A stretch of DNA of 40,521 nt from Microbacterium sp. B19 (lineage in GTDB: Bacteria > Actinomycetota > Actinomycetes > Actinomycetales > Microbacteriaceae). The number at the start of each line of letters is the position of its first letter. Position 1 is the stretch's first letter. Below, in pieces: positions 1-40,521 of the stretch. The stretch is taken from the NCBI RefSeq assembly GCF_000333395.1, contig NZ_BADA01000026.1:1-40521 (forward strand). The letters run 5' to 3'. The position numbers were made by a program, and so were the translations under genes. The notes below the pieces were generated by a model. That model did no database searches. It was given only the letters and a program-made list of their open reading frames with translations, and was not told the DNA's origin.

Positions 1-355
1 GTCGCCATCGTGCAGCTCGCGATCGTCGGGATCACCTCCGGGCTGACGATGGGGCGCCCACGGGCCCCTGCACAAGACGGTCCTCCTGGCCGCAGGCGCC
101 GTCACGGCGATCCCGCTCCTGCTCTTCGCCGCGGGCGCGCGTCGTGCGCCCTTGACGGTGATGGGGCTCATCCAGTTCGTCGCCCCGATCATCCAGTTCG
201 GCATCGGCGTGTGGGTCCTCCACGAGCCGATGACCGTCGAGCGGTGGATCGGATTCGGACTCGTCTGGCTCGCGCTCGTCGTGCTGAGCGCGGACTCGCT
301 GATCGCCGCCCGGGGGCGTCGCCTGGCGGTCTCGGACGTCGCGGAACCGGTTTAG
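1..355 (+). pseudogene. rarD: RarD/EamA-family exporter, C-terminal part, frame disrupted
   Basis: The 3' end of a drug/metabolite exporter of the RarD (EamA) type, an inner-membrane protein with about ten helices; the beginning lies outside the window. The first frame reads VAIVQLAIVGITSGLT and stops matching near base 48. The match resumes in the next frame as WGAHGPLHKTVLLAAGA and runs through LIQFVAPIIQFGIGVW to a TAG stop. The family's late helices and the loop with HEPMT are recognisable. One extra base (or two missing) at about 49 separates the halves, so as written no single frame covers the gene. This could be a real pseudogene or a base-calling error. Nothing can be said about the promoter or the N-terminal half. 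Confidence 0.7.
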
Positions 356-537
356 TCGCGGCGCGCGTCACGGCGGACGATCCGGCCGCGAAGGCGGACG
401 ATTTCCACGCAACGGACGTGCCCTTCATAACGATTTCGGCGCAGTCGTCCAGCGAAAACACATTCGTAACACATGCCGGTTAGGTTCGAGCCACTTGCGT
501 GGCGTGGCCGCGCACCATCATCGAAAGGACGAGCCAG

Positions 538-1848
538 ATGGTTCAATCCAAGAAGGCGTGGTTCGCCGTCGCAGCGCTGGCTGCAGCAGCCACCCTCACG
601 CTCGCCGGCTGTGGCGGCGGGAGCAGTGACGCCGGATCCTCGGAGTCGGCCGCACCCGCGGGCAGCTACACGAGCCAGGACTGCGCGAGCGACGCCACGA
701 GCGCGACGACCCTGAAGGTCGGCACGATCCTGCCGCAGACCGGCACGCTCGCCTTCCTCGGCCCGCCCGAGATCGCGGGTGTCGGCCTCGCCGTCAGTGA
801 CATCGTCGACGCGGGGGACTCGGCCTGCACGTTCTGGACCGACTCGGGTGACTCCACCGACATGGCGGTCTCCTCGGCCTCCGCCGACAAGCTCATCGAC
901 GCCAAGGTCTCCGTCGCCATCGGTGCCGCGTCCTCCTCGGTCTCGCTGAACGTCGTCGACAAGCTCGCGGCCGCGCCGATCGTCCAGATCTCGCCCGCCA
1001 ACACGTCGGCCGAACTGTCCGGCAAGTCTCCGTTCTACTTCCGCACCGCTCCGCCGGACACCGTGCAGGGCTCGGCGCTCGGTCAGCTCATCGTCGGTGA
1101 CGGCCACCAGAACGTCGCGTTCCTCGTCTTCAACGACGCGTACGGCACGGGTCTCCGTGACGTCATCCAGAAGACGGTCGAAGAGGCCGGCGGCACGGTG
1201 ACGTACGGCGGCACCGGCAAGGGCCAGGAGTTCCCGCCCGGACAGACCACGTTCTCGTCCGAGGTCACCGCGGCCATCGCCTCCAAGCCCGACGCCATCG
1301 TCGTCATCGCGTTCGACGAGACCAAGGCCATCGTGCCCGAGCTCGTCTCGCAGAGCTGGGACATGAAGTCGACGTACTACACCGACGGCAACACGTCGGA
1401 CTACTCGAAGGTGTTCGACAAGGGCACGCTCGAGGGCGCGAAGGGCACCATCCCCGGTGCCAACGCGGCTGACGACTTCAAGAAGCGCCTCTCCGACTGG
1501 CACCAGAGCGTCGAGGGTTCGGCCCTGTCCGACTACTCGTACGGTGCGGAGTCCTACGACGCGACCATCCTCGCGGCCCTCGCGGCCAAGAAGGGCGGCG
1601 CGACCGACCCGACGACCATCCAGAAGAACCTGGCGGCCGTCTCGGGTGCCTCCGGCGGCACCGAGTGCTCCACCTACAAGGAGTGCGCGGACCTGATCGC
1701 CAAGGGCGACAGCATCCAGTACAAGGGTGTTTCCGGCGTCGGCCCGTTCAACGCGAAGAACGACCCGTCGAGCGCCTTCATCGGTATCTACGACTTCGAC
1801 GCCGACAACAAGCCCGTGTGGAAGAGCGCGGTCGAGGGCAAGTCCTAA
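538..1848 (+). CDS. livK: branched-chain amino acid ABC transporter substrate-binding lipoprotein
   Basis: A 436-residue periplasmic-binding-type protein that should capture branched-chain or related amino acids outside the membrane and hand them to the LivHMGF transporter encoded beside it. A lipoprotein signal peptide ends in LAGC (Cys25), followed by a Gly/Ser linker. The receptor fold starts at about residue 55 with LKVGTILPQTG, typical of the type I LivJ/LivK family. I chose the ATG preceded by GAAAGGA, because the upstream in-frame start would put charged residues ahead of the signal peptide. About 180 bases before it hold no gene and only a weak TAGGTT -10 candidate at 481. Unusually, this gene points towards the transporter operon instead of leading it, and it has its own terminator. 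Confidence 0.9.
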   Translation: MVQSKKAWFAVAALAAAATLTLAGCGGGSSDAGSSESAAPAGSYTSQDCASDATSATTLKVGTILPQTGTLAFLGPPEIAGVGLAVSDIVDAGDSACTFWTDSGDSTDMAVSSASADKLIDAKVSVAIGAASSSVSLNVVDKLAAAPIVQISPANTSAELSGKSPFYFRTAPPDTVQGSALGQLIVGDGHQNVAFLVFNDAYGTGLRDVIQKTVEEAGGTVTYGGTGKGQEFPPGQTTFSSEVTAAIASKPDAIVVIAFDETKAIVPELVSQSWDMKSTYYTDGNTSDYSKVFDKGTLEGAKGTIPGANAADDFKKRLSDWHQSVEGSALSDYSYGAESYDATILAALAAKKGGATDPTTIQKNLAAVSGASGGTECSTYKECADLIAKGDSIQYKGVSGVGPFNAKNDPSSAFIGIYDFDADNKPVWKSAVEGKS

Positions 1849-1866
1849 GCACCCCGCTTCACGCCG

Positions 1867-1899
1867 AAGGGCGGTCCCGGTTCGCCGGGGCCGCCCTTT
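1867..1899 (+). terminator. Rho-independent-like terminator after livK
   Basis: The arms GGGCGGTCCCGG and CCGGGGCCGCCC pair around a TTCG tetraloop with one G·T pair, flanked by AA on one side and TTT on the other, 18 bases after the livK stop. Confidence 0.85.
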
Positions 1900-1920
1900 C
1901 GCGTGTCCGGTGGGGCACCT

Positions 1921-2080
1921 GCGGGGGCGCGTGTGCGGCGCGGGATGCCGCGGCGTTGTGTCGGGTACGTCGGGGAGGGACTTCGGCGGTCTGGCGGGGG
2001 CAGGATGCCGCGGCGTGGGGCCGGGGGCGCGTCGGGCGGGACATCGGCGGTCTGGCGGGAGCAGGATGCCGACGGCGGTA
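1921..2080. repeat. degenerate ~60-bp tandem repeat between livK and livF
   Basis: Two and a half units with a 60-61 bp period. Each contains GGATGCCGCGGCG-like and CGGCGGTCTGGCGGG-like blocks, at 1943/2003/2063 and 1983/2044. The 349-base gap between the two convergent liv transcription units contains only this array and the two hairpins on either side. Long open frames cross it, but they are Pro/Arg-rich low-complexity translations without a ribosome site, so I see no gene here. Confidence 0.75.
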
Positions 2081-2151
2081 CGCCCGCGTGGAGGGGGCCG
2101 TGAGGTGGTGGAGGCGTGGGGGAGTGGCATCCATCCCTTCCGCGGAACGAC

Positions 2152-2179
2152 GATGCCCCCGGCCGGAGCCGGGGGCATC
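2152..2179. terminator. perfect 12-bp hairpin, terminator of the liv operon
   Basis: GATGCCCCCGGC and GCCGGGGGCATC pair perfectly around CGGA, 18 bases past the livF stop. It lies between two convergent units and could act in either direction. No T-run follows. Confidence 0.75.
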
Positions 2180-2197
2180 GAACGAGCGAGGGGCGGG

Positions 2198-2953
2198 TCA
2201 GGCGGCGCCCTCGACGTCGGTCGCGAGCGTGCCGAGGTACAGCTGGATCACCTTGGGGTCGTTCGCGAGCTCGCGGCCCGTGCCCGTGTAGGCGTCCTTC
2301 CCCTGGTCGAGGACGTACGCGCGGTCGCAGATCTGCAGGCAGCGACGGGCGTTCTGCTCGACCATGATCACCGAGACGCCGGCCTTGTTGATACGGCGCG
2401 TGCGGATGAACGTCTCGTCCTGGCGGACGGGGGAGAGGCCGGCCGACGGCTCGTCGAGCAGCAGCACGGACGGGTCCATCATGAGGGCGCGGGCCATGGC
2501 GACGGACTGGCGCTCGCCGCCCGAGAGCGAACCCGCGCGCTGACCACGACGGTCGGCGAGCACGGGGAAGATCTCGAAGATACGCTCCAGCTGCGTCTGG
2601 AACTCCCGCGGCTTCTGGTAGATGCCCATCTGGAGGTTCTCTTCGATCGTCAGCGACGGGAAGACGTTGTTCGTCTGCGGGACGAAGCCGACGCCCTGCT
2701 TCACGAGACGGTTCGGCTTCCACCCGGTGATGTCCGTGCCCTTGAGCGACACGGACCCCTGTCGGATCGACACCTGGCCGAACACCGCCTTGAGGAACGT
2801 CGACTTGCCGGCGCCGTTGGGACCGATGATGCCGATGAGCTCACCGGGGTGGGCGACGATGTTCACGCCGTTGAGGATGTTGATACCGGGCAGGTAGCCG
2901 GCGTGCAGGTCCTTGGCGACGAGAACCGGCTGCGATTCGGTGGGCGTGCTCAC
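2198..2953 (-). CDS. livF: branched-chain amino acid ABC transporter ATP-binding protein LivF
   Basis: A 251-residue cytoplasmic ATPase, one of two nucleotide-binding subunits powering the LivHM permease. It has a Walker A GPNGAGKST, a signature LSGGERQ, a Walker B VLLLDEPSAG and the LivF-type C-terminal region. The GTG start is preceded by GGAAAGGAG at the right distance and overlaps the livG stop as GTGA, so the two are translationally coupled. Length and sequence are ordinary for LivF. It is the last gene of livHMGF and is followed by a strong hairpin. Substrate specificity cannot be read from the ATPase. Confidence 0.93.
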   Translation of the reverse strand: MSTPTESQPVLVAKDLHAGYLPGINILNGVNIVAHPGELIGIIGPNGAGKSTFLKAVFGQVSIRQGSVSLKGTDITGWKPNRLVKQGVGFVPQTNNVFPSLTIEENLQMGIYQKPREFQTQLERIFEIFPVLADRRGQRAGSLSGGERQSVAMARALMMDPSVLLLDEPSAGLSPVRQDETFIRTRRINKAGVSVIMVEQNARRCLQICDRAYVLDQGKDAYTGTGRELANDPKVIQLYLGTLATDVEGAA

Positions 2954-3957
2954 GAGCGCGTCTCCTTTCCGAGAGCCTCGTCGACGCGAGCCTCCTCCTT
3001 GGCGTCTTCCTCGGCGGCTTCCTCCGCGAGGGCGATCGCCGTCGTGTCCGAGAGCAGCGCATCGTCGCCGAGGTCGGTGTCGTGGTGGGCGCCGAGGTAG
3101 GCGTCCACGACGGCCTGCTGCGACATGACCTCGCCGGCCGTGCCTTCCGCCACGATCGTGCCCTGGGCCATGACGACGACCCAGTCCGAGATGTGGCGGA
3201 CCATGTGCATGTCGTGCTCGACGAACAGGACGGTGGTGCCGTCGTCGCGCAGGGCCTGGATGTGTCCGAGGAGCGACTGCGTGAGCGCGGGGTTCACGCC
3301 GGCCATGGGCTCGTCGAGCATGATCATCTTCGGGTCGCTCATGAGCGCGCGCGCCATCTCGAGGAGCTTCTTCTGGCCGCCCGAGAGCGAGCCCGCGAGA
3401 TCCTCGCGCTTCTCGTAGAGCTTGAAGCGCTGCAGGAGTTCCTCCGCCTTCGCGGTGATCTCCTGCTCGCGGGCCTTCCACAGCGGGCGGATGAGCGCGA
3501 CGGCCATGTTCTCGCCCGGCTGGCTGTTCGCCCCGAGCAGCATGTTCTCCATCACCGTCATGCGCGAGAGCGCCTTGGTGAGCTGGAACGTGCGGACCAT
3601 GCCGAGTCGCGCGACCTTGGATGCCGCGGTGTCACCGAGCGTCCGACCGTCGAACGACCAGCGCGCGACGCGGTCGGCCGGCGGGCCGCCGATGAGACGG
3701 CGGGCCGACGTGGGCTTGTCGAACCCGGTGATGAGGTTGAAGAACGTCGTCTTCCCCGCACCGTTCGGGCCGATGAGGGCGGTGATGCCGCCGCGCTGCA
3801 CCTCGAGGTGCTCGACGTCGACGGCGGTCATGCCGCCGAAGCGGCGGACGATGTTGTCCACGACGAGGATGGGGTCGGGCTTGGCGGCGCCCGGTTCCTG
3901 CGGGACCCCGGAGAACGCGGCGCGCGTCCGGATGGTCGCCTCGGTCGGCTCAGACAT
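2950..3957 (-). CDS. livG: branched-chain amino acid ABC transporter ATP-binding protein LivG
   Basis: A 335-residue ATPase, the second nucleotide-binding subunit of the Liv importer. Walker A GPNGAGKTT lies at residues 63-71, followed by the LivG-type insertion, the signature LSGGQKK and the Walker B MIMLDEPMAGVNP. It is roughly 80 residues longer than a usual LivG, with about 28 extra residues at the N-terminus and an acidic, Glu/Ala-rich tail after VVDAYLGAHH. The ATG has AAGGAG upstream and the gene overlaps the end of livM by 8 bases. The tail is probably disordered; its role is unknown. Confidence 0.92.
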   Translation of the reverse strand: MSEPTEATIRTRAAFSGVPQEPGAAKPDPILVVDNIVRRFGGMTAVDVEHLEVQRGGITALIGPNGAGKTTFFNLITGFDKPTSARRLIGGPPADRVARWSFDGRTLGDTAASKVARLGMVRTFQLTKALSRMTVMENMLLGANSQPGENMAVALIRPLWKAREQEITAKAEELLQRFKLYEKREDLAGSLSGGQKKLLEMARALMSDPKMIMLDEPMAGVNPALTQSLLGHIQALRDDGTTVLFVEHDMHMVRHISDWVVVMAQGTIVAEGTAGEVMSQQAVVDAYLGAHHDTDLGDDALLSDTTAIALAEEAAEEDAKEEARVDEALGKETRS

Positions 3958-4933
3958 TGAAGCTCAGCTCCTTCTTGTTACCGAGGATGCCCTGCGGTCG
4001 GAAGATCACCAGCAGCATGAGCGCGATACCGATGAGGATCCAGGAGAACTGCTCGGTCTGCTGTCCCGACCAGACGCCCTCGGGGACGATCAGGCGCGTG
4101 ATGCCCTGGATGAAGATGCGGACGACGAAGAACAGGATGGCTCCGAGCACGGGCCCGAAGATCGTCGCGGCTCCACCGAGGAGCAGCGCCGTCCAGATGA
4201 AGAACGTCATCGATCGTCCGAGGGCGTCGGGCTGGACCGAGCTCGGGATGACGTAGATGACGCCGGCGATGCCACCGATGAGGCCACCGAGGATCAGCGC
4301 CTGCATCTTGAACGAGAACGCGCTCTTGCCGAGGCTGCGGACGGCATCCTCGTCCTCGCGGATGCCCTTGAGGACACGGCCCCACGGGCTGCGGATCAGC
4401 AGCCACACCAGGAGCAGCAGGACGGCGACGACCGCCCAGGCGACGGCCCGAACCCACCAGCCGCTGACGCCGGTGTTGTCGTAGGTCCACCACAGGATGG
4501 TGGTCTGCCCGTCGCCGAAGAACGAGAGCCCGTTGAACGGGTCGCGGTACCGGTCGCCCGGGATGCCGTTGCTGCCGTTCGTGATCGGTCCGAGCACGCT
4601 GGAGCGCCCGACCATGCGGATGATCTCGGCAGCCGAGATGGTCACGATGGCGAGGTAGTCGCCGCGGAGCTTCAGCGTCGGGACACCGAGGATGAAGCTG
4701 TAGATCAGCACCACCACGAGGGCGATGATCAGCGCGGGGACGAAGCCCAGCCCGGCCTGGACCGACACGGCGAAGCCGTACGCGCCGAGGAGCATGAAGC
4801 CCGCCTGGCCCATGTTGAGCAGGCCCGTGTACCCGAAGTGGATGTTGAGGCCGATCGCGGCGATCGCGAGTGCGGCGGTCGTGGGTGCGATGGCCGTCGA
4901 GGCCATCTCGCGGAGAAGATCGAGGAAGATCAT
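3950..4933 (-). CDS. livM: branched-chain amino acid ABC transporter permease LivM
   Basis: A 327-residue polytopic membrane permease of the Liv importer. It starts directly in a helix-rich region with the family motif GYTGLLNMGQAGFMLLGAY at about residues 34-52, and it carries the cytoplasmic coupling-loop region RSPWGRVLKGIREDEDAV, which contacts an ATPase subunit. The C-terminal RPQGILG is typical of LivM. The start lies 3 bases after the livH stop and the end overlaps livG, so the gene sits inside a tight operon. Nothing looks damaged. Confidence 0.93.
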   Translation of the reverse strand: MIFLDLLREMASTAIAPTTAALAIAAIGLNIHFGYTGLLNMGQAGFMLLGAYGFAVSVQAGLGFVPALIIALVVVLIYSFILGVPTLKLRGDYLAIVTISAAEIIRMVGRSSVLGPITNGSNGIPGDRYRDPFNGLSFFGDGQTTILWWTYDNTGVSGWWVRAVAWAVVAVLLLLVWLLIRSPWGRVLKGIREDEDAVRSLGKSAFSFKMQALILGGLIGGIAGVIYVIPSSVQPDALGRSMTFFIWTALLLGGAATIFGPVLGAILFFVVRIFIQGITRLIVPEGVWSGQQTEQFSWILIGIALMLLVIFRPQGILGNKKELSFNV

Positions 4934-4936
4934 GGG

Positions 4937-6316
4937 TCAGCCCACCCGTTCCTTGCGTCCGAAGAGTCCCTGCGGTCTCACCAGCAGCAGCAGGATGAGA
5001 AGGACGAGGGCCGTGGCGTACTTGAAGTCGCCCGGCAGCCAGATGTTGGTGAGTTCCACGGTCATGCCGATGATGAGCGCACCGAAGAGCGCGCCGAACG
5101 CGGTGCCGAGACCACCGAGAGTGACGGCGGAGAAGAGGAGCAGCAGCAGCTGCATGCCCGTCATCCAGTTGACGCCGTTGAGGACCAGACCGAGCAGGAT
5201 GCCGGAGAGGCCGGCGAGGGCGGCGGCGGTGGTCCAGATGAGCCGGACGACGCCGTCGACGTTGATGCCCGAGGCGGCGGCGAGGGCCGGGTTGTCGCTG
5301 ACCGCGCGCGTGGCGCGACCGACGCGGGTCTTCAGGAGGAAGAGGCCCACGCCGATGAGGACGACGACCGAGATGCCCATCGACACGAGCGAGTCGACGC
5401 TCAGGCTCACCGGGCCGAGGCGCACCGGCACGGGGTTGGCCGTGATGATGCGGACCGTGGAGGCGCCGATGAAGAACTGGAAGGTGTACTGCAGGGCGAG
5501 CGACATGCCGATCGTGACGATCATCAGCTGCGTGAGGCTGAGCCTGCGCTTCCGCAGGGGTCTCCAGATGCCGACGTCCTGGAAGTAGCCGAACGCCGCG
5601 CAGATGACGACGACGATGATGCCCGCGACGAAGATGTTGAGGCCCAGCACGTTCGCGAACAGGTACGCGAGCAGACCGCCGAGGGTCACGAGCTCGCCGT
5701 GCGCGAAGTTGGAGATGCCGGTCGTGCCGTAGATGAGCGAGAGGCCGACGGCGGCGAGGGCGAGAAGGAGCCCGAGACGGAGCCCGGAAGCGGCCTGCTG
5801 GGCGAGACGGCCCCAGTCGAATCCGCCGGCGCTGGCCGTGTCGGAGCCGGCGGCCGCGTCGCCGCTGCCGCCCGCGCTGCCGTTCAGCCCGATGAGGACG
5901 GCGGTCTGGGATCCGAGGTTCACGGTGCGGACCGAGGGGTCCTCGGTGCGCAGGGTGACGCCGTCCGGCAGGGTCTCGGGGTCGACGGAGACCGAGTACT
6001 CGCCCGGCTCGCTGAATCCGATGGACCACTTGCCGCTGTCGTCGGTCGTGGCCGAAGCGGTTCCGCCCGGGCCGGTGGCCGTGACGGTGACGCCACCGCC
6101 GGCGGCGGCGAGCGTGCCGTTGAGGCAACCGATCTCCGGGCTCGGCGTGCAGGCTTCGGTCTGGGTGGTGACCGGCGCGGTGGTCGCGGCGAACGCGGGC
6201 CCGGCCGACAGCGTGGCACCCAGCAGCATCGCGAGCGCTGCGGCGCAGAACGCCCAGATCAAGGCCATGCGGGGTAGAGTCCGCGATCGTGTCGCGGTGG
6301 GAGAGGAATGACCCAC
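4937..6316 (-). CDS. livH: LivH permease with N-terminal signal peptide and extracellular Ig-like domain
   Basis: A 459-residue protein. From about residue 170 to the end it is a LivH-type branched-chain amino acid permease (GTTGISNFAHGELVTLGG and later RPQGLFG). In front lies something most LivH proteins lack: a signal peptide with a likely cleavage site AFA|A after residue 43, two cysteines (56, 64), and a beta-rich segment at about 65-143 (GGVTVTATGPGG, DDSGKWSIGFSEPGEYSVSV) resembling carboxypeptidase-regulatory/Ig-like domains. A Gly/Ser/Ala linker at 144-165 follows. I chose the GTG start because GGAG sits 7 bases upstream; the ATG 48 bases later lacks a ribosome site. It is the first gene of livHMGF. 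The outer domain might assist LivK docking, but that is inference. Confidence 0.9.
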   Translation of the reverse strand: MGHSSPTATRSRTLPRMALIWAFCAAALAMLLGATLSAGPAFAATTAPVTTQTEACTPSPEIGCLNGTLAAAGGGVTVTATGPGGTASATTDDSGKWSIGFSEPGEYSVSVDPETLPDGVTLRTEDPSVRTVNLGSQTAVLIGLNGSAGGSGDAAAGSDTASAGGFDWGRLAQQAASGLRLGLLLALAAVGLSLIYGTTGISNFAHGELVTLGGLLAYLFANVLGLNIFVAGIIVVVICAAFGYFQDVGIWRPLRKRRLSLTQLMIVTIGMSLALQYTFQFFIGASTVRIITANPVPVRLGPVSLSVDSLVSMGISVVVLIGVGLFLLKTRVGRATRAVSDNPALAAASGINVDGVVRLIWTTAAALAGLSGILLGLVLNGVNWMTGMQLLLLLFSAVTLGGLGTAFGALFGALIIGMTVELTNIWLPGDFKYATALVLLILLLLVRPQGLFGRKERVG

Positions 6317-6336
6317 GGAGTCTCCAGTTCGGCAGC

Positions 6337-6360
6337 GCTGACGATGTCGTTCTCGTCAGC
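6337..6360. promoter_or_regulatory. perfect 8-bp inverted repeat in the livH leader
   Basis: GCTGACGA and TCGTCAGC are separated by 8 bases and lie just upstream of the livH ribosome site on the - strand. It could be an operator or an mRNA hairpin affecting livH. The rest of the 250-base divergent livH/guaB region has several shorter palindromes, such as GCCGTTACCGAACGGC at about 6409. Confidence 0.4.
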
Positions 6361-6487
6361 TTCGACGATCGACGCTACGAGCGTAATGTGTCGTTCGTGT
6401 TTCGGCCCGAAGCCGTTACCGAACGGCATCGTGGCGATCCTTCTCCCGAAACGCATTCTCGGGAATGATCCGGCCCCTCTCGGCGCT

Positions 6488-8071
<1,584 letters not shown>

Positions 8072-8081
8072 GCCTGATTTC

Positions 8082-8113
8082 GAAGGGCCGGGCGAGTGAC
8101 CGCCCGGCCCTTC
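8082..8113 (+). terminator. terminator after guaB
   Basis: The 13-bp arms GAAGGGCCGGGCG and CGCCCGGCCCTTC are perfectly complementary around AGTGAC, 10 bases after the stop. No T-tract follows. Confidence 0.85.
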
Positions 8114-8133
8114 GGCGTTCCCGGGTGCGCGGC

Positions 8134-8139
8134 TACGCT
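8134..8139 (+). promoter_or_regulatory. -10 element of a probable leaderless promoter
   Basis: TACGCT is followed by exactly 6 bases and then the ATG of the TMEM175-like gene. No Shine-Dalgarno site is present. Confidence 0.6.
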
Positions 8140-8145
8140 GTGCGC

Positions 8146-8841
8146 ATGATCCGACGTGAGGGGCATCCCTCGGTCACGGTCTCGGCTCGACGCACCGAGG
8201 CGTACACGGATGGCGTCTTCGCGATCGCGGCGACGCTGCTCGTCCTTGACCTCACGTCGCAGTCGCTCGGCGAGGTGGGATCGGATGCCGATCTCGCCCG
8301 CGCCCTGCGCGACATGCTGCATCCGGTCTTCTCGTTCGTCATCAGCTTCCTGGTGCTCTGCATCATGTGGATGACGCACGTGCGACAGTTCGAGTGGATC
8401 GTCCGGATCGACAACGCCGGGATGTGGATCAACAACCTGCGCCTCCTGCTGGTCGTCCTCGTTCCCTTCACGACCTCGCTGGACACCGACTACTCCGCCT
8501 ACCTGCTCGGGCGCGTCCTGCTGCCGGTGAACTTCTTCCTGGCGATCCTCGTGGGCTGGCTCCAGTGGACCTGGGCTCTCCGCTCGGGTGCGATCCCCGA
8601 CCTCTCGCGCGACGACGCGAGACGCCTGGGACGCGCGGCCCTCAGCGCCGTGATCATCAGCGGGCTCGCGGTCGCCGTGAGCCCCCTGGTGGGGTCGGCG
8701 GGGTTCCTCCTGTTCTTCCTCGACGGGCCGCTGACGCGGCTGCTCCGAGGGGCGGACGCCCCGACCGATCCCGTCGCTGCGCGCGCGACGCCCCCGGGGG
8801 AGCCGGGGGCGTCGCGCGGGGCGGACCCGCGAGAGGGCTGA
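8146..8841 (+). CDS. TMEM175/DUF1211-family potassium-channel-like membrane protein
   Basis: A 231-residue protein with about six membrane helices. The first helix contains RTEAYTDGVFAIAATLLVLDL, the position of the family's RxxxFSD signature, here with Tyr-Thr-Asp in place of Phe-Ser-Asp. Family members form tetrameric K+-permeable channels, which is the inferred role. The C-terminal 30 residues are charged and probably cytosolic. The ATG sits 6 bases after a TACGCT hexamer, suggesting leaderless translation; a GTG two codons upstream is possible but less consistent. The gene converges on the DHA2 transporter gene with a 9-base gap. Confidence 0.85.
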   Translation: MIRREGHPSVTVSARRTEAYTDGVFAIAATLLVLDLTSQSLGEVGSDADLARALRDMLHPVFSFVISFLVLCIMWMTHVRQFEWIVRIDNAGMWINNLRLLLVVLVPFTTSLDTDYSAYLLGRVLLPVNFFLAILVGWLQWTWALRSGAIPDLSRDDARRLGRAALSAVIISGLAVAVSPLVGSAGFLLFFLDGPLTRLLRGADAPTDPVAARATPPGEPGASRGADPREG

Positions 8842-8850
8842 GCGACGGGT

Positions 8851-10281
8851 TCAGTGGGCCAGGGAGGGTTCCGCGGCCGCCGCCTCCGCCTCGACCGCGG
8901 GCCGCGGTGACCGGCCCGCGGGGAGGAGCAGGGCGAGGCCGGCGGCGACCAGCAGCACGGCCGAACCGACGAAGATCGCGGGGCGGGCGGCATCCACGTA
9001 GAGATCCGGAACCAGCTGGCCGCCGGCGCCGACGAAGATCGCCGTCATCACCGCGGTTCCGAGGGCCAGTCCGATCTCGCGCACCGTCGAGTTGACGCCC
9101 GACGCCTTCGCGTGGTCGACGACATCGAGCGTCGCGAGCAGGGCGGTCGCGGACGGGGCGAACACGAGGCCCATGCCGACACCCGCGAACACGAACGGGG
9201 GAACCAGCGTCGCGTACTCGACGTCGGCCGACATCGTGAGCGCGATCCAGCCGAGCGCGATGGCCTGCAGGAGGAGTCCGGCGATCATCAGCGGGCGCGT
9301 GCCGATGCGCGGCGCGAAGATCCCCGCGAGGGGAGCGACGACCATGGGGGCGAGCGTCCACGGAGTGGTCTGCAGCGCCGCCTCGAACGGGCTCGACCCC
9401 TGGACGACCTGCAGGAACTGGATGAGGAGGAACACTGCTCCGAAGGTGCCGAAGCTGAAGGCGAATCCGACGACGTTGGTGACCGAGAACGACCGATCGC
9501 GGAAGAGCCGCAGCGGGACGAGCGGCGACCGGGTCCGTAGCTGCCAGCCGAGGAACGCGATGACGAGCAGCGAGCCGAGCGCGAGCTCCGTGACGACGGA
9601 TGCCGAGCCCCATCCGTCGTCGTTCCCCCGGACGATGGCGTGCACGAGCGCCAGCACCCCTCCGCCGGCGAGCAGCGCTCCGACGATGTCGATGCGTGAA
9701 CGGTCGCCGAACGTATTGGGAAGAGCCCAGAGAGCGAGGGGGATCGCGACGACCGCGACGGGGACGTTGAGCCAGAAGATCGCCTGCCAGTTCCATCCCT
9801 CCATCACGGCTCCGCCGACCAGCGGGCCGACCGCGACGCCGAGACCCGAGATCCCTCCCCAGATACCGATGGCCAGCGGTCGAAGCGCCGGCGCGACCGC
9901 CCCGCTGATCAGGGCCAGCGAGAGCGGCATGACACCGGCCGCCCCCAGGCCCTGGACCGCCCGGGCGGCGATCAACTGCGCGGGATCGACGCTCAGGGCC
10001 GCCAGCACGGAGCCGACGCCGAACGCGACGATCCCGGCGACGAAGGCCGTGCGGCGTCCGAAACGGTCGCCGAGGGCGGATGCCACGAGGATCAGGCTCG
10101 CGAAGGTGAGCGTGTACGCGTTCACGAACCACTGCAGCTCTTCGATGCTCGCACCCAGCTCACGGTGCAGAGCGGGGAGGGCGTTCGTCATGACGAGGTT
10201 GTCGAGGGTGGCCATGAACATCGGCAGGGATGCGGCGATCACGACCCAGGCGAAGGGGCGCGAGCGGGGTGAGGGGTTCAC
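8851..10281 (-). CDS. DHA2-family MFS drug efflux transporter
   Basis: A 476-residue major-facilitator protein with about 14 hydrophobic segments, the DHA2 (EmrB/QacA-like) layout. Seen in sequence: MATLDNLVMTNALPAL in helix 1 (the D1 motif region), GDRFGRR in the loop between helices 2 and 3, and GLGVAVGPLVGG in helix 5 (motif C of antiporters). It probably exports drugs or toxic metabolites using the proton gradient. The GTG has AGGAG at good spacing; an in-frame upstream extension would run through the operators and is rejected. It is divergent from a TetR gene, with shared operator repeats in between, so substrate-induced derepression is likely. Confidence 0.88.
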   Translation of the reverse strand: MNPSPRSRPFAWVVIAASLPMFMATLDNLVMTNALPALHRELGASIEELQWFVNAYTLTFASLILVASALGDRFGRRTAFVAGIVAFGVGSVLAALSVDPAQLIAARAVQGLGAAGVMPLSLALISGAVAPALRPLAIGIWGGISGLGVAVGPLVGGAVMEGWNWQAIFWLNVPVAVVAIPLALWALPNTFGDRSRIDIVGALLAGGGVLALVHAIVRGNDDGWGSASVVTELALGSLLVIAFLGWQLRTRSPLVPLRLFRDRSFSVTNVVGFAFSFGTFGAVFLLIQFLQVVQGSSPFEAALQTTPWTLAPMVVAPLAGIFAPRIGTRPLMIAGLLLQAIALGWIALTMSADVEYATLVPPFVFAGVGMGLVFAPSATALLATLDVVDHAKASGVNSTVREIGLALGTAVMTAIFVGAGGQLVPDLYVDAARPAIFVGSAVLLVAAGLALLLPAGRSPRPAVEAEAAAAEPSLAH

Positions 10282-10295
10282 GAGGGCTCCTTGTT

Positions 10296-10345
10296 GTAAT
10301 CGACTGATAACAAATCTGAGAGCACTGTAGTAATCCACTGATAAC
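10296..10345. promoter_or_regulatory. paired TetR operator candidates
   Basis: GTAATCGACTGATAAC (10296-10311) and GTAATCCACTGATAAC (10330-10345) are 16-mers in the same orientation, 34 bp apart, differing by one base. The first lies inside a TTGTT…AACAA pseudo-palindrome. Both lie between the divergent efflux and regulator genes, and the second overlaps the regulator's -10 hexamer, fitting autorepression. Confidence 0.7.
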
Positions 10346-10347
10346 CT
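10342..10347 (+). promoter_or_regulatory. -10 element of leaderless tetR promoter
   Basis: TAACCT is followed by exactly 6 bases and the ATG. It overlaps the second operator copy. Confidence 0.6.
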
Positions 10348-10353
10348 GTCAAC

Positions 10354-10968
10354 ATGCCGTCACCGACAGAGCCCGCGACCGCTCGCCGCATGAGTTCGGA
10401 GGAGCGTCGGGAGCAGATCCTCGCCGCCGCCCTGGCCGTCTTCGGGGCGAAGGGGTACGTGGGCACGACGACCGACGACGTGGCCCGGGCGGCGGGGGTC
10501 TCGCAGCCCTACGTGGTCCGCCTGTTCGGGACGAAGGAGAACCTGTTCGTCGCGGCGCTCGACGACGCGCTGGGCCGACTGCTCCAGGCGTTCGGCGAGG
10601 CCGCGGTCGGCGCGGCCCCCGACGACCTGGCCGAGCGCGTCGGCCATGCCTACATCGAGCTGCTGCAGGTGCGCGGCCTGCACCAGACGCTGTCGCACGC
10701 GTTCCTGCTCGGCGCGCATCCGGTCATCGGGCCGCGCGCACGCGACGGCTTCGCGCGGGTGTGGGAGTTCCTGCGCGAGGCCGGGTTCGACGTCGCGACC
10801 GCCCAGGCGTTCCTCGCGCAGGGCATGATGATCAACTCGCTGTTCGGGCTGCGCCTGGCCGACGACTACGACACGGATCCGCGCGTGCACGAGCTCTTCG
10901 ATGCGTGCTTCCCGACCGACAAGGTGCGGGTTCTGTCGATGGCCCCGCGTGCGGATGAACCGTGGTGA
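10354..10968 (+). CDS. TetR-family transcriptional repressor of the efflux gene
   Basis: A 204-residue regulator with an N-terminal helix-turn-helix at about residues 16-62 (RREQILAAALAVFGAKGY, then TTTDDVARAAGVSQPYV and LFGTKENLF, the classic TetR signature) and a helical ligand-binding C-terminal domain. It is divergently paired with the DHA2 transporter, the standard arrangement for a repressor whose ligand is also the pump's substrate; the ligand is not predictable. There is no ribosome site, and the ATG follows TAACCT by 6 bases, so the mRNA is probably leaderless. Confidence 0.9.
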   Translation: MPSPTEPATARRMSSEERREQILAAALAVFGAKGYVGTTTDDVARAAGVSQPYVVRLFGTKENLFVAALDDALGRLLQAFGEAAVGAAPDDLAERVGHAYIELLQVRGLHQTLSHAFLLGAHPVIGPRARDGFARVWEFLREAGFDVATAQAFLAQGMMINSLFGLRLADDYDTDPRVHELFDACFPTDKVRVLSMAPRADEPW

Positions 10969-11008
10969 GGAACCCGGTGAGGACGCGGACCGGGAAAATG
11001 CGGGCGGG

Positions 11009-11014
11009 TAGGCT
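11009..11014 (+). promoter_or_regulatory. -10 element of leaderless guaB3 promoter
   Basis: TAGGCT is followed by exactly 6 bases and then GTG, which decides the GTG start over the ATG two codons later. Confidence 0.65.
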
Positions 11015-11020
11015 GGGGGA

Positions 11021-12142
11021 GTGACCATGGAGATCGACCTCGGACGCGCCAAGCGTGCCCGCCGCGCCTACACCTTCGACGACATCGCCGTCGTTCCGTC
11101 GCGCCGCACGCGCAACCCGGAAGACGTGTCGACGGCGTGGACCATCGACGCGTTCCCGTTCGAGATCCCGGTGCTGGGTGCGCCGATGGACTCGGTCGTG
11201 AGCCCCCGCACGGCGATCGAACTGGGCCGCCTGGGCGGTCTCGGCGTCCTCGACCTCGAGGGCCTGTGGACGCGCTACGACGACCCCGAGCCGCTGCTCG
11301 CCGCGATCGCGGGGCTGCCCGACTCCGAGGCAACGCGGCGCATGCAGCAGCTGTACTCCGAGCCGATCAAGCCCGAGCTCGTGCGCGACCGTCTCGCCGA
11401 GGTGCGCGCCGCCGGCGTCACCGTCGCCGGAGCCCTCACCCCCCAGCGCACGCACGACCTGTACGAGACCGTGGTCGCCGCGGGCGTCGACCTGTTCGTC
11501 ATCCGCGGCACCACCGTCTCGGCCGAGCACGTTTCGAGCGTCGCCCAGCCGCTGAACCTCAAGAAGTTCATCTACGACCTCGACGTCCCGGTAATCGTCG
11601 GCGGCGCCGCAACGTACACCGCGGCGCTCCACCTCATGCGCACGGGCGCCGCGGGCGTGCTCGTCGGCTTCGGTGGTGGCGCTGCCTCGACGACCCGCGT
11701 CACCCTCGGGCTGCACGCGCCGATGGCGACCGCGGTGGCCGACGTCGCCGGCGCGCGCCGCGACTACCTCGACGAGTCGGGTGGGCGCTACGTGCACGTC
11801 ATCGCGGACGGCGGCGTGGGCACGTCGGGCGACATCGTGAAGGCTCTCGCCATGGGCGCGGATGCCGTCATGCTCGGCGTCGCGCTCGCCCGTGCCACCG
11901 ACGCCCCCGGCCGCGGCTTCCACTGGGGCCCCGAGGCGCACCACGCCAAGCTGCCCCGCGGCCACCGCGTGGCCGTGGACCGCGTCGGCCCCCTCGAGCA
12001 GATCCTCTACGGCCCGGCCCCCGTGGCCGACGGCACCGCCAACCTCATCGGTGCGCTGAAGAAGTCGATGGCCACGACCGGGTACTCCGACCTCAAGGAG
12101 TTCCAGCGCGTCGAGGTCGTCGTGGCGCCGTACGGACACTGA
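11021..12142 (+). CDS. guaB3: GuaB3 family IMP dehydrogenase-related protein
   Basis: A 373-residue barrel protein of the IMPDH/GMP reductase superfamily, the GuaB3 type widespread in actinobacteria beside guaB. It lacks CBS domains. It has the N-terminal AYTFDDIAVVPSRR (compare [10 protein letters not shown] in GuaB) and a phosphate-binding region with VIADGGVGTSGDIVKALAMGADAVMLG. At the catalytic loop the sequence is GFGGGAASTTR, with Ser223 where GuaB carries its nucleophilic Cys, so ordinary IMPDH chemistry should not work. It might bind IMP or act in regulation; that is inference. The leaderless promoter was used to set the start. Confidence 0.9.
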   Translation: MTMEIDLGRAKRARRAYTFDDIAVVPSRRTRNPEDVSTAWTIDAFPFEIPVLGAPMDSVVSPRTAIELGRLGGLGVLDLEGLWTRYDDPEPLLAAIAGLPDSEATRRMQQLYSEPIKPELVRDRLAEVRAAGVTVAGALTPQRTHDLYETVVAAGVDLFVIRGTTVSAEHVSSVAQPLNLKKFIYDLDVPVIVGGAATYTAALHLMRTGAAGVLVGFGGGAASTTRVTLGLHAPMATAVADVAGARRDYLDESGGRYVHVIADGGVGTSGDIVKALAMGADAVMLGVALARATDAPGRGFHWGPEAHHAKLPRGHRVAVDRVGPLEQILYGPAPVADGTANLIGALKKSMATTGYSDLKEFQRVEVVVAPYGH

Positions 12143-12154
12143 CGCGGTGACCGC

Positions 12155-13024
12155 GTGACCTCTCCCACCGCGATCGAGCAGGAACCCCGGCAGGTGTTCC
12201 CGCCGACCCTGCGCGAGGTCATGCTGCGCCCGCGGTGGCTCGCGCTGCTGGCGTTCTCGCTCGTGGTGGCGGGGGCGCTCGCGTGGCTCGGGCAGTGGCA
12301 GCTGGGGCGCGCCATCGACACCGCGCCCGTCGAGCCCGGTCAGACCGAGATCGTGCGGCCGCTCGCCGACGTCGTGAAGCCGGGCGAGTACCTGACGGAC
12401 CCTCTCGTGGGTCAGCGCGTCGAAGCGACCGGCCACTGGATCGCGTCCGACTTCCTCGTCGTCGCGTCGCGCTTCAACGACGACGTCGAGGGGTACTGGG
12501 TCACGGGTCAGCTGCGCCTCGACGGCACGGCGACGCCGACGTCGATCGCCGTCGCCCTCGGCTGGACGAAGGATGCCGCGGCAGCGCAGAACGCCGTGCA
12601 GGAACTCGACGCGCAGGTCGCCGCGAACCCCGGGGCGAGCGTCGACGTGACGGGGCGCGTGATCGCCGACGAGGGGCCGTCCCGTCCGCCGGCCGGCGTC
12701 GACCCGCAGACGATGACCCGCATGTCGCCCGCCGCCCTCCTCGGGCGGTGGCACGACATCGACGGGGTGGCGGTGTACCGGCCGTACCTCGCCTCGCAGA
12801 CCGCCATCGGGCCGCTCGATGCGATCGACTCGCCGGCGCCCGACGAGCGCTCCGGGGTCAACTGGCTCAACATCTTCTACGCCGTCGAATGGGCGATCTT
12901 CGCGGGCTTCGCGCTGTACCTCTGGTACCGCCTCGCGCGCGACGCGTGGGAGAAGGAAGTGGAAGACCTCGAGGACGAACAGTCCGAGGCGCTCGCGGCA
13001 GGTTCCGCGGAATCCCGCGACTAG
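12155..13024 (+). CDS. SURF1-family cytochrome oxidase assembly protein
   Basis: A 289-residue membrane protein with two helices, one near residues 27-47 (WLALLAFSLVVAGALAWLGQWQLGR) and one near 235-262, holding an extracytoplasmic domain between them. This is the SURF1 layout, and GQWQLGRA and VNWLNIFYAVEW are family-like. Relatives help insert heme a into cytochrome aa3 oxidase. The N-terminus MTSPTAIEQEPRQVFPPTLREVMLRPRW and an acidic C-terminal tail are cytosolic. It starts on GTG shortly after guaB3 and is probably co-transcribed with it. Confidence 0.85.
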   Translation: MTSPTAIEQEPRQVFPPTLREVMLRPRWLALLAFSLVVAGALAWLGQWQLGRAIDTAPVEPGQTEIVRPLADVVKPGEYLTDPLVGQRVEATGHWIASDFLVVASRFNDDVEGYWVTGQLRLDGTATPTSIAVALGWTKDAAAAQNAVQELDAQVAANPGASVDVTGRVIADEGPSRPPAGVDPQTMTRMSPAALLGRWHDIDGVAVYRPYLASQTAIGPLDAIDSPAPDERSGVNWLNIFYAVEWAIFAGFALYLWYRLARDAWEKEVEDLEDEQSEALAAGSAESRD

Positions 13025-13027
13025 ACT
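13022..13027 (+). promoter_or_regulatory. -10 element overlapping the SURF1 stop codon
   Basis: TAGACT begins at the TAG stop of the preceding gene and is followed by 7 bases and the ATG of the DUF3817 gene. It is consistent with a leaderless internal promoter for the DUF3817–guaA pair. Confidence 0.5.
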
Positions 13028-13034
13028 GGCCTCC

Positions 13035-13556
13035 ATGCCCCGCGCCCCGAAACTCGCCACGTTCCCGGCGATCCGCGGAGCCCTGAAGTTCTACCAGATC
13101 TGCTCGATCATCACCGGTGTCGGCCTGCTGCTGCTCGTCTCCGAGATGATCGTGAAGTACACGCCCATCCACAAGGAGCTGTTCCTGGGCGGATCCGGGG
13201 GATTCCTGTGGTTCGCGGATGCCATCCCCGGTCCCGGATGCCAGTGGTTCTCGCTGTTCGTGCCCGGCGGCAGCGGATGCGAGATCCTCTCCACCGGTGA
13301 CGGCCTCAACCTGTCGCTCGCGATTCTGGTGATCCACGGCTGGTTCTACGTCGTGTACCTGTTCTCGTGCTTCCGCGTGTGGAGCCTCATGCGCTGGCCG
13401 TTCCGCCGCTTCGTCTTCCTCGCGCTCGGCGGCGTCGTGCCTTTCCTCTCCTTCATTCTCGAGGTGCGCACCGCCCGCAGCGTGCGCACCTACCTCGCCG
13501 AGCGCGAAGCCGCCGAGGCATCCGCTCCCGTCCCCGCCCCGGAAGGACCCCGGTGA
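13035..13556 (+). CDS. DUF3817-family membrane protein
   Basis: A 173-residue protein with about three membrane helices, the first near residues 18-40 ([20 protein letters not shown]), of a family of unknown function common in actinobacteria next to guaA. Between helices 1 and 2 it has an unusual loop with two cysteines ([10 protein letters not shown] and GSGCEIL) that could form an extracytoplasmic disulphide. The end overlaps guaA as GTGA, so guaA translation is coupled to it. No enzymatic role is evident. Confidence 0.85.
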
Positions 13557-15133
13557 CCGAACAGACCGAAACGTCGCAGCGTCCCGTCCTCGTCGTCGAC
13601 TTCGGCGCCCAGTACGCCCAGCTGATCGCCCGCCGCGTGCGCGAGGCCGGCGTCTACAGCGAGATCGTCCCGCACACCGCGACCGCCGACGAGATCTCGG
13701 CCAAGAACCCGGTGGGCATCATCCTCTCCGGCGGACCGTCGTCGGTGTACGAAGAGGGTGCGCCGCGCCTCGACGAGGGCGTCTTCGACCTCGGGGTCCC
13801 GACGCTCGGCATCTGCTACGGCTTCCAGGTGATGGCCCAGGCCCTCGGCGGCGAGGTCGCGAACACCGGCCTCCGCGAATACGGCGCGACGGATGCCACG
13901 GTCGTCACCGAAGGCACCCTGCTCGAGGGGCAGCCCGTCGAACAGAACGTGTGGATGAGCCACGGCGACCAGGTGTCGCGCGCGCCCGAGGGCTTCGAGG
14001 TGCTCGCGCGCACCGCGCACACGCCGGTCGCTGCTTTCGCGAACGACGCCCGTCGCATGTACGGGGTGCAGTGGCATCCCGAGGTCAAGCACACCGACCA
14101 CGGCCAGCGCGTGATCGAGAACTTCCTGCACGGCGCGGCCGGCCTCCCGGCCGACTGGAACAGCGGCAACGTCATCGCCGAGCAGGTCGCCCGCATCCGC
14201 GAGCAGGTCGGCACCGGCCGCGTCCTGTCCGCGCTGTCGGGCGGCGTCGACTCCGCCGTCTCCACGGCGCTCGTGCACGAGGCCGTCGGCGACCAGCTCG
14301 TCGCGGTGTTCGTCGACCACGGGCTCCTCCGCAAGGGCGAGCGCGAGCAGGTCGAGAACGACTACGTCGCCTCCACCGGCGTCCGGCTCATCACCGTCGA
14401 CGCGCGCGAGACGTTCCTCAACGCCCTCGCCGGGGTCAGCGACCCGGAAGAGAAGCGCAAGATCATCGGCCGCGAGTTCATCCGCGCGTTCGAGAAGGTG
14501 CAGGCCGACCTCGTCGCCGAAGCCAAAGCAGACGGCGAACCCATCCGCTTCCTCGTCCAGGGCACGCTGTACCCGGACGTCGTCGAATCCGGCGGCGGCG
14601 CGGGCACCGCGAACATCAAGTCGCACCACAACGTCGGCGGACTGCCCGAAGACCTCCAGTTCGAACTCGTCGAGCCCCTGCGCACCCTCTTCAAGGACGA
14701 GGTCCGCGCGATCGGCCGCGAACTCGGCCTCCCCGAAGCGATCGTCGGCCGCCAGCCCTTTCCGGGGCCAGGGCTCGGCATCCGCATCGTGGGCGAGGTC
14801 ACCGCTGACCGTCTCGAGATCCTGCGTGAGGCCGACGCCATCGCCCGCGCGGAACTAACGAAGGCCGGTCTGGATGCCGAGATCTGGCAGTGCCCCGTCG
14901 TGCTGCTGGCCGACGTGCGGTCGGTGGGAGTGCAGGGCGACGGCCGCACCTACGGTCACCCGATCGTGCTGCGTCCCGTCTCCAGCGAAGACGCGATGAC
15001 CGCCGACTGGACGCGCCTGCCGTACGACGTGCTGTCGAAGATCTCCAACCGCATCACCAACGAAGTGCGCGAAGTGAACCGCGTGGTACTCGACGTGACG
15101 TCGAAGCCGCCGGGGACGATTGAATGGGAGTAG
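13553..15133 (+). CDS. guaA: GMP synthase (glutamine-hydrolysing)
   Basis: A 526-residue cytosolic enzyme converting XMP, ATP and glutamine to GMP. The N-terminal class I amidotransferase domain has the nucleophile in GICYGFQ (Cys88) and QWHPEV. The ATP pyrophosphatase P-loop is [10 protein letters not shown] at about residue 225, and the C-terminal dimerisation domain has [12 protein letters not shown]. Everything expected is present. The GTG start has GGAAGGA upstream and overlaps the preceding stop by 4 bases. Together with guaB it completes IMP to GMP in this block. Confidence 0.97.
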
Positions 15134-15174
15134 GCGTTCCGCCTGCTCCCGCGCCGACATCGTCGGCCGACTAC

Positions 15175-15236
15175 GGGGCATCGTCCTCGGATCGAGAACA
15201 GGGCCCCTACCCCGATCGACCCGAGGACGATGCCCC
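15175..15236. terminator. long hairpin downstream of guaA
   Basis: The 16-bp arms GGGGCATCGTCCTCGG and CCGAGGACGATGCCCC are perfect and extend further inward after one mismatch. They lie 41 bases after the guaA stop. It probably terminates guaA, although the 30-base loop is long for an intrinsic terminator. Confidence 0.6.
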
Positions 15237-15337
15237 TTCGTCGTCCGTCGGTGTCGGCGCTCTGTCGGTCCGCTGAAGGTATGGGGGCGCACCTGCGGTG
15301 CGCGCGGCGGCAGCGTCAGCGGCGAGGTGTGGGCGGG

Positions 15338-15343
15338 TAGGCT
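15338..15343 (+). promoter_or_regulatory. -10 element before the disrupted MFS gene
   Basis: TAGGCT, with the sequence around it nearly identical to the guaB3 promoter (GGCGGGTAGGCTGG versus GGCGGGTAGGCTGG). Six bases later stands ATC rather than ATG or GTG, in frame with the MFS protein. Confidence 0.5.
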
Positions 15344-15409
15344 GGCGGCATCGACGATCAGCCCTCGGGAATGTCCCGGGTTCGTCGGCCACAACGGCAC
15401 AGGTCTCGA

Positions 15410-16626
15410 GTGACCCGTATCGACTTCTCCGGCTACCGCGACGTGCTGCGTGCGCCCGGAGCCCCGTGGTTCACACTGGCCGGATGGGTCGCGCGCTTCC
15501 CGCGCGGAACGCTCAATCTCGGCATCGTCCTCCTCGTCCCGACGGGCCAACGGGAGCTTCGCGCCTCGCCGCGGGAGTCGGCGCCGCCTTCGTCGTGGGC
15601 ATGCCCTTCGCGGGGCCGCTGTGGTCGCGGCTCATGAACCGCCGCGGACAGCGACCGGTGCTCCTGCTCGCGGCGCTCACGCTGTCGCTCGCGATCGCCG
15701 TGCTCGTGGCCGCGGTCCTCGTCGGGATGCCCGTGGCGACGTGGTTCGTGCTCGCCGTGGTCGCGGGGGCGGTGTCGGTCGACGTAGGGCCGGCCGTCCG
15801 CGCGCGGTGGAGCGCCCTCGTCTCGCCCGAGCGGCGCCACAGCGCTTACGCCGTCGAATCGATCGCCGACGAGAGCGTCTTCGTCATCGCCCCGCCCGTC
15901 CTGACGCTGATCGCCGCGGCGGCCGCTCCGCAGATCGGGATCGCCGTCATCGTGATGGTGGGCGCGGTCGGGCTCCTCTGGCTCGGCCTCCTGCGCGGGT
16001 CGCAACCGCCCCGCGTCGCTCTCACCGGCCCGCGTCCGCGCCTCCTGCCCCCGCTCGGCATCCTGCCGGTGACGGTCGCGTGGATCGGGGTCGGCGGGAT
16101 GTTCGGCTCCTTCGACGTCACGAGCATCGCCTGGGCCGACCGGTTCGGGTCGCCGTGGCTGGCCGGCCTGATGATGGCATCCCTCGCCCTCGGCAACACC
16201 GTCGGGGCGCTCGTCTACGGAGCGCTGCGCCACCGCGCCTCGCTGCGCGCCCGCTGGCTCGGGAGCAGCGTGCTGCTGGCTGTCGCGGGGCTCGCGCTGC
16301 CGTTCGTCGCCGACAGCCTCGTGGCCCTGGTGGTCGCCGCGGTGGTCGGGGCGCTCATCGGACCGGTGCTCGTCGCGGGCTTCGCCCTCGTCGAGTCGCG
16401 GGCGGATCGCGACCGCGTCACGGAACTCCTCGCGTACCCGTCGCTGGGCGTGGGAGCCGGCATCCCGCTCGGGTCGACTCTCGCCGGAATCGGCCTGGAT
16501 GCCGCGGGCCCGGTGCTCGGGTTCACGGTGATGGCCGTGAGCTGCGTGGCGATCCTCGTGCTCGGCGTGATCGGCGAGGCTCTGCTGTCGGCCCGGCCGA
16601 GAGTGGCATCCCTCCGCTCGTCCTGA
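15410..16626 (+). pseudogene. MFS transporter, frame disrupted near the first loop
   Basis: A major-facilitator transporter split over two frames. The first piece reads TRIDFSGYRDVLRAPGAPWF…RGTLNLGIVLLV. It loses coding sense near base 15540, and the match resumes one frame over as GASRLAAGVGAAFVVGMPFAGPLWSRLMNRRG and continues through about ten more helices to the stop. The second piece alone is a good, uninterrupted membrane sequence with normal codon use. A small insertion or deletion near 15535-15555 explains this; a sequencing error is equally possible. The GTG at 15410 gives the most natural N-terminus; an ATG 13 codons upstream is also open. The substrate is unknown. Confidence 0.75.
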
Positions 16627-16652
16627 ACGACGGCGTGGGGGAGGATGGGGGC

Positions 16653-17105
16653 ATGAGTGAGAGGTTCGTGCGCCCGACCCGGCTCGACACAATCTTCAAC
16701 GCCGCGGTCGCCGCGCTGACGCGCGTCGGGCTGCCGCTCGCGGGGAGCCGCGTGCTCGCCGTGCGGGGTCGCACGTCGGGGGAGTGGCGGACCACCCCGG
16801 TGAACCCCCTGCGCGTCGCCGGAGAGCGGTACCTCGTCGCGCCCCGCGGGACGACGCAGTGGGTGCGGAATCTCCGCGCGGCCGGAGGGGGAGAGCTGCG
16901 CGCCGGACGTGCGGTCGAGGTCTTCCGTGCGGAGGAGGTCCCGGATGCCGAGAAACCCCCGATCCTGCGCGCCTACCTTGTCGCGTGGGCGTGGGAGGTC
17001 GGGCGCTTCTTCGAGGGCGTCGACAAGAACTCGCCCGACGAACGGCTGCGCGAGATCGCGCCCGGGTTCCCGGTGTTCCGGCTCCGCTCGGAGGGGCGCC
17101 GATGA
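16653..17105 (+). CDS. nitroreductase-family deazaflavin (F420)-dependent oxidoreductase
   Basis: A 150-residue split-barrel protein of the Ddn/DUF385 family, whose actinobacterial members use reduced F420. The signature VRGRTSGEWRTTPVNPL (about residues 34-50) and RYLVAPRGTTQWVRNLRAAG (about 55-74) are the cofactor-binding elements. The substrate is unknown. The ATG follows GAGGAT by 6 bases, which can be read either as a weak leaderless -10 or as a GGAGG ribosome site. The end overlaps the next gene as ATGA, so it is coupled to the glycosyltransferase; the reason for that pairing is not clear. Confidence 0.88.
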   Translation: MSERFVRPTRLDTIFNAAVAALTRVGLPLAGSRVLAVRGRTSGEWRTTPVNPLRVAGERYLVAPRGTTQWVRNLRAAGGGELRAGRAVEVFRAEEVPDAEKPPILRAYLVAWAWEVGRFFEGVDKNSPDERLREIAPGFPVFRLRSEGRR

Positions 17106-18454
17106 CGGGCTTCCCCGACGCGTGGTACCTGATCCTCTCGAGCCGGCTCATCCCCGACCTCGACGGCGGGTACACGATCTCGACCCTCGCTCGGGCGCGT
17201 CAGATGGCGGATGCCGGCGCCCCGGCGTTGCTCCTCACCGTTGACCCGGGCGCGGCGCAGGCGCACGCCGAGCATCGCGCGGAGTTCGTGCAGCGCGGCG
17301 CGGCGATGGCATCCGAGGTGTTCCGGAACCTCTTCGACGAGGCGGTCGGACCCGACGGCGGAGCCGCGGAGTGGCTGCGGGCGGCCGCGCGGCCGGGCGA
17401 GGCGGACCCGACGCTGGAGTACCGGAGCGTCGCGGCGGGAACCGTGGACCTGCCGAACGTCATCGACCCGCACTGGCACCTCGCGACGGCGCCGATCGTC
17501 GTGCGGAACGGGGCGGGTGATGCCGTCGGCGTGATCGACGGCTTCGGGGCGCTGTACCGCGCGTGGCTCGCGCACGTCGTCGCGGAGCTCCGCGCCGAGG
17601 TCGACCGTCCTGTCGTGCTGATCTGCGAGTCGCGGCAGCTCGGTGAACTCCTCGTCGACTGGGACGATCCGGGCGTGCGGATCCTCCACACCGTCCACAC
17701 CATCCACCTCGAGCCGCCGTTCACGGCCGACGCGCCCGTCAACGCGCTGTGGGAGCGGTGGCTCGCCGTGGCGCCGCGCTTCGACGCGGTGCTCTGGCCG
17801 ACGCCCTGGCAGCACGACGACGTGCGGGCGCGCTTCGGCGACGACCGGGTCGACGTCATCGCGCCGCACGGCATCCCGATGCCTGACGCGGTCACGTACG
17901 CAGCGGACGGACCCGTCGTGGTGCTCGGGCGGCTGGCGCCGGGGAAGCGGCTGGACCACGCGATCCGGGCCTTCGCGCGGGTGGTCGAGGAGGTGCCCGG
18001 CGCCCGGCTGGAGCTGTGGGGAGCGGGCACCGGACGCGAGGCCCTCGAGACGCTCGTCGCCGAGCTCGGGCTCGGCGACGCGGTGGCGCTGCCGGGGCTG
18101 ACCCTGGACCCGGGCGCAGTGCTCGATGCGGCGTCGGTGTACCTCACGACCTCGGCCTTCGAAGGGCAGGGACTCGCGCTCGCCGAGGCTCTCGCGCACG
18201 GCGTTCCCGTCGTGGCCTACGACATCCGGTACGGCCCGCGCGACATGCTCGCCGAGGGGGGTGGCATCCTGGTGCCCGACGGCGACGAGTCCGCGCTCGC
18301 CGACGCTCTGGTGCGGGTGGTTCGCGACGCGGCCCTGCGGCAGTGGCTCGCCGCCGAGGCGCGCGCGGCCGCGGTCGCGCTGGCCCCCGCGCGCGCGATG
18401 GAGACCCTCGCCGCCGCGGCCGCCGCGGCGCTGTCGCGCCCGACGCGGCGGTAG
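17102..18454 (+). CDS. GT-B fold family 4 glycosyltransferase
   Basis: A 450-residue cytosolic retaining-type glycosyltransferase. The C-terminal half carries VVVLGRLAPGKRLDHAIRAF, the nucleotide-sugar-binding region LELWGAGTGREALE, and the EX7E motif in FEGQGLALAEALAHGVPVV, followed by YGPRDML. The N-terminal half resembles GtfA/TagE-type enzymes (HTVHTIHLEPP). The acceptor could be a teichoic-acid-like polymer or a protein; this is not resolvable. It starts on the ATGA overlap with the nitroreductase gene and ends just before a long palindrome shared with a second site 1.4 kb away. Confidence 0.87.
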   Translation: MTGFPDAWYLILSSRLIPDLDGGYTISTLARARQMADAGAPALLLTVDPGAAQAHAEHRAEFVQRGAAMASEVFRNLFDEAVGPDGGAAEWLRAAARPGEADPTLEYRSVAAGTVDLPNVIDPHWHLATAPIVVRNGAGDAVGVIDGFGALYRAWLAHVVAELRAEVDRPVVLICESRQLGELLVDWDDPGVRILHTVHTIHLEPPFTADAPVNALWERWLAVAPRFDAVLWPTPWQHDDVRARFGDDRVDVIAPHGIPMPDAVTYAADGPVVVLGRLAPGKRLDHAIRAFARVVEEVPGARLELWGAGTGREALETLVAELGLGDAVALPGLTLDPGAVLDAASVYLTTSAFEGQGLALAEALAHGVPVVAYDIRYGPRDMLAEGGGILVPDGDESALADALVRVVRDAALRQWLAAEARAAAVALAPARAMETLAAAAAAALSRPTRR

Positions 18455-18466
18455 GTCGGGCCGAGC

Positions 18467-18514
18467 GTCCAAGACACGCCGCTGGCGGGTGCCGCCGAGC
18501 GGCGTGTCTTGGAC
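18467..18514. repeat. palindromic element, copy 1
   Basis: The 17-bp arms GTCCAAGACACGCCGCT and AGCGGCGTGTCTTGGAC are perfectly complementary around a 14-base loop that itself pairs (GGCGG/CCGCC). It lies between convergent genes. Fifteen bases of the arm recur in copy 2. Confidence 0.9.
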
Positions 18515-18547
18515 ACTCGACCGGGGCGAACCGGGGGGCGGGGCGCC

Positions 18548-19771
18548 TCAGCCGCGGCCGGCCCAGGGGTCGTAGTCGGCGATCAACGGCTCCTGCGGCG
18601 GCCGGGTGGCATCCGGAACGTGCTGCAGGTTCACCCGCACGCGGTACCAGAGCGAGCTCGAGCCGCGCATGCCGTCGAGCATCACATCGGCGGGATGCAG
18701 AACCGCCGTCGCCTCGGGATACCGACGCTTCCACTCCTCGAGAGCGTCGAGGGCCTCGGGCTTCGTCTTCGTCCGGGCGACCTCGATGAGGGGCATCGTC
18801 GAGGCGCGGCGGCCCGAGCCGTCGGAGCCGCGCGGCGGCTTCTCCGCGGGTCCCATCTGCTCGGCCAGCGCGAGCAGGACCTCGAGCGATCCGGCGGCCG
18901 CGTCGATGCCCGCGTGCGGGTCGCTAATCGCGGCGAAGCGCTCGGGCACCGTCAGCACGGTGAACTCCTCCGGACGGCGTTCGCGCACCTCGTCCCACGT
19001 CAGCGGCGTCGACACCCGGGCATCGGGGAGCGGGCGGATGGAGTACGCGGATGCCACGGTCCGGTCTTTCGCGTTCTGGTTGAAGTCGACGAACACGCTC
19101 TCGCCGCGCTCCTCCTTCCACCAGCGCGCGGTCGCGAGGCCGGGCGCACGGTTCTCGACCTCGCGGGCGAGGGTCTCCGCGGCCCGGCGGACGTCGGGGT
19201 ACTCCCACTCCGGCCGGATCCGCACGAGGATGTGCAGTCCTCGGGACCCGGAGGTCTTGGGCCAGCCGACCAGGCCGTGGTCGTCGAGCACGTCCCGCGC
19301 CGTGAACGCGACGTCGACGATCTGCGCCCAGTCCACACCGGGCATGGGGTCGAGGTCGATGCGCAACTCGTCGGGATGGTCGAGGTCTTCGGCGCGCACC
19401 GGATGCGGGTTGAGGTCGAGGCATCCGAGATTCACGATCCACGCGAGTCCCGCGGCGTTGCGCAGGACCGTCTCCTCGGCCGACGTGCCCGAGGCGTAGT
19501 GCAGGGTCGCGGTGTCGATGAAGTCGGGGTGGTTCTCGGGCACGCGCTTCTGGAAGAACGGTTCCTGGCCGAGGCCCTTCGCGAAGCGTTTGAGCACCAT
19601 GGGCCGGCCGCCCGCGCCGCGCAGCGCGCCGTCGGCGACCGAGAGGTAGTACCGCACGAGGTCGAGCTTCGTGAGGCCCGGCTCGGGGAACACGACGCGG
19701 TCGGGGCTCGTGACGCGGACCTCGTGACCGTCGACGTCGAGGACCGTCGGAGGCGTCTTCTCGGGGCTCAT
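18548..19771 (-). CDS. stand-alone LigD-type polymerase/primase domain protein
   Basis: A 407-residue protein of the LigD polymerase (archaeo-eukaryotic primase-like) family, acting in end-joining or gap-filling repair. It begins with VTSPDRVVFPEPGLTKLDLVRYY. The metal-binding LRIDLDP (two acidic residues) lies at about residue 137, and the nucleotide-binding KTSGSRGLHI follows. After about residue 300 comes a 100-residue extension (PLIEVARTKTKPEAL…DYDPWAGRG) that is not part of the catalytic core. No ligase or nuclease domain is attached and no ku gene is in the window. The start is fixed by TACCCT, 6 bases, ATG on the - strand; the alternative ATG 21 bases upstream would include that promoter. 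Confidence 0.88.
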   Translation of the reverse strand: MSPEKTPPTVLDVDGHEVRVTSPDRVVFPEPGLTKLDLVRYYLSVADGALRGAGGRPMVLKRFAKGLGQEPFFQKRVPENHPDFIDTATLHYASGTSAEETVLRNAAGLAWIVNLGCLDLNPHPVRAEDLDHPDELRIDLDPMPGVDWAQIVDVAFTARDVLDDHGLVGWPKTSGSRGLHILVRIRPEWEYPDVRRAAETLAREVENRAPGLATARWWKEERGESVFVDFNQNAKDRTVASAYSIRPLPDARVSTPLTWDEVRERRPEEFTVLTVPERFAAISDPHAGIDAAAGSLEVLLALAEQMGPAEKPPRGSDGSGRRASTMPLIEVARTKTKPEALDALEEWKRRYPEATAVLHPADVMLDGMRGSSSLWYRVRVNLQHVPDATRPPQEPLIADYDPWAGRG

Positions 19772-19777
19772 GTCGCG

Positions 19778-19783
19778 AGGGTA
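19778..19783 (-). promoter_or_regulatory. -10 element of leaderless LigD-type gene
   Basis: On the - strand TACCCT is followed by exactly 6 bases and then the ATG. Confidence 0.6.
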
Positions 19784-19842
19784 GTCCGGTGGCATCCGCG
19801 GTGTCCGCCCCTTGCGGGACGCGCGGTGCGCGGGGATCGAGT

Positions 19843-19890
19843 GTCCAAGACACGCCGTGCGCCGTCGCTCGGATGCGGCGTGTCTTGGAC
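19843..19890. repeat. palindromic element, copy 2
   Basis: The 15-bp arms GTCCAAGACACGCCG and CGGCGTGTCTTGGAC surround an 18-base loop unrelated to that of copy 1. The outer flanks also share the pattern GGAC-A-C/G-TCGA with copy 1. It lies between the 5' end of the LigD-type gene and the 3' end of the Bax-inhibitor gene. Confidence 0.9.
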
Positions 19891-19897
19891 AGTCGAC

Positions 19898-19931
19898 GAG
19901 AGACGGGCGAGAGACGAACGAGAGACAGAAC
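19898..19931. repeat. short direct repeats
   Basis: GAGAGACGGGC, GAGAGACGAAC and GAGAGACAGAAC stand in tandem immediately beside palindrome copy 2. Confidence 0.6.
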
Positions 19932-19932
19932 G

Positions 19933-19967
19933 ACGGAGGGCCGCCCCGAAACGGGACGGCCCTCCGT
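19933..19967 (-). terminator. terminator of the Bax-inhibitor-1 gene
   Basis: The 16-base arms beginning ACGGAGGGCCG pair around AAA with one mismatch, 13 bases past the stop of the - strand gene. Confidence 0.8.
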
Positions 19968-19980
19968 GTGAGGCGGTGCG

Positions 19981-20868
19981 TCAGTTGTTGCCGCGCAGGA
20001 TCGCGAGCAGGCGCAGGATCTCGACGTACAGCCACACGACGGTGACCATGATGCCGAAGGCGCCGACCCAGCCGTAGACGCGCGGGGCGCCGTTGCGGAC
20101 GCCGCGCTGGATCTGGTCGAAGTCGAGCACCAGCGAGTACGCGGCCATGATGACCACGAAGACGCCGATGATGACACCGAGCGGGATGCCGAAGAGCTTC
20201 ACGTCGCTGAGCAGGCCGAAGGCTCCACCGGCGAGGGGCACGTTGAAGAGCATCAGACCGACGTTGATGAGGCTGAACACCAGGTAGCCGACCATCGCGA
20301 TCAGGAAGATCTTCGTGGCGCGGGCCGAGGCGCGGATCTTGCCGCTGGCGAACAGCGCGAGCGTCACGCCCACGACCGACAGGGTCGCGAGCGTCGCCTG
20401 AACGACGATGCCCGGGTAGATGAACTCGAAGAACGCCGAGATGCCACCGATGAACAGGCCTTCGAACGCCGCGTAGGCGATGAAGACGGGAACCGACGGC
20501 TTCTTCTTGAACGTCGCGACCATCGCGAGCACGAAGCCGACGAGGCCGCCGATGAGCATCGGGGCGACGTTGGGGCTGGGGTTGGCGACGGTGACCGAGC
20601 TCATCGTCCAGATCCAGCCGACGACGGCGGTCACGACGAGGACGGCGAAGAGGCCGAGGGTCTTGAAGACGGTGTCTTCGACCGTCATCCGGTCGGTCTG
20701 CACCGCGCCCGCGGACGGGGCCGCGTACATGCCCTCGATGTTCGCCGTCTCGGCGGCCGCAGCAGCTGCGGTCATCGACTCGGCGGGCGGGGGGCTGTAA
20801 CGGGTCTGGGCTCCGCCACGAGGGTCCTGGAACGCCGGGTTGTTGAATGCCGGGTTGTTGAGGGCCAC
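19981..20868 (-). CDS. Bax inhibitor-1/YccA family membrane protein
   Basis: A 295-residue protein with seven membrane helices after a 65-residue N-terminal tail that begins MALNNPAFNNPAFQDPRG (a short NPAF repeat) and is rich in Ala/Pro. The family region spans TVEDTVFKTLGLFAVLVV to YVEILRLLAILRG. Actinobacterial Bax inhibitor-1 (YbhL-type) proteins may leak cations or protect membranes; the function is not established. The GTG start has GGAG 13 bases upstream. A perfect 15-base palindrome lies further upstream and may regulate it. Confidence 0.88.
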   Translation of the reverse strand: MALNNPAFNNPAFQDPRGGAQTRYSPPPAESMTAAAAAAETANIEGMYAAPSAGAVQTDRMTVEDTVFKTLGLFAVLVVTAVVGWIWTMSSVTVANPSPNVAPMLIGGLVGFVLAMVATFKKKPSVPVFIAYAAFEGLFIGGISAFFEFIYPGIVVQATLATLSVVGVTLALFASGKIRASARATKIFLIAMVGYLVFSLINVGLMLFNVPLAGGAFGLLSDVKLFGIPLGVIIGVFVVIMAAYSLVLDFDQIQRGVRNGAPRVYGWVGAFGIMVTVVWLYVEILRLLAILRGNN

Positions 20869-20898
20869 AGGGACTCACACTCCAAATTGCTGGTGATC

Positions 20899-20913
20899 AC
20901 AGCACCGTGCTGT
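20899..20913. promoter_or_regulatory. perfect palindrome in the divergent region
   Basis: ACAGCACCGTGCTGT, 7+1+7 bases, lies about 30 bases upstream of the Bax-inhibitor gene and about 100 before the phosphodiesterase gene. It is an operator candidate for an unidentified regulator. Confidence 0.45.
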
Positions 20914-21000
20914 AGACCAACACTAGCCGAGCAGGCCGGGAGAATCCCCGTGCGGACTGGGATTCTGCTTTGAGCGGAGCGGGTGTTCACAGTGCGCCGA

Positions 21001-21006
21001 TACCCT
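21001..21006 (+). promoter_or_regulatory. -10 element of leaderless phosphodiesterase gene
   Basis: TACCCT is followed by exactly 6 bases and then GTG, which fixes that start over the ATG 30 bases upstream. Confidence 0.6.
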
Positions 21007-21012
21007 GGCCCG

Positions 21013-22002
21013 GTGCCTGTCGAGCGCCCCCTGATCATCGGTCACCGCGGCGCGCCGGGATACCTTCCCGAGCATTCCCGTTCCTCGTATGCGCGCGCGA
21101 TCGCCGCGGGAGTGGATGCCATCGAGCCCGATGTCGTGCCCTCGAGGGACGGTGTTCTGGTCGTGCGGCACGAGAACGAGATCGGCTCCACGACGGACGT
21201 GTCGACGCGTCCCGAGTTCGCGGATCGTCGCCGGGAGGCCCTCGTCGACGGCGAGCCCTTGGACGGATGGTTCACCGAGGACTTCACCTGGTCGGAGCTG
21301 CGCACCCTCCGCTGCCGCGAGCGGATCCCGGCGCTGCGACCGGGCAGTGCGGCCCACGACGACGAGGATCCGGTGCTCAGCCTCCGCGACGTCCTCGACC
21401 TCGCGCGCGCCGGCGGCGTCGGGGTGGTGCTCGAGATCAAGCACGCGGCGTTCTTCGCTCTCGCCGGCTTCGACATGGCCGCCCTCGTCGAGAGGGAGCT
21501 GCGGGATGCCGCCTGGTGGGACGACCCGGGGCTGGTCATCGAGTCGTTCGAACCCCTCGTGCTGCAGAGGCTGCGGGAGCGTGGCATCCAGGCTCCCCTC
21601 GTGCAGTTGATCGAGGCCGAGGGGGCTCCGTGGGACCTGCGCGAGCGGGACGGTGCGGATGCCGCGTCGTACGTGTCGATGCTCACACCCGCGGGGCTCG
21701 ACGCGCTGGCGCGGGAGGTCGACGGCATCAGTCCCGACAAGCGGCTGATCCTCGCGCCCGACGCGGCCGGGGCGGCGCGGGGTCCGGCGCCGTTCGTCGC
21801 GGAGGCGCACGAGCGCGGGCTGCGGGTGTTCACGTGGACGTGCCGGCCCGAGAACGCGTTCCTGCTCCCGGCGTTCCAGGGGGCGGGCGGGCCGGCCGAG
21901 TTCGGCGCGTACGAGCGGGAGTGGGCGGTGCTCCGGGATGCCGCGCTCGACGGCGTGTTCGTGGACCACCCCGACCTGGGCGTGGCGTTCTTCGGCGCGT
22001 AG
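21013..22002 (+). CDS. glycerophosphodiester phosphodiesterase family protein
   Basis: A 329-residue TIM-barrel hydrolase that should release glycerol-3-phosphate from glycerophosphodiesters. It has LIIGHRGAPGYLPEHS near the N-terminus (catalytic His in HRG), then IEPDVVPSRDGVLVVRHE with the metal-binding Glu and Asp and the second His, and EIKHA later. No signal peptide is visible, so it probably acts in the cytosol. The leaderless GTG start is supported by the TACCCT hexamer. The next gene starts 46 bases on and may be co-transcribed. Confidence 0.9.
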   Translation: MPVERPLIIGHRGAPGYLPEHSRSSYARAIAAGVDAIEPDVVPSRDGVLVVRHENEIGSTTDVSTRPEFADRRREALVDGEPLDGWFTEDFTWSELRTLRCRERIPALRPGSAAHDDEDPVLSLRDVLDLARAGGVGVVLEIKHAAFFALAGFDMAALVERELRDAAWWDDPGLVIESFEPLVLQRLRERGIQAPLVQLIEAEGAPWDLRERDGADAASYVSMLTPAGLDALAREVDGISPDKRLILAPDAAGAARGPAPFVAEAHERGLRVFTWTCRPENAFLLPAFQGAGGPAEFGAYEREWAVLRDAALDGVFVDHPDLGVAFFGA

Positions 22003-22048
22003 GCGCAAGCCCCGACACCCGCGCGGCCGTGCCCGGGAGGATGGCGGG

Positions 22049-22978
22049 ATGACGGTGGACGTGACGGTGGTCGGCGGCGGCATCTCGGGCCTCGCGTGTG
22101 CGCGGGCGGTGCAGGATGCCGGTGGGACTTCGCGCGTGATCGACCGCGGGCGCCGACCGGGCGGGCGGCTGTCGAGCCGCACCATCGACGGGCGCGCGGT
22201 CGACCTCGGGGCGTCGTACTTCGTCGTCGGCGATGACGAGCGGTTCGCGCGGGTTGTCGCGGACTGGGAGGCGCGCGGCGTCGCGCGGCCGTGGACCGAC
22301 ACGTTCTCCGCGTTCGACGCCGACGGAACCGAAGCCCGCAAGACCGGGCCGATGCGGTGGTCGGCGCCGGCCGGGTCGCGCTCGCTCGTCCTCGACCTGG
22401 CCGACGGCGTCGACGTCGAGTCGGGGCGGGAGGTCGAGCGCGTGGCTCCCTACCGGGTCGACGGGAAGGATGCCGGCGAGGTGGTGCTCGCGATCCCGGA
22501 ACCGCAGGCGCGGCGCCTGGGGGATGGCATCCCGGTCGCTCCGCAGGACTGGGAGCCGGTGATCGCCGTGGTGCTGCGCTGGGAGGAGCGGCGCTGGCCC
22601 GCCGATCTGCACGGCGCCTTCGTGAACGGTGACCCCGACGTCGCGTTCATCGCGGACGACGGTGACCGTCGCGGCGACGGCGCGCCGGTTCTCGTGGTGC
22701 ACACCACCGGTGATGCCGCGCGACGGTCCCTCGACGACCCGGACGCCGCGATCGCACCGGTCGTGGCGGCCACGCGGCGACTGCTCCGGATCGACGCCGA
22801 ACCCGTCGCGACGCACGTCCACCGGTGGACGTTCGCGCGCCCGCTCCGCGCGACCGGGGAGCCGTTCTTCCGCTCACCGGGGCTGTCGCTGTGCGGGGAC
22901 GCGTGGGGCGAGTCGCCCGCCGTCCGCACGGCGTGGGCGTCGGGCGATTCCCTCGGCCGCGCGCTCGCGGCATCCTGA
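22049..22978 (+). CDS. NAD(P)/FAD-dependent oxidoreductase (renalase-like)
   Basis: A 309-residue flavoprotein. The N-terminal Rossmann motif VVGGGISGLACARAV binds FAD, followed by GRRPGGRLSSRTIDG and VDLGASYFVV, the layout of renalase and related amine-oxidase-like proteins. A C-terminal FAD contact is GDAWGESPAVRTAWASGDSLG. The substrate is unknown; bacterial renalases oxidise aberrant dihydro-NAD(P) isomers, which is a reasonable guess. The ATG lies 6 bases after GAGGAT and 8 after GGAGG, so leaderless and SD-led initiation are both possible. Confidence 0.85.
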   Translation: MTVDVTVVGGGISGLACARAVQDAGGTSRVIDRGRRPGGRLSSRTIDGRAVDLGASYFVVGDDERFARVVADWEARGVARPWTDTFSAFDADGTEARKTGPMRWSAPAGSRSLVLDLADGVDVESGREVERVAPYRVDGKDAGEVVLAIPEPQARRLGDGIPVAPQDWEPVIAVVLRWEERRWPADLHGAFVNGDPDVAFIADDGDRRGDGAPVLVVHTTGDAARRSLDDPDAAIAPVVAATRRLLRIDAEPVATHVHRWTFARPLRATGEPFFRSPGLSLCGDAWGESPAVRTAWASGDSLGRALAAS

Positions 22979-23019
22979 ACGGTCGCCCCCAAACCCCGGG
23001 GCGTGTCGGAGGCCGCGCA

Positions 23020-23025
23020 TAGGGT
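23020..23025 (+). promoter_or_regulatory. -10 element of leaderless ABC-2 operon
   Basis: TAGGGT is followed by exactly 6 bases and ATG. Confidence 0.6.
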
Positions 23026-23031
23026 GGGGGC

Positions 23032-23997
23032 ATGGACGCAGGGGGCGCGGGCATCGAAGCAGTGCAGGTCAAGAGGGCGTTCGGCGCCGTCACGGCGGTG
23101 GCGGACGTGACGTTCACGGCCGAACCGGGCCGGGTCACGGGCCTCGTCGGGCCGAACGGATCGGGCAAGACGACGCTGCTGCTGATGCTGGCGTCGCTGC
23201 TGCGACCCGACGCGGGCGAGATCCGGATCGGCGGGGTCGACCCCGTGGCCGACCCGGCGGGTGCACGGCGACTTCTCGGATGGATGCCGGACTCCCTGGG
23301 CGCGTGGCCGACGCTGACCGCGCGCGAGGTGCTGGTCGCGACGGCGCAGCTCTACGACCTCTCCCGCGCCGAGGCGCGGGCACGCGCGGACCGGCTGCTC
23401 GAACTCGTCGATCTCGTGCCGCTCGCCGGCTCCGCCGCGCGGGTGCTGTCCCGCGGGCAGAAGCAGCGCTTGGCGCTCGCGCGCGCTCTCGTGCACGAGC
23501 CGCGCGTGCTGTTGCTCGACGAACCCGCGTCCGGTCTCGACCCCCAGGCGCGGATCGATCTGCGCGTGCTGCTGCGGCGGCTCGCCGACGACGGCCGCAC
23601 GGTTCTCATCTCCAGCCATGTGCTGTCCGAACTGGAGGAGGTCGTCGACGACGCCGTCTTCCTGCTCGACGGCCGCACGGTCGATCGTGATCGCGTCGCC
23701 GCCGCGACGACCCGCGTCCGGGTCTGGCGGGTGCGGGTGGCGGCCGACGCCTCCCGGGGAACGGCCTTCGACCGCGAGGCCGTCGCGGCGGCGCTCGGAC
23801 GCGCTCCGGACGACGTGGGCGTCGATCGCCGTGACCTGCTGGTGCCGTTCGCCGACGAGGGAGCCGCGGTCGCAGGCCTGCGGGCCCTCGTGGGAGCGGG
23901 CATCCCGGTCGTCGAGTACGCCCCCGCGGTGGGAGACCTCGAGCACGCGTTCCTCGACCTGCGAGGGAACGCCGCGACCGAGGGGAGCCCCGAATGA
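23032..23997 (+). CDS. ABC-2 type transporter ATP-binding protein
   Basis: A 321-residue ATPase with Walker A GPNGSGKTT, signature LSRGQKQRLALARAL (Arg in place of the common Gly), Walker B VLLLDEPASGLDP and an H-loop in SSHVLSELE. A C-terminal 100-residue accessory domain is typical of exporters of the CcmA/NatA type. The substrate is not predictable. Its stop overlaps the permease start as ATGA, so the two are made together. The promoter is leaderless. Confidence 0.9.
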   Translation: MDAGGAGIEAVQVKRAFGAVTAVADVTFTAEPGRVTGLVGPNGSGKTTLLLMLASLLRPDAGEIRIGGVDPVADPAGARRLLGWMPDSLGAWPTLTAREVLVATAQLYDLSRAEARARADRLLELVDLVPLAGSAARVLSRGQKQRLALARALVHEPRVLLLDEPASGLDPQARIDLRVLLRRLADDGRTVLISSHVLSELEEVVDDAVFLLDGRTVDRDRVAAATTRVRVWRVRVAADASRGTAFDREAVAAALGRAPDDVGVDRRDLLVPFADEGAAVAGLRALVGAGIPVVEYAPAVGDLEHAFLDLRGNAATEGSPE

Positions 23998-25073
23998 ACG
24001 CCCGGCGGCTCGGCACGGTGATCGGCATCGATCTGCGCCAGCGCGTGCGGTCGGTGGGGTGGTACGTGCTGCTCGGGATCTTCGCGGTGATCCTCCTCGC
24101 GCTCCTCACGCTCTCGCTCTCGTCGTTCTCGCTGAACAACGGCGGCAACGGCTGGTTCTACTCGCTCGTCATCATGTTCGTGCTGCTGCTCGTGCTGCTG
24201 GTGTCGCCGACGTTGAGCGGCAGTGCCGTCAACGGCGACCGGGATGCCGCGACCCTGGCCCCCGTGCAGGTGACGCTGGTGACGACGGCCGAGATCGTGC
24301 TCGGGAAGTTCCTGGCGGCGTGGATCTCGGGGCTCGCATTCCTCGTGGTCGCGCTGCCCTTCCTCGTGGTCGCGACGTTCGCGGGCGAGCTCAACCCCGC
24401 GGTCATCGCTTCGTCGCTCGGCATCCTGGTCCTCGAAGTCGGCGTCGTGGCGGCGATCGGGGTCGGTGTGAGTGCGATCGTGGCGCGTCCCGTCTTCTCC
24501 GTGGCGACGACGTACCTGATCGTGGCGGCGCTGACGCTCGGGACGGTGATCGCGTTCGGCCTCGGCGGGTCGGCCCTGCGGTCGGAGCAGACGGTGACGA
24601 CGCGGGAGGTCGACTGGAACGCGGTCCCGGTCGGGTGCGACCCGTACCTCCAGAACGACGCGACCGAGTGCCCGCGGCTCGATGAGATCGGGTGCACGAC
24701 CTCGTCCTACACGAGCGAGATGCCGCGGTTCGACCGCGTGTGGGGCGTGCTCGCGGCGAACCCGTTCGTGATCCTCGCCGACGCTACGCCGCCGACCTAC
24801 GACGAGTACGGCAACCCGTCCGATCTGTTCTCGCAGATCGCGACGGGCGTGCGGCTCGCGCAGATCTCGCCCGACGCCACGGTCTCCTACGACTCGTGTA
24901 CGAACGCGTCGATGCCGGGAGAGTCGACCGAGGATCAGATCGCCGGCACAGTCCCGAGCTGGTTCGTCGGGCTCTTCCTGCAACTGCTGCTGAGCGCCGG
25001 TCTTCTGGCGTGGGGCATCGCCCGCACGCGGACGCCGGCGCGGCGGCTGCCGCCGGGGACGCGGATCGCCTGA
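23994..25073 (+). CDS. ABC-2 type transporter permease
   Basis: A 359-residue membrane protein with about six helices. The first is near residues 24-45 (WYVLLGIFAVILLALLTLSL), then a cluster runs to about 195. A roughly 120-residue extracytoplasmic region containing four cysteines (VGCDPYL, TECPRL, IGCTTS, DSCTNA) precedes the last helix. The cysteines suggest disulphides outside the cell. It partners the preceding ATPase, probably as an exporter. It converges on the DUF72 gene with only 3 bases between stops. Confidence 0.87.
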   Translation: MNARRLGTVIGIDLRQRVRSVGWYVLLGIFAVILLALLTLSLSSFSLNNGGNGWFYSLVIMFVLLLVLLVSPTLSGSAVNGDRDAATLAPVQVTLVTTAEIVLGKFLAAWISGLAFLVVALPFLVVATFAGELNPAVIASSLGILVLEVGVVAAIGVGVSAIVARPVFSVATTYLIVAALTLGTVIAFGLGGSALRSEQTVTTREVDWNAVPVGCDPYLQNDATECPRLDEIGCTTSSYTSEMPRFDRVWGVLAANPFVILADATPPTYDEYGNPSDLFSQIATGVRLAQISPDATVSYDSCTNASMPGESTEDQIAGTVPSWFVGLFLQLLLSAGLLAWGIARTRTPARRLPPGTRIA

Positions 25074-25076
25074 GCT

Positions 25077-25889
25077 TCAGCGCAGCCGCGCGTCGAGCGC
25101 CACGGCATCATGCGGGGCGCGGCCGCGTGCGTCGTTGTCGAAGTAGACGTACACGTCCCTGTCCTCGAGCCAGCCGCGCACGCGTTCGGCCCACCCGTCC
25201 AACTCCGAGTCGGTGTACCCGCTCGCGTACAACTCGGTGGAACCGTGGAGCCGGACGTAGACGTGGTCGGCGGTGACCGTGTCGAACGCGGGCCAGCGCC
25301 CGGCCGTGTCGGCGAGAACCAGGGCCACGCCGTGCGCGCGGAGGATCTCAGCGGCGCGGGGGTCGCGGAAGGATTCCGACCGCGGCTCGAGCGCGTAGCG
25401 CAGGGGGACGTCGGCCTCGGTCTCCAGCCAGGCGCGTCCGTCGAGGCGCGCGTCGTGGTGACGGGCGAGCGCGAGCGCCGCGGCGGTGGTGCGGGGGAGG
25501 TCGCCGAGGAACGCCTCGAGGACGTCGGGGTCGAACTCCAGACGCTCGGGAAGCTGCCACAGGATCGGTCCGAGCGTCGGCCCGAGAGCGAGAACCCCCG
25601 AGGCGAAGAAGTTGGCGAGCGCGACGTGCGCGTTCGTCAGCCGCAGCATGTGACTGACGTACCGCGAGCCCTTGACGGCGAAGACGAAGCCGTCGGGTAC
25701 CGCGTCACGCCAGCGTCGGTAGCTCTCCGGCCGCTGCAGCGAGTAGAACGACCCGTTGAGTTCGGCGCTCGGCAGGCGCTCCGCGAGGTACTCGAGCTCG
25801 CGCCGCTGGACGAGGCCCGGCGGATAGAAATCCCCCCTCCACCTCGGGTATCGCCAGCCCGACGTGCCGACGAAGGCCCGGCCGCTCAG
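25077..25889 (-). CDS. DUF72 family protein with apparent CTG start
   Basis: A 270-residue TIM-barrel protein of the DUF72 (YecE) family, function unknown. The domain begins within the first ten residues: LSGRAFVGTSGWRYPRWRG, then FYPPGLVQRRELEYLAERL and ELNGSFYSLQRPESYRRW, ending DVYVYFDNDARGRAPHDA. The first ATG in frame is 80 codons in and would remove the N-terminal third of the barrel. No ATG, GTG or TTG exists further upstream in this frame for a long way. A CTG sits exactly at the start of the domain, overlaps the previous gene's TGA as CTGA, and has GGAGG 7 bases before it. I therefore take CTG as the start, with moderate certainty. Confidence 0.8.
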   Translation of the reverse strand: MSGRAFVGTSGWRYPRWRGDFYPPGLVQRRELEYLAERLPSAELNGSFYSLQRPESYRRWRDAVPDGFVFAVKGSRYVSHMLRLTNAHVALANFFASGVLALGPTLGPILWQLPERLEFDPDVLEAFLGDLPRTTAAALALARHHDARLDGRAWLETEADVPLRYALEPRSESFRDPRAAEILRAHGVALVLADTAGRWPAFDTVTADHVYVRLHGSTELYASGYTDSELDGWAERVRGWLEDRDVYVYFDNDARGRAPHDAVALDARLR

Positions 25890-26086
25890 GCGTGGCCCTC
25901 CGCGGCGGGGGCGTCGTCGTCGGCCGCGCCGTCGGCGAGGGCGTCGCCCGTGTGGTCGTCGAGGTCGACGTTCTCTTCGGCTTCGGCGGCATCCTCGCGG
26001 ACGTCGTCGGTGACGGCATCCGTGGGGGCACCGCTGTCGGCGCGGGCATCGTCGGCGTGGCGGGAGGGGAGATCAGGAGTGCTCAT
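25886..26086 (-). CDS. small acidic low-complexity protein
   Basis: A 66-residue protein, very acidic and Asp/Ala-rich (TDDVREDAAEAEENVDLDD), without a domain I recognise. A GTG eight codons earlier is also possible. Support for translation is indirect: its stop overlaps the DUF72 start, and a ribosome site for that gene lies inside it. It could be a disordered partner or a leader whose translation delivers ribosomes to DUF72. Confidence 0.55.
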   Translation of the reverse strand: MSTPDLPSRHADDARADSGAPTDAVTDDVREDAAEAEENVDLDDHTGDALADGAADDDAPAAEGHA

Positions 26087-26172
26087 GCGGCCACGGTGCC
26101 GGAGGGGCACCGTCCCGGCGAGTGGCTTGACAGGACGGATGACATGTCGTCCGGAGCTCGCTGTCAGGGCAG

Positions 26173-26955
26173 TCAGTACCAGTCGGGTTCGCCGATGCTG
26201 TCGGAGAAGGGCGACGGGATCGGCGTGAATCGCCCGGGTCGCTGTTTCTGCGGGCGACGGCGGGTGCGTGCGAGGGGGCGTATTCCGCCCTCGAACAGGG
26301 CGATCGCGGCCATAGCCGACACGTGGTTATGGGTGATGTTCTGTCCCTCGATGGGCAGGGGGTAGCTCGGATTCTCGAAGACAGCACAGATCCGGCGGAT
26401 TGCGAGCAGTTCCGTTCTCGTCATCGCCAGGGCGCGCTCGGCGAGCGCGTCCTCGGCGTAGTCCCAGAGGCTCCGCGCGATCTGTGTTTCAGACACGGTG
26501 ACGAAGAATCGGGGTACGCCGCGGAGGGCTTCGAGCACCTCGGGGCTCCAGGTCGATCGTCGTGTCGGCGTCTCGACACCGACGTGCGCAACGCGCGGTG
26601 CCGGCCAGATCCCGCCGTCGCGGGAGTCGATGGTGAAGCCGTTCGCGGACACCGACACGCGGCGCGCCACCTCGCTGGCGCTCTGGTCGTCGACGGGCGA
26701 TCCCGCGTCACGCGAGAGGAGGTAACGGTGGGTCCCCGCCAGACCGGTGACGATGAGATGCGGATAGTGGTCGGCAAAGTCCGCCGCCTCCGGGCCGTGA
26801 ATCGAGAAGGAAGGACGCCGGAGAAGGCCGCGCGTCACCACCATCGTCTCTTCGCTTCGGCGAGCGACGTGCAAGCCGCGGGTGTTCCCGATGACGTCGC
26901 GGATGGCGGCAGGATCGAGCGGCCCTGTCACCCAGATCTCGATGTCGTCGGACAC
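26173..26955 (-). CDS. hypothetical protein
   Basis: A 260-residue soluble protein that I do not recognise. It has no signal peptide or membrane segment. Visible features are a mixed alpha/beta N-terminal half ([40 protein letters not shown]), a helical region ([32 protein letters not shown]), and a basic, Pro-rich tail ([18 protein letters not shown]). The GTG follows CAGGAT by 6 bases on its strand, a weak version of the leaderless pattern. The neighbours give no clue. Confidence 0.7.
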
Positions 26956-27006
26956 GGGTCGATCCTGGCAGAGAGTGCAGGACTTCCGCTGCGCCAGCGG
27001 ATGCCG

Positions 27007-27999
27007 TCAGTCGGTGGCATCCGGGATCGTCAGGTCGACCGTCGGCCAGGCCGGGAGCGGGTCGTCGAACGCGGCCCACGCGTCGGGCCCGGCGGCGAGC
27101 TCGTCGTCGGTCAGCGCTGCGAGGTCGAGGATGTGCCGCAGTCGCGGCGCCGAGATGTCGAGTCCGGTGAAGGCGATCTCCTGCCCGACGCCGAGGTTTC
27201 CGTCGTCCGCGCGGAGCGGTTCGATCCACATCGCCGAACCGACGTGCTCCCACCGGGCGAGGATGCCGGGGCGCGAGGCGAGTCGGCAGAACCCGGCGGA
27301 CCGGACCAGGCGCCCCGCCGCGCCGTGGTCGAGACGGTCGAGGGCGGTCTGCAGGCGGGCGGGGTGGAACGGCCGCACCTGGTCGTAGCGGAGCGTGCTG
27401 ACGCGGTTGTCGCGCATGTACGGGTCGTGCTCGTCGTTGAGCGCGCGGACCCACCCGGCGCGTTCGAGCACCTCGGTCTCGTGTTCGCGCGGGGCGGTGG
27501 CGGAGAGGTCGGCGCGGGCATCCCGGGTGAGTCGGAGCGTCGCGCCGGGATTGAGGTGCGACGCGAGAGCCATCTGCAAGGCCAGCGCGGCCGTCGGCAC
27601 CAGCTCCCAATTCACCCAGACGATGCGCGTGGCGATCTCGAGCGCCACGGCCGCCTGACGTGCACGGGCGCCGACGTCGCCGCGGGGGTCGCCCGGAGCG
27701 GTGGATGCCACGAGCGGAGCGTCGTCGAGGAGGTCGCCCATCATGTGCCGGGCGTCGACGACGCAGACCGCCTCGACCTCGACCCCTCCGCGCGCGGCGA
27801 TCGCGTGGATCAGGTCGACGTCGGTGCCGAGATCCACGACGACGCGCTCGCCGTCGATCCGGGAGCGCGGGTGGGGGAGCGGGTGCGCGGCGCTTCGGAC
27901 GACCGCGTGGAGCGGCCGGCCCAGGGCGACGGCCGCGCGCTCGGCGTAGGCGCGGCGTTCGGGTGCGCACACGCCCATCGTCACGATCGTCGTCTTCAT
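27007..27999 (-). CDS. COG0523/CobW-like protein without a GTPase P-loop, probably Zur-regulated
   Basis: A 330-residue protein whose C-terminal half matches the CobW C-terminal domain ([15 protein letters not shown]…[13 protein letters not shown]…[24 protein letters not shown]). The N-terminal half keeps the fold outline ([18 protein letters not shown] like the usual LNP element). It begins [19 protein letters not shown], without GxxGxGKT, and lacks both the NKxD base-recognition motif and the CxCC metal motif. It is thus a pseudo-GTPase relative of zinc metallochaperones. It is divergent from a cysteine-free bL36 gene across a Zur-like box, so expression under zinc limitation is inferred. 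Confidence 0.8.
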
Positions 28000-28034
28000 G
28001 GCATCCGCCCTTCGTTTGTCGGGAATCGGGGGAC

Positions 28035-28040
28035 AGCCTA
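28035..28040 (-). promoter_or_regulatory. -10 element of the COG0523-like gene
   Basis: On the - strand TAGGCT lies 9 bases downstream of the Zur-like box, which would then cover the -35 region. The start codon is 35 bases further on. Confidence 0.5.
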
Positions 28041-28049
28041 TCTTGTTAT

Positions 28050-28064
28050 TGAGAACGGTTATCA
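28050..28064. promoter_or_regulatory. Zur-like box
   Basis: TGAGAACGGTTATCA is a 15-base near-palindrome matching TGAnAACnnTTnTCA at every defined position, the form expected for zinc uptake regulators of the Fur family. It sits between the divergent COG0523-like and bL36 genes. A weaker look-alike, CGAGAACCATTCCCG, lies at about 28208. Confidence 0.75.
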
Positions 28065-28077
28065 ACAGGAGGATGCC

Positions 28078-28200
28078 ATGAAGGTCCGCAACTCGATCAA
28101 GTCGCTGAAGAACCAGCCCGGTGCGCAGGTGGTCCGCCGCCGCGGACGCGTGTTCGTGATCAACAAGCTGAACCCGCGGTGGAAGGGCCGCCAGGGCTGA
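28078..28200 (+). CDS. rpmJ: 50S ribosomal protein bL36, zinc-independent (C-) paralogue
   Basis: A 40-residue protein, [19 protein letters not shown]…[11 protein letters not shown], clearly bL36 of the longer type and containing no cysteine. The usual form holds a zinc ion; the cysteine-free paralogue replaces it under zinc starvation and frees zinc from ribosomes. AGGAGG precedes the ATG. The Zur-like box ends 14 bases before the start codon, consistent with repression when zinc is plentiful. Confidence 0.93.
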
Positions 28201-28229
28201 GCGCGAACGAGAACCATTCCCGAATACGT

Positions 28230-28257
28230 AGACACATTGCAATTCCCTTATGTGTCT
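28230..28257. promoter_or_regulatory. operator candidate for the ArsR/SmtB-type repressor
   Basis: AGACACAT and ATGTGTCT are perfect 8-bp arms 12 bases apart, ending 14 bases before the GTG of the repressor gene. Autoregulation through such imperfect dyads is usual for this family. Confidence 0.6.
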
Positions 28258-28271
28258 GGTCTTCTTGATGA

Positions 28272-28580
28272 GTGGACAAGATCGCCGGGCTCGCCGCCGC
28301 CGCGGAGCTGTTCAAGGTTCTCGGTAACGAGTCGCGCCTTGCGCTCGTCTGGTTGCTGAGCACGGGACCGCTCACCGTCGGCGCACTCGCCGACAAGGCC
28401 GGGCTGTCGCAACCGTTGGTGTCTCAGCACCTCCGGACATTGCGGCAGGCCGGGCTGGTGACCTCGGAGCGGGAGGGCAAGGAGATCCGATACGCCCTCG
28501 CCGATCAGCACGTCGCTCACGTCGTGCTCGACGCGATCGCCCACGTCCAGGAACCGAACGAGCAGGGGAACCAGCAATGA
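28272..28580 (+). CDS. SmtB-like ArsR-family metal-sensing repressor
   Basis: A 102-residue winged-helix repressor (FKVLGNESRLALVWLL, then GLSQPLVSQHLRTLRQAGLV as the recognition helix). There is no cysteine metal site. In the last helix D78, H80, H91 and E94 stand at spacings +2, +13 and +16, exactly the alpha-5 zinc site of SmtB (D104, H106, H117, E120). It should release its operator when zinc (or possibly nickel/cobalt) is high. The GTG start is followed by a stop overlapping the next gene as ATGA, so it is co-translated with the histidine-rich protein. Confidence 0.9.
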   Translation: MDKIAGLAAAAELFKVLGNESRLALVWLLSTGPLTVGALADKAGLSQPLVSQHLRTLRQAGLVTSEREGKEIRYALADQHVAHVVLDAIAHVQEPNEQGNQQ

Positions 28581-28873
28581 GCACCACCGAGACGCACGCG
28601 GAACACACCGTCGACGAGCACGCGCACGGCGACGAGTGCGGCCACCAGAAGATCGAGCACGGCGACCACGTGGACTACGTGCACGGGACGCACCACCACG
28701 CCCTCCACGGCGATCACTACGACGAGCACGAGTCGAAGGCCGAGCACGGCGTCGATGACCACGCACACGGCGACGACTGCGGACACGAGCCCGTCGCGCA
28801 CGACGACCACGTGGACTACGTCCACGACGGTCACCGTCACGCGGCGCACGCCGACCACTACGACGAGCACTGA
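28577..28873 (+). CDS. histidine-rich repeat protein, likely metal buffer
   Basis: A 98-residue protein in which 26 residues are His by my count, with many Asp/Glu and two Cys. It is an internal duplication of a ~47-residue unit. Each copy contains AEH-x-VD-E/D-HAHGD-E/D-CGH, an HVDYVH segment, and HYDEH at the end. No signal peptide or membrane segment is present, so it should be cytosolic. It is translationally coupled to the SmtB-like repressor and should be made when metal is in excess, serving as a zinc or nickel sink. No homologous characterised family comes to mind. Confidence 0.85.
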   Translation: MSTTETHAEHTVDEHAHGDECGHQKIEHGDHVDYVHGTHHHALHGDHYDEHESKAEHGVDDHAHGDDCGHEPVAHDDHVDYVHDGHRHAAHADHYDEH

Positions 28874-28900
28874 CGCCCACGTCGCTGCGCGGATACAGGC

Positions 28901-28938
28901 GATGACCCGTCCCTCCCTTTGGGGAAGGGCGGGTCATC
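28901..28938 (+). terminator. terminator of the repressor/His-rich operon
   Basis: The 17-base arms beginning GATGACCCG pair around TTTG with two imperfect positions, 27 bases after the stop, followed by TT. Confidence 0.75.
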
Positions 28939-28959
28939 TTCGCTGAGAGGCCAGAGTCT

Positions 28960-29796
28960 TCAGCCGACGAAGCGGTTGCTCTTGCCGAGATTGCAGGACT
29001 GGCAGAGCGTCTGGAGGTTTCCGAGTTCTGTTCGTCCACCGTGGCTCACCGGCACGATGTGGTCCACGTGCAGAACTGCGCCGGTCGATGCGGACGCTCC
29101 GCACATGCGGCATCGAGAACCATCGCGGCGGAGGATATCGGTCCGCATCTTCGGCGTGAGCAGGCTGCGTTCGCGACGGCGGAGGTACTCCGTGGTGGAC
29201 TTCGCGGCACGCTGACGTCGTGCGTCGTCGAGTCCCACGCGCAGCTCCGCGAAGCTCCAGTCGAGGTGTTTGCGGTAGGAATTGCGTCCCTGTGGACTCG
29301 TATAGCTGACGACTGCCGTCACGGTCGCCAGGGGTGTGGGAGCGCTCAGGATTCGATTGTGGAAGAGGCGCCGCTCGATCGTCGCGTATCTATCGGTTCG
29401 TATTCGCTCGTCTGTCGAGCGTCCGATCGACCGGCTCCCGAGTTCGGTCACGGCGTTGGTGTAGGAGGAGTACCGCTGCATTCGTTCGAGCCGCGCCTCG
29501 ATGTCGAACGCGAGTCGTGCCTCCTCGTCGAGAACGGCGTCCATGAGGAATGTGCGGAGCTGAAAGCGGTCGAACGCCGACTTCGACGTTGTTGTGGCGT
29601 GATAGCGGCGGGTGAGGACGGGGAGAGGCATCACCGACTCGGCGTATCGCGCGTTCACCTCGGTGAGTCCGGCGAGGGCAGCGCTGGTCCCTTCGACGAT
29701 CCGTCGTGCCCGATAGGCGAGCCCGAGCGGGATACCGGCGGCCGCGAGGACGAGGAGCGCGCCGGTTCCGATGACGAAGACGAGCTCAGCGCTCAC
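28960..29796 (-). CDS. membrane-anchored HNH endonuclease
   Basis: A 278-residue protein with one N-terminal membrane helix (AELVFVIGTGALLVLAAAGIP, residues 3-23) and a C-terminal HNH nuclease domain. The domain shows CRMC, HVDHIVP, an Asn in LGNLQTLC and CQSCN: two zinc-binding CxxC pairs around the catalytic His. The middle is helical and Arg-rich. With so short an N-terminus, the nuclease side may be cytosolic; topology needs testing. The GTG start overlaps the end of the SNase gene by 11 bases, so the two nucleases are coupled. Base composition is somewhat less G+C-rich than the neighbours, hinting at transfer. Confidence 0.85.
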   Translation of the reverse strand: MSAELVFVIGTGALLVLAAAGIPLGLAYRARRIVEGTSAALAGLTEVNARYAESVMPLPVLTRRYHATTTSKSAFDRFQLRTFLMDAVLDEEARLAFDIEARLERMQRYSSYTNAVTELGSRSIGRSTDERIRTDRYATIERRLFHNRILSAPTPLATVTAVVSYTSPQGRNSYRKHLDWSFAELRVGLDDARRQRAAKSTTEYLRRRERSLLTPKMRTDILRRDGSRCRMCGASASTGAVLHVDHIVPVSHGGRTELGNLQTLCQSCNLGKSNRFVG

Positions 29797-30823
29797 AGTC
29801 CCACCCGTCGTGGTCGGCATCCCGGTACCAGTCGTATTCCGGGTCCACGCCGCTCTGATACGGGCCGTAGCCGTTGGCGATGGCTTCCTTGCACGTCTTG
29901 AAGCGCGGATCGTTCGCCGGAGCCGGGTCCGCCGGTGCGGGCTCGGGCTGGGCGGGCTGGGGTGCGGGGTCCGCCGGCGCAGGCTGCGCGGGTGCCGGCT
30001 CCGCGGGGGCGGGCGCCGGCTCGGCCGGCATCGGAGCAGAGTCGTCCACGCTGATGTAGGTCGCCTGCAGCGGGTGCGAGCCGTATCCGTCGCGGCCGTC
30101 GTACCGGGCGATCGCCCAGCCGCTGCGAAGCATGTGCGTGCCGGCATCCTCGCCGTTGACCTGGACGTATCGGAGGAGGCGCCCGTACTGGTCCTTGTCG
30201 TCGCGGCCGGGAACTGAGACGAGGACCGCGCCGCCGGGGGCGAGGAACGAGGTCAGCTCGGTGGTCGCCTGGTCGTATCCCCAGGAGCCCGACTCGGGAG
30301 CGTCGATTCCGATCAGGCGCACCTTGCCGATGTTCGTGTCGATCGTGTCGCCGTCGATGACGGAAACGATCTGAACGGGTGTCGGAGTCGGAGTCGGAGT
30401 CGGAGTCTGAGTCGGGGTGGGAGTGGGAGTCGGGCGAGGCGTCGCCGACGCTGCCGGTGTGGCGGCGCTCACCGGTGAGGCGACCAGAGCGACGGGCGTC
30501 TTCGGCGGGCTGTTGACGACGGCGGCGTTCGTGATTCCTGCCGTGGCGAGGAAGCCCACCGCGGCGACGGCCGTGACCCACGCAGCGGCTTTGCGGCTAC
30601 GAAAGCGCAACCACGTCCGGCTGTTCTTCGCGAGCGCGACGATTCCCGTGATGAGAATGGCCAGGAAGACGACGGCGAAAATTGGCGACAGGAGCAGCAC
30701 GACGATCGCCAGCAGGATGCCGAGGATTACCCACAACCACACCGGAATGCGCCTCTTGCCCCGACGGTTTGCGGCCGCGGACGATGGAAATTCTGCGCCT
30801 GCGCGCACGTTCGAACGAGTCAT
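29786..30823 (-). CDS. membrane-anchored thermonuclease with Excalibur domain
   Basis: A 345-residue protein with hydrophobic segments at about residues 27-67 and 78-98, then a TPTPTP linker at about 131-149. A staphylococcal-nuclease fold at about 150-262 has DGDTIDT, RLIGIDAPE and DQYGRLLRYV, including the catalytic Arg/Asp positions. A Pro/Ala/Glu repeat linker follows, then a C-terminal Excalibur calcium-binding motif (DADHDGWDCE). It should cut nucleic acids at the outer surface with Ca2+. I prefer the ATG over a TTG 12 codons upstream. The linker is encoded by hexanucleotide repeats and can change length without loss of frame. Confidence 0.88.
   Translation of the reverse strand: MTRSNVRAGAEFPSSAAANRRGKRRIPVWLWVILGILLAIVVLLLSPIFAVVFLAILITGIVALAKNSRTWLRFRSRKAAAWVTAVAAVGFLATAGITNAAVVNSPPKTPVALVASPVSAATPAASATPRPTPTPTPTQTPTPTPTPTPVQIVSVIDGDTIDTNIGKVRLIGIDAPESGSWGYDQATTELTSFLAPGGAVLVSVPGRDDKDQYGRLLRYVQVNGEDAGTHMLRSGWAIARYDGRDGYGSHPLQATYISVDDSAPMPAEPAPAPAEPAPAQPAPADPAPQPAQPEPAPADPAPANDPRFKTCKEAIANGYGPYQSGVDPEYDWYRDADHDGWDCER
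30381..30433. repeat. GGAGTC hexanucleotide microsatellite
   Basis: Five to nine near-perfect 6-base units encode the TPTPTP linker of the thermonuclease on the - strand. Length changes stay in frame. Confidence 0.75.
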
Positions 30824-30923
30824 GAATGCGCCCCCCGACGCGGGGGACGGAATCCCCAATAAGAACGAACAATAGCGCGCCGGGAGGCGTCACTGATGCC
30901 GCGGTAATTGCAGACCCGTGCCG

Positions 30924-31055
30924 CAGCCGCGCCGTCTCGGCGCCGATGCCCGATGCGCCGCCGGTGACGATGAAGCGTTGGCCGTCGAGCTCGACGCCCT
31001 CGAGGATCTCGCGGGCGGTCGTGCGGGGGCCGAAGGGAGTGGTGAGCCTGGACAT
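30924..31055 (-). pseudogene. truncated short-chain dehydrogenase (N-terminal 44 codons)
   Basis: The ATG is followed by MSRLTTPFGPRTTAREILEG and FIVTGGASGIGAETARL, the NAD(P)-binding start of a short-chain dehydrogenase. After this the family match ends abruptly and the frame continues as unrelated sequence. The start overlaps the preceding SnoaL-like gene's stop (TGATG), so it was once the second gene of that operon. The remainder, about 250 residues, is missing; the nuclease module lies where it should be. This looks like a deletion or replacement. Confidence 0.8.
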
Positions 31056-31507
31056 CACGCGTGCGAGGGTCGGCTGTCGACCCAGTCGAAGACGAGGCGC
31101 CGGTCGGCGATCAGCCACCCCTCGGGCGTGCGGACGAACGCGTCGAGGTACCGGATCGACATCGTGAGCAGCTCGCGGCCGGCGCCCTCGTCGAGCACGT
31201 GCATCGCGAGGCAGTACGTCTCGCCGGTCGCGGTGTCTCCGTCGACGTCGATCAGCGATTGGCCGTTCAGGTACGTCGTGACCTCGTAGCGCGCGATGAG
31301 CTCGGCGAACGTGCGCTCGAGCGCCGCGCGCCCCGTGACCATGTCGATCGGCTCGGTCGTGTCGGGATCCCCGTCGTAGAGGCGGACCCGCCCGTCGACC
31401 GCGAACACCGCGGCCTGCTCCGCCGGCTGCTTCCGATCGGCGTGATGGGCGTATCGGGCGACCAGGTCCCGCAGGGCGAGCTGGTCGGCCACGTCGTCGA
31501 CGTTCAT
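31055..31507 (-). CDS. SnoaL-like (NTF2-fold) domain protein
   Basis: A 150-residue small alpha/beta-barrel protein: NVDDVADQLALRDLVARYAHHADRK, then AVFAVDGRVRLYDGD and MSIRYLDAFVRTPEGWLIADRR, the pattern of SnoaL_4 proteins that act as isomerases or hydratases or bind small hydrophobic molecules. GGGAGG precedes the ATG. Its stop overlaps the start of the truncated dehydrogenase, so the pair once formed a small catabolic operon. It is divergent from another SnoaL-like gene. Confidence 0.85.
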   Translation of the reverse strand: MNVDDVADQLALRDLVARYAHHADRKQPAEQAAVFAVDGRVRLYDGDPDTTEPIDMVTGRAALERTFAELIARYEVTTYLNGQSLIDVDGDTATGETYCLAMHVLDEGAGRELLTMSIRYLDAFVRTPEGWLIADRRLVFDWVDSRPSHA

Positions 31508-31578
31508 GGCGTCCTCCCGGTGGAGCGCGGTCGGTCGGCGTTCTACCTTGACCGTGGCATCCCCTCGTTCTACTTTAG

Positions 31579-31590
31579 GTGAAAGTTCAC
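31579..31590. promoter_or_regulatory. operator candidate between the SnoaL genes
   Basis: GTGAAAGTTCAC has perfect GTGAA/TTCAC arms around AG, flanked by ACTTTAG and GTAAGT that extend the symmetry. It lies about 20 bases before the + strand SnoaL gene. The MarR protein encoded downstream is the obvious candidate binder. Confidence 0.55.
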
Positions 31591-31609
31591 GTAAGTGGGT
31601 GGGAGTGGC

Positions 31610-31969
31610 ATGTCGCACGGCGATCTGAAGGCACTGATGGAAGCCAACCTGCGGGAGGTGTTCGGTGAGCGCGATCGCGAGGCGCGCCGCGAAGCCATCC
31701 GCCGCACGTACACGGAGGACGTCGTCTTCGCGGATCCAGATGCCGAGGTGCAGGGCCACGACGCGCTCGACGCCAAGGCGCAGGAGATCCTCGACGGTGC
31801 GGGTCCCGACTTCGTCTTCGTACCCGACGGGCCGTTCTACCAGGTGCAGGACCTCGGCTACCTCGCGTGGGCCTTCGGTCCGGAGGGGGCGCCGGTGCTG
31901 CACGGCGCCGACATGGGCATCCTGCGCGACGGCCTCCTCGCGAAGGTCTACACCGTGCTCTTCACATGA
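31610..31969 (+). CDS. SnoaL-like (NTF2-fold) domain protein
   Basis: A 119-residue protein with the same fold class as its divergent neighbour but little sequence similarity: LREVFGERDREARREAIRRTY, DVVFADPDAEVQGHDALDA, and VYTVLF at the end. Proteins of this type often carry a polyketide-cyclase-like or hydrolase activity; nothing more specific is visible. The ATG has GGGAG upstream; a GTG five codons earlier is possible. A MarR gene follows 77 bases later, probably in the same transcription unit. Confidence 0.82.
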   Translation: MSHGDLKALMEANLREVFGERDREARREAIRRTYTEDVVFADPDAEVQGHDALDAKAQEILDGAGPDFVFVPDGPFYQVQDLGYLAWAFGPEGAPVLHGADMGILRDGLLAKVYTVLFT

Positions 31970-32046
31970 GCGACGGCGGGGGCGCGATTAGCCTGGGGGC
32001 GGCCCGCTCGGATGCCGGGACGGGAGCGCCGACGGACGGAGAGCCC

Positions 32047-32562
32047 ATGAGTCGATACGACGTCCCCGCCGAGTCGCCCTACGCGTTCCTCGAGGACGAC
32101 GCCGACGTTCGCGCATGGTTCGCGTTCATGAAGGTGCAGCTGCGTCTGCGCTACGAGATGAACCGGCAACTGCGCGATGACAGCGGGATCTCGCTGGTCG
32201 ACTACGACGTGCTCGTGGCGTTGACGAGCGAGCCGAGCGGCACGATGACGGTGTCCGACCTGGCGATCCGGATCGGCGCCGAGCGCAGCCGGGTGTCGCA
32301 CCAGACGCGCCGTCTCGCCGAGGAGGGCCTCGTCGAGCTGGCATCCAATGCGAACGACCGGCGCGCCACCGACGTGACACTGACTCCGGCCGGGCGTGAA
32401 CTTCTCCGGCGGGCGTCGCCGGGGCACATCGCGTTCGTCCGCAAGGTGTTCTTCGACGCGCTCGACGGCGAGAGCAGCGCCGCGCTGTCCGAGGCGTTCG
32501 AGAGGGTGTACGAGCTGCTCATCGCGCACGGGACCCTGCCTCGGCCGGCGGACCACCCGTAG
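32047..32562 (+). CDS. MarR-family transcriptional regulator
   Basis: A 171-residue winged-helix regulator: LVDYDVLVALTSEPSGTMTVSDLAIRIGAERSRVSHQTRRLAEEGLVEL is the DNA-binding domain at about residues 52-100, followed by the wing RRATDVTLTPAGRELLRRA. MarR proteins respond to phenolic or oxidising ligands. It probably controls the two SnoaL-like genes through the palindrome between them. The ATG has a GGAG about 7 bases upstream, and TAGCCT near 31989 could be its own -10. Confidence 0.9.
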   Translation: MSRYDVPAESPYAFLEDDADVRAWFAFMKVQLRLRYEMNRQLRDDSGISLVDYDVLVALTSEPSGTMTVSDLAIRIGAERSRVSHQTRRLAEEGLVELASNANDRRATDVTLTPAGRELLRRASPGHIAFVRKVFFDALDGESSAALSEAFERVYELLIAHGTLPRPADHP

Positions 32563-32603
32563 GCGCACCCGTGCCCGTCGCACAACGTGCAGACGACAAT
32601 GCC

Positions 32604-32636
32604 GTTAATAACTCTATTGCCGTCAAAGTTAATAAC
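32604..32636. promoter_or_regulatory. paired GTTAATAAC operators of the Fic gene
   Basis: Two identical 9-base palindromes GTTAATAAC begin at 32604 and 32628, 24 bp apart, in the only AT-rich stretch here. The second ends directly before the ribosome site GGAGG. The Fic protein's own C-terminal helix-turn-helix is the likely binder. Confidence 0.7.
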
Positions 32637-32646
32637 GGAGGCGGTG

Positions 32647-33927
32647 GTGGCAACGTACGAGGAGCGAACGTGGGCACCCTCCGACGGAGGGCAGCTCAGT
32701 AGGCGTGATCGCGCGCCCGGACGTTACCTCGCCTACATTCCCGACGAGCTCGGGGCGGATCTCCCCAGCGTGGGGGAAAAGGCGCGGAGCGCCGCAGCTG
32801 ACGCGCTCGTGGCGCTGGCGCGCGCGGACGAACGCTTGGGGACGCGGGCTGCCTACCTCTCGCACCTGCTCGTCCGCTCCGAGAGCATCTCGTCGTCGTG
32901 GATCGAGGGCAATCGCGTCACTCCCAAGCGCCTCGCGATCGCGGAGTCTCTCCATCACGGTTCGCGCGTCGCCCTGGATGTCATCGCCAACGTCCGCGCC
33001 ACGGAGGATGCCGTCGCCGCGCTCGCGGACCGCGATCGCCCGATCTCCGTCGATGACATCGTGAACCTTCAGCACCTCATCGAACCCTCGCTCCCGCGGG
33101 GGCTGCGCACGGAGCAGAACTGGGTGGGAGGTTCGGGCTGGAGTCCGATCCGCGCCGAGTTCGTTCCCCCTCCCGAGACGGAAGTGGGCCGGCTCGTCGC
33201 CGATCTCGCGGCGTTCGTGTCTCGGACCGAGGGCAACCCCGTCATCCGCGCGGCGATCGCGCACGCGCAGTTCGAGGCGATCCACCCGTTCATCGACGGC
33301 AACGGGCGCACGGGACGAGCGCTGATCCACACCGTGCTCCGCCGGTCGGATGCGTTGCGATCGATCCTGATTCCGATCAGCACGGTCTTCGCCGGCGACA
33401 CGGGCGCGTACATCTCGGGGCTGACCGCCTACCGCGCCGGGCGACTCGACGAATGGGTCGTCTCGTTCGCACACGCGAGCGAACTGGCGGCGGAGAACGC
33501 TGTTCGCCTCGCTGAGGACGTCGCTGAACTCGACGAACGGACGTTCCAGAGATTGCTCGACCACCGCCGGGAACGGGGAACGACCCCGGTGATTCCTCGA
33601 AGCGATGCGGTGGTGCGGAAGGTTCTGAATCGGTTCGCGACCGAGCCGGTCGTCACTCTTCGCAGCGTCGCCGAAAGATACGCGGTTTCGACGACGGCGG
33701 CGCACCGAGCGCTTTCCGAGCTCCAGGATGCCGGCATCCTGGCCCGTACGAAAGATCAGCGCGGCCGCACCGTGTGCTGGAGCGCCGACCAGCACCTCGG
33801 CCTCGTCGCGCTGACGGAGCGCAGCAATCGCGTCGGTGCGGGGGACACCGCGGGCCAGAGTACGCGCAACGCGCCGGCGGCACCGGATATCGACCAGGTC
33901 GGGAGGTTGCGCGGGCGCGAGCTGTAG
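32647..33927 (+). CDS. Fic-family AMP-transferase with winged-helix domain
   Basis: A 426-residue protein of the Fic/DOC fold, which usually transfers AMP to target proteins. The active loop HPFIDGNGRTGR lies at about residues 213-224 and is complete. An N-terminal inhibitory helix motif S-x-x-x-E-G in SSWIEGN (class II Fic) is also present, so activity should be self-restrained. A C-terminal winged helix (TLRSVAERYAVSTTAAHRALSELQDAGIL) suggests DNA binding and autoregulation. I chose the second of two adjacent GTG codons, 5 bases after GGAGG. An earlier ATG would put the operators inside the gene. The target protein is unknown, and there is no separate antitoxin gene. Confidence 0.9.
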   Translation: MATYEERTWAPSDGGQLSRRDRAPGRYLAYIPDELGADLPSVGEKARSAAADALVALARADERLGTRAAYLSHLLVRSESISSSWIEGNRVTPKRLAIAESLHHGSRVALDVIANVRATEDAVAALADRDRPISVDDIVNLQHLIEPSLPRGLRTEQNWVGGSGWSPIRAEFVPPPETEVGRLVADLAAFVSRTEGNPVIRAAIAHAQFEAIHPFIDGNGRTGRALIHTVLRRSDALRSILIPISTVFAGDTGAYISGLTAYRAGRLDEWVVSFAHASELAAENAVRLAEDVAELDERTFQRLLDHRRERGTTPVIPRSDAVVRKVLNRFATEPVVTLRSVAERYAVSTTAAHRALSELQDAGILARTKDQRGRTVCWSADQHLGLVALTERSNRVGAGDTAGQSTRNAPAAPDIDQVGRLRGREL

Positions 33928-33953
33928 GACCCCGGCGACGAAGTGGTGCCACG

Positions 33954-33971
33954 GCGAGGCCTGAACCTCGC
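33954..33971. terminator. weak hairpin between convergent genes
   Basis: GCGAGG and CCTCGC pair around 6 bases in the 43-base gap between the Fic gene and the hydrolase gene. No T-run is present. Confidence 0.3.
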
Positions 33972-34801
33972 TACCCCGCCGCGGCGGCTCCCTGTGCACC
34001 GGCGGGAGCGAAGCCCTGCGCGGCGAGCCACGCGAGTACGTCCTCCGCGACGTCCGTCCACCCGGCATCCAGGGTCAGGGAATGGCCCTTGCCCTCGTAC
34101 TCGTGGTACTCGGTCACTGATGCCGTGTTGTCGGCGTAGAGCTTCGCCACGGCGAGCGTCACCGACCGCGGGACGGTGTGGTCCTCGGTTCCCGAGGTGA
34201 GCAGGAGCGGCCCGCGCACGGCGGTGTGGGTGTCCACGGCCGCGGGGGAGTTGCGCACGAAGTTCGCCGTCGCGTCTTCGAACAGCGGCCGACCCGGCCC
34301 GGGGATCGTCCATGCGGCGTGCAGCGCATCCGACTCCTCGTCGGTGATCGCGTTGCCGAAGGCGTACTTGAACTGCTTCGGGGTGAGCGCCACGGTGCGT
34401 GACTTGTTCGCGGGGTTGCCGAGCACCGGGAGCCCGGACTTCAGCTGCGAGAACGGGAGCACCTTCACGCCCTTGACGGGGGCCGGGTCGATGGCGACGG
34501 CCGCTGCGACGAGGTCGTTGGCGATCAGCTCCTGGGCGATGAGACCACCGAACGAGTGGCCGACGACGAGGGGCTTTTCGTCCCAGCCCTCGATGATGTC
34601 GGCGTAGTGATGGCAGATCTGCGAGATTCCGACGTCGTTCAGACCCTCCGGATTCGCGCGGGTGGCGGCGACGGTCTCGAGGTCGCCGGGCCATCCCGGT
34701 GCCGACGTCGAGTACCCGCGCTCCTCGAACAGGTCCTGCCAGGGACGCCACGCGCTCGCGTGGATCCAGAGGCCGTGGATGAAGAGAACGTGAGTGGACA
34801 T
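33971..34801 (-). CDS. alpha/beta hydrolase
   Basis: A 276-residue cytosolic serine hydrolase. The oxyanion loop is VLFIHGLW, the nucleophile is Ser83 in VVGHSFGG, and the catalytic His is in GKGHSLTLD near the end. It probably cleaves small esters or amides. AAAAGGAG precedes the ATG. It follows an SDR gene in the same direction with a 38-base gap, and together with the XRE regulator further upstream forms a three-gene operon. The substrate is unknown. Confidence 0.9.
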   Translation of the reverse strand: MSTHVLFIHGLWIHASAWRPWQDLFEERGYSTSAPGWPGDLETVAATRANPEGLNDVGISQICHHYADIIEGWDEKPLVVGHSFGGLIAQELIANDLVAAAVAIDPAPVKGVKVLPFSQLKSGLPVLGNPANKSRTVALTPKQFKYAFGNAITDEESDALHAAWTIPGPGRPLFEDATANFVRNSPAAVDTHTAVRGPLLLTSGTEDHTVPRSVTLAVAKLYADNTASVTEYHEYEGKGHSLTLDAGWTDVAEDVLAWLAAQGFAPAGAQGAAAAG

Positions 34802-34839
34802 GAGGACTCCTTTTCGGATGATGATGTGGATGCCAGAAC

Positions 34840-35634
34840 TCACAGCGTTTTGACGAGGCCGCCGTCGATGAGGAAGTCGGCGCCGGTCACGTTCCCCGCG
34901 CGATCGCTGGCGAGGAGCAGGGCGAGGTCGGCCACCTCGGACGGTTGAGTGAAACGACCGGTGGAGAATCCGCCCTGGCTCGCGACGACCCGGTCGCGTG
35001 CCGTGGCGAAGTCGACGCCCATGTTCCGCGCGGCTGTCGCTGCGACGCCGTTGTCGCCGAGCCACAGCTGTGTGGCCACCGGGCCCGGGCTGATCGTGTT
35101 GAAGCGGATGTGCTCGGCACCGTACTCCTTCGACAGCGATTTGGACAGATTCCAGACCGCCGCTTTTGCAGCTGAGTAGTCGATGACGCCGGGGTCGGGG
35201 AGGAACGCGTTGACCGATCCGATCGTGACGACGTTTCCTCCGCCGCGCTCGATCAGGAGGGGGATCGCCGCGCGGGTCGTACGCACCGCCGCCAGGAAAC
35301 TGAGCGTGATCGTGGCGAGCCACTCCTCATCGCTGATCGCCAGGAAGCCGTCGGTGCGCAGAGTGACGGCCCCCACGTTGTTGACCAGGATGTCGAGTCC
35401 GCCGAACTCCCTCGCGCGACTGACGAGGCGCGACGGCGCATCGGGGTCGGATAGGTCGACGCTCTCGAAGAGCACGTTCCCGGTGGACGCCAGGTCGTCG
35501 AGTTCGGGGGTGGACGATCGGGCGCCGGCGACGACCCGCACGCCTTCCCCCACGAGCGCCGTCGCTATCGCGAGGCCGATGCCTTTGCTCGCCCCCGTGA
35601 CGACCGCCACTTTTCCCGCCAGACCCAGTTCCAT
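34840..35634 (-). CDS. short-chain dehydrogenase/reductase
   Basis: A 264-residue NAD(P)-dependent oxidoreductase with a complete classical SDR set: TGASKGIG at residues 13-20, NNVG at about 89, and catalytic Ser in TIGSVN with YSAAK about 13 residues later. FLIDGGLVKTL ends the protein. The start lies 18 bases after the stop of the XRE regulator. Such regulator–SDR–hydrolase sets are common in actinobacterial catabolic or detoxification loci. Confidence 0.92.
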   Translation of the reverse strand: MELGLAGKVAVVTGASKGIGLAIATALVGEGVRVVAGARSSTPELDDLASTGNVLFESVDLSDPDAPSRLVSRAREFGGLDILVNNVGAVTLRTDGFLAISDEEWLATITLSFLAAVRTTRAAIPLLIERGGGNVVTIGSVNAFLPDPGVIDYSAAKAAVWNLSKSLSKEYGAEHIRFNTISPGPVATQLWLGDNGVAATAARNMGVDFATARDRVVASQGGFSTGRFTQPSEVADLALLLASDRAGNVTGADFLIDGGLVKTL

Positions 35635-35652
35635 GGCGCTGACGGTAGGACT

Positions 35653-36516
35653 TCAGTCCGGATCGCGCGTGCCCGCGTCCTGACTAGTAGCGGGGCTACC
35701 TCCCTCATCCAGGGCGGCGATGCGCGCGAGGGTGGCCTCGCTCGACGATCCGGGGGCGGCGTAGTAGACGAAGATCGTGTGATCGTCCGAGCCGATCAGC
35801 GGAAGATGTTGGTAGTGCAGGGTCAGCACACCCTCGACGGGGTGGCGCATGGCGTGCGCACCCTCGCTCATCCCCGCGATGTCGTGCCGGTTCCACAGGT
35901 CGCGGAAACGGGCGCTGTCACGGGTCATCTCGTCGATCAGTTCCTGAGTGCGCGGATCGTCGGGGTGCGGGCCCACCCGCGCGCGGAAGAGCCCGATCGT
36001 GCGGGCGCTCAGCGCCTCCCACTCGGTGTACAGCTGCCGCATGGCCGGTCGCGTGAGCAGCACGACCGTGACGTTCAGTCCCACCCGGTACGAATCGATC
36101 AACCGGGACATGACGTGATTCATCGCCACGATGTCGAAATGGCGATCGAGGATGAGAGCCGGTGTCATGGGCCACGAATCGATCAACCATCGCGTGCGCT
36201 CGACGGCCGTCGTCGGCAGACCGGCCGCGGGGCTCGGCCCCATCCGCGCCAGCGCGTGGAGGTAGATGGTCGCATTCACGTCCAGACGCAATGCCCGCGA
36301 CAACGCCTCGACGACCTGGTCGGTCGGCCGGGTCTCCTGCCCCTGCTCGAGCTTCACGTAGTACTCGGTGCTGATGCCCGCGATCTGAGCGACTTCGGAT
36401 CGGCGCAGCCCGTCGACCCGTCGATGACCCGGTCCGGCATCCAGCCCCACATCGGCAGGCTGGAGCAGTGCGCGACGGGCGCGCAGGTAATCTCCGAGGG
36501 GGTGGCCGGCGGGCAT
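35653..36516 (-). CDS. XRE-family regulator with MmyB-like ligand domain
   Basis: A 287-residue regulator. The N-terminal helix-turn-helix (RRVDGLRRSEVAQIAGISTEYYVKLEQGQ, about residues 32-60) is followed by the MmyB-like PAS-fold domain (LDRHFDIVAMNHVMSRLI), typical of regulators that control an adjacent SDR gene. The ATG has no ribosome site and lies 5 bases after TACAAT, so translation is probably leaderless. It likely regulates its own operon with the SDR and hydrolase genes. The tRNA gene ends 24 bases upstream. Confidence 0.9.
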   Translation of the reverse strand: MPAGHPLGDYLRARRALLQPADVGLDAGPGHRRVDGLRRSEVAQIAGISTEYYVKLEQGQETRPTDQVVEALSRALRLDVNATIYLHALARMGPSPAAGLPTTAVERTRWLIDSWPMTPALILDRHFDIVAMNHVMSRLIDSYRVGLNVTVVLLTRPAMRQLYTEWEALSARTIGLFRARVGPHPDDPRTQELIDEMTRDSARFRDLWNRHDIAGMSEGAHAMRHPVEGVLTLHYQHLPLIGSDDHTIFVYYAAPGSSSEATLARIAALDEGGSPATSQDAGTRDPD

Positions 36517-36521
36517 GCCGC

Positions 36522-36527
36522 ATTGTA
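36522..36527 (-). promoter_or_regulatory. -10 element of leaderless XRE gene
   Basis: On the - strand TACAAT is followed by 5 bases and ATG. Confidence 0.55.
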
Positions 36528-36540
36528 TCGACCGGGGAAG

Positions 36541-36616
36541 TGGACGCGACGGCGGGAGTCGAACCCGCCACGCCTTCGGTTATGAACCGAGGCCCGGGAC
36601 CGCCCGGATCGCCGCG
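36541..36616 (-). tRNA. tRNA-Met (anticodon CAT), divergent
   Basis: A 76-base tRNA including an encoded CCA. The 7-bp acceptor pairs CGCGGCG with CGTCGCG (one G·T). The anticodon loop is TTCATAA, and the T-arm is GCGGG-TTCGACT-CCCGC. The D-arm is odd: position 8 is A rather than T, the stem is CCGG/CCGG and the loop is only GCGGTC, without the usual A14. The first pair of the anticodon stem is C·A. It is neither a normal initiator (C1 pairs with G72) nor a standard elongator. A good promoter precedes it. A tRNA-Ile precursor whose C34 is modified cannot be excluded. Confidence 0.75.
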
Positions 36617-36626
36617 ATGTGCCCCC

Positions 36627-36655
36627 ACGCTAACCCGGACGACGGATGCCGCCAA
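36627..36655 (-). promoter_or_regulatory. promoter of the tRNA gene
   Basis: On the - strand TTGGCG (-35) and TAGCGT (-10) are 17 bases apart, and the -10 ends 10 bases before the tRNA 5' end. Confidence 0.65.
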
Positions 36656-36716
36656 CGGGCGTTGCGAGACATGACGGGATGTGTCGCCGCGAGGCGCAGT
36701 CCCTTCATTTCGGTGG

Positions 36717-36746
36717 TTGCGCTGGGCCGCCCGCGAGGCGTTCAAT
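36717..36746 (+). promoter_or_regulatory. promoter candidate for the repeat protein
   Basis: TTGCGC and TTCAAT are 18 bases apart, 34 bases before the ATG. Only a partial match. Confidence 0.35.
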
Positions 36747-36780
36747 CGGTGGCACACGCAGTCGAAACCTTGGGGGCATC

Positions 36781-37020
36781 ATGAGTGACGCGGCGACCTA
36801 CGACCCGGATGGCGGGTACGACCCGGACGGGGGTTACGACCCGGATGGTGGGTACGACCCGGACGGGGGTTACGACCCGGATGGTGGGTACGACCCGGAT
36901 GGCGGGTACGACCCGGACGGGGGCTATGACCCGGATGGCGGGTACGACCCGGACGGGGGCTATGACCCGGATGGCGGGTACGACCCGGACGGGGGCTACG
37001 ACCCCGACGGCGGCGCCTGA
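36781..37020 (+). CDS. small YDPDGG-repeat protein
   Basis: A 79-residue protein consisting of MSDAAT, twelve exact copies of YDPDGG and a final Ala. It is strongly acidic, with one Tyr and two Asp per unit. No signal peptide or membrane segment is seen. GGGGG stands 5 bases before the ATG, a modest ribosome site. The repeat has no match to a family I know. Possibilities are a multi-core peptide precursor for modification, a calcium-binding ladder (compare DxDG of Excalibur and EF-hands), or a disordered scaffold. It converges on a Mur-ligase-like gene with 15 bases between stops. That the reading frame is kept in all 12 units while the DNA varies argues for a real protein. Confidence 0.7.
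   Translation: MSDAATYDPDGGYDPDGGYDPDGGYDPDGGYDPDGGYDPDGGYDPDGGYDPDGGYDPDGGYDPDGGYDPDGGYDPDGGA
36799..37014. repeat. twelve 18-bp tandem repeats
   Basis: The units TACGACCCGGATGGCGGG and TACGACCCGGACGGGGGT alternate in blocks with synonymous changes only. Copy number may vary between strains. Confidence 0.9.
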
Positions 37021-37042
37021 CCGCACGTCGTTCGCTCAGGCG
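37014..37042. terminator. hairpin spanning both stop codons
   Basis: CGCCTGA and TCAGGCG pair perfectly over 15 bases. Each arm contains the TGA stop of one of two convergent genes. It could end transcription from both sides. Confidence 0.45.
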
Positions 37043-38205
37043 AGCGCCCGCCGGAGGATCTCACGATCGTCGTGCGGGACCTTGGTCGTGCCCACGAGCT
37101 GAGTGTCCTCGTCGCCCTTGCCGGCGACGAGGACGAGGTCGCCCGGCCGTGCCATGTGGAGCGCCGCGTGGATGGCATCCACTCGTGAGGGGATCTCGAT
37201 GCAGTCCGGGATGCCGGCCCGCACCTCGGCCCGGATGCGCTCGGGCGGTTCGCGTCGCGGATTGTCATCGGTGAGGATCGCGACGTCCGCCAGCTCGGCG
37301 GCGATCGCGCCCATCGGAGCCCGCTTGCCGCGGTCGCGCTCGCCGCCCGCTCCGAAGACGAGGATGACCCGGCCGGTGGTCCGCGCTCGGACCGCGGTCA
37401 ACGCGACCCGCAGTGCACCCGGGTTGTGCGCGGTGTCGACCATCGCGGTCACGCCGCCCTTCTCACCGATCAGCTGCAGTCGACCGGGCGGGGGCTCGAC
37501 GCGCGACAGCGCATCGGCCACGGCCGCGGGATCGCCTCCGGCCGCGATGACGACGGTCGCGGCGAGGAGCAGATTGGTCACCGCCACGGAATGCACCGTG
37601 GGCAGCGAGAGGCGGTGGTTCTGCCCCTCGACGCGGAGGGTTCCCTCCAGGCGGCCCGCGCGCTCGTCGAGGTCCGTCGCCGAGAGGTCGCCGCCCTCGC
37701 CCACGGTGACCAGCCGGATGCCACGACTCGTCACGGCCTCACGGACGAGGTCACCTTGCGCGGATCCGCTCGCGACGATGGCGATTCCGCCCGGGGCGAG
37801 ATACTCGCGGAAGAGTCGGAGCTTCGCGTTCCAGTACCCCTCGACGCTGCGGTGCACATCGATGTGGTCGCGCTCGAGCCCGGTCGAGACGGCGACGTCC
37901 ACCGGCACCCGCTCGAACAACCCGTCCGCCAGGATGCCGACGAACGCCTCGAGGGACACCGCCTCCGCGCCGGCCCGCGCCTGCGCCTCGATCAACTCCG
38001 GCAGGTAGTCCGGGGATCGTCGCACCCGGCTCTCGCGGAGGGTCCCGTCGACCTCGGTCACCCCGGTGGAGTCGTAACCGGCGGCCCGCCACCCGATCAG
38101 GGTCATCAGCTGCCGCGTCGCCGTCGCGACGGTGGTCTTACCGTTCGTGCCGGTGACCGCCGTGACGATCGGCCGCCCCACCGGAGGCTGGATGTGAAAA
38201 GTCAT
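37036..38205 (-). CDS. Mur-ligase-like ATP-dependent peptide ligase
   Basis: A 389-residue protein with the central and C-terminal domains of Mur ligases (MurE-like) but no N-terminal UDP-binding domain. The P-loop VTGTNGKTT lies at residues 17-25, STGLERDHIDVH is the middle-domain motif, VDTAHNPGALRVAL begins the C-terminal domain, and GERDRGKRAPMG and DDNPRREPPERI follow as in MurE. Without the UDP domain it cannot be a normal cell-wall ligase and is nearer to cyanophycin- or polyglutamate-type ligases. The catalysed bond would be an amide using ATP. It converges on the YDPDGG-repeat gene; a functional link is only a hypothesis. Confidence 0.88.
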   Translation of the reverse strand: MTFHIQPPVGRPIVTAVTGTNGKTTVATATRQLMTLIGWRAAGYDSTGVTEVDGTLRESRVRRSPDYLPELIEAQARAGAEAVSLEAFVGILADGLFERVPVDVAVSTGLERDHIDVHRSVEGYWNAKLRLFREYLAPGGIAIVASGSAQGDLVREAVTSRGIRLVTVGEGGDLSATDLDERAGRLEGTLRVEGQNHRLSLPTVHSVAVTNLLLAATVVIAAGGDPAAVADALSRVEPPPGRLQLIGEKGGVTAMVDTAHNPGALRVALTAVRARTTGRVILVFGAGGERDRGKRAPMGAIAAELADVAILTDDNPRREPPERIRAEVRAGIPDCIEIPSRVDAIHAALHMARPGDLVLVAGKGDEDTQLVGTTKVPHDDREILRRALA

Positions 38206-38247
38206 GGTGCCCCCACCGCTCCCTTTCCGGTCATCATGTCACCCGGG

Positions 38248-39006
38248 TCAGTTCGTCCGCCGTCCCTCCACGATCATGCGCGTCGAGTGCTCCAGGTGCT
38301 CCCGGACCGCGTGCTCGGGATCGGCGAGCGCCGCCTCGACGTACGCGCGGTGCTCGGTGGTCAGTGCACCGGGGGCGTACGCGGGTCGGACGTGCGTGAG
38401 CAGCAGATGCATCTCGGAGTCGAGGCGCCGGTACTCCTCCGCGATGCGCGGCGAGTCCGCGGCATCCACGAGGGCGCGGTGAACGCGGGCGTGCGCGTCG
38501 AGCGTGGCGGGCCAGTCCCCGGATGCCTCGGCGGCGGCCAGCGCGTCGAGGGCGGCGTCGACGTCGGGCGGATGGATGCCACGCCCCCGGACGATCCGCA
38601 GCGCTTCGGTCTCGAGGGCGCAGCGCAGCTCCTGCAGGGCGATGAGGGCCGCGTCGTCGAGAACCGACACCCGGACGCCGCGGTACGGCTCCGCGGTGAC
38701 AAGCCGCTCGGCGGTGAGGGTCGCGAGCGCGGTGCGCGCGGTGTGGCGCGAGACGCTGTGGGTCGCGCTCAGTTCCTCTTCGCGGAGCGGGGTGCCGGGG
38801 GCGAGCTCGCCGGAGAGGATCGCGCCGCGCACAGCCTCCGCGACGACGTCGGCCGTGCGGGGGCCGGGAGTGCCGCCCCGCGCGGGCGTTTCCGCGGGAG
38901 GTGCAGCAGCCTTGTGCGCTGCGCGTGCCGCGGCCGGCTCGGCTGTACCGGACGCGGGGGGCTGCACGGGCGGCAGCATCGGGGGATCACGCCGGGGCCG
39001 TGGCAT
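38248..39006 (-). CDS. GntR-family (FCD) transcriptional regulator
   Basis: A 252-residue regulator. The winged helix is at about residues 50-110 (ADVVAEAVRGAILSGELAPGTPLREEELSATHSVSRHTARTAL), and the helical FCD ligand domain follows (RCALETEALRIV, HRALVDAADSPRI, with the metal-binding His/Asp pattern). An unusual 45-residue Ala/Pro-rich N-terminal extension precedes it. AGGAGG lies 6 bases before the ATG, so this start is preferred although it overlaps the EamA gene by 20 bases. It probably regulates the coupled exporter. Confidence 0.9.
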   Translation of the reverse strand: MPRPRRDPPMLPPVQPPASGTAEPAAARAAHKAAAPPAETPARGGTPGPRTADVVAEAVRGAILSGELAPGTPLREEELSATHSVSRHTARTALATLTAERLVTAEPYRGVRVSVLDDAALIALQELRCALETEALRIVRGRGIHPPDVDAALDALAAAEASGDWPATLDAHARVHRALVDAADSPRIAEEYRRLDSEMHLLLTHVRPAYAPGALTTEHRAYVEAALADPEHAVREHLEHSTRMIVEGRRTN

Positions 39007-39892
39007 CCGGAACCTCCTGATGGCGACGGGACGGAGCCGAAACCACGGCGAGGCCGACCGCGATGAGCGCGAGGCCGATCGCGCTCACGGCCGTGAGCTG
39101 CTCGTGCAGCACGAGGAGCCCGAGGATCGTGGCGCCGAGCGGCTCGGCGAGTGTCAGCGTCGATACGGTCACGGCGGTGAGGCGCGCCAGACCCCACCCG
39201 AACAGGAGGTAGGCCAGGGCGGTCGTCACGATCCCGAGCCAGAGCGTGAGCGCGAGACCGTTCGGGGTGAGCAGCCACGACGTTCCCGCGACGAGCAGCA
39301 CGGGGACACTGGCGACGGCCGCCACACCGAACACGGTTCCCATGACGCGCGTGGAGTCCCACCCCCTCTCGATGAGCGCCTTGCCGCACACCGTATAGAG
39401 GGCGTACGACATTCCCGCGCCCGCCGAGGCGAAGAGCCCGCCGGGGGCGAGGGCGACCGCGCCGCCCGTGATGCCGGACACCAGCACGACCCCGGCGAGG
39501 GCGACGGCGGTGGCGAGCATCCACCGGCCCGAGGGTGTGCGCCGTGAGCGGATGGCATCCACGATTCCGGTCGCGATGGGGGCGGAGCCGAGCGCGACGA
39601 CGGTGCCGATCGCCACTCCGTTCTCGCGCGTGCCGAGGAAGAACAGCGGCTGGTAGGCGAGGACGCCGACCGCTCCGAGCGCGATCAGCAGCGCCGTTGG
39701 TCCCTTCGCCGCGGGGATCTTCGCGCGCGGGCGCGCACGCGCGAGGGCGATGAGGCCCAGGATGCCGCCGCCCACCACGATCCGCGCGGCGCCGACCGCG
39801 AGAGGGGAGGCGTCGACGCCGGCGAGCGCTTGCGCCGTGCCGGTCGTGGCGAAGCAGAGCGCGGCGGCGAGGACGGCGAGGGCGGGAAGCAT
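38987..39892 (-). CDS. EamA-family (DMT) transporter
   Basis: A 301-residue exporter with ten membrane helices in two EamA repeats (LAAALCFATTGTAQAL at the start; a second repeat from about residue 150). The C-terminal tail is cytosolic and Pro/Arg-rich. Such proteins export metabolites or amino acids. I took the ATG 6 bases after AACAAT on its strand, inside a GATTGT…ACAATC palindrome; a longer frame begins in unrelated basic sequence. It is co-transcribed with the GntR gene. Confidence 0.88.
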   Translation of the reverse strand: MLPALAVLAAALCFATTGTAQALAGVDASPLAVGAARIVVGGGILGLIALARARPRAKIPAAKGPTALLIALGAVGVLAYQPLFFLGTRENGVAIGTVVALGSAPIATGIVDAIRSRRTPSGRWMLATAVALAGVVLVSGITGGAVALAPGGLFASAGAGMSYALYTVCGKALIERGWDSTRVMGTVFGVAAVASVPVLLVAGTSWLLTPNGLALTLWLGIVTTALAYLLFGWGLARLTAVTVSTLTLAEPLGATILGLLVLHEQLTAVSAIGLALIAVGLAVVSAPSRRHQEVPDATAPA

Positions 39893-39897
39893 GGGGA

Positions 39898-39912
39898 GAT
39901 TGTTACACAATC
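39898..39912. promoter_or_regulatory. operator candidate for the GntR/EamA pair
   Basis: GATTGTTACACAATC has perfect 6-bp arms around 3 bases, the half-site style of GntR regulators. It overlaps the putative -10 of the EamA gene and lies 25 bases before the divergent PASTA gene. Confidence 0.6.
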
Positions 39913-39937
39913 CGCCTCCCGCGTCATCCTTCGCGAA

Positions 39938-40521
39938 GTGCCTGCACCATCGCTCCCGACGCCCGCGCCGTCGCTCCTCACGGAGGAACACGTCGAGGAG
40001 GACACGCGTCCGCAGAAGAAGCGCAGCCCCTGGACGTGGCCGCTCGTGGCGCTGATCCTGCTCCTCCTGCTGGTGCTGGGCGGCACGCTGTTCGCGGTCC
40101 TCAGCAACCAGAAGACCCCGGATGCCGCCCCCTCCAGCGACGCCCCGAGTTCGGCCGCGCCCTCGCGGAGCGCGAGTGCGTCCCCGACCCCGACGCAGAC
40201 CTCGCAGCAGCTCGTCGACGTGAACTCGCTCGGGCTGCCCGGTAAGACCTGCGACGAAGCCAGCACGATCCTCAGCACCAACAAGCTCGGCGCCAACTGC
40301 GAGCCGGGCAACGCGGCGACCAGCCCCGACCAGGTCGGGAAGGTCGACACCGTGAGCCCGACCGGCAGCGTCCCCGCCGGGACGATCATCACGCTCCGCG
40401 TGTTCGGTGAGGAGACTCCGCTCGACAAGCCGGGCACGCCGACTCTCCCGGGATCCTCGGTCACCGCCGGCAGCACCATCCAGGTCTCGTGGCAGCAGTA
40501 CTCGTGCCCGTCCGTTACGGC
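39938..40521 (+). CDS. membrane-anchored PASTA-domain protein without kinase domain (partial)
   Basis: The reading frame is open from a GTG to the window end, at least 194 residues. A short Pro-rich start is followed by a basic segment (RPQKKR), one membrane helix at about residues 33-55 (TWPLVALILLLLLVLGGTLFAVL), a Ser/Pro/Thr linker (SASASPTPTQ), and a PASTA domain beginning LVDVNSLGLPGKTCDEAST with NCEPG (a likely disulphide pair) and VSPTGSVPAGTIITLRVFG. This is exactly the outer half of PknB-type Ser/Thr kinases, but no kinase domain is encoded upstream, where the EamA gene lies on the other strand. There is no ribosome site. It is either a true kinase-less receptor or the remnant of a deleted kinase. 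Confidence 0.75.
   Translation, partial: MPAPSLPTPAPSLLTEEHVEEDTRPQKKRSPWTWPLVALILLLLLVLGGTLFAVLSNQKTPDAAPSSDAPSSAAPSRSASASPTPTQTSQQLVDVNSLGLPGKTCDEASTILSTNKLGANCEPGNAATSPDQVGKVDTVSPTGSVPAGTIITLRVFGEETPLDKPGTPTLPGSSVTAGSTIQVSWQQYSCPSVT

Follow-up and report, generated by a model that had tools for sequence, protein, structure and literature searches.

Two adjoining putative zinc modules in Microbacterium sp. B19: a cysteine-free bL36 gene pair and an smtB operon for a His-rich protein

Results

Gene order and its recurrence

We analysed a window of 40,521 nucleotides from Microbacterium sp. B19, whose assembly spans 3.65 Mb and is 87% complete. Four genes lie where a first-pass annotation of the DNA had put them; coordinates, an ATGA overlap and the absence of Cys from bL36 all agree. 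On the reverse strand (27007-27999, ATG at 27999) is a gene for a COG0523-like protein of 330 amino acids that has no P-loop. Divergent from it, on the forward strand, are a cysteine-free, type B (C-) bL36 gene (28078-28200), a gene for an ArsR/SmtB-type repressor (smtB, 28272-28580), and a gene for a His-rich protein, a putative zinc buffer (his, 28577-28873), which overlaps smtB by ATGA. No RNA family matched within the window at gathering thresholds.

The four-gene order is present in relatives, at 21 of 63 smtB-related loci and at 16 of the 30 loci retrieved for the His-rich protein. The cluster had been described as uniting both arms of zinc homeostasis; genes resembling both arms do adjoin, but they make up two modules rather than a single unit, and these adjoin in several arrangements and are also found apart. 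The smtB-his pair is a separate module that often occurs without the bL36/COG0523-like half. The two modules adjoin in other orientations at L026, L056 and L101, and at L118 bL36 directly precedes his. Of the 35 Microbacterium genomes that have a His gene, 32 also carry the COG0523-like gene, versus 57 of 198 overall; these counts are uncorrected for phylogeny.

Zur box 1 and the cysteine-free bL36

Between the divergent genes lies Zur box 1 (TGAGAACGGTTATCA, 28050-28064, no strand), an exact match to the 15-bp 7-1-7 actinobacterial Zur box TGANAANNNTTNTCA. The pattern TGAKAANNNTTMTCA occurs at three places in the whole assembly while its reversed control occurs at none, and one 15-mer identical to box 1 precedes znuA of the same genome (ZnuA recognised by eye); box 1 is therefore more than a chance match. 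It is recognisable at 21 of 22 aligned loci, with a partial deletion in L013. A scan of two relatives allowing at most one mismatch gave 11 sites in G007 (control 3) and 10 in G069 (control 4), of which eight and three, respectively, are exact. Some of the exact sites belong to znuA, box 1 and one COG0523 gene; the other five in G007 and one in G069 could not be tied to an obvious zinc gene. In both relatives a gene for a Zur-type protein directly follows znuB (by eye). The incomplete B19 assembly yielded no Zur gene, and its znu contig breaks inside znuB. The single Fur-family match there, on contig C345, was dropped as a Zur candidate for adjoining katG (by eye).

The bL36 product scores 67.8 bits against PF00444 and 77.4 bits against NF002021 (cut-off 70), and with no Cys it belongs to the C- type. 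The second bL36 of the genome retains the usual zinc site, made up of three Cys and one His. As first proposed, the cysteine-free bL36 gene has a Zur box, which lies upstream of it. At low zinc, Zur would leave box 1 and the cysteine-free bL36 would be made, saving the zinc bound in the normal bL36. The divergent bL36 and COG0523-like genes sharing this one box would form the first module.

A COG0523-like protein without a P-loop

The product of the COG0523-like gene (P0001) matches the CobW_C domain (PF07683, 33.7 bits, cut-off 22), with no match to the CobW N-domain (PF02492), and both Walker A (the P-loop) and CxCC are absent from it. Among the 22 best family loci Walker A is absent in 21 and present in L154, and CxCC is absent at all 30 family loci; in L150 and L152, which have broken frames, both motifs were looked for in six frames. 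An AlphaFold2 model built from 27 sequences has a mean pLDDT of 85.8, and its best fold match is YjiA (Z 11.4); an earlier model from 15 sequences was poor (pLDDT 58.6). The same fold search returned translation GTPases at Z of about 8, which we take as a general G-domain likeness of the model.

A canonical zinc-delivering COG0523 GTPase is ruled out by the lack of Walker A, CxCC and a PF02492 match, and the earlier statement that the protein delivers zinc is not supported. Its anatomy and position resemble those of the P-loop-less MRF (Mpy recruitment factor) group. The cysteine-free bL36 gene lies opposite at the best 22 of the 30 family loci. By our own comparison, the arrangement resembles that of rpmB facing MSMEG_6069 (MRF), where one Zur box likewise separates a COG0523 gene from a divergent C- ribosomal gene. 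In mycobacteria the ribosomal protein is bL28, whereas here it is bL36, and P0001 scores 46.5 bits against the MRF equivalog NF047431, far under its cut-off of 375. The MRF proteins too are without Walker A (absent at 12 of 12 MRF or MRF-like loci, two of which have CxCC), which makes an MRF-like ribosome factor likelier, by analogy, than a zinc-delivering GTPase. At low zinc the protein would most likely be made together with bL36 and act on the altered ribosome as MRF, which brings a hibernation factor to C- ribosomes, does in mycobacteria.

The SmtB-type repressor and its putative operator

By domain (PF01022, 53.2 bits versus 22; NF033788, 94.6 versus 55) and by its alpha-5 site the repressor is assigned to the ArsR/SmtB metalloregulator family, and release from DNA by metal is predicted. 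The alpha-5 spacing noticed at first reading (D78, H80, H91, E94) is present. The pattern D-x-H-x10-H-x2-E, with E or H last, is kept in 53 of 54 relatives, the exception being the frame-broken L056; this is the spacing of the alpha-5 metal site in SmtB. The best PDB sequence match, 8qkf (E 4.1e-21), has the same D-x-H..H..E aligned.

Upstream of smtB lies an inverted repeat, AGACACA-N14-TGTGTCT (28230-28257, no strand; it holds ATTGCAATNNNNTTATGTGT at 28236-28255), the putative SmtB operator. It overlaps a promoter on the forward strand (28237-28265) assigned from conservation, with a -35-like TTGCAA (28237-28242), a 17-nt spacer and a weak -10-like TCTTCT (28260-28265); a scan of 27990-28960 for the sigma-70 consensus found no site and lends this assignment no support. 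Possibly smtB starts at GTG and is leaderless. Of 43 distinct smtB promoters, 40 match the operator at 11/16 or better, compared with 7-9/16 in three loci without smtB (L087, L088, L090); L013, L027 and L098 have smtB and no operator. At up to two mismatches the genome holds this one copy, and no further SmtB target was found elsewhere. The smtB-his pair would then be an autoregulated operon, with apo-SmtB sitting on an operator that overlaps the promoter. In plentiful zinc SmtB would come off, and synthesis of the His-rich protein, which would bind the surplus, would therefore be allowed.

The His-rich protein family

The composition first noted for the his product, 26 His in 98 residues, is as stated; it also has two Cys. 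The sequence consists of two tandem modules of the type HGxxCGHxxxxHxxHxDYVHxxHxHxxHxxHYDEH, and 25 of the 26 His and both Cys are invariant in 15 aligned members. With this composition it is not Cys-rich in the manner of the metallothioneins SmtA and BmtA. Searches of Pfam, NCBIfam and PDB gave no match at E<=1, and a BLAST search with the low-complexity filter on gave no plasmid-borne relatives at E<=1e-5. Members are found in 45 of 396 Actinomycetota genomes. Among 29 distant loci, an SmtB-like gene is nearby in 12, and his follows an SmtB-like gene in 11. By eye, a Fur-type gene is adjacent in four (L125, L126, L129, L131), the protein is fused to a ZnuB-like permease in three (L122, L129, L131), and a Cys-rich tail is present in two. 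Such fusions may point to the His module having a part in uptake; the B19 protein is probably a zinc buffer that soaks up surplus.

A second Zur-like box at the smtB promoter

The first-pass annotation had overlooked two features: the lack of a P-loop described above and a further Zur-like box, box 2. Box 2 (CGAGAACCATTCCCG, 28208-28222, no strand) lies 14 nt upstream of TTGCAA and matches at 7/10 in the window and at up to 9/10 in relatives. Of the 43 distinct smtB promoters, 38 carry it at 6/10 or better exactly 14 nt before the -35-like element, a count that takes in all loci, L013, L027 and L098 included; the five exceptions are L013, L024, L027 (which has no His gene), L056 and L098. With those three and near-duplicates left out, as also for the random-position rate and the comparison with loci lacking smtB, this position ranks first among 165 in 11 of 13 SmtB clusters, alone in 10 of them and tied in one; counting L027 and L098 as clusters of their own makes it 11 of 15, and these exceptions leave our assessment unchanged. 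Random positions reach a score of 7 at a rate of 0.0009. At distant smtB-his promoters outside Micrococcales box 2 was not seen.

We considered two other identities for box 2. A bL36 terminator is ruled out: no terminator-like site was found, and box 2 also stands ahead of smtB at loci that have no bL36 upstream (L026, L028, L029, L092-L097, L099-L101). An SmtB site is unlikely. L088 and L090 have lost both smtB and the operator yet keep box 2 intact; in L087 it has gone along with the operator, which does not decide the matter. L088 and L090 look alike, so that the informative deletion may have happened just once.

The pattern suggests that box 2 is a Zur-like site, to which binding is predicted, and we infer that smtB-his is controlled by both Zur and SmtB. 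The two halves had been given separate sensors, one for scarcity and one for excess; with a Zur-like box of its own in the excess half, such a rule is not required.

Discussion

We consider it somewhat more probable than otherwise that the locus consists of two back-to-back zinc modules, a Zur-controlled bL36/COG0523-like pair and an smtB-his operon under SmtB and Zur. Zur at box 2, at a fixed distance from the -35-like element, would add a second control to the operon. In the accessible parts of the reports, the Zur box of S. coelicolor zitB lies 8 nt upstream of the -35 and is activating (PMC5472717), and the metallothionein gene bmtA of Synechococcus WH8102 is activated by Zur (PMC9337993). 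At both, as here, the gene serves zinc excess and its Zur box stands beyond the -35. By analogy, Zur at box 2 perhaps activates: with zitB and bmtA as models, zinc-loaded Zur would more likely aid RNA polymerase from this position than repress, so that the His-rich buffer would need two reports of zinc, Zur loaded and SmtB released. The likeness has limits: the gap is 8 nt at zitB (PMC5472717) versus 14 nt here, where activation is our supposition; at bmtA a further box overlies the promoter (PMC9337993); and no SmtB is reported at either promoter in the same parts of these sources. SmtB repression of metallothioneins is mentioned (PMC9337993).

The combination also invites comparison with other smtB operons. 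Cyanobacterial smtB-smtA is the familiar case of a metallothionein controlled by SmtB. There, as here, an SmtB-type repressor gene adjoins a small metal-buffer gene with an operator over the promoter. The cyanobacterial buffer is Cys-rich, whereas ours is His-rich with two Cys, and here the buffer gene overlaps smtB within a single operon that has a Zur-like box upstream. Shared control of one operon by Zur and SmtB is already known from M. smegmatis smtB-zur, as far as the available text of PMC7174638 describes it. In that operon the partner is zur rather than a buffer, Zur restrains, and no SmtB motif is reported as found (PMC7174638). Among the titles and abstract openings searched, with subscription journals mostly outside, no smtB operon for a His-rich protein with a Zur box appeared.

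Taken as one joint claim, the fuller proposal is more doubtful and is offered tentatively: an AND gate in which Zur activates and SmtB represses, driving an undescribed family of His-rich zinc buffers and adjoining a Zur-repressed cysteine-free bL36 whose partner is a Micrococcales ribosome factor, a COG0523 protein lacking the P-loop. If true, it would merge the sensing of scarcity and excess on one promoter, name a zinc-linked family across Actinomycetota that is unmatched in Pfam, NCBIfam and PDB, and widen the zinc-starved-ribosome system of mycobacteria (C- proteins and MRF) to bL36 in other Actinomycetota.

The same two sites might instead both serve repression, with Zur acting in replete zinc and SmtB in low zinc, so that expression would be near constant or confined to the mid-range. 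Zur is a repressor in most cases, and the activity of the M. smegmatis smtB-zur promoter is higher in zur and smtB mutants (PMC7174638, as available in part). A box that keeps a constant distance of 14 nt from the -35-like element downstream of it is, however, a layout fit for activation, and a buffer switched off at high zinc makes little sense; we regard dual repression as unlikely.

Rather less probable is a role of the His-rich protein in scarcity. Transcription would then run on into his from the bL36 promoter under Zur, and the product would serve as a zinc reserve that supplies client proteins or as an acceptor that is loaded by the importer. The stretch 27990-28960 has no terminator-like site, his directly follows bL36 in L087, L088, L090 and L118, and the ZnuB-like fusions and adjacent Fur-type genes described above would suit such a role. 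Against it, his follows an SmtB-like gene in 11 of the 29 distant loci, and the operator is kept at 40 of the 43 promoters. We give similarly low credence to passive linkage, that is, to a four-gene order inherited in one Microbacterium clade with no further meaning. The full four-gene loci entered in the clustering do fall into one SmtB cluster, the other 12 clusters differ in their surroundings, and the smtB-his pair often stands alone; yet the modules also adjoin in the other orientations at L026, L056 and L101, with bL36 before his in L118, and the co-occurrence of 32 in 35, phylogenetically uncorrected, points the same way.

His-rich proteins often bind nickel, and the metal is not fixed by ArsR sequence alone, but a repressor sensing Ni, Co or Cd beside a nickel or cobalt buffer, with the zinc genes nearby by accident, is quite improbable given the SmtB-like alpha-5 site in 53 of 54 relatives, the Zur-like box in the same promoter, and the links to Fur-type genes, ZnuB and the cysteine-free bL36.

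The Four-Gene Locus and Its Recurrence

We re-examined the sequence of the cluster, and the coordinates, frames and motifs reported in the first-pass annotation were all borne out: a COG0523-like gene (27007–27999, minus strand; product P0001), followed on the plus strand by genes for a cysteine-free bL36 (28078–28200), an ArsR/SmtB repressor (28272–28580) and a His-rich protein (28577–28873). The bL36 is a type B protein, above the curated cut-off, and the genome's second bL36 retains Cys and His residues. Both Pfam and NCBIfam place the regulator in ArsR/SmtB; the closest solved sequence, 8qkf (E-value 4.1e-21), which we take to be a mycobacterial SmtB, shares its D-x-H..H..E helix. The His-rich protein has no match at E ≤ 1 in Pfam, NCBIfam or PDB. 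Further along the window, an ORF (29786–30859, minus strand) resembles, by eye, a secreted thermonuclease whose tail is of the excalibur type.

The pieces of the cluster are of known kinds, since a comparative study reports ribosomal-protein paralogs, including RpmJ, as members of Zur regulons in several actinobacteria, and the identification of COG0523 members by CXCC and a P-loop domain is already published (PMC2770081). The new points are a putative two-sensor promoter, an unnamed family of putative buffers and a bL36 partner without a P-loop.

The gene order picked out in the first-pass annotation recurs in relatives: among 63 loci from a scan with the SmtB protein, 21 (L003–L023) have the same order and orientation. 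One of these, L013, is decayed or misassembled, because its COG0523-like match is partial, the Zur box beside bL36 is partly deleted, and the second box, the operator and the smtB start codon are missing; it and its copy L091 come from a metagenome-assembled genome. Elsewhere the COG0523-like/bL36 and smtB-his modules adjoin in other orientations (L026, L056), or smtB and his are found with no bL36 pair in the sequence examined (L024, L025, L028, L029).

The His-rich protein is present in 35 of 198 Microbacterium genomes, and we fetched 30 loci from 30 of them (all except G061, G080, G120, G140 and G195). The COG0523-like, bL36 and His genes follow the window's order in 19, with smtB between in 16 and without it in three (L087, L088, L090). 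L101 has all four genes in a different orientation. In the other ten (L092–L100, L102) no bL36 pair lies within about 1.5 kb; L102 also shows no smtB. The COG0523-like family occurs in 57 of the 198 genomes, among them 32 of the 35 with the His-rich protein (hypergeometric p-value 5e-18, kinship ignored). In another order of the class, at L118, a cysteine-free bL36 lies directly before his with an ArsR-operator-like repeat between them; no smtB was seen at this locus.

Two Candidate Sensor Sites Before smtB

In an alignment of 22 loci, the gap between bL36 and smtB holds a conserved CGAGAACCGTTCCCG, then ATTGCAAT, then a TTATGTGT-like stretch, all absent in L013. Two elements are considered here, a second Zur-like box (box 2, 28208–28222) and an inverted repeat (the putative SmtB operator, 28230–28257). 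We collected the promoter of every smtB-like relative in L003–L029, L056, L071 and L074–L102 (54 loci, 43 distinct promoters), and gave the 15-mer 14 nt before TTGC a score of up to 10 for agreement with the published Zur core of actinobacteria. Box 2 scores at least 6/10 in 38 of the 43 distinct promoters (failing in L013, L024, L056, L098 and L027, which has no His gene), and the operator pattern reaches at least 11/16 in 40 (failing in L013, L027 and L098). A first set comprised 39 promoters (L013, L027 and L098 not among them) in 13 clusters at 80% SmtB identity; box 2 is present in 11 of these clusters, ranking first outright among 165 positions in ten and sharing first place in one. Random positions score 7 or more at a rate of 0.0009. 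Across 24 four-gene loci (without L013), columns are more conserved in box 2 (0.95) and TTGCAAT (0.99) than in the gap (0.80) or further upstream (0.64). Box 2 was not seen at distant smtB-his loci outside Micrococcales.

Where smtB has been lost from the locus (L087, L088, L090), the operator scores 7–9/16 versus 13–16 in the 24 four-gene loci with smtB. Box 2 matches the clade consensus at 15/15 positions in L088 and L090, and is not kept in L087. Since L088 and L090 look related, operator loss with the box kept may have occurred only once. Most simply, the operator would serve SmtB and box 2 would serve something else, by its sequence Zur.

Exact matches to a Zur-box pattern number three in the assembly, with none for the reversed pattern: the first box (box 1, 28050–28064), an identical 15-mer directly before znuA, and a site at C469:22842–22856. 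The last is close to a gene that, by eye, encodes a large, secreted protein resembling a wall-anchored one. In each of the relatives G007 and G069, the exact matches include box 1 and a site in front of znuA, and the gene directly after znuB codes for a Zur-type protein (ZnuA, ZnuB and Zur were assigned by eye). G007 has another match before a canonical COG0523 gene; no obvious zinc gene accompanies the remaining exact sites, five in G007 and one in G069. That canonical COG0523 gene (L226), which lies behind its own Zur box and encodes GFLGSGKT and CICC motifs, occurs alongside the P-loop-less one. For the window's own genome we infer Zur, because its znu contig stops inside znuB and the sole Fur-family gene found adjoins katG.

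The position of box 2 and the logic of a zinc buffer lead us to favour activation of smtB-his by Zur. An activating Zur box lies 8 nt upstream of the -35 element at zitB of Streptomyces coelicolor (PMC5472717), and the metallothionein gene bmtA of Synechococcus WH8102 is described as activated by Zur (PMC9337993). Repression by Zur is the less likely alternative; the smtB-zur promoter of Mycobacterium smegmatis is reported to rise in activity on deletion of either regulator (PMC7174638). A sigma-70 scan saw no standard promoter, so the -35/-10 assignment, with TTGCAA (28237–28242) as the -35-like element, rests on conservation.

A P-Loop-Less Partner of bL36

The CobW C-terminal domain is the only Pfam family above cut-off in P0001. 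Relatives occur in 30 of 297 genomes of the order, and in the 22 best of these 30 loci (L133–L154) a divergent bL36 gene always lies beside the COG0523-like gene and is cysteine-free in every case. Walker A is missing from 21 of these and kept in L154; none of the 30 loci has CxCC. The broken frames of L150 and L152 were checked in six frames: there is no Walker A in L152, and none upstream of the match in L150, where one lies further downstream. The eight weaker loci (L155–L162) match P0001 in parts only, three with a cysteine-free bL36 near. A G-x-C-x-x-E-R-like motif occupies the place of the P-loop, its G, E and R unchanged across 15 sequences and conserved at 90% or more in 27. The G3E fold seems to be retained without a normal nucleotide site, since the predicted model (mean pLDDT 85.8) best matches YjiA (Foldseek E-value 5.8e-11; Z 11.4 over 241 residues, rmsd 9.4) and then HypB (Z 9.4).

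The Mpy recruitment factor (MRF), which according to a review helps Mpy bind C- ribosomes (PMC13418864), offers a comparison. Seven of 148 genomes of the class score above the cut-off of the NCBIfam MRF model; Walker A is missing in those seven and in five sub-cut-off loci that we read, two of which have CxCC. Zur sites of M. smegmatis are listed for both rpmB (C-) and MSMEG_6069 (MRF) (PMC7174638); by our comparison these are a single site read from both strands. P0001 scores 46.5 bits against a cut-off of 375 bits, and we read it as MRF-like, not as an MRF member.

The His-Rich Family

The family is found in 45 of 396 Actinomycetota genomes, and 25 of 26 His residues and both Cys are invariant in 15 aligned members. 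Among 29 distant loci (L104–L132), an SmtB-like gene lies near in 12 (tblastn with P0003, the SmtB-type protein), in smtB-his order in 11 and reversed in L119, and a cysteine-free bL36 in one. The remaining features were assigned by eye. In L122, L129 and L131 a ZnuB-like permease carries the His module as a C-terminal fusion. A Fur-type gene adjoins the His gene in four loci, two of them fusions (L129, L131), which it follows. In L130 and L132, which have an SmtB-like gene alongside, the His-module protein has a Cys-rich tail resembling metallothionein. None of these features was seen within about 1.5 kb at the other distant loci, except a permease-like gene near L115. These data fit zinc binding, but the ZnuB fusions hint at a possible role in uptake.

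At a contig end of the assembly that contains the window (C500:3–101), 33 residues match the His-rich protein at 97% identity, which may reflect duplication during assembly or a mixture of strains.
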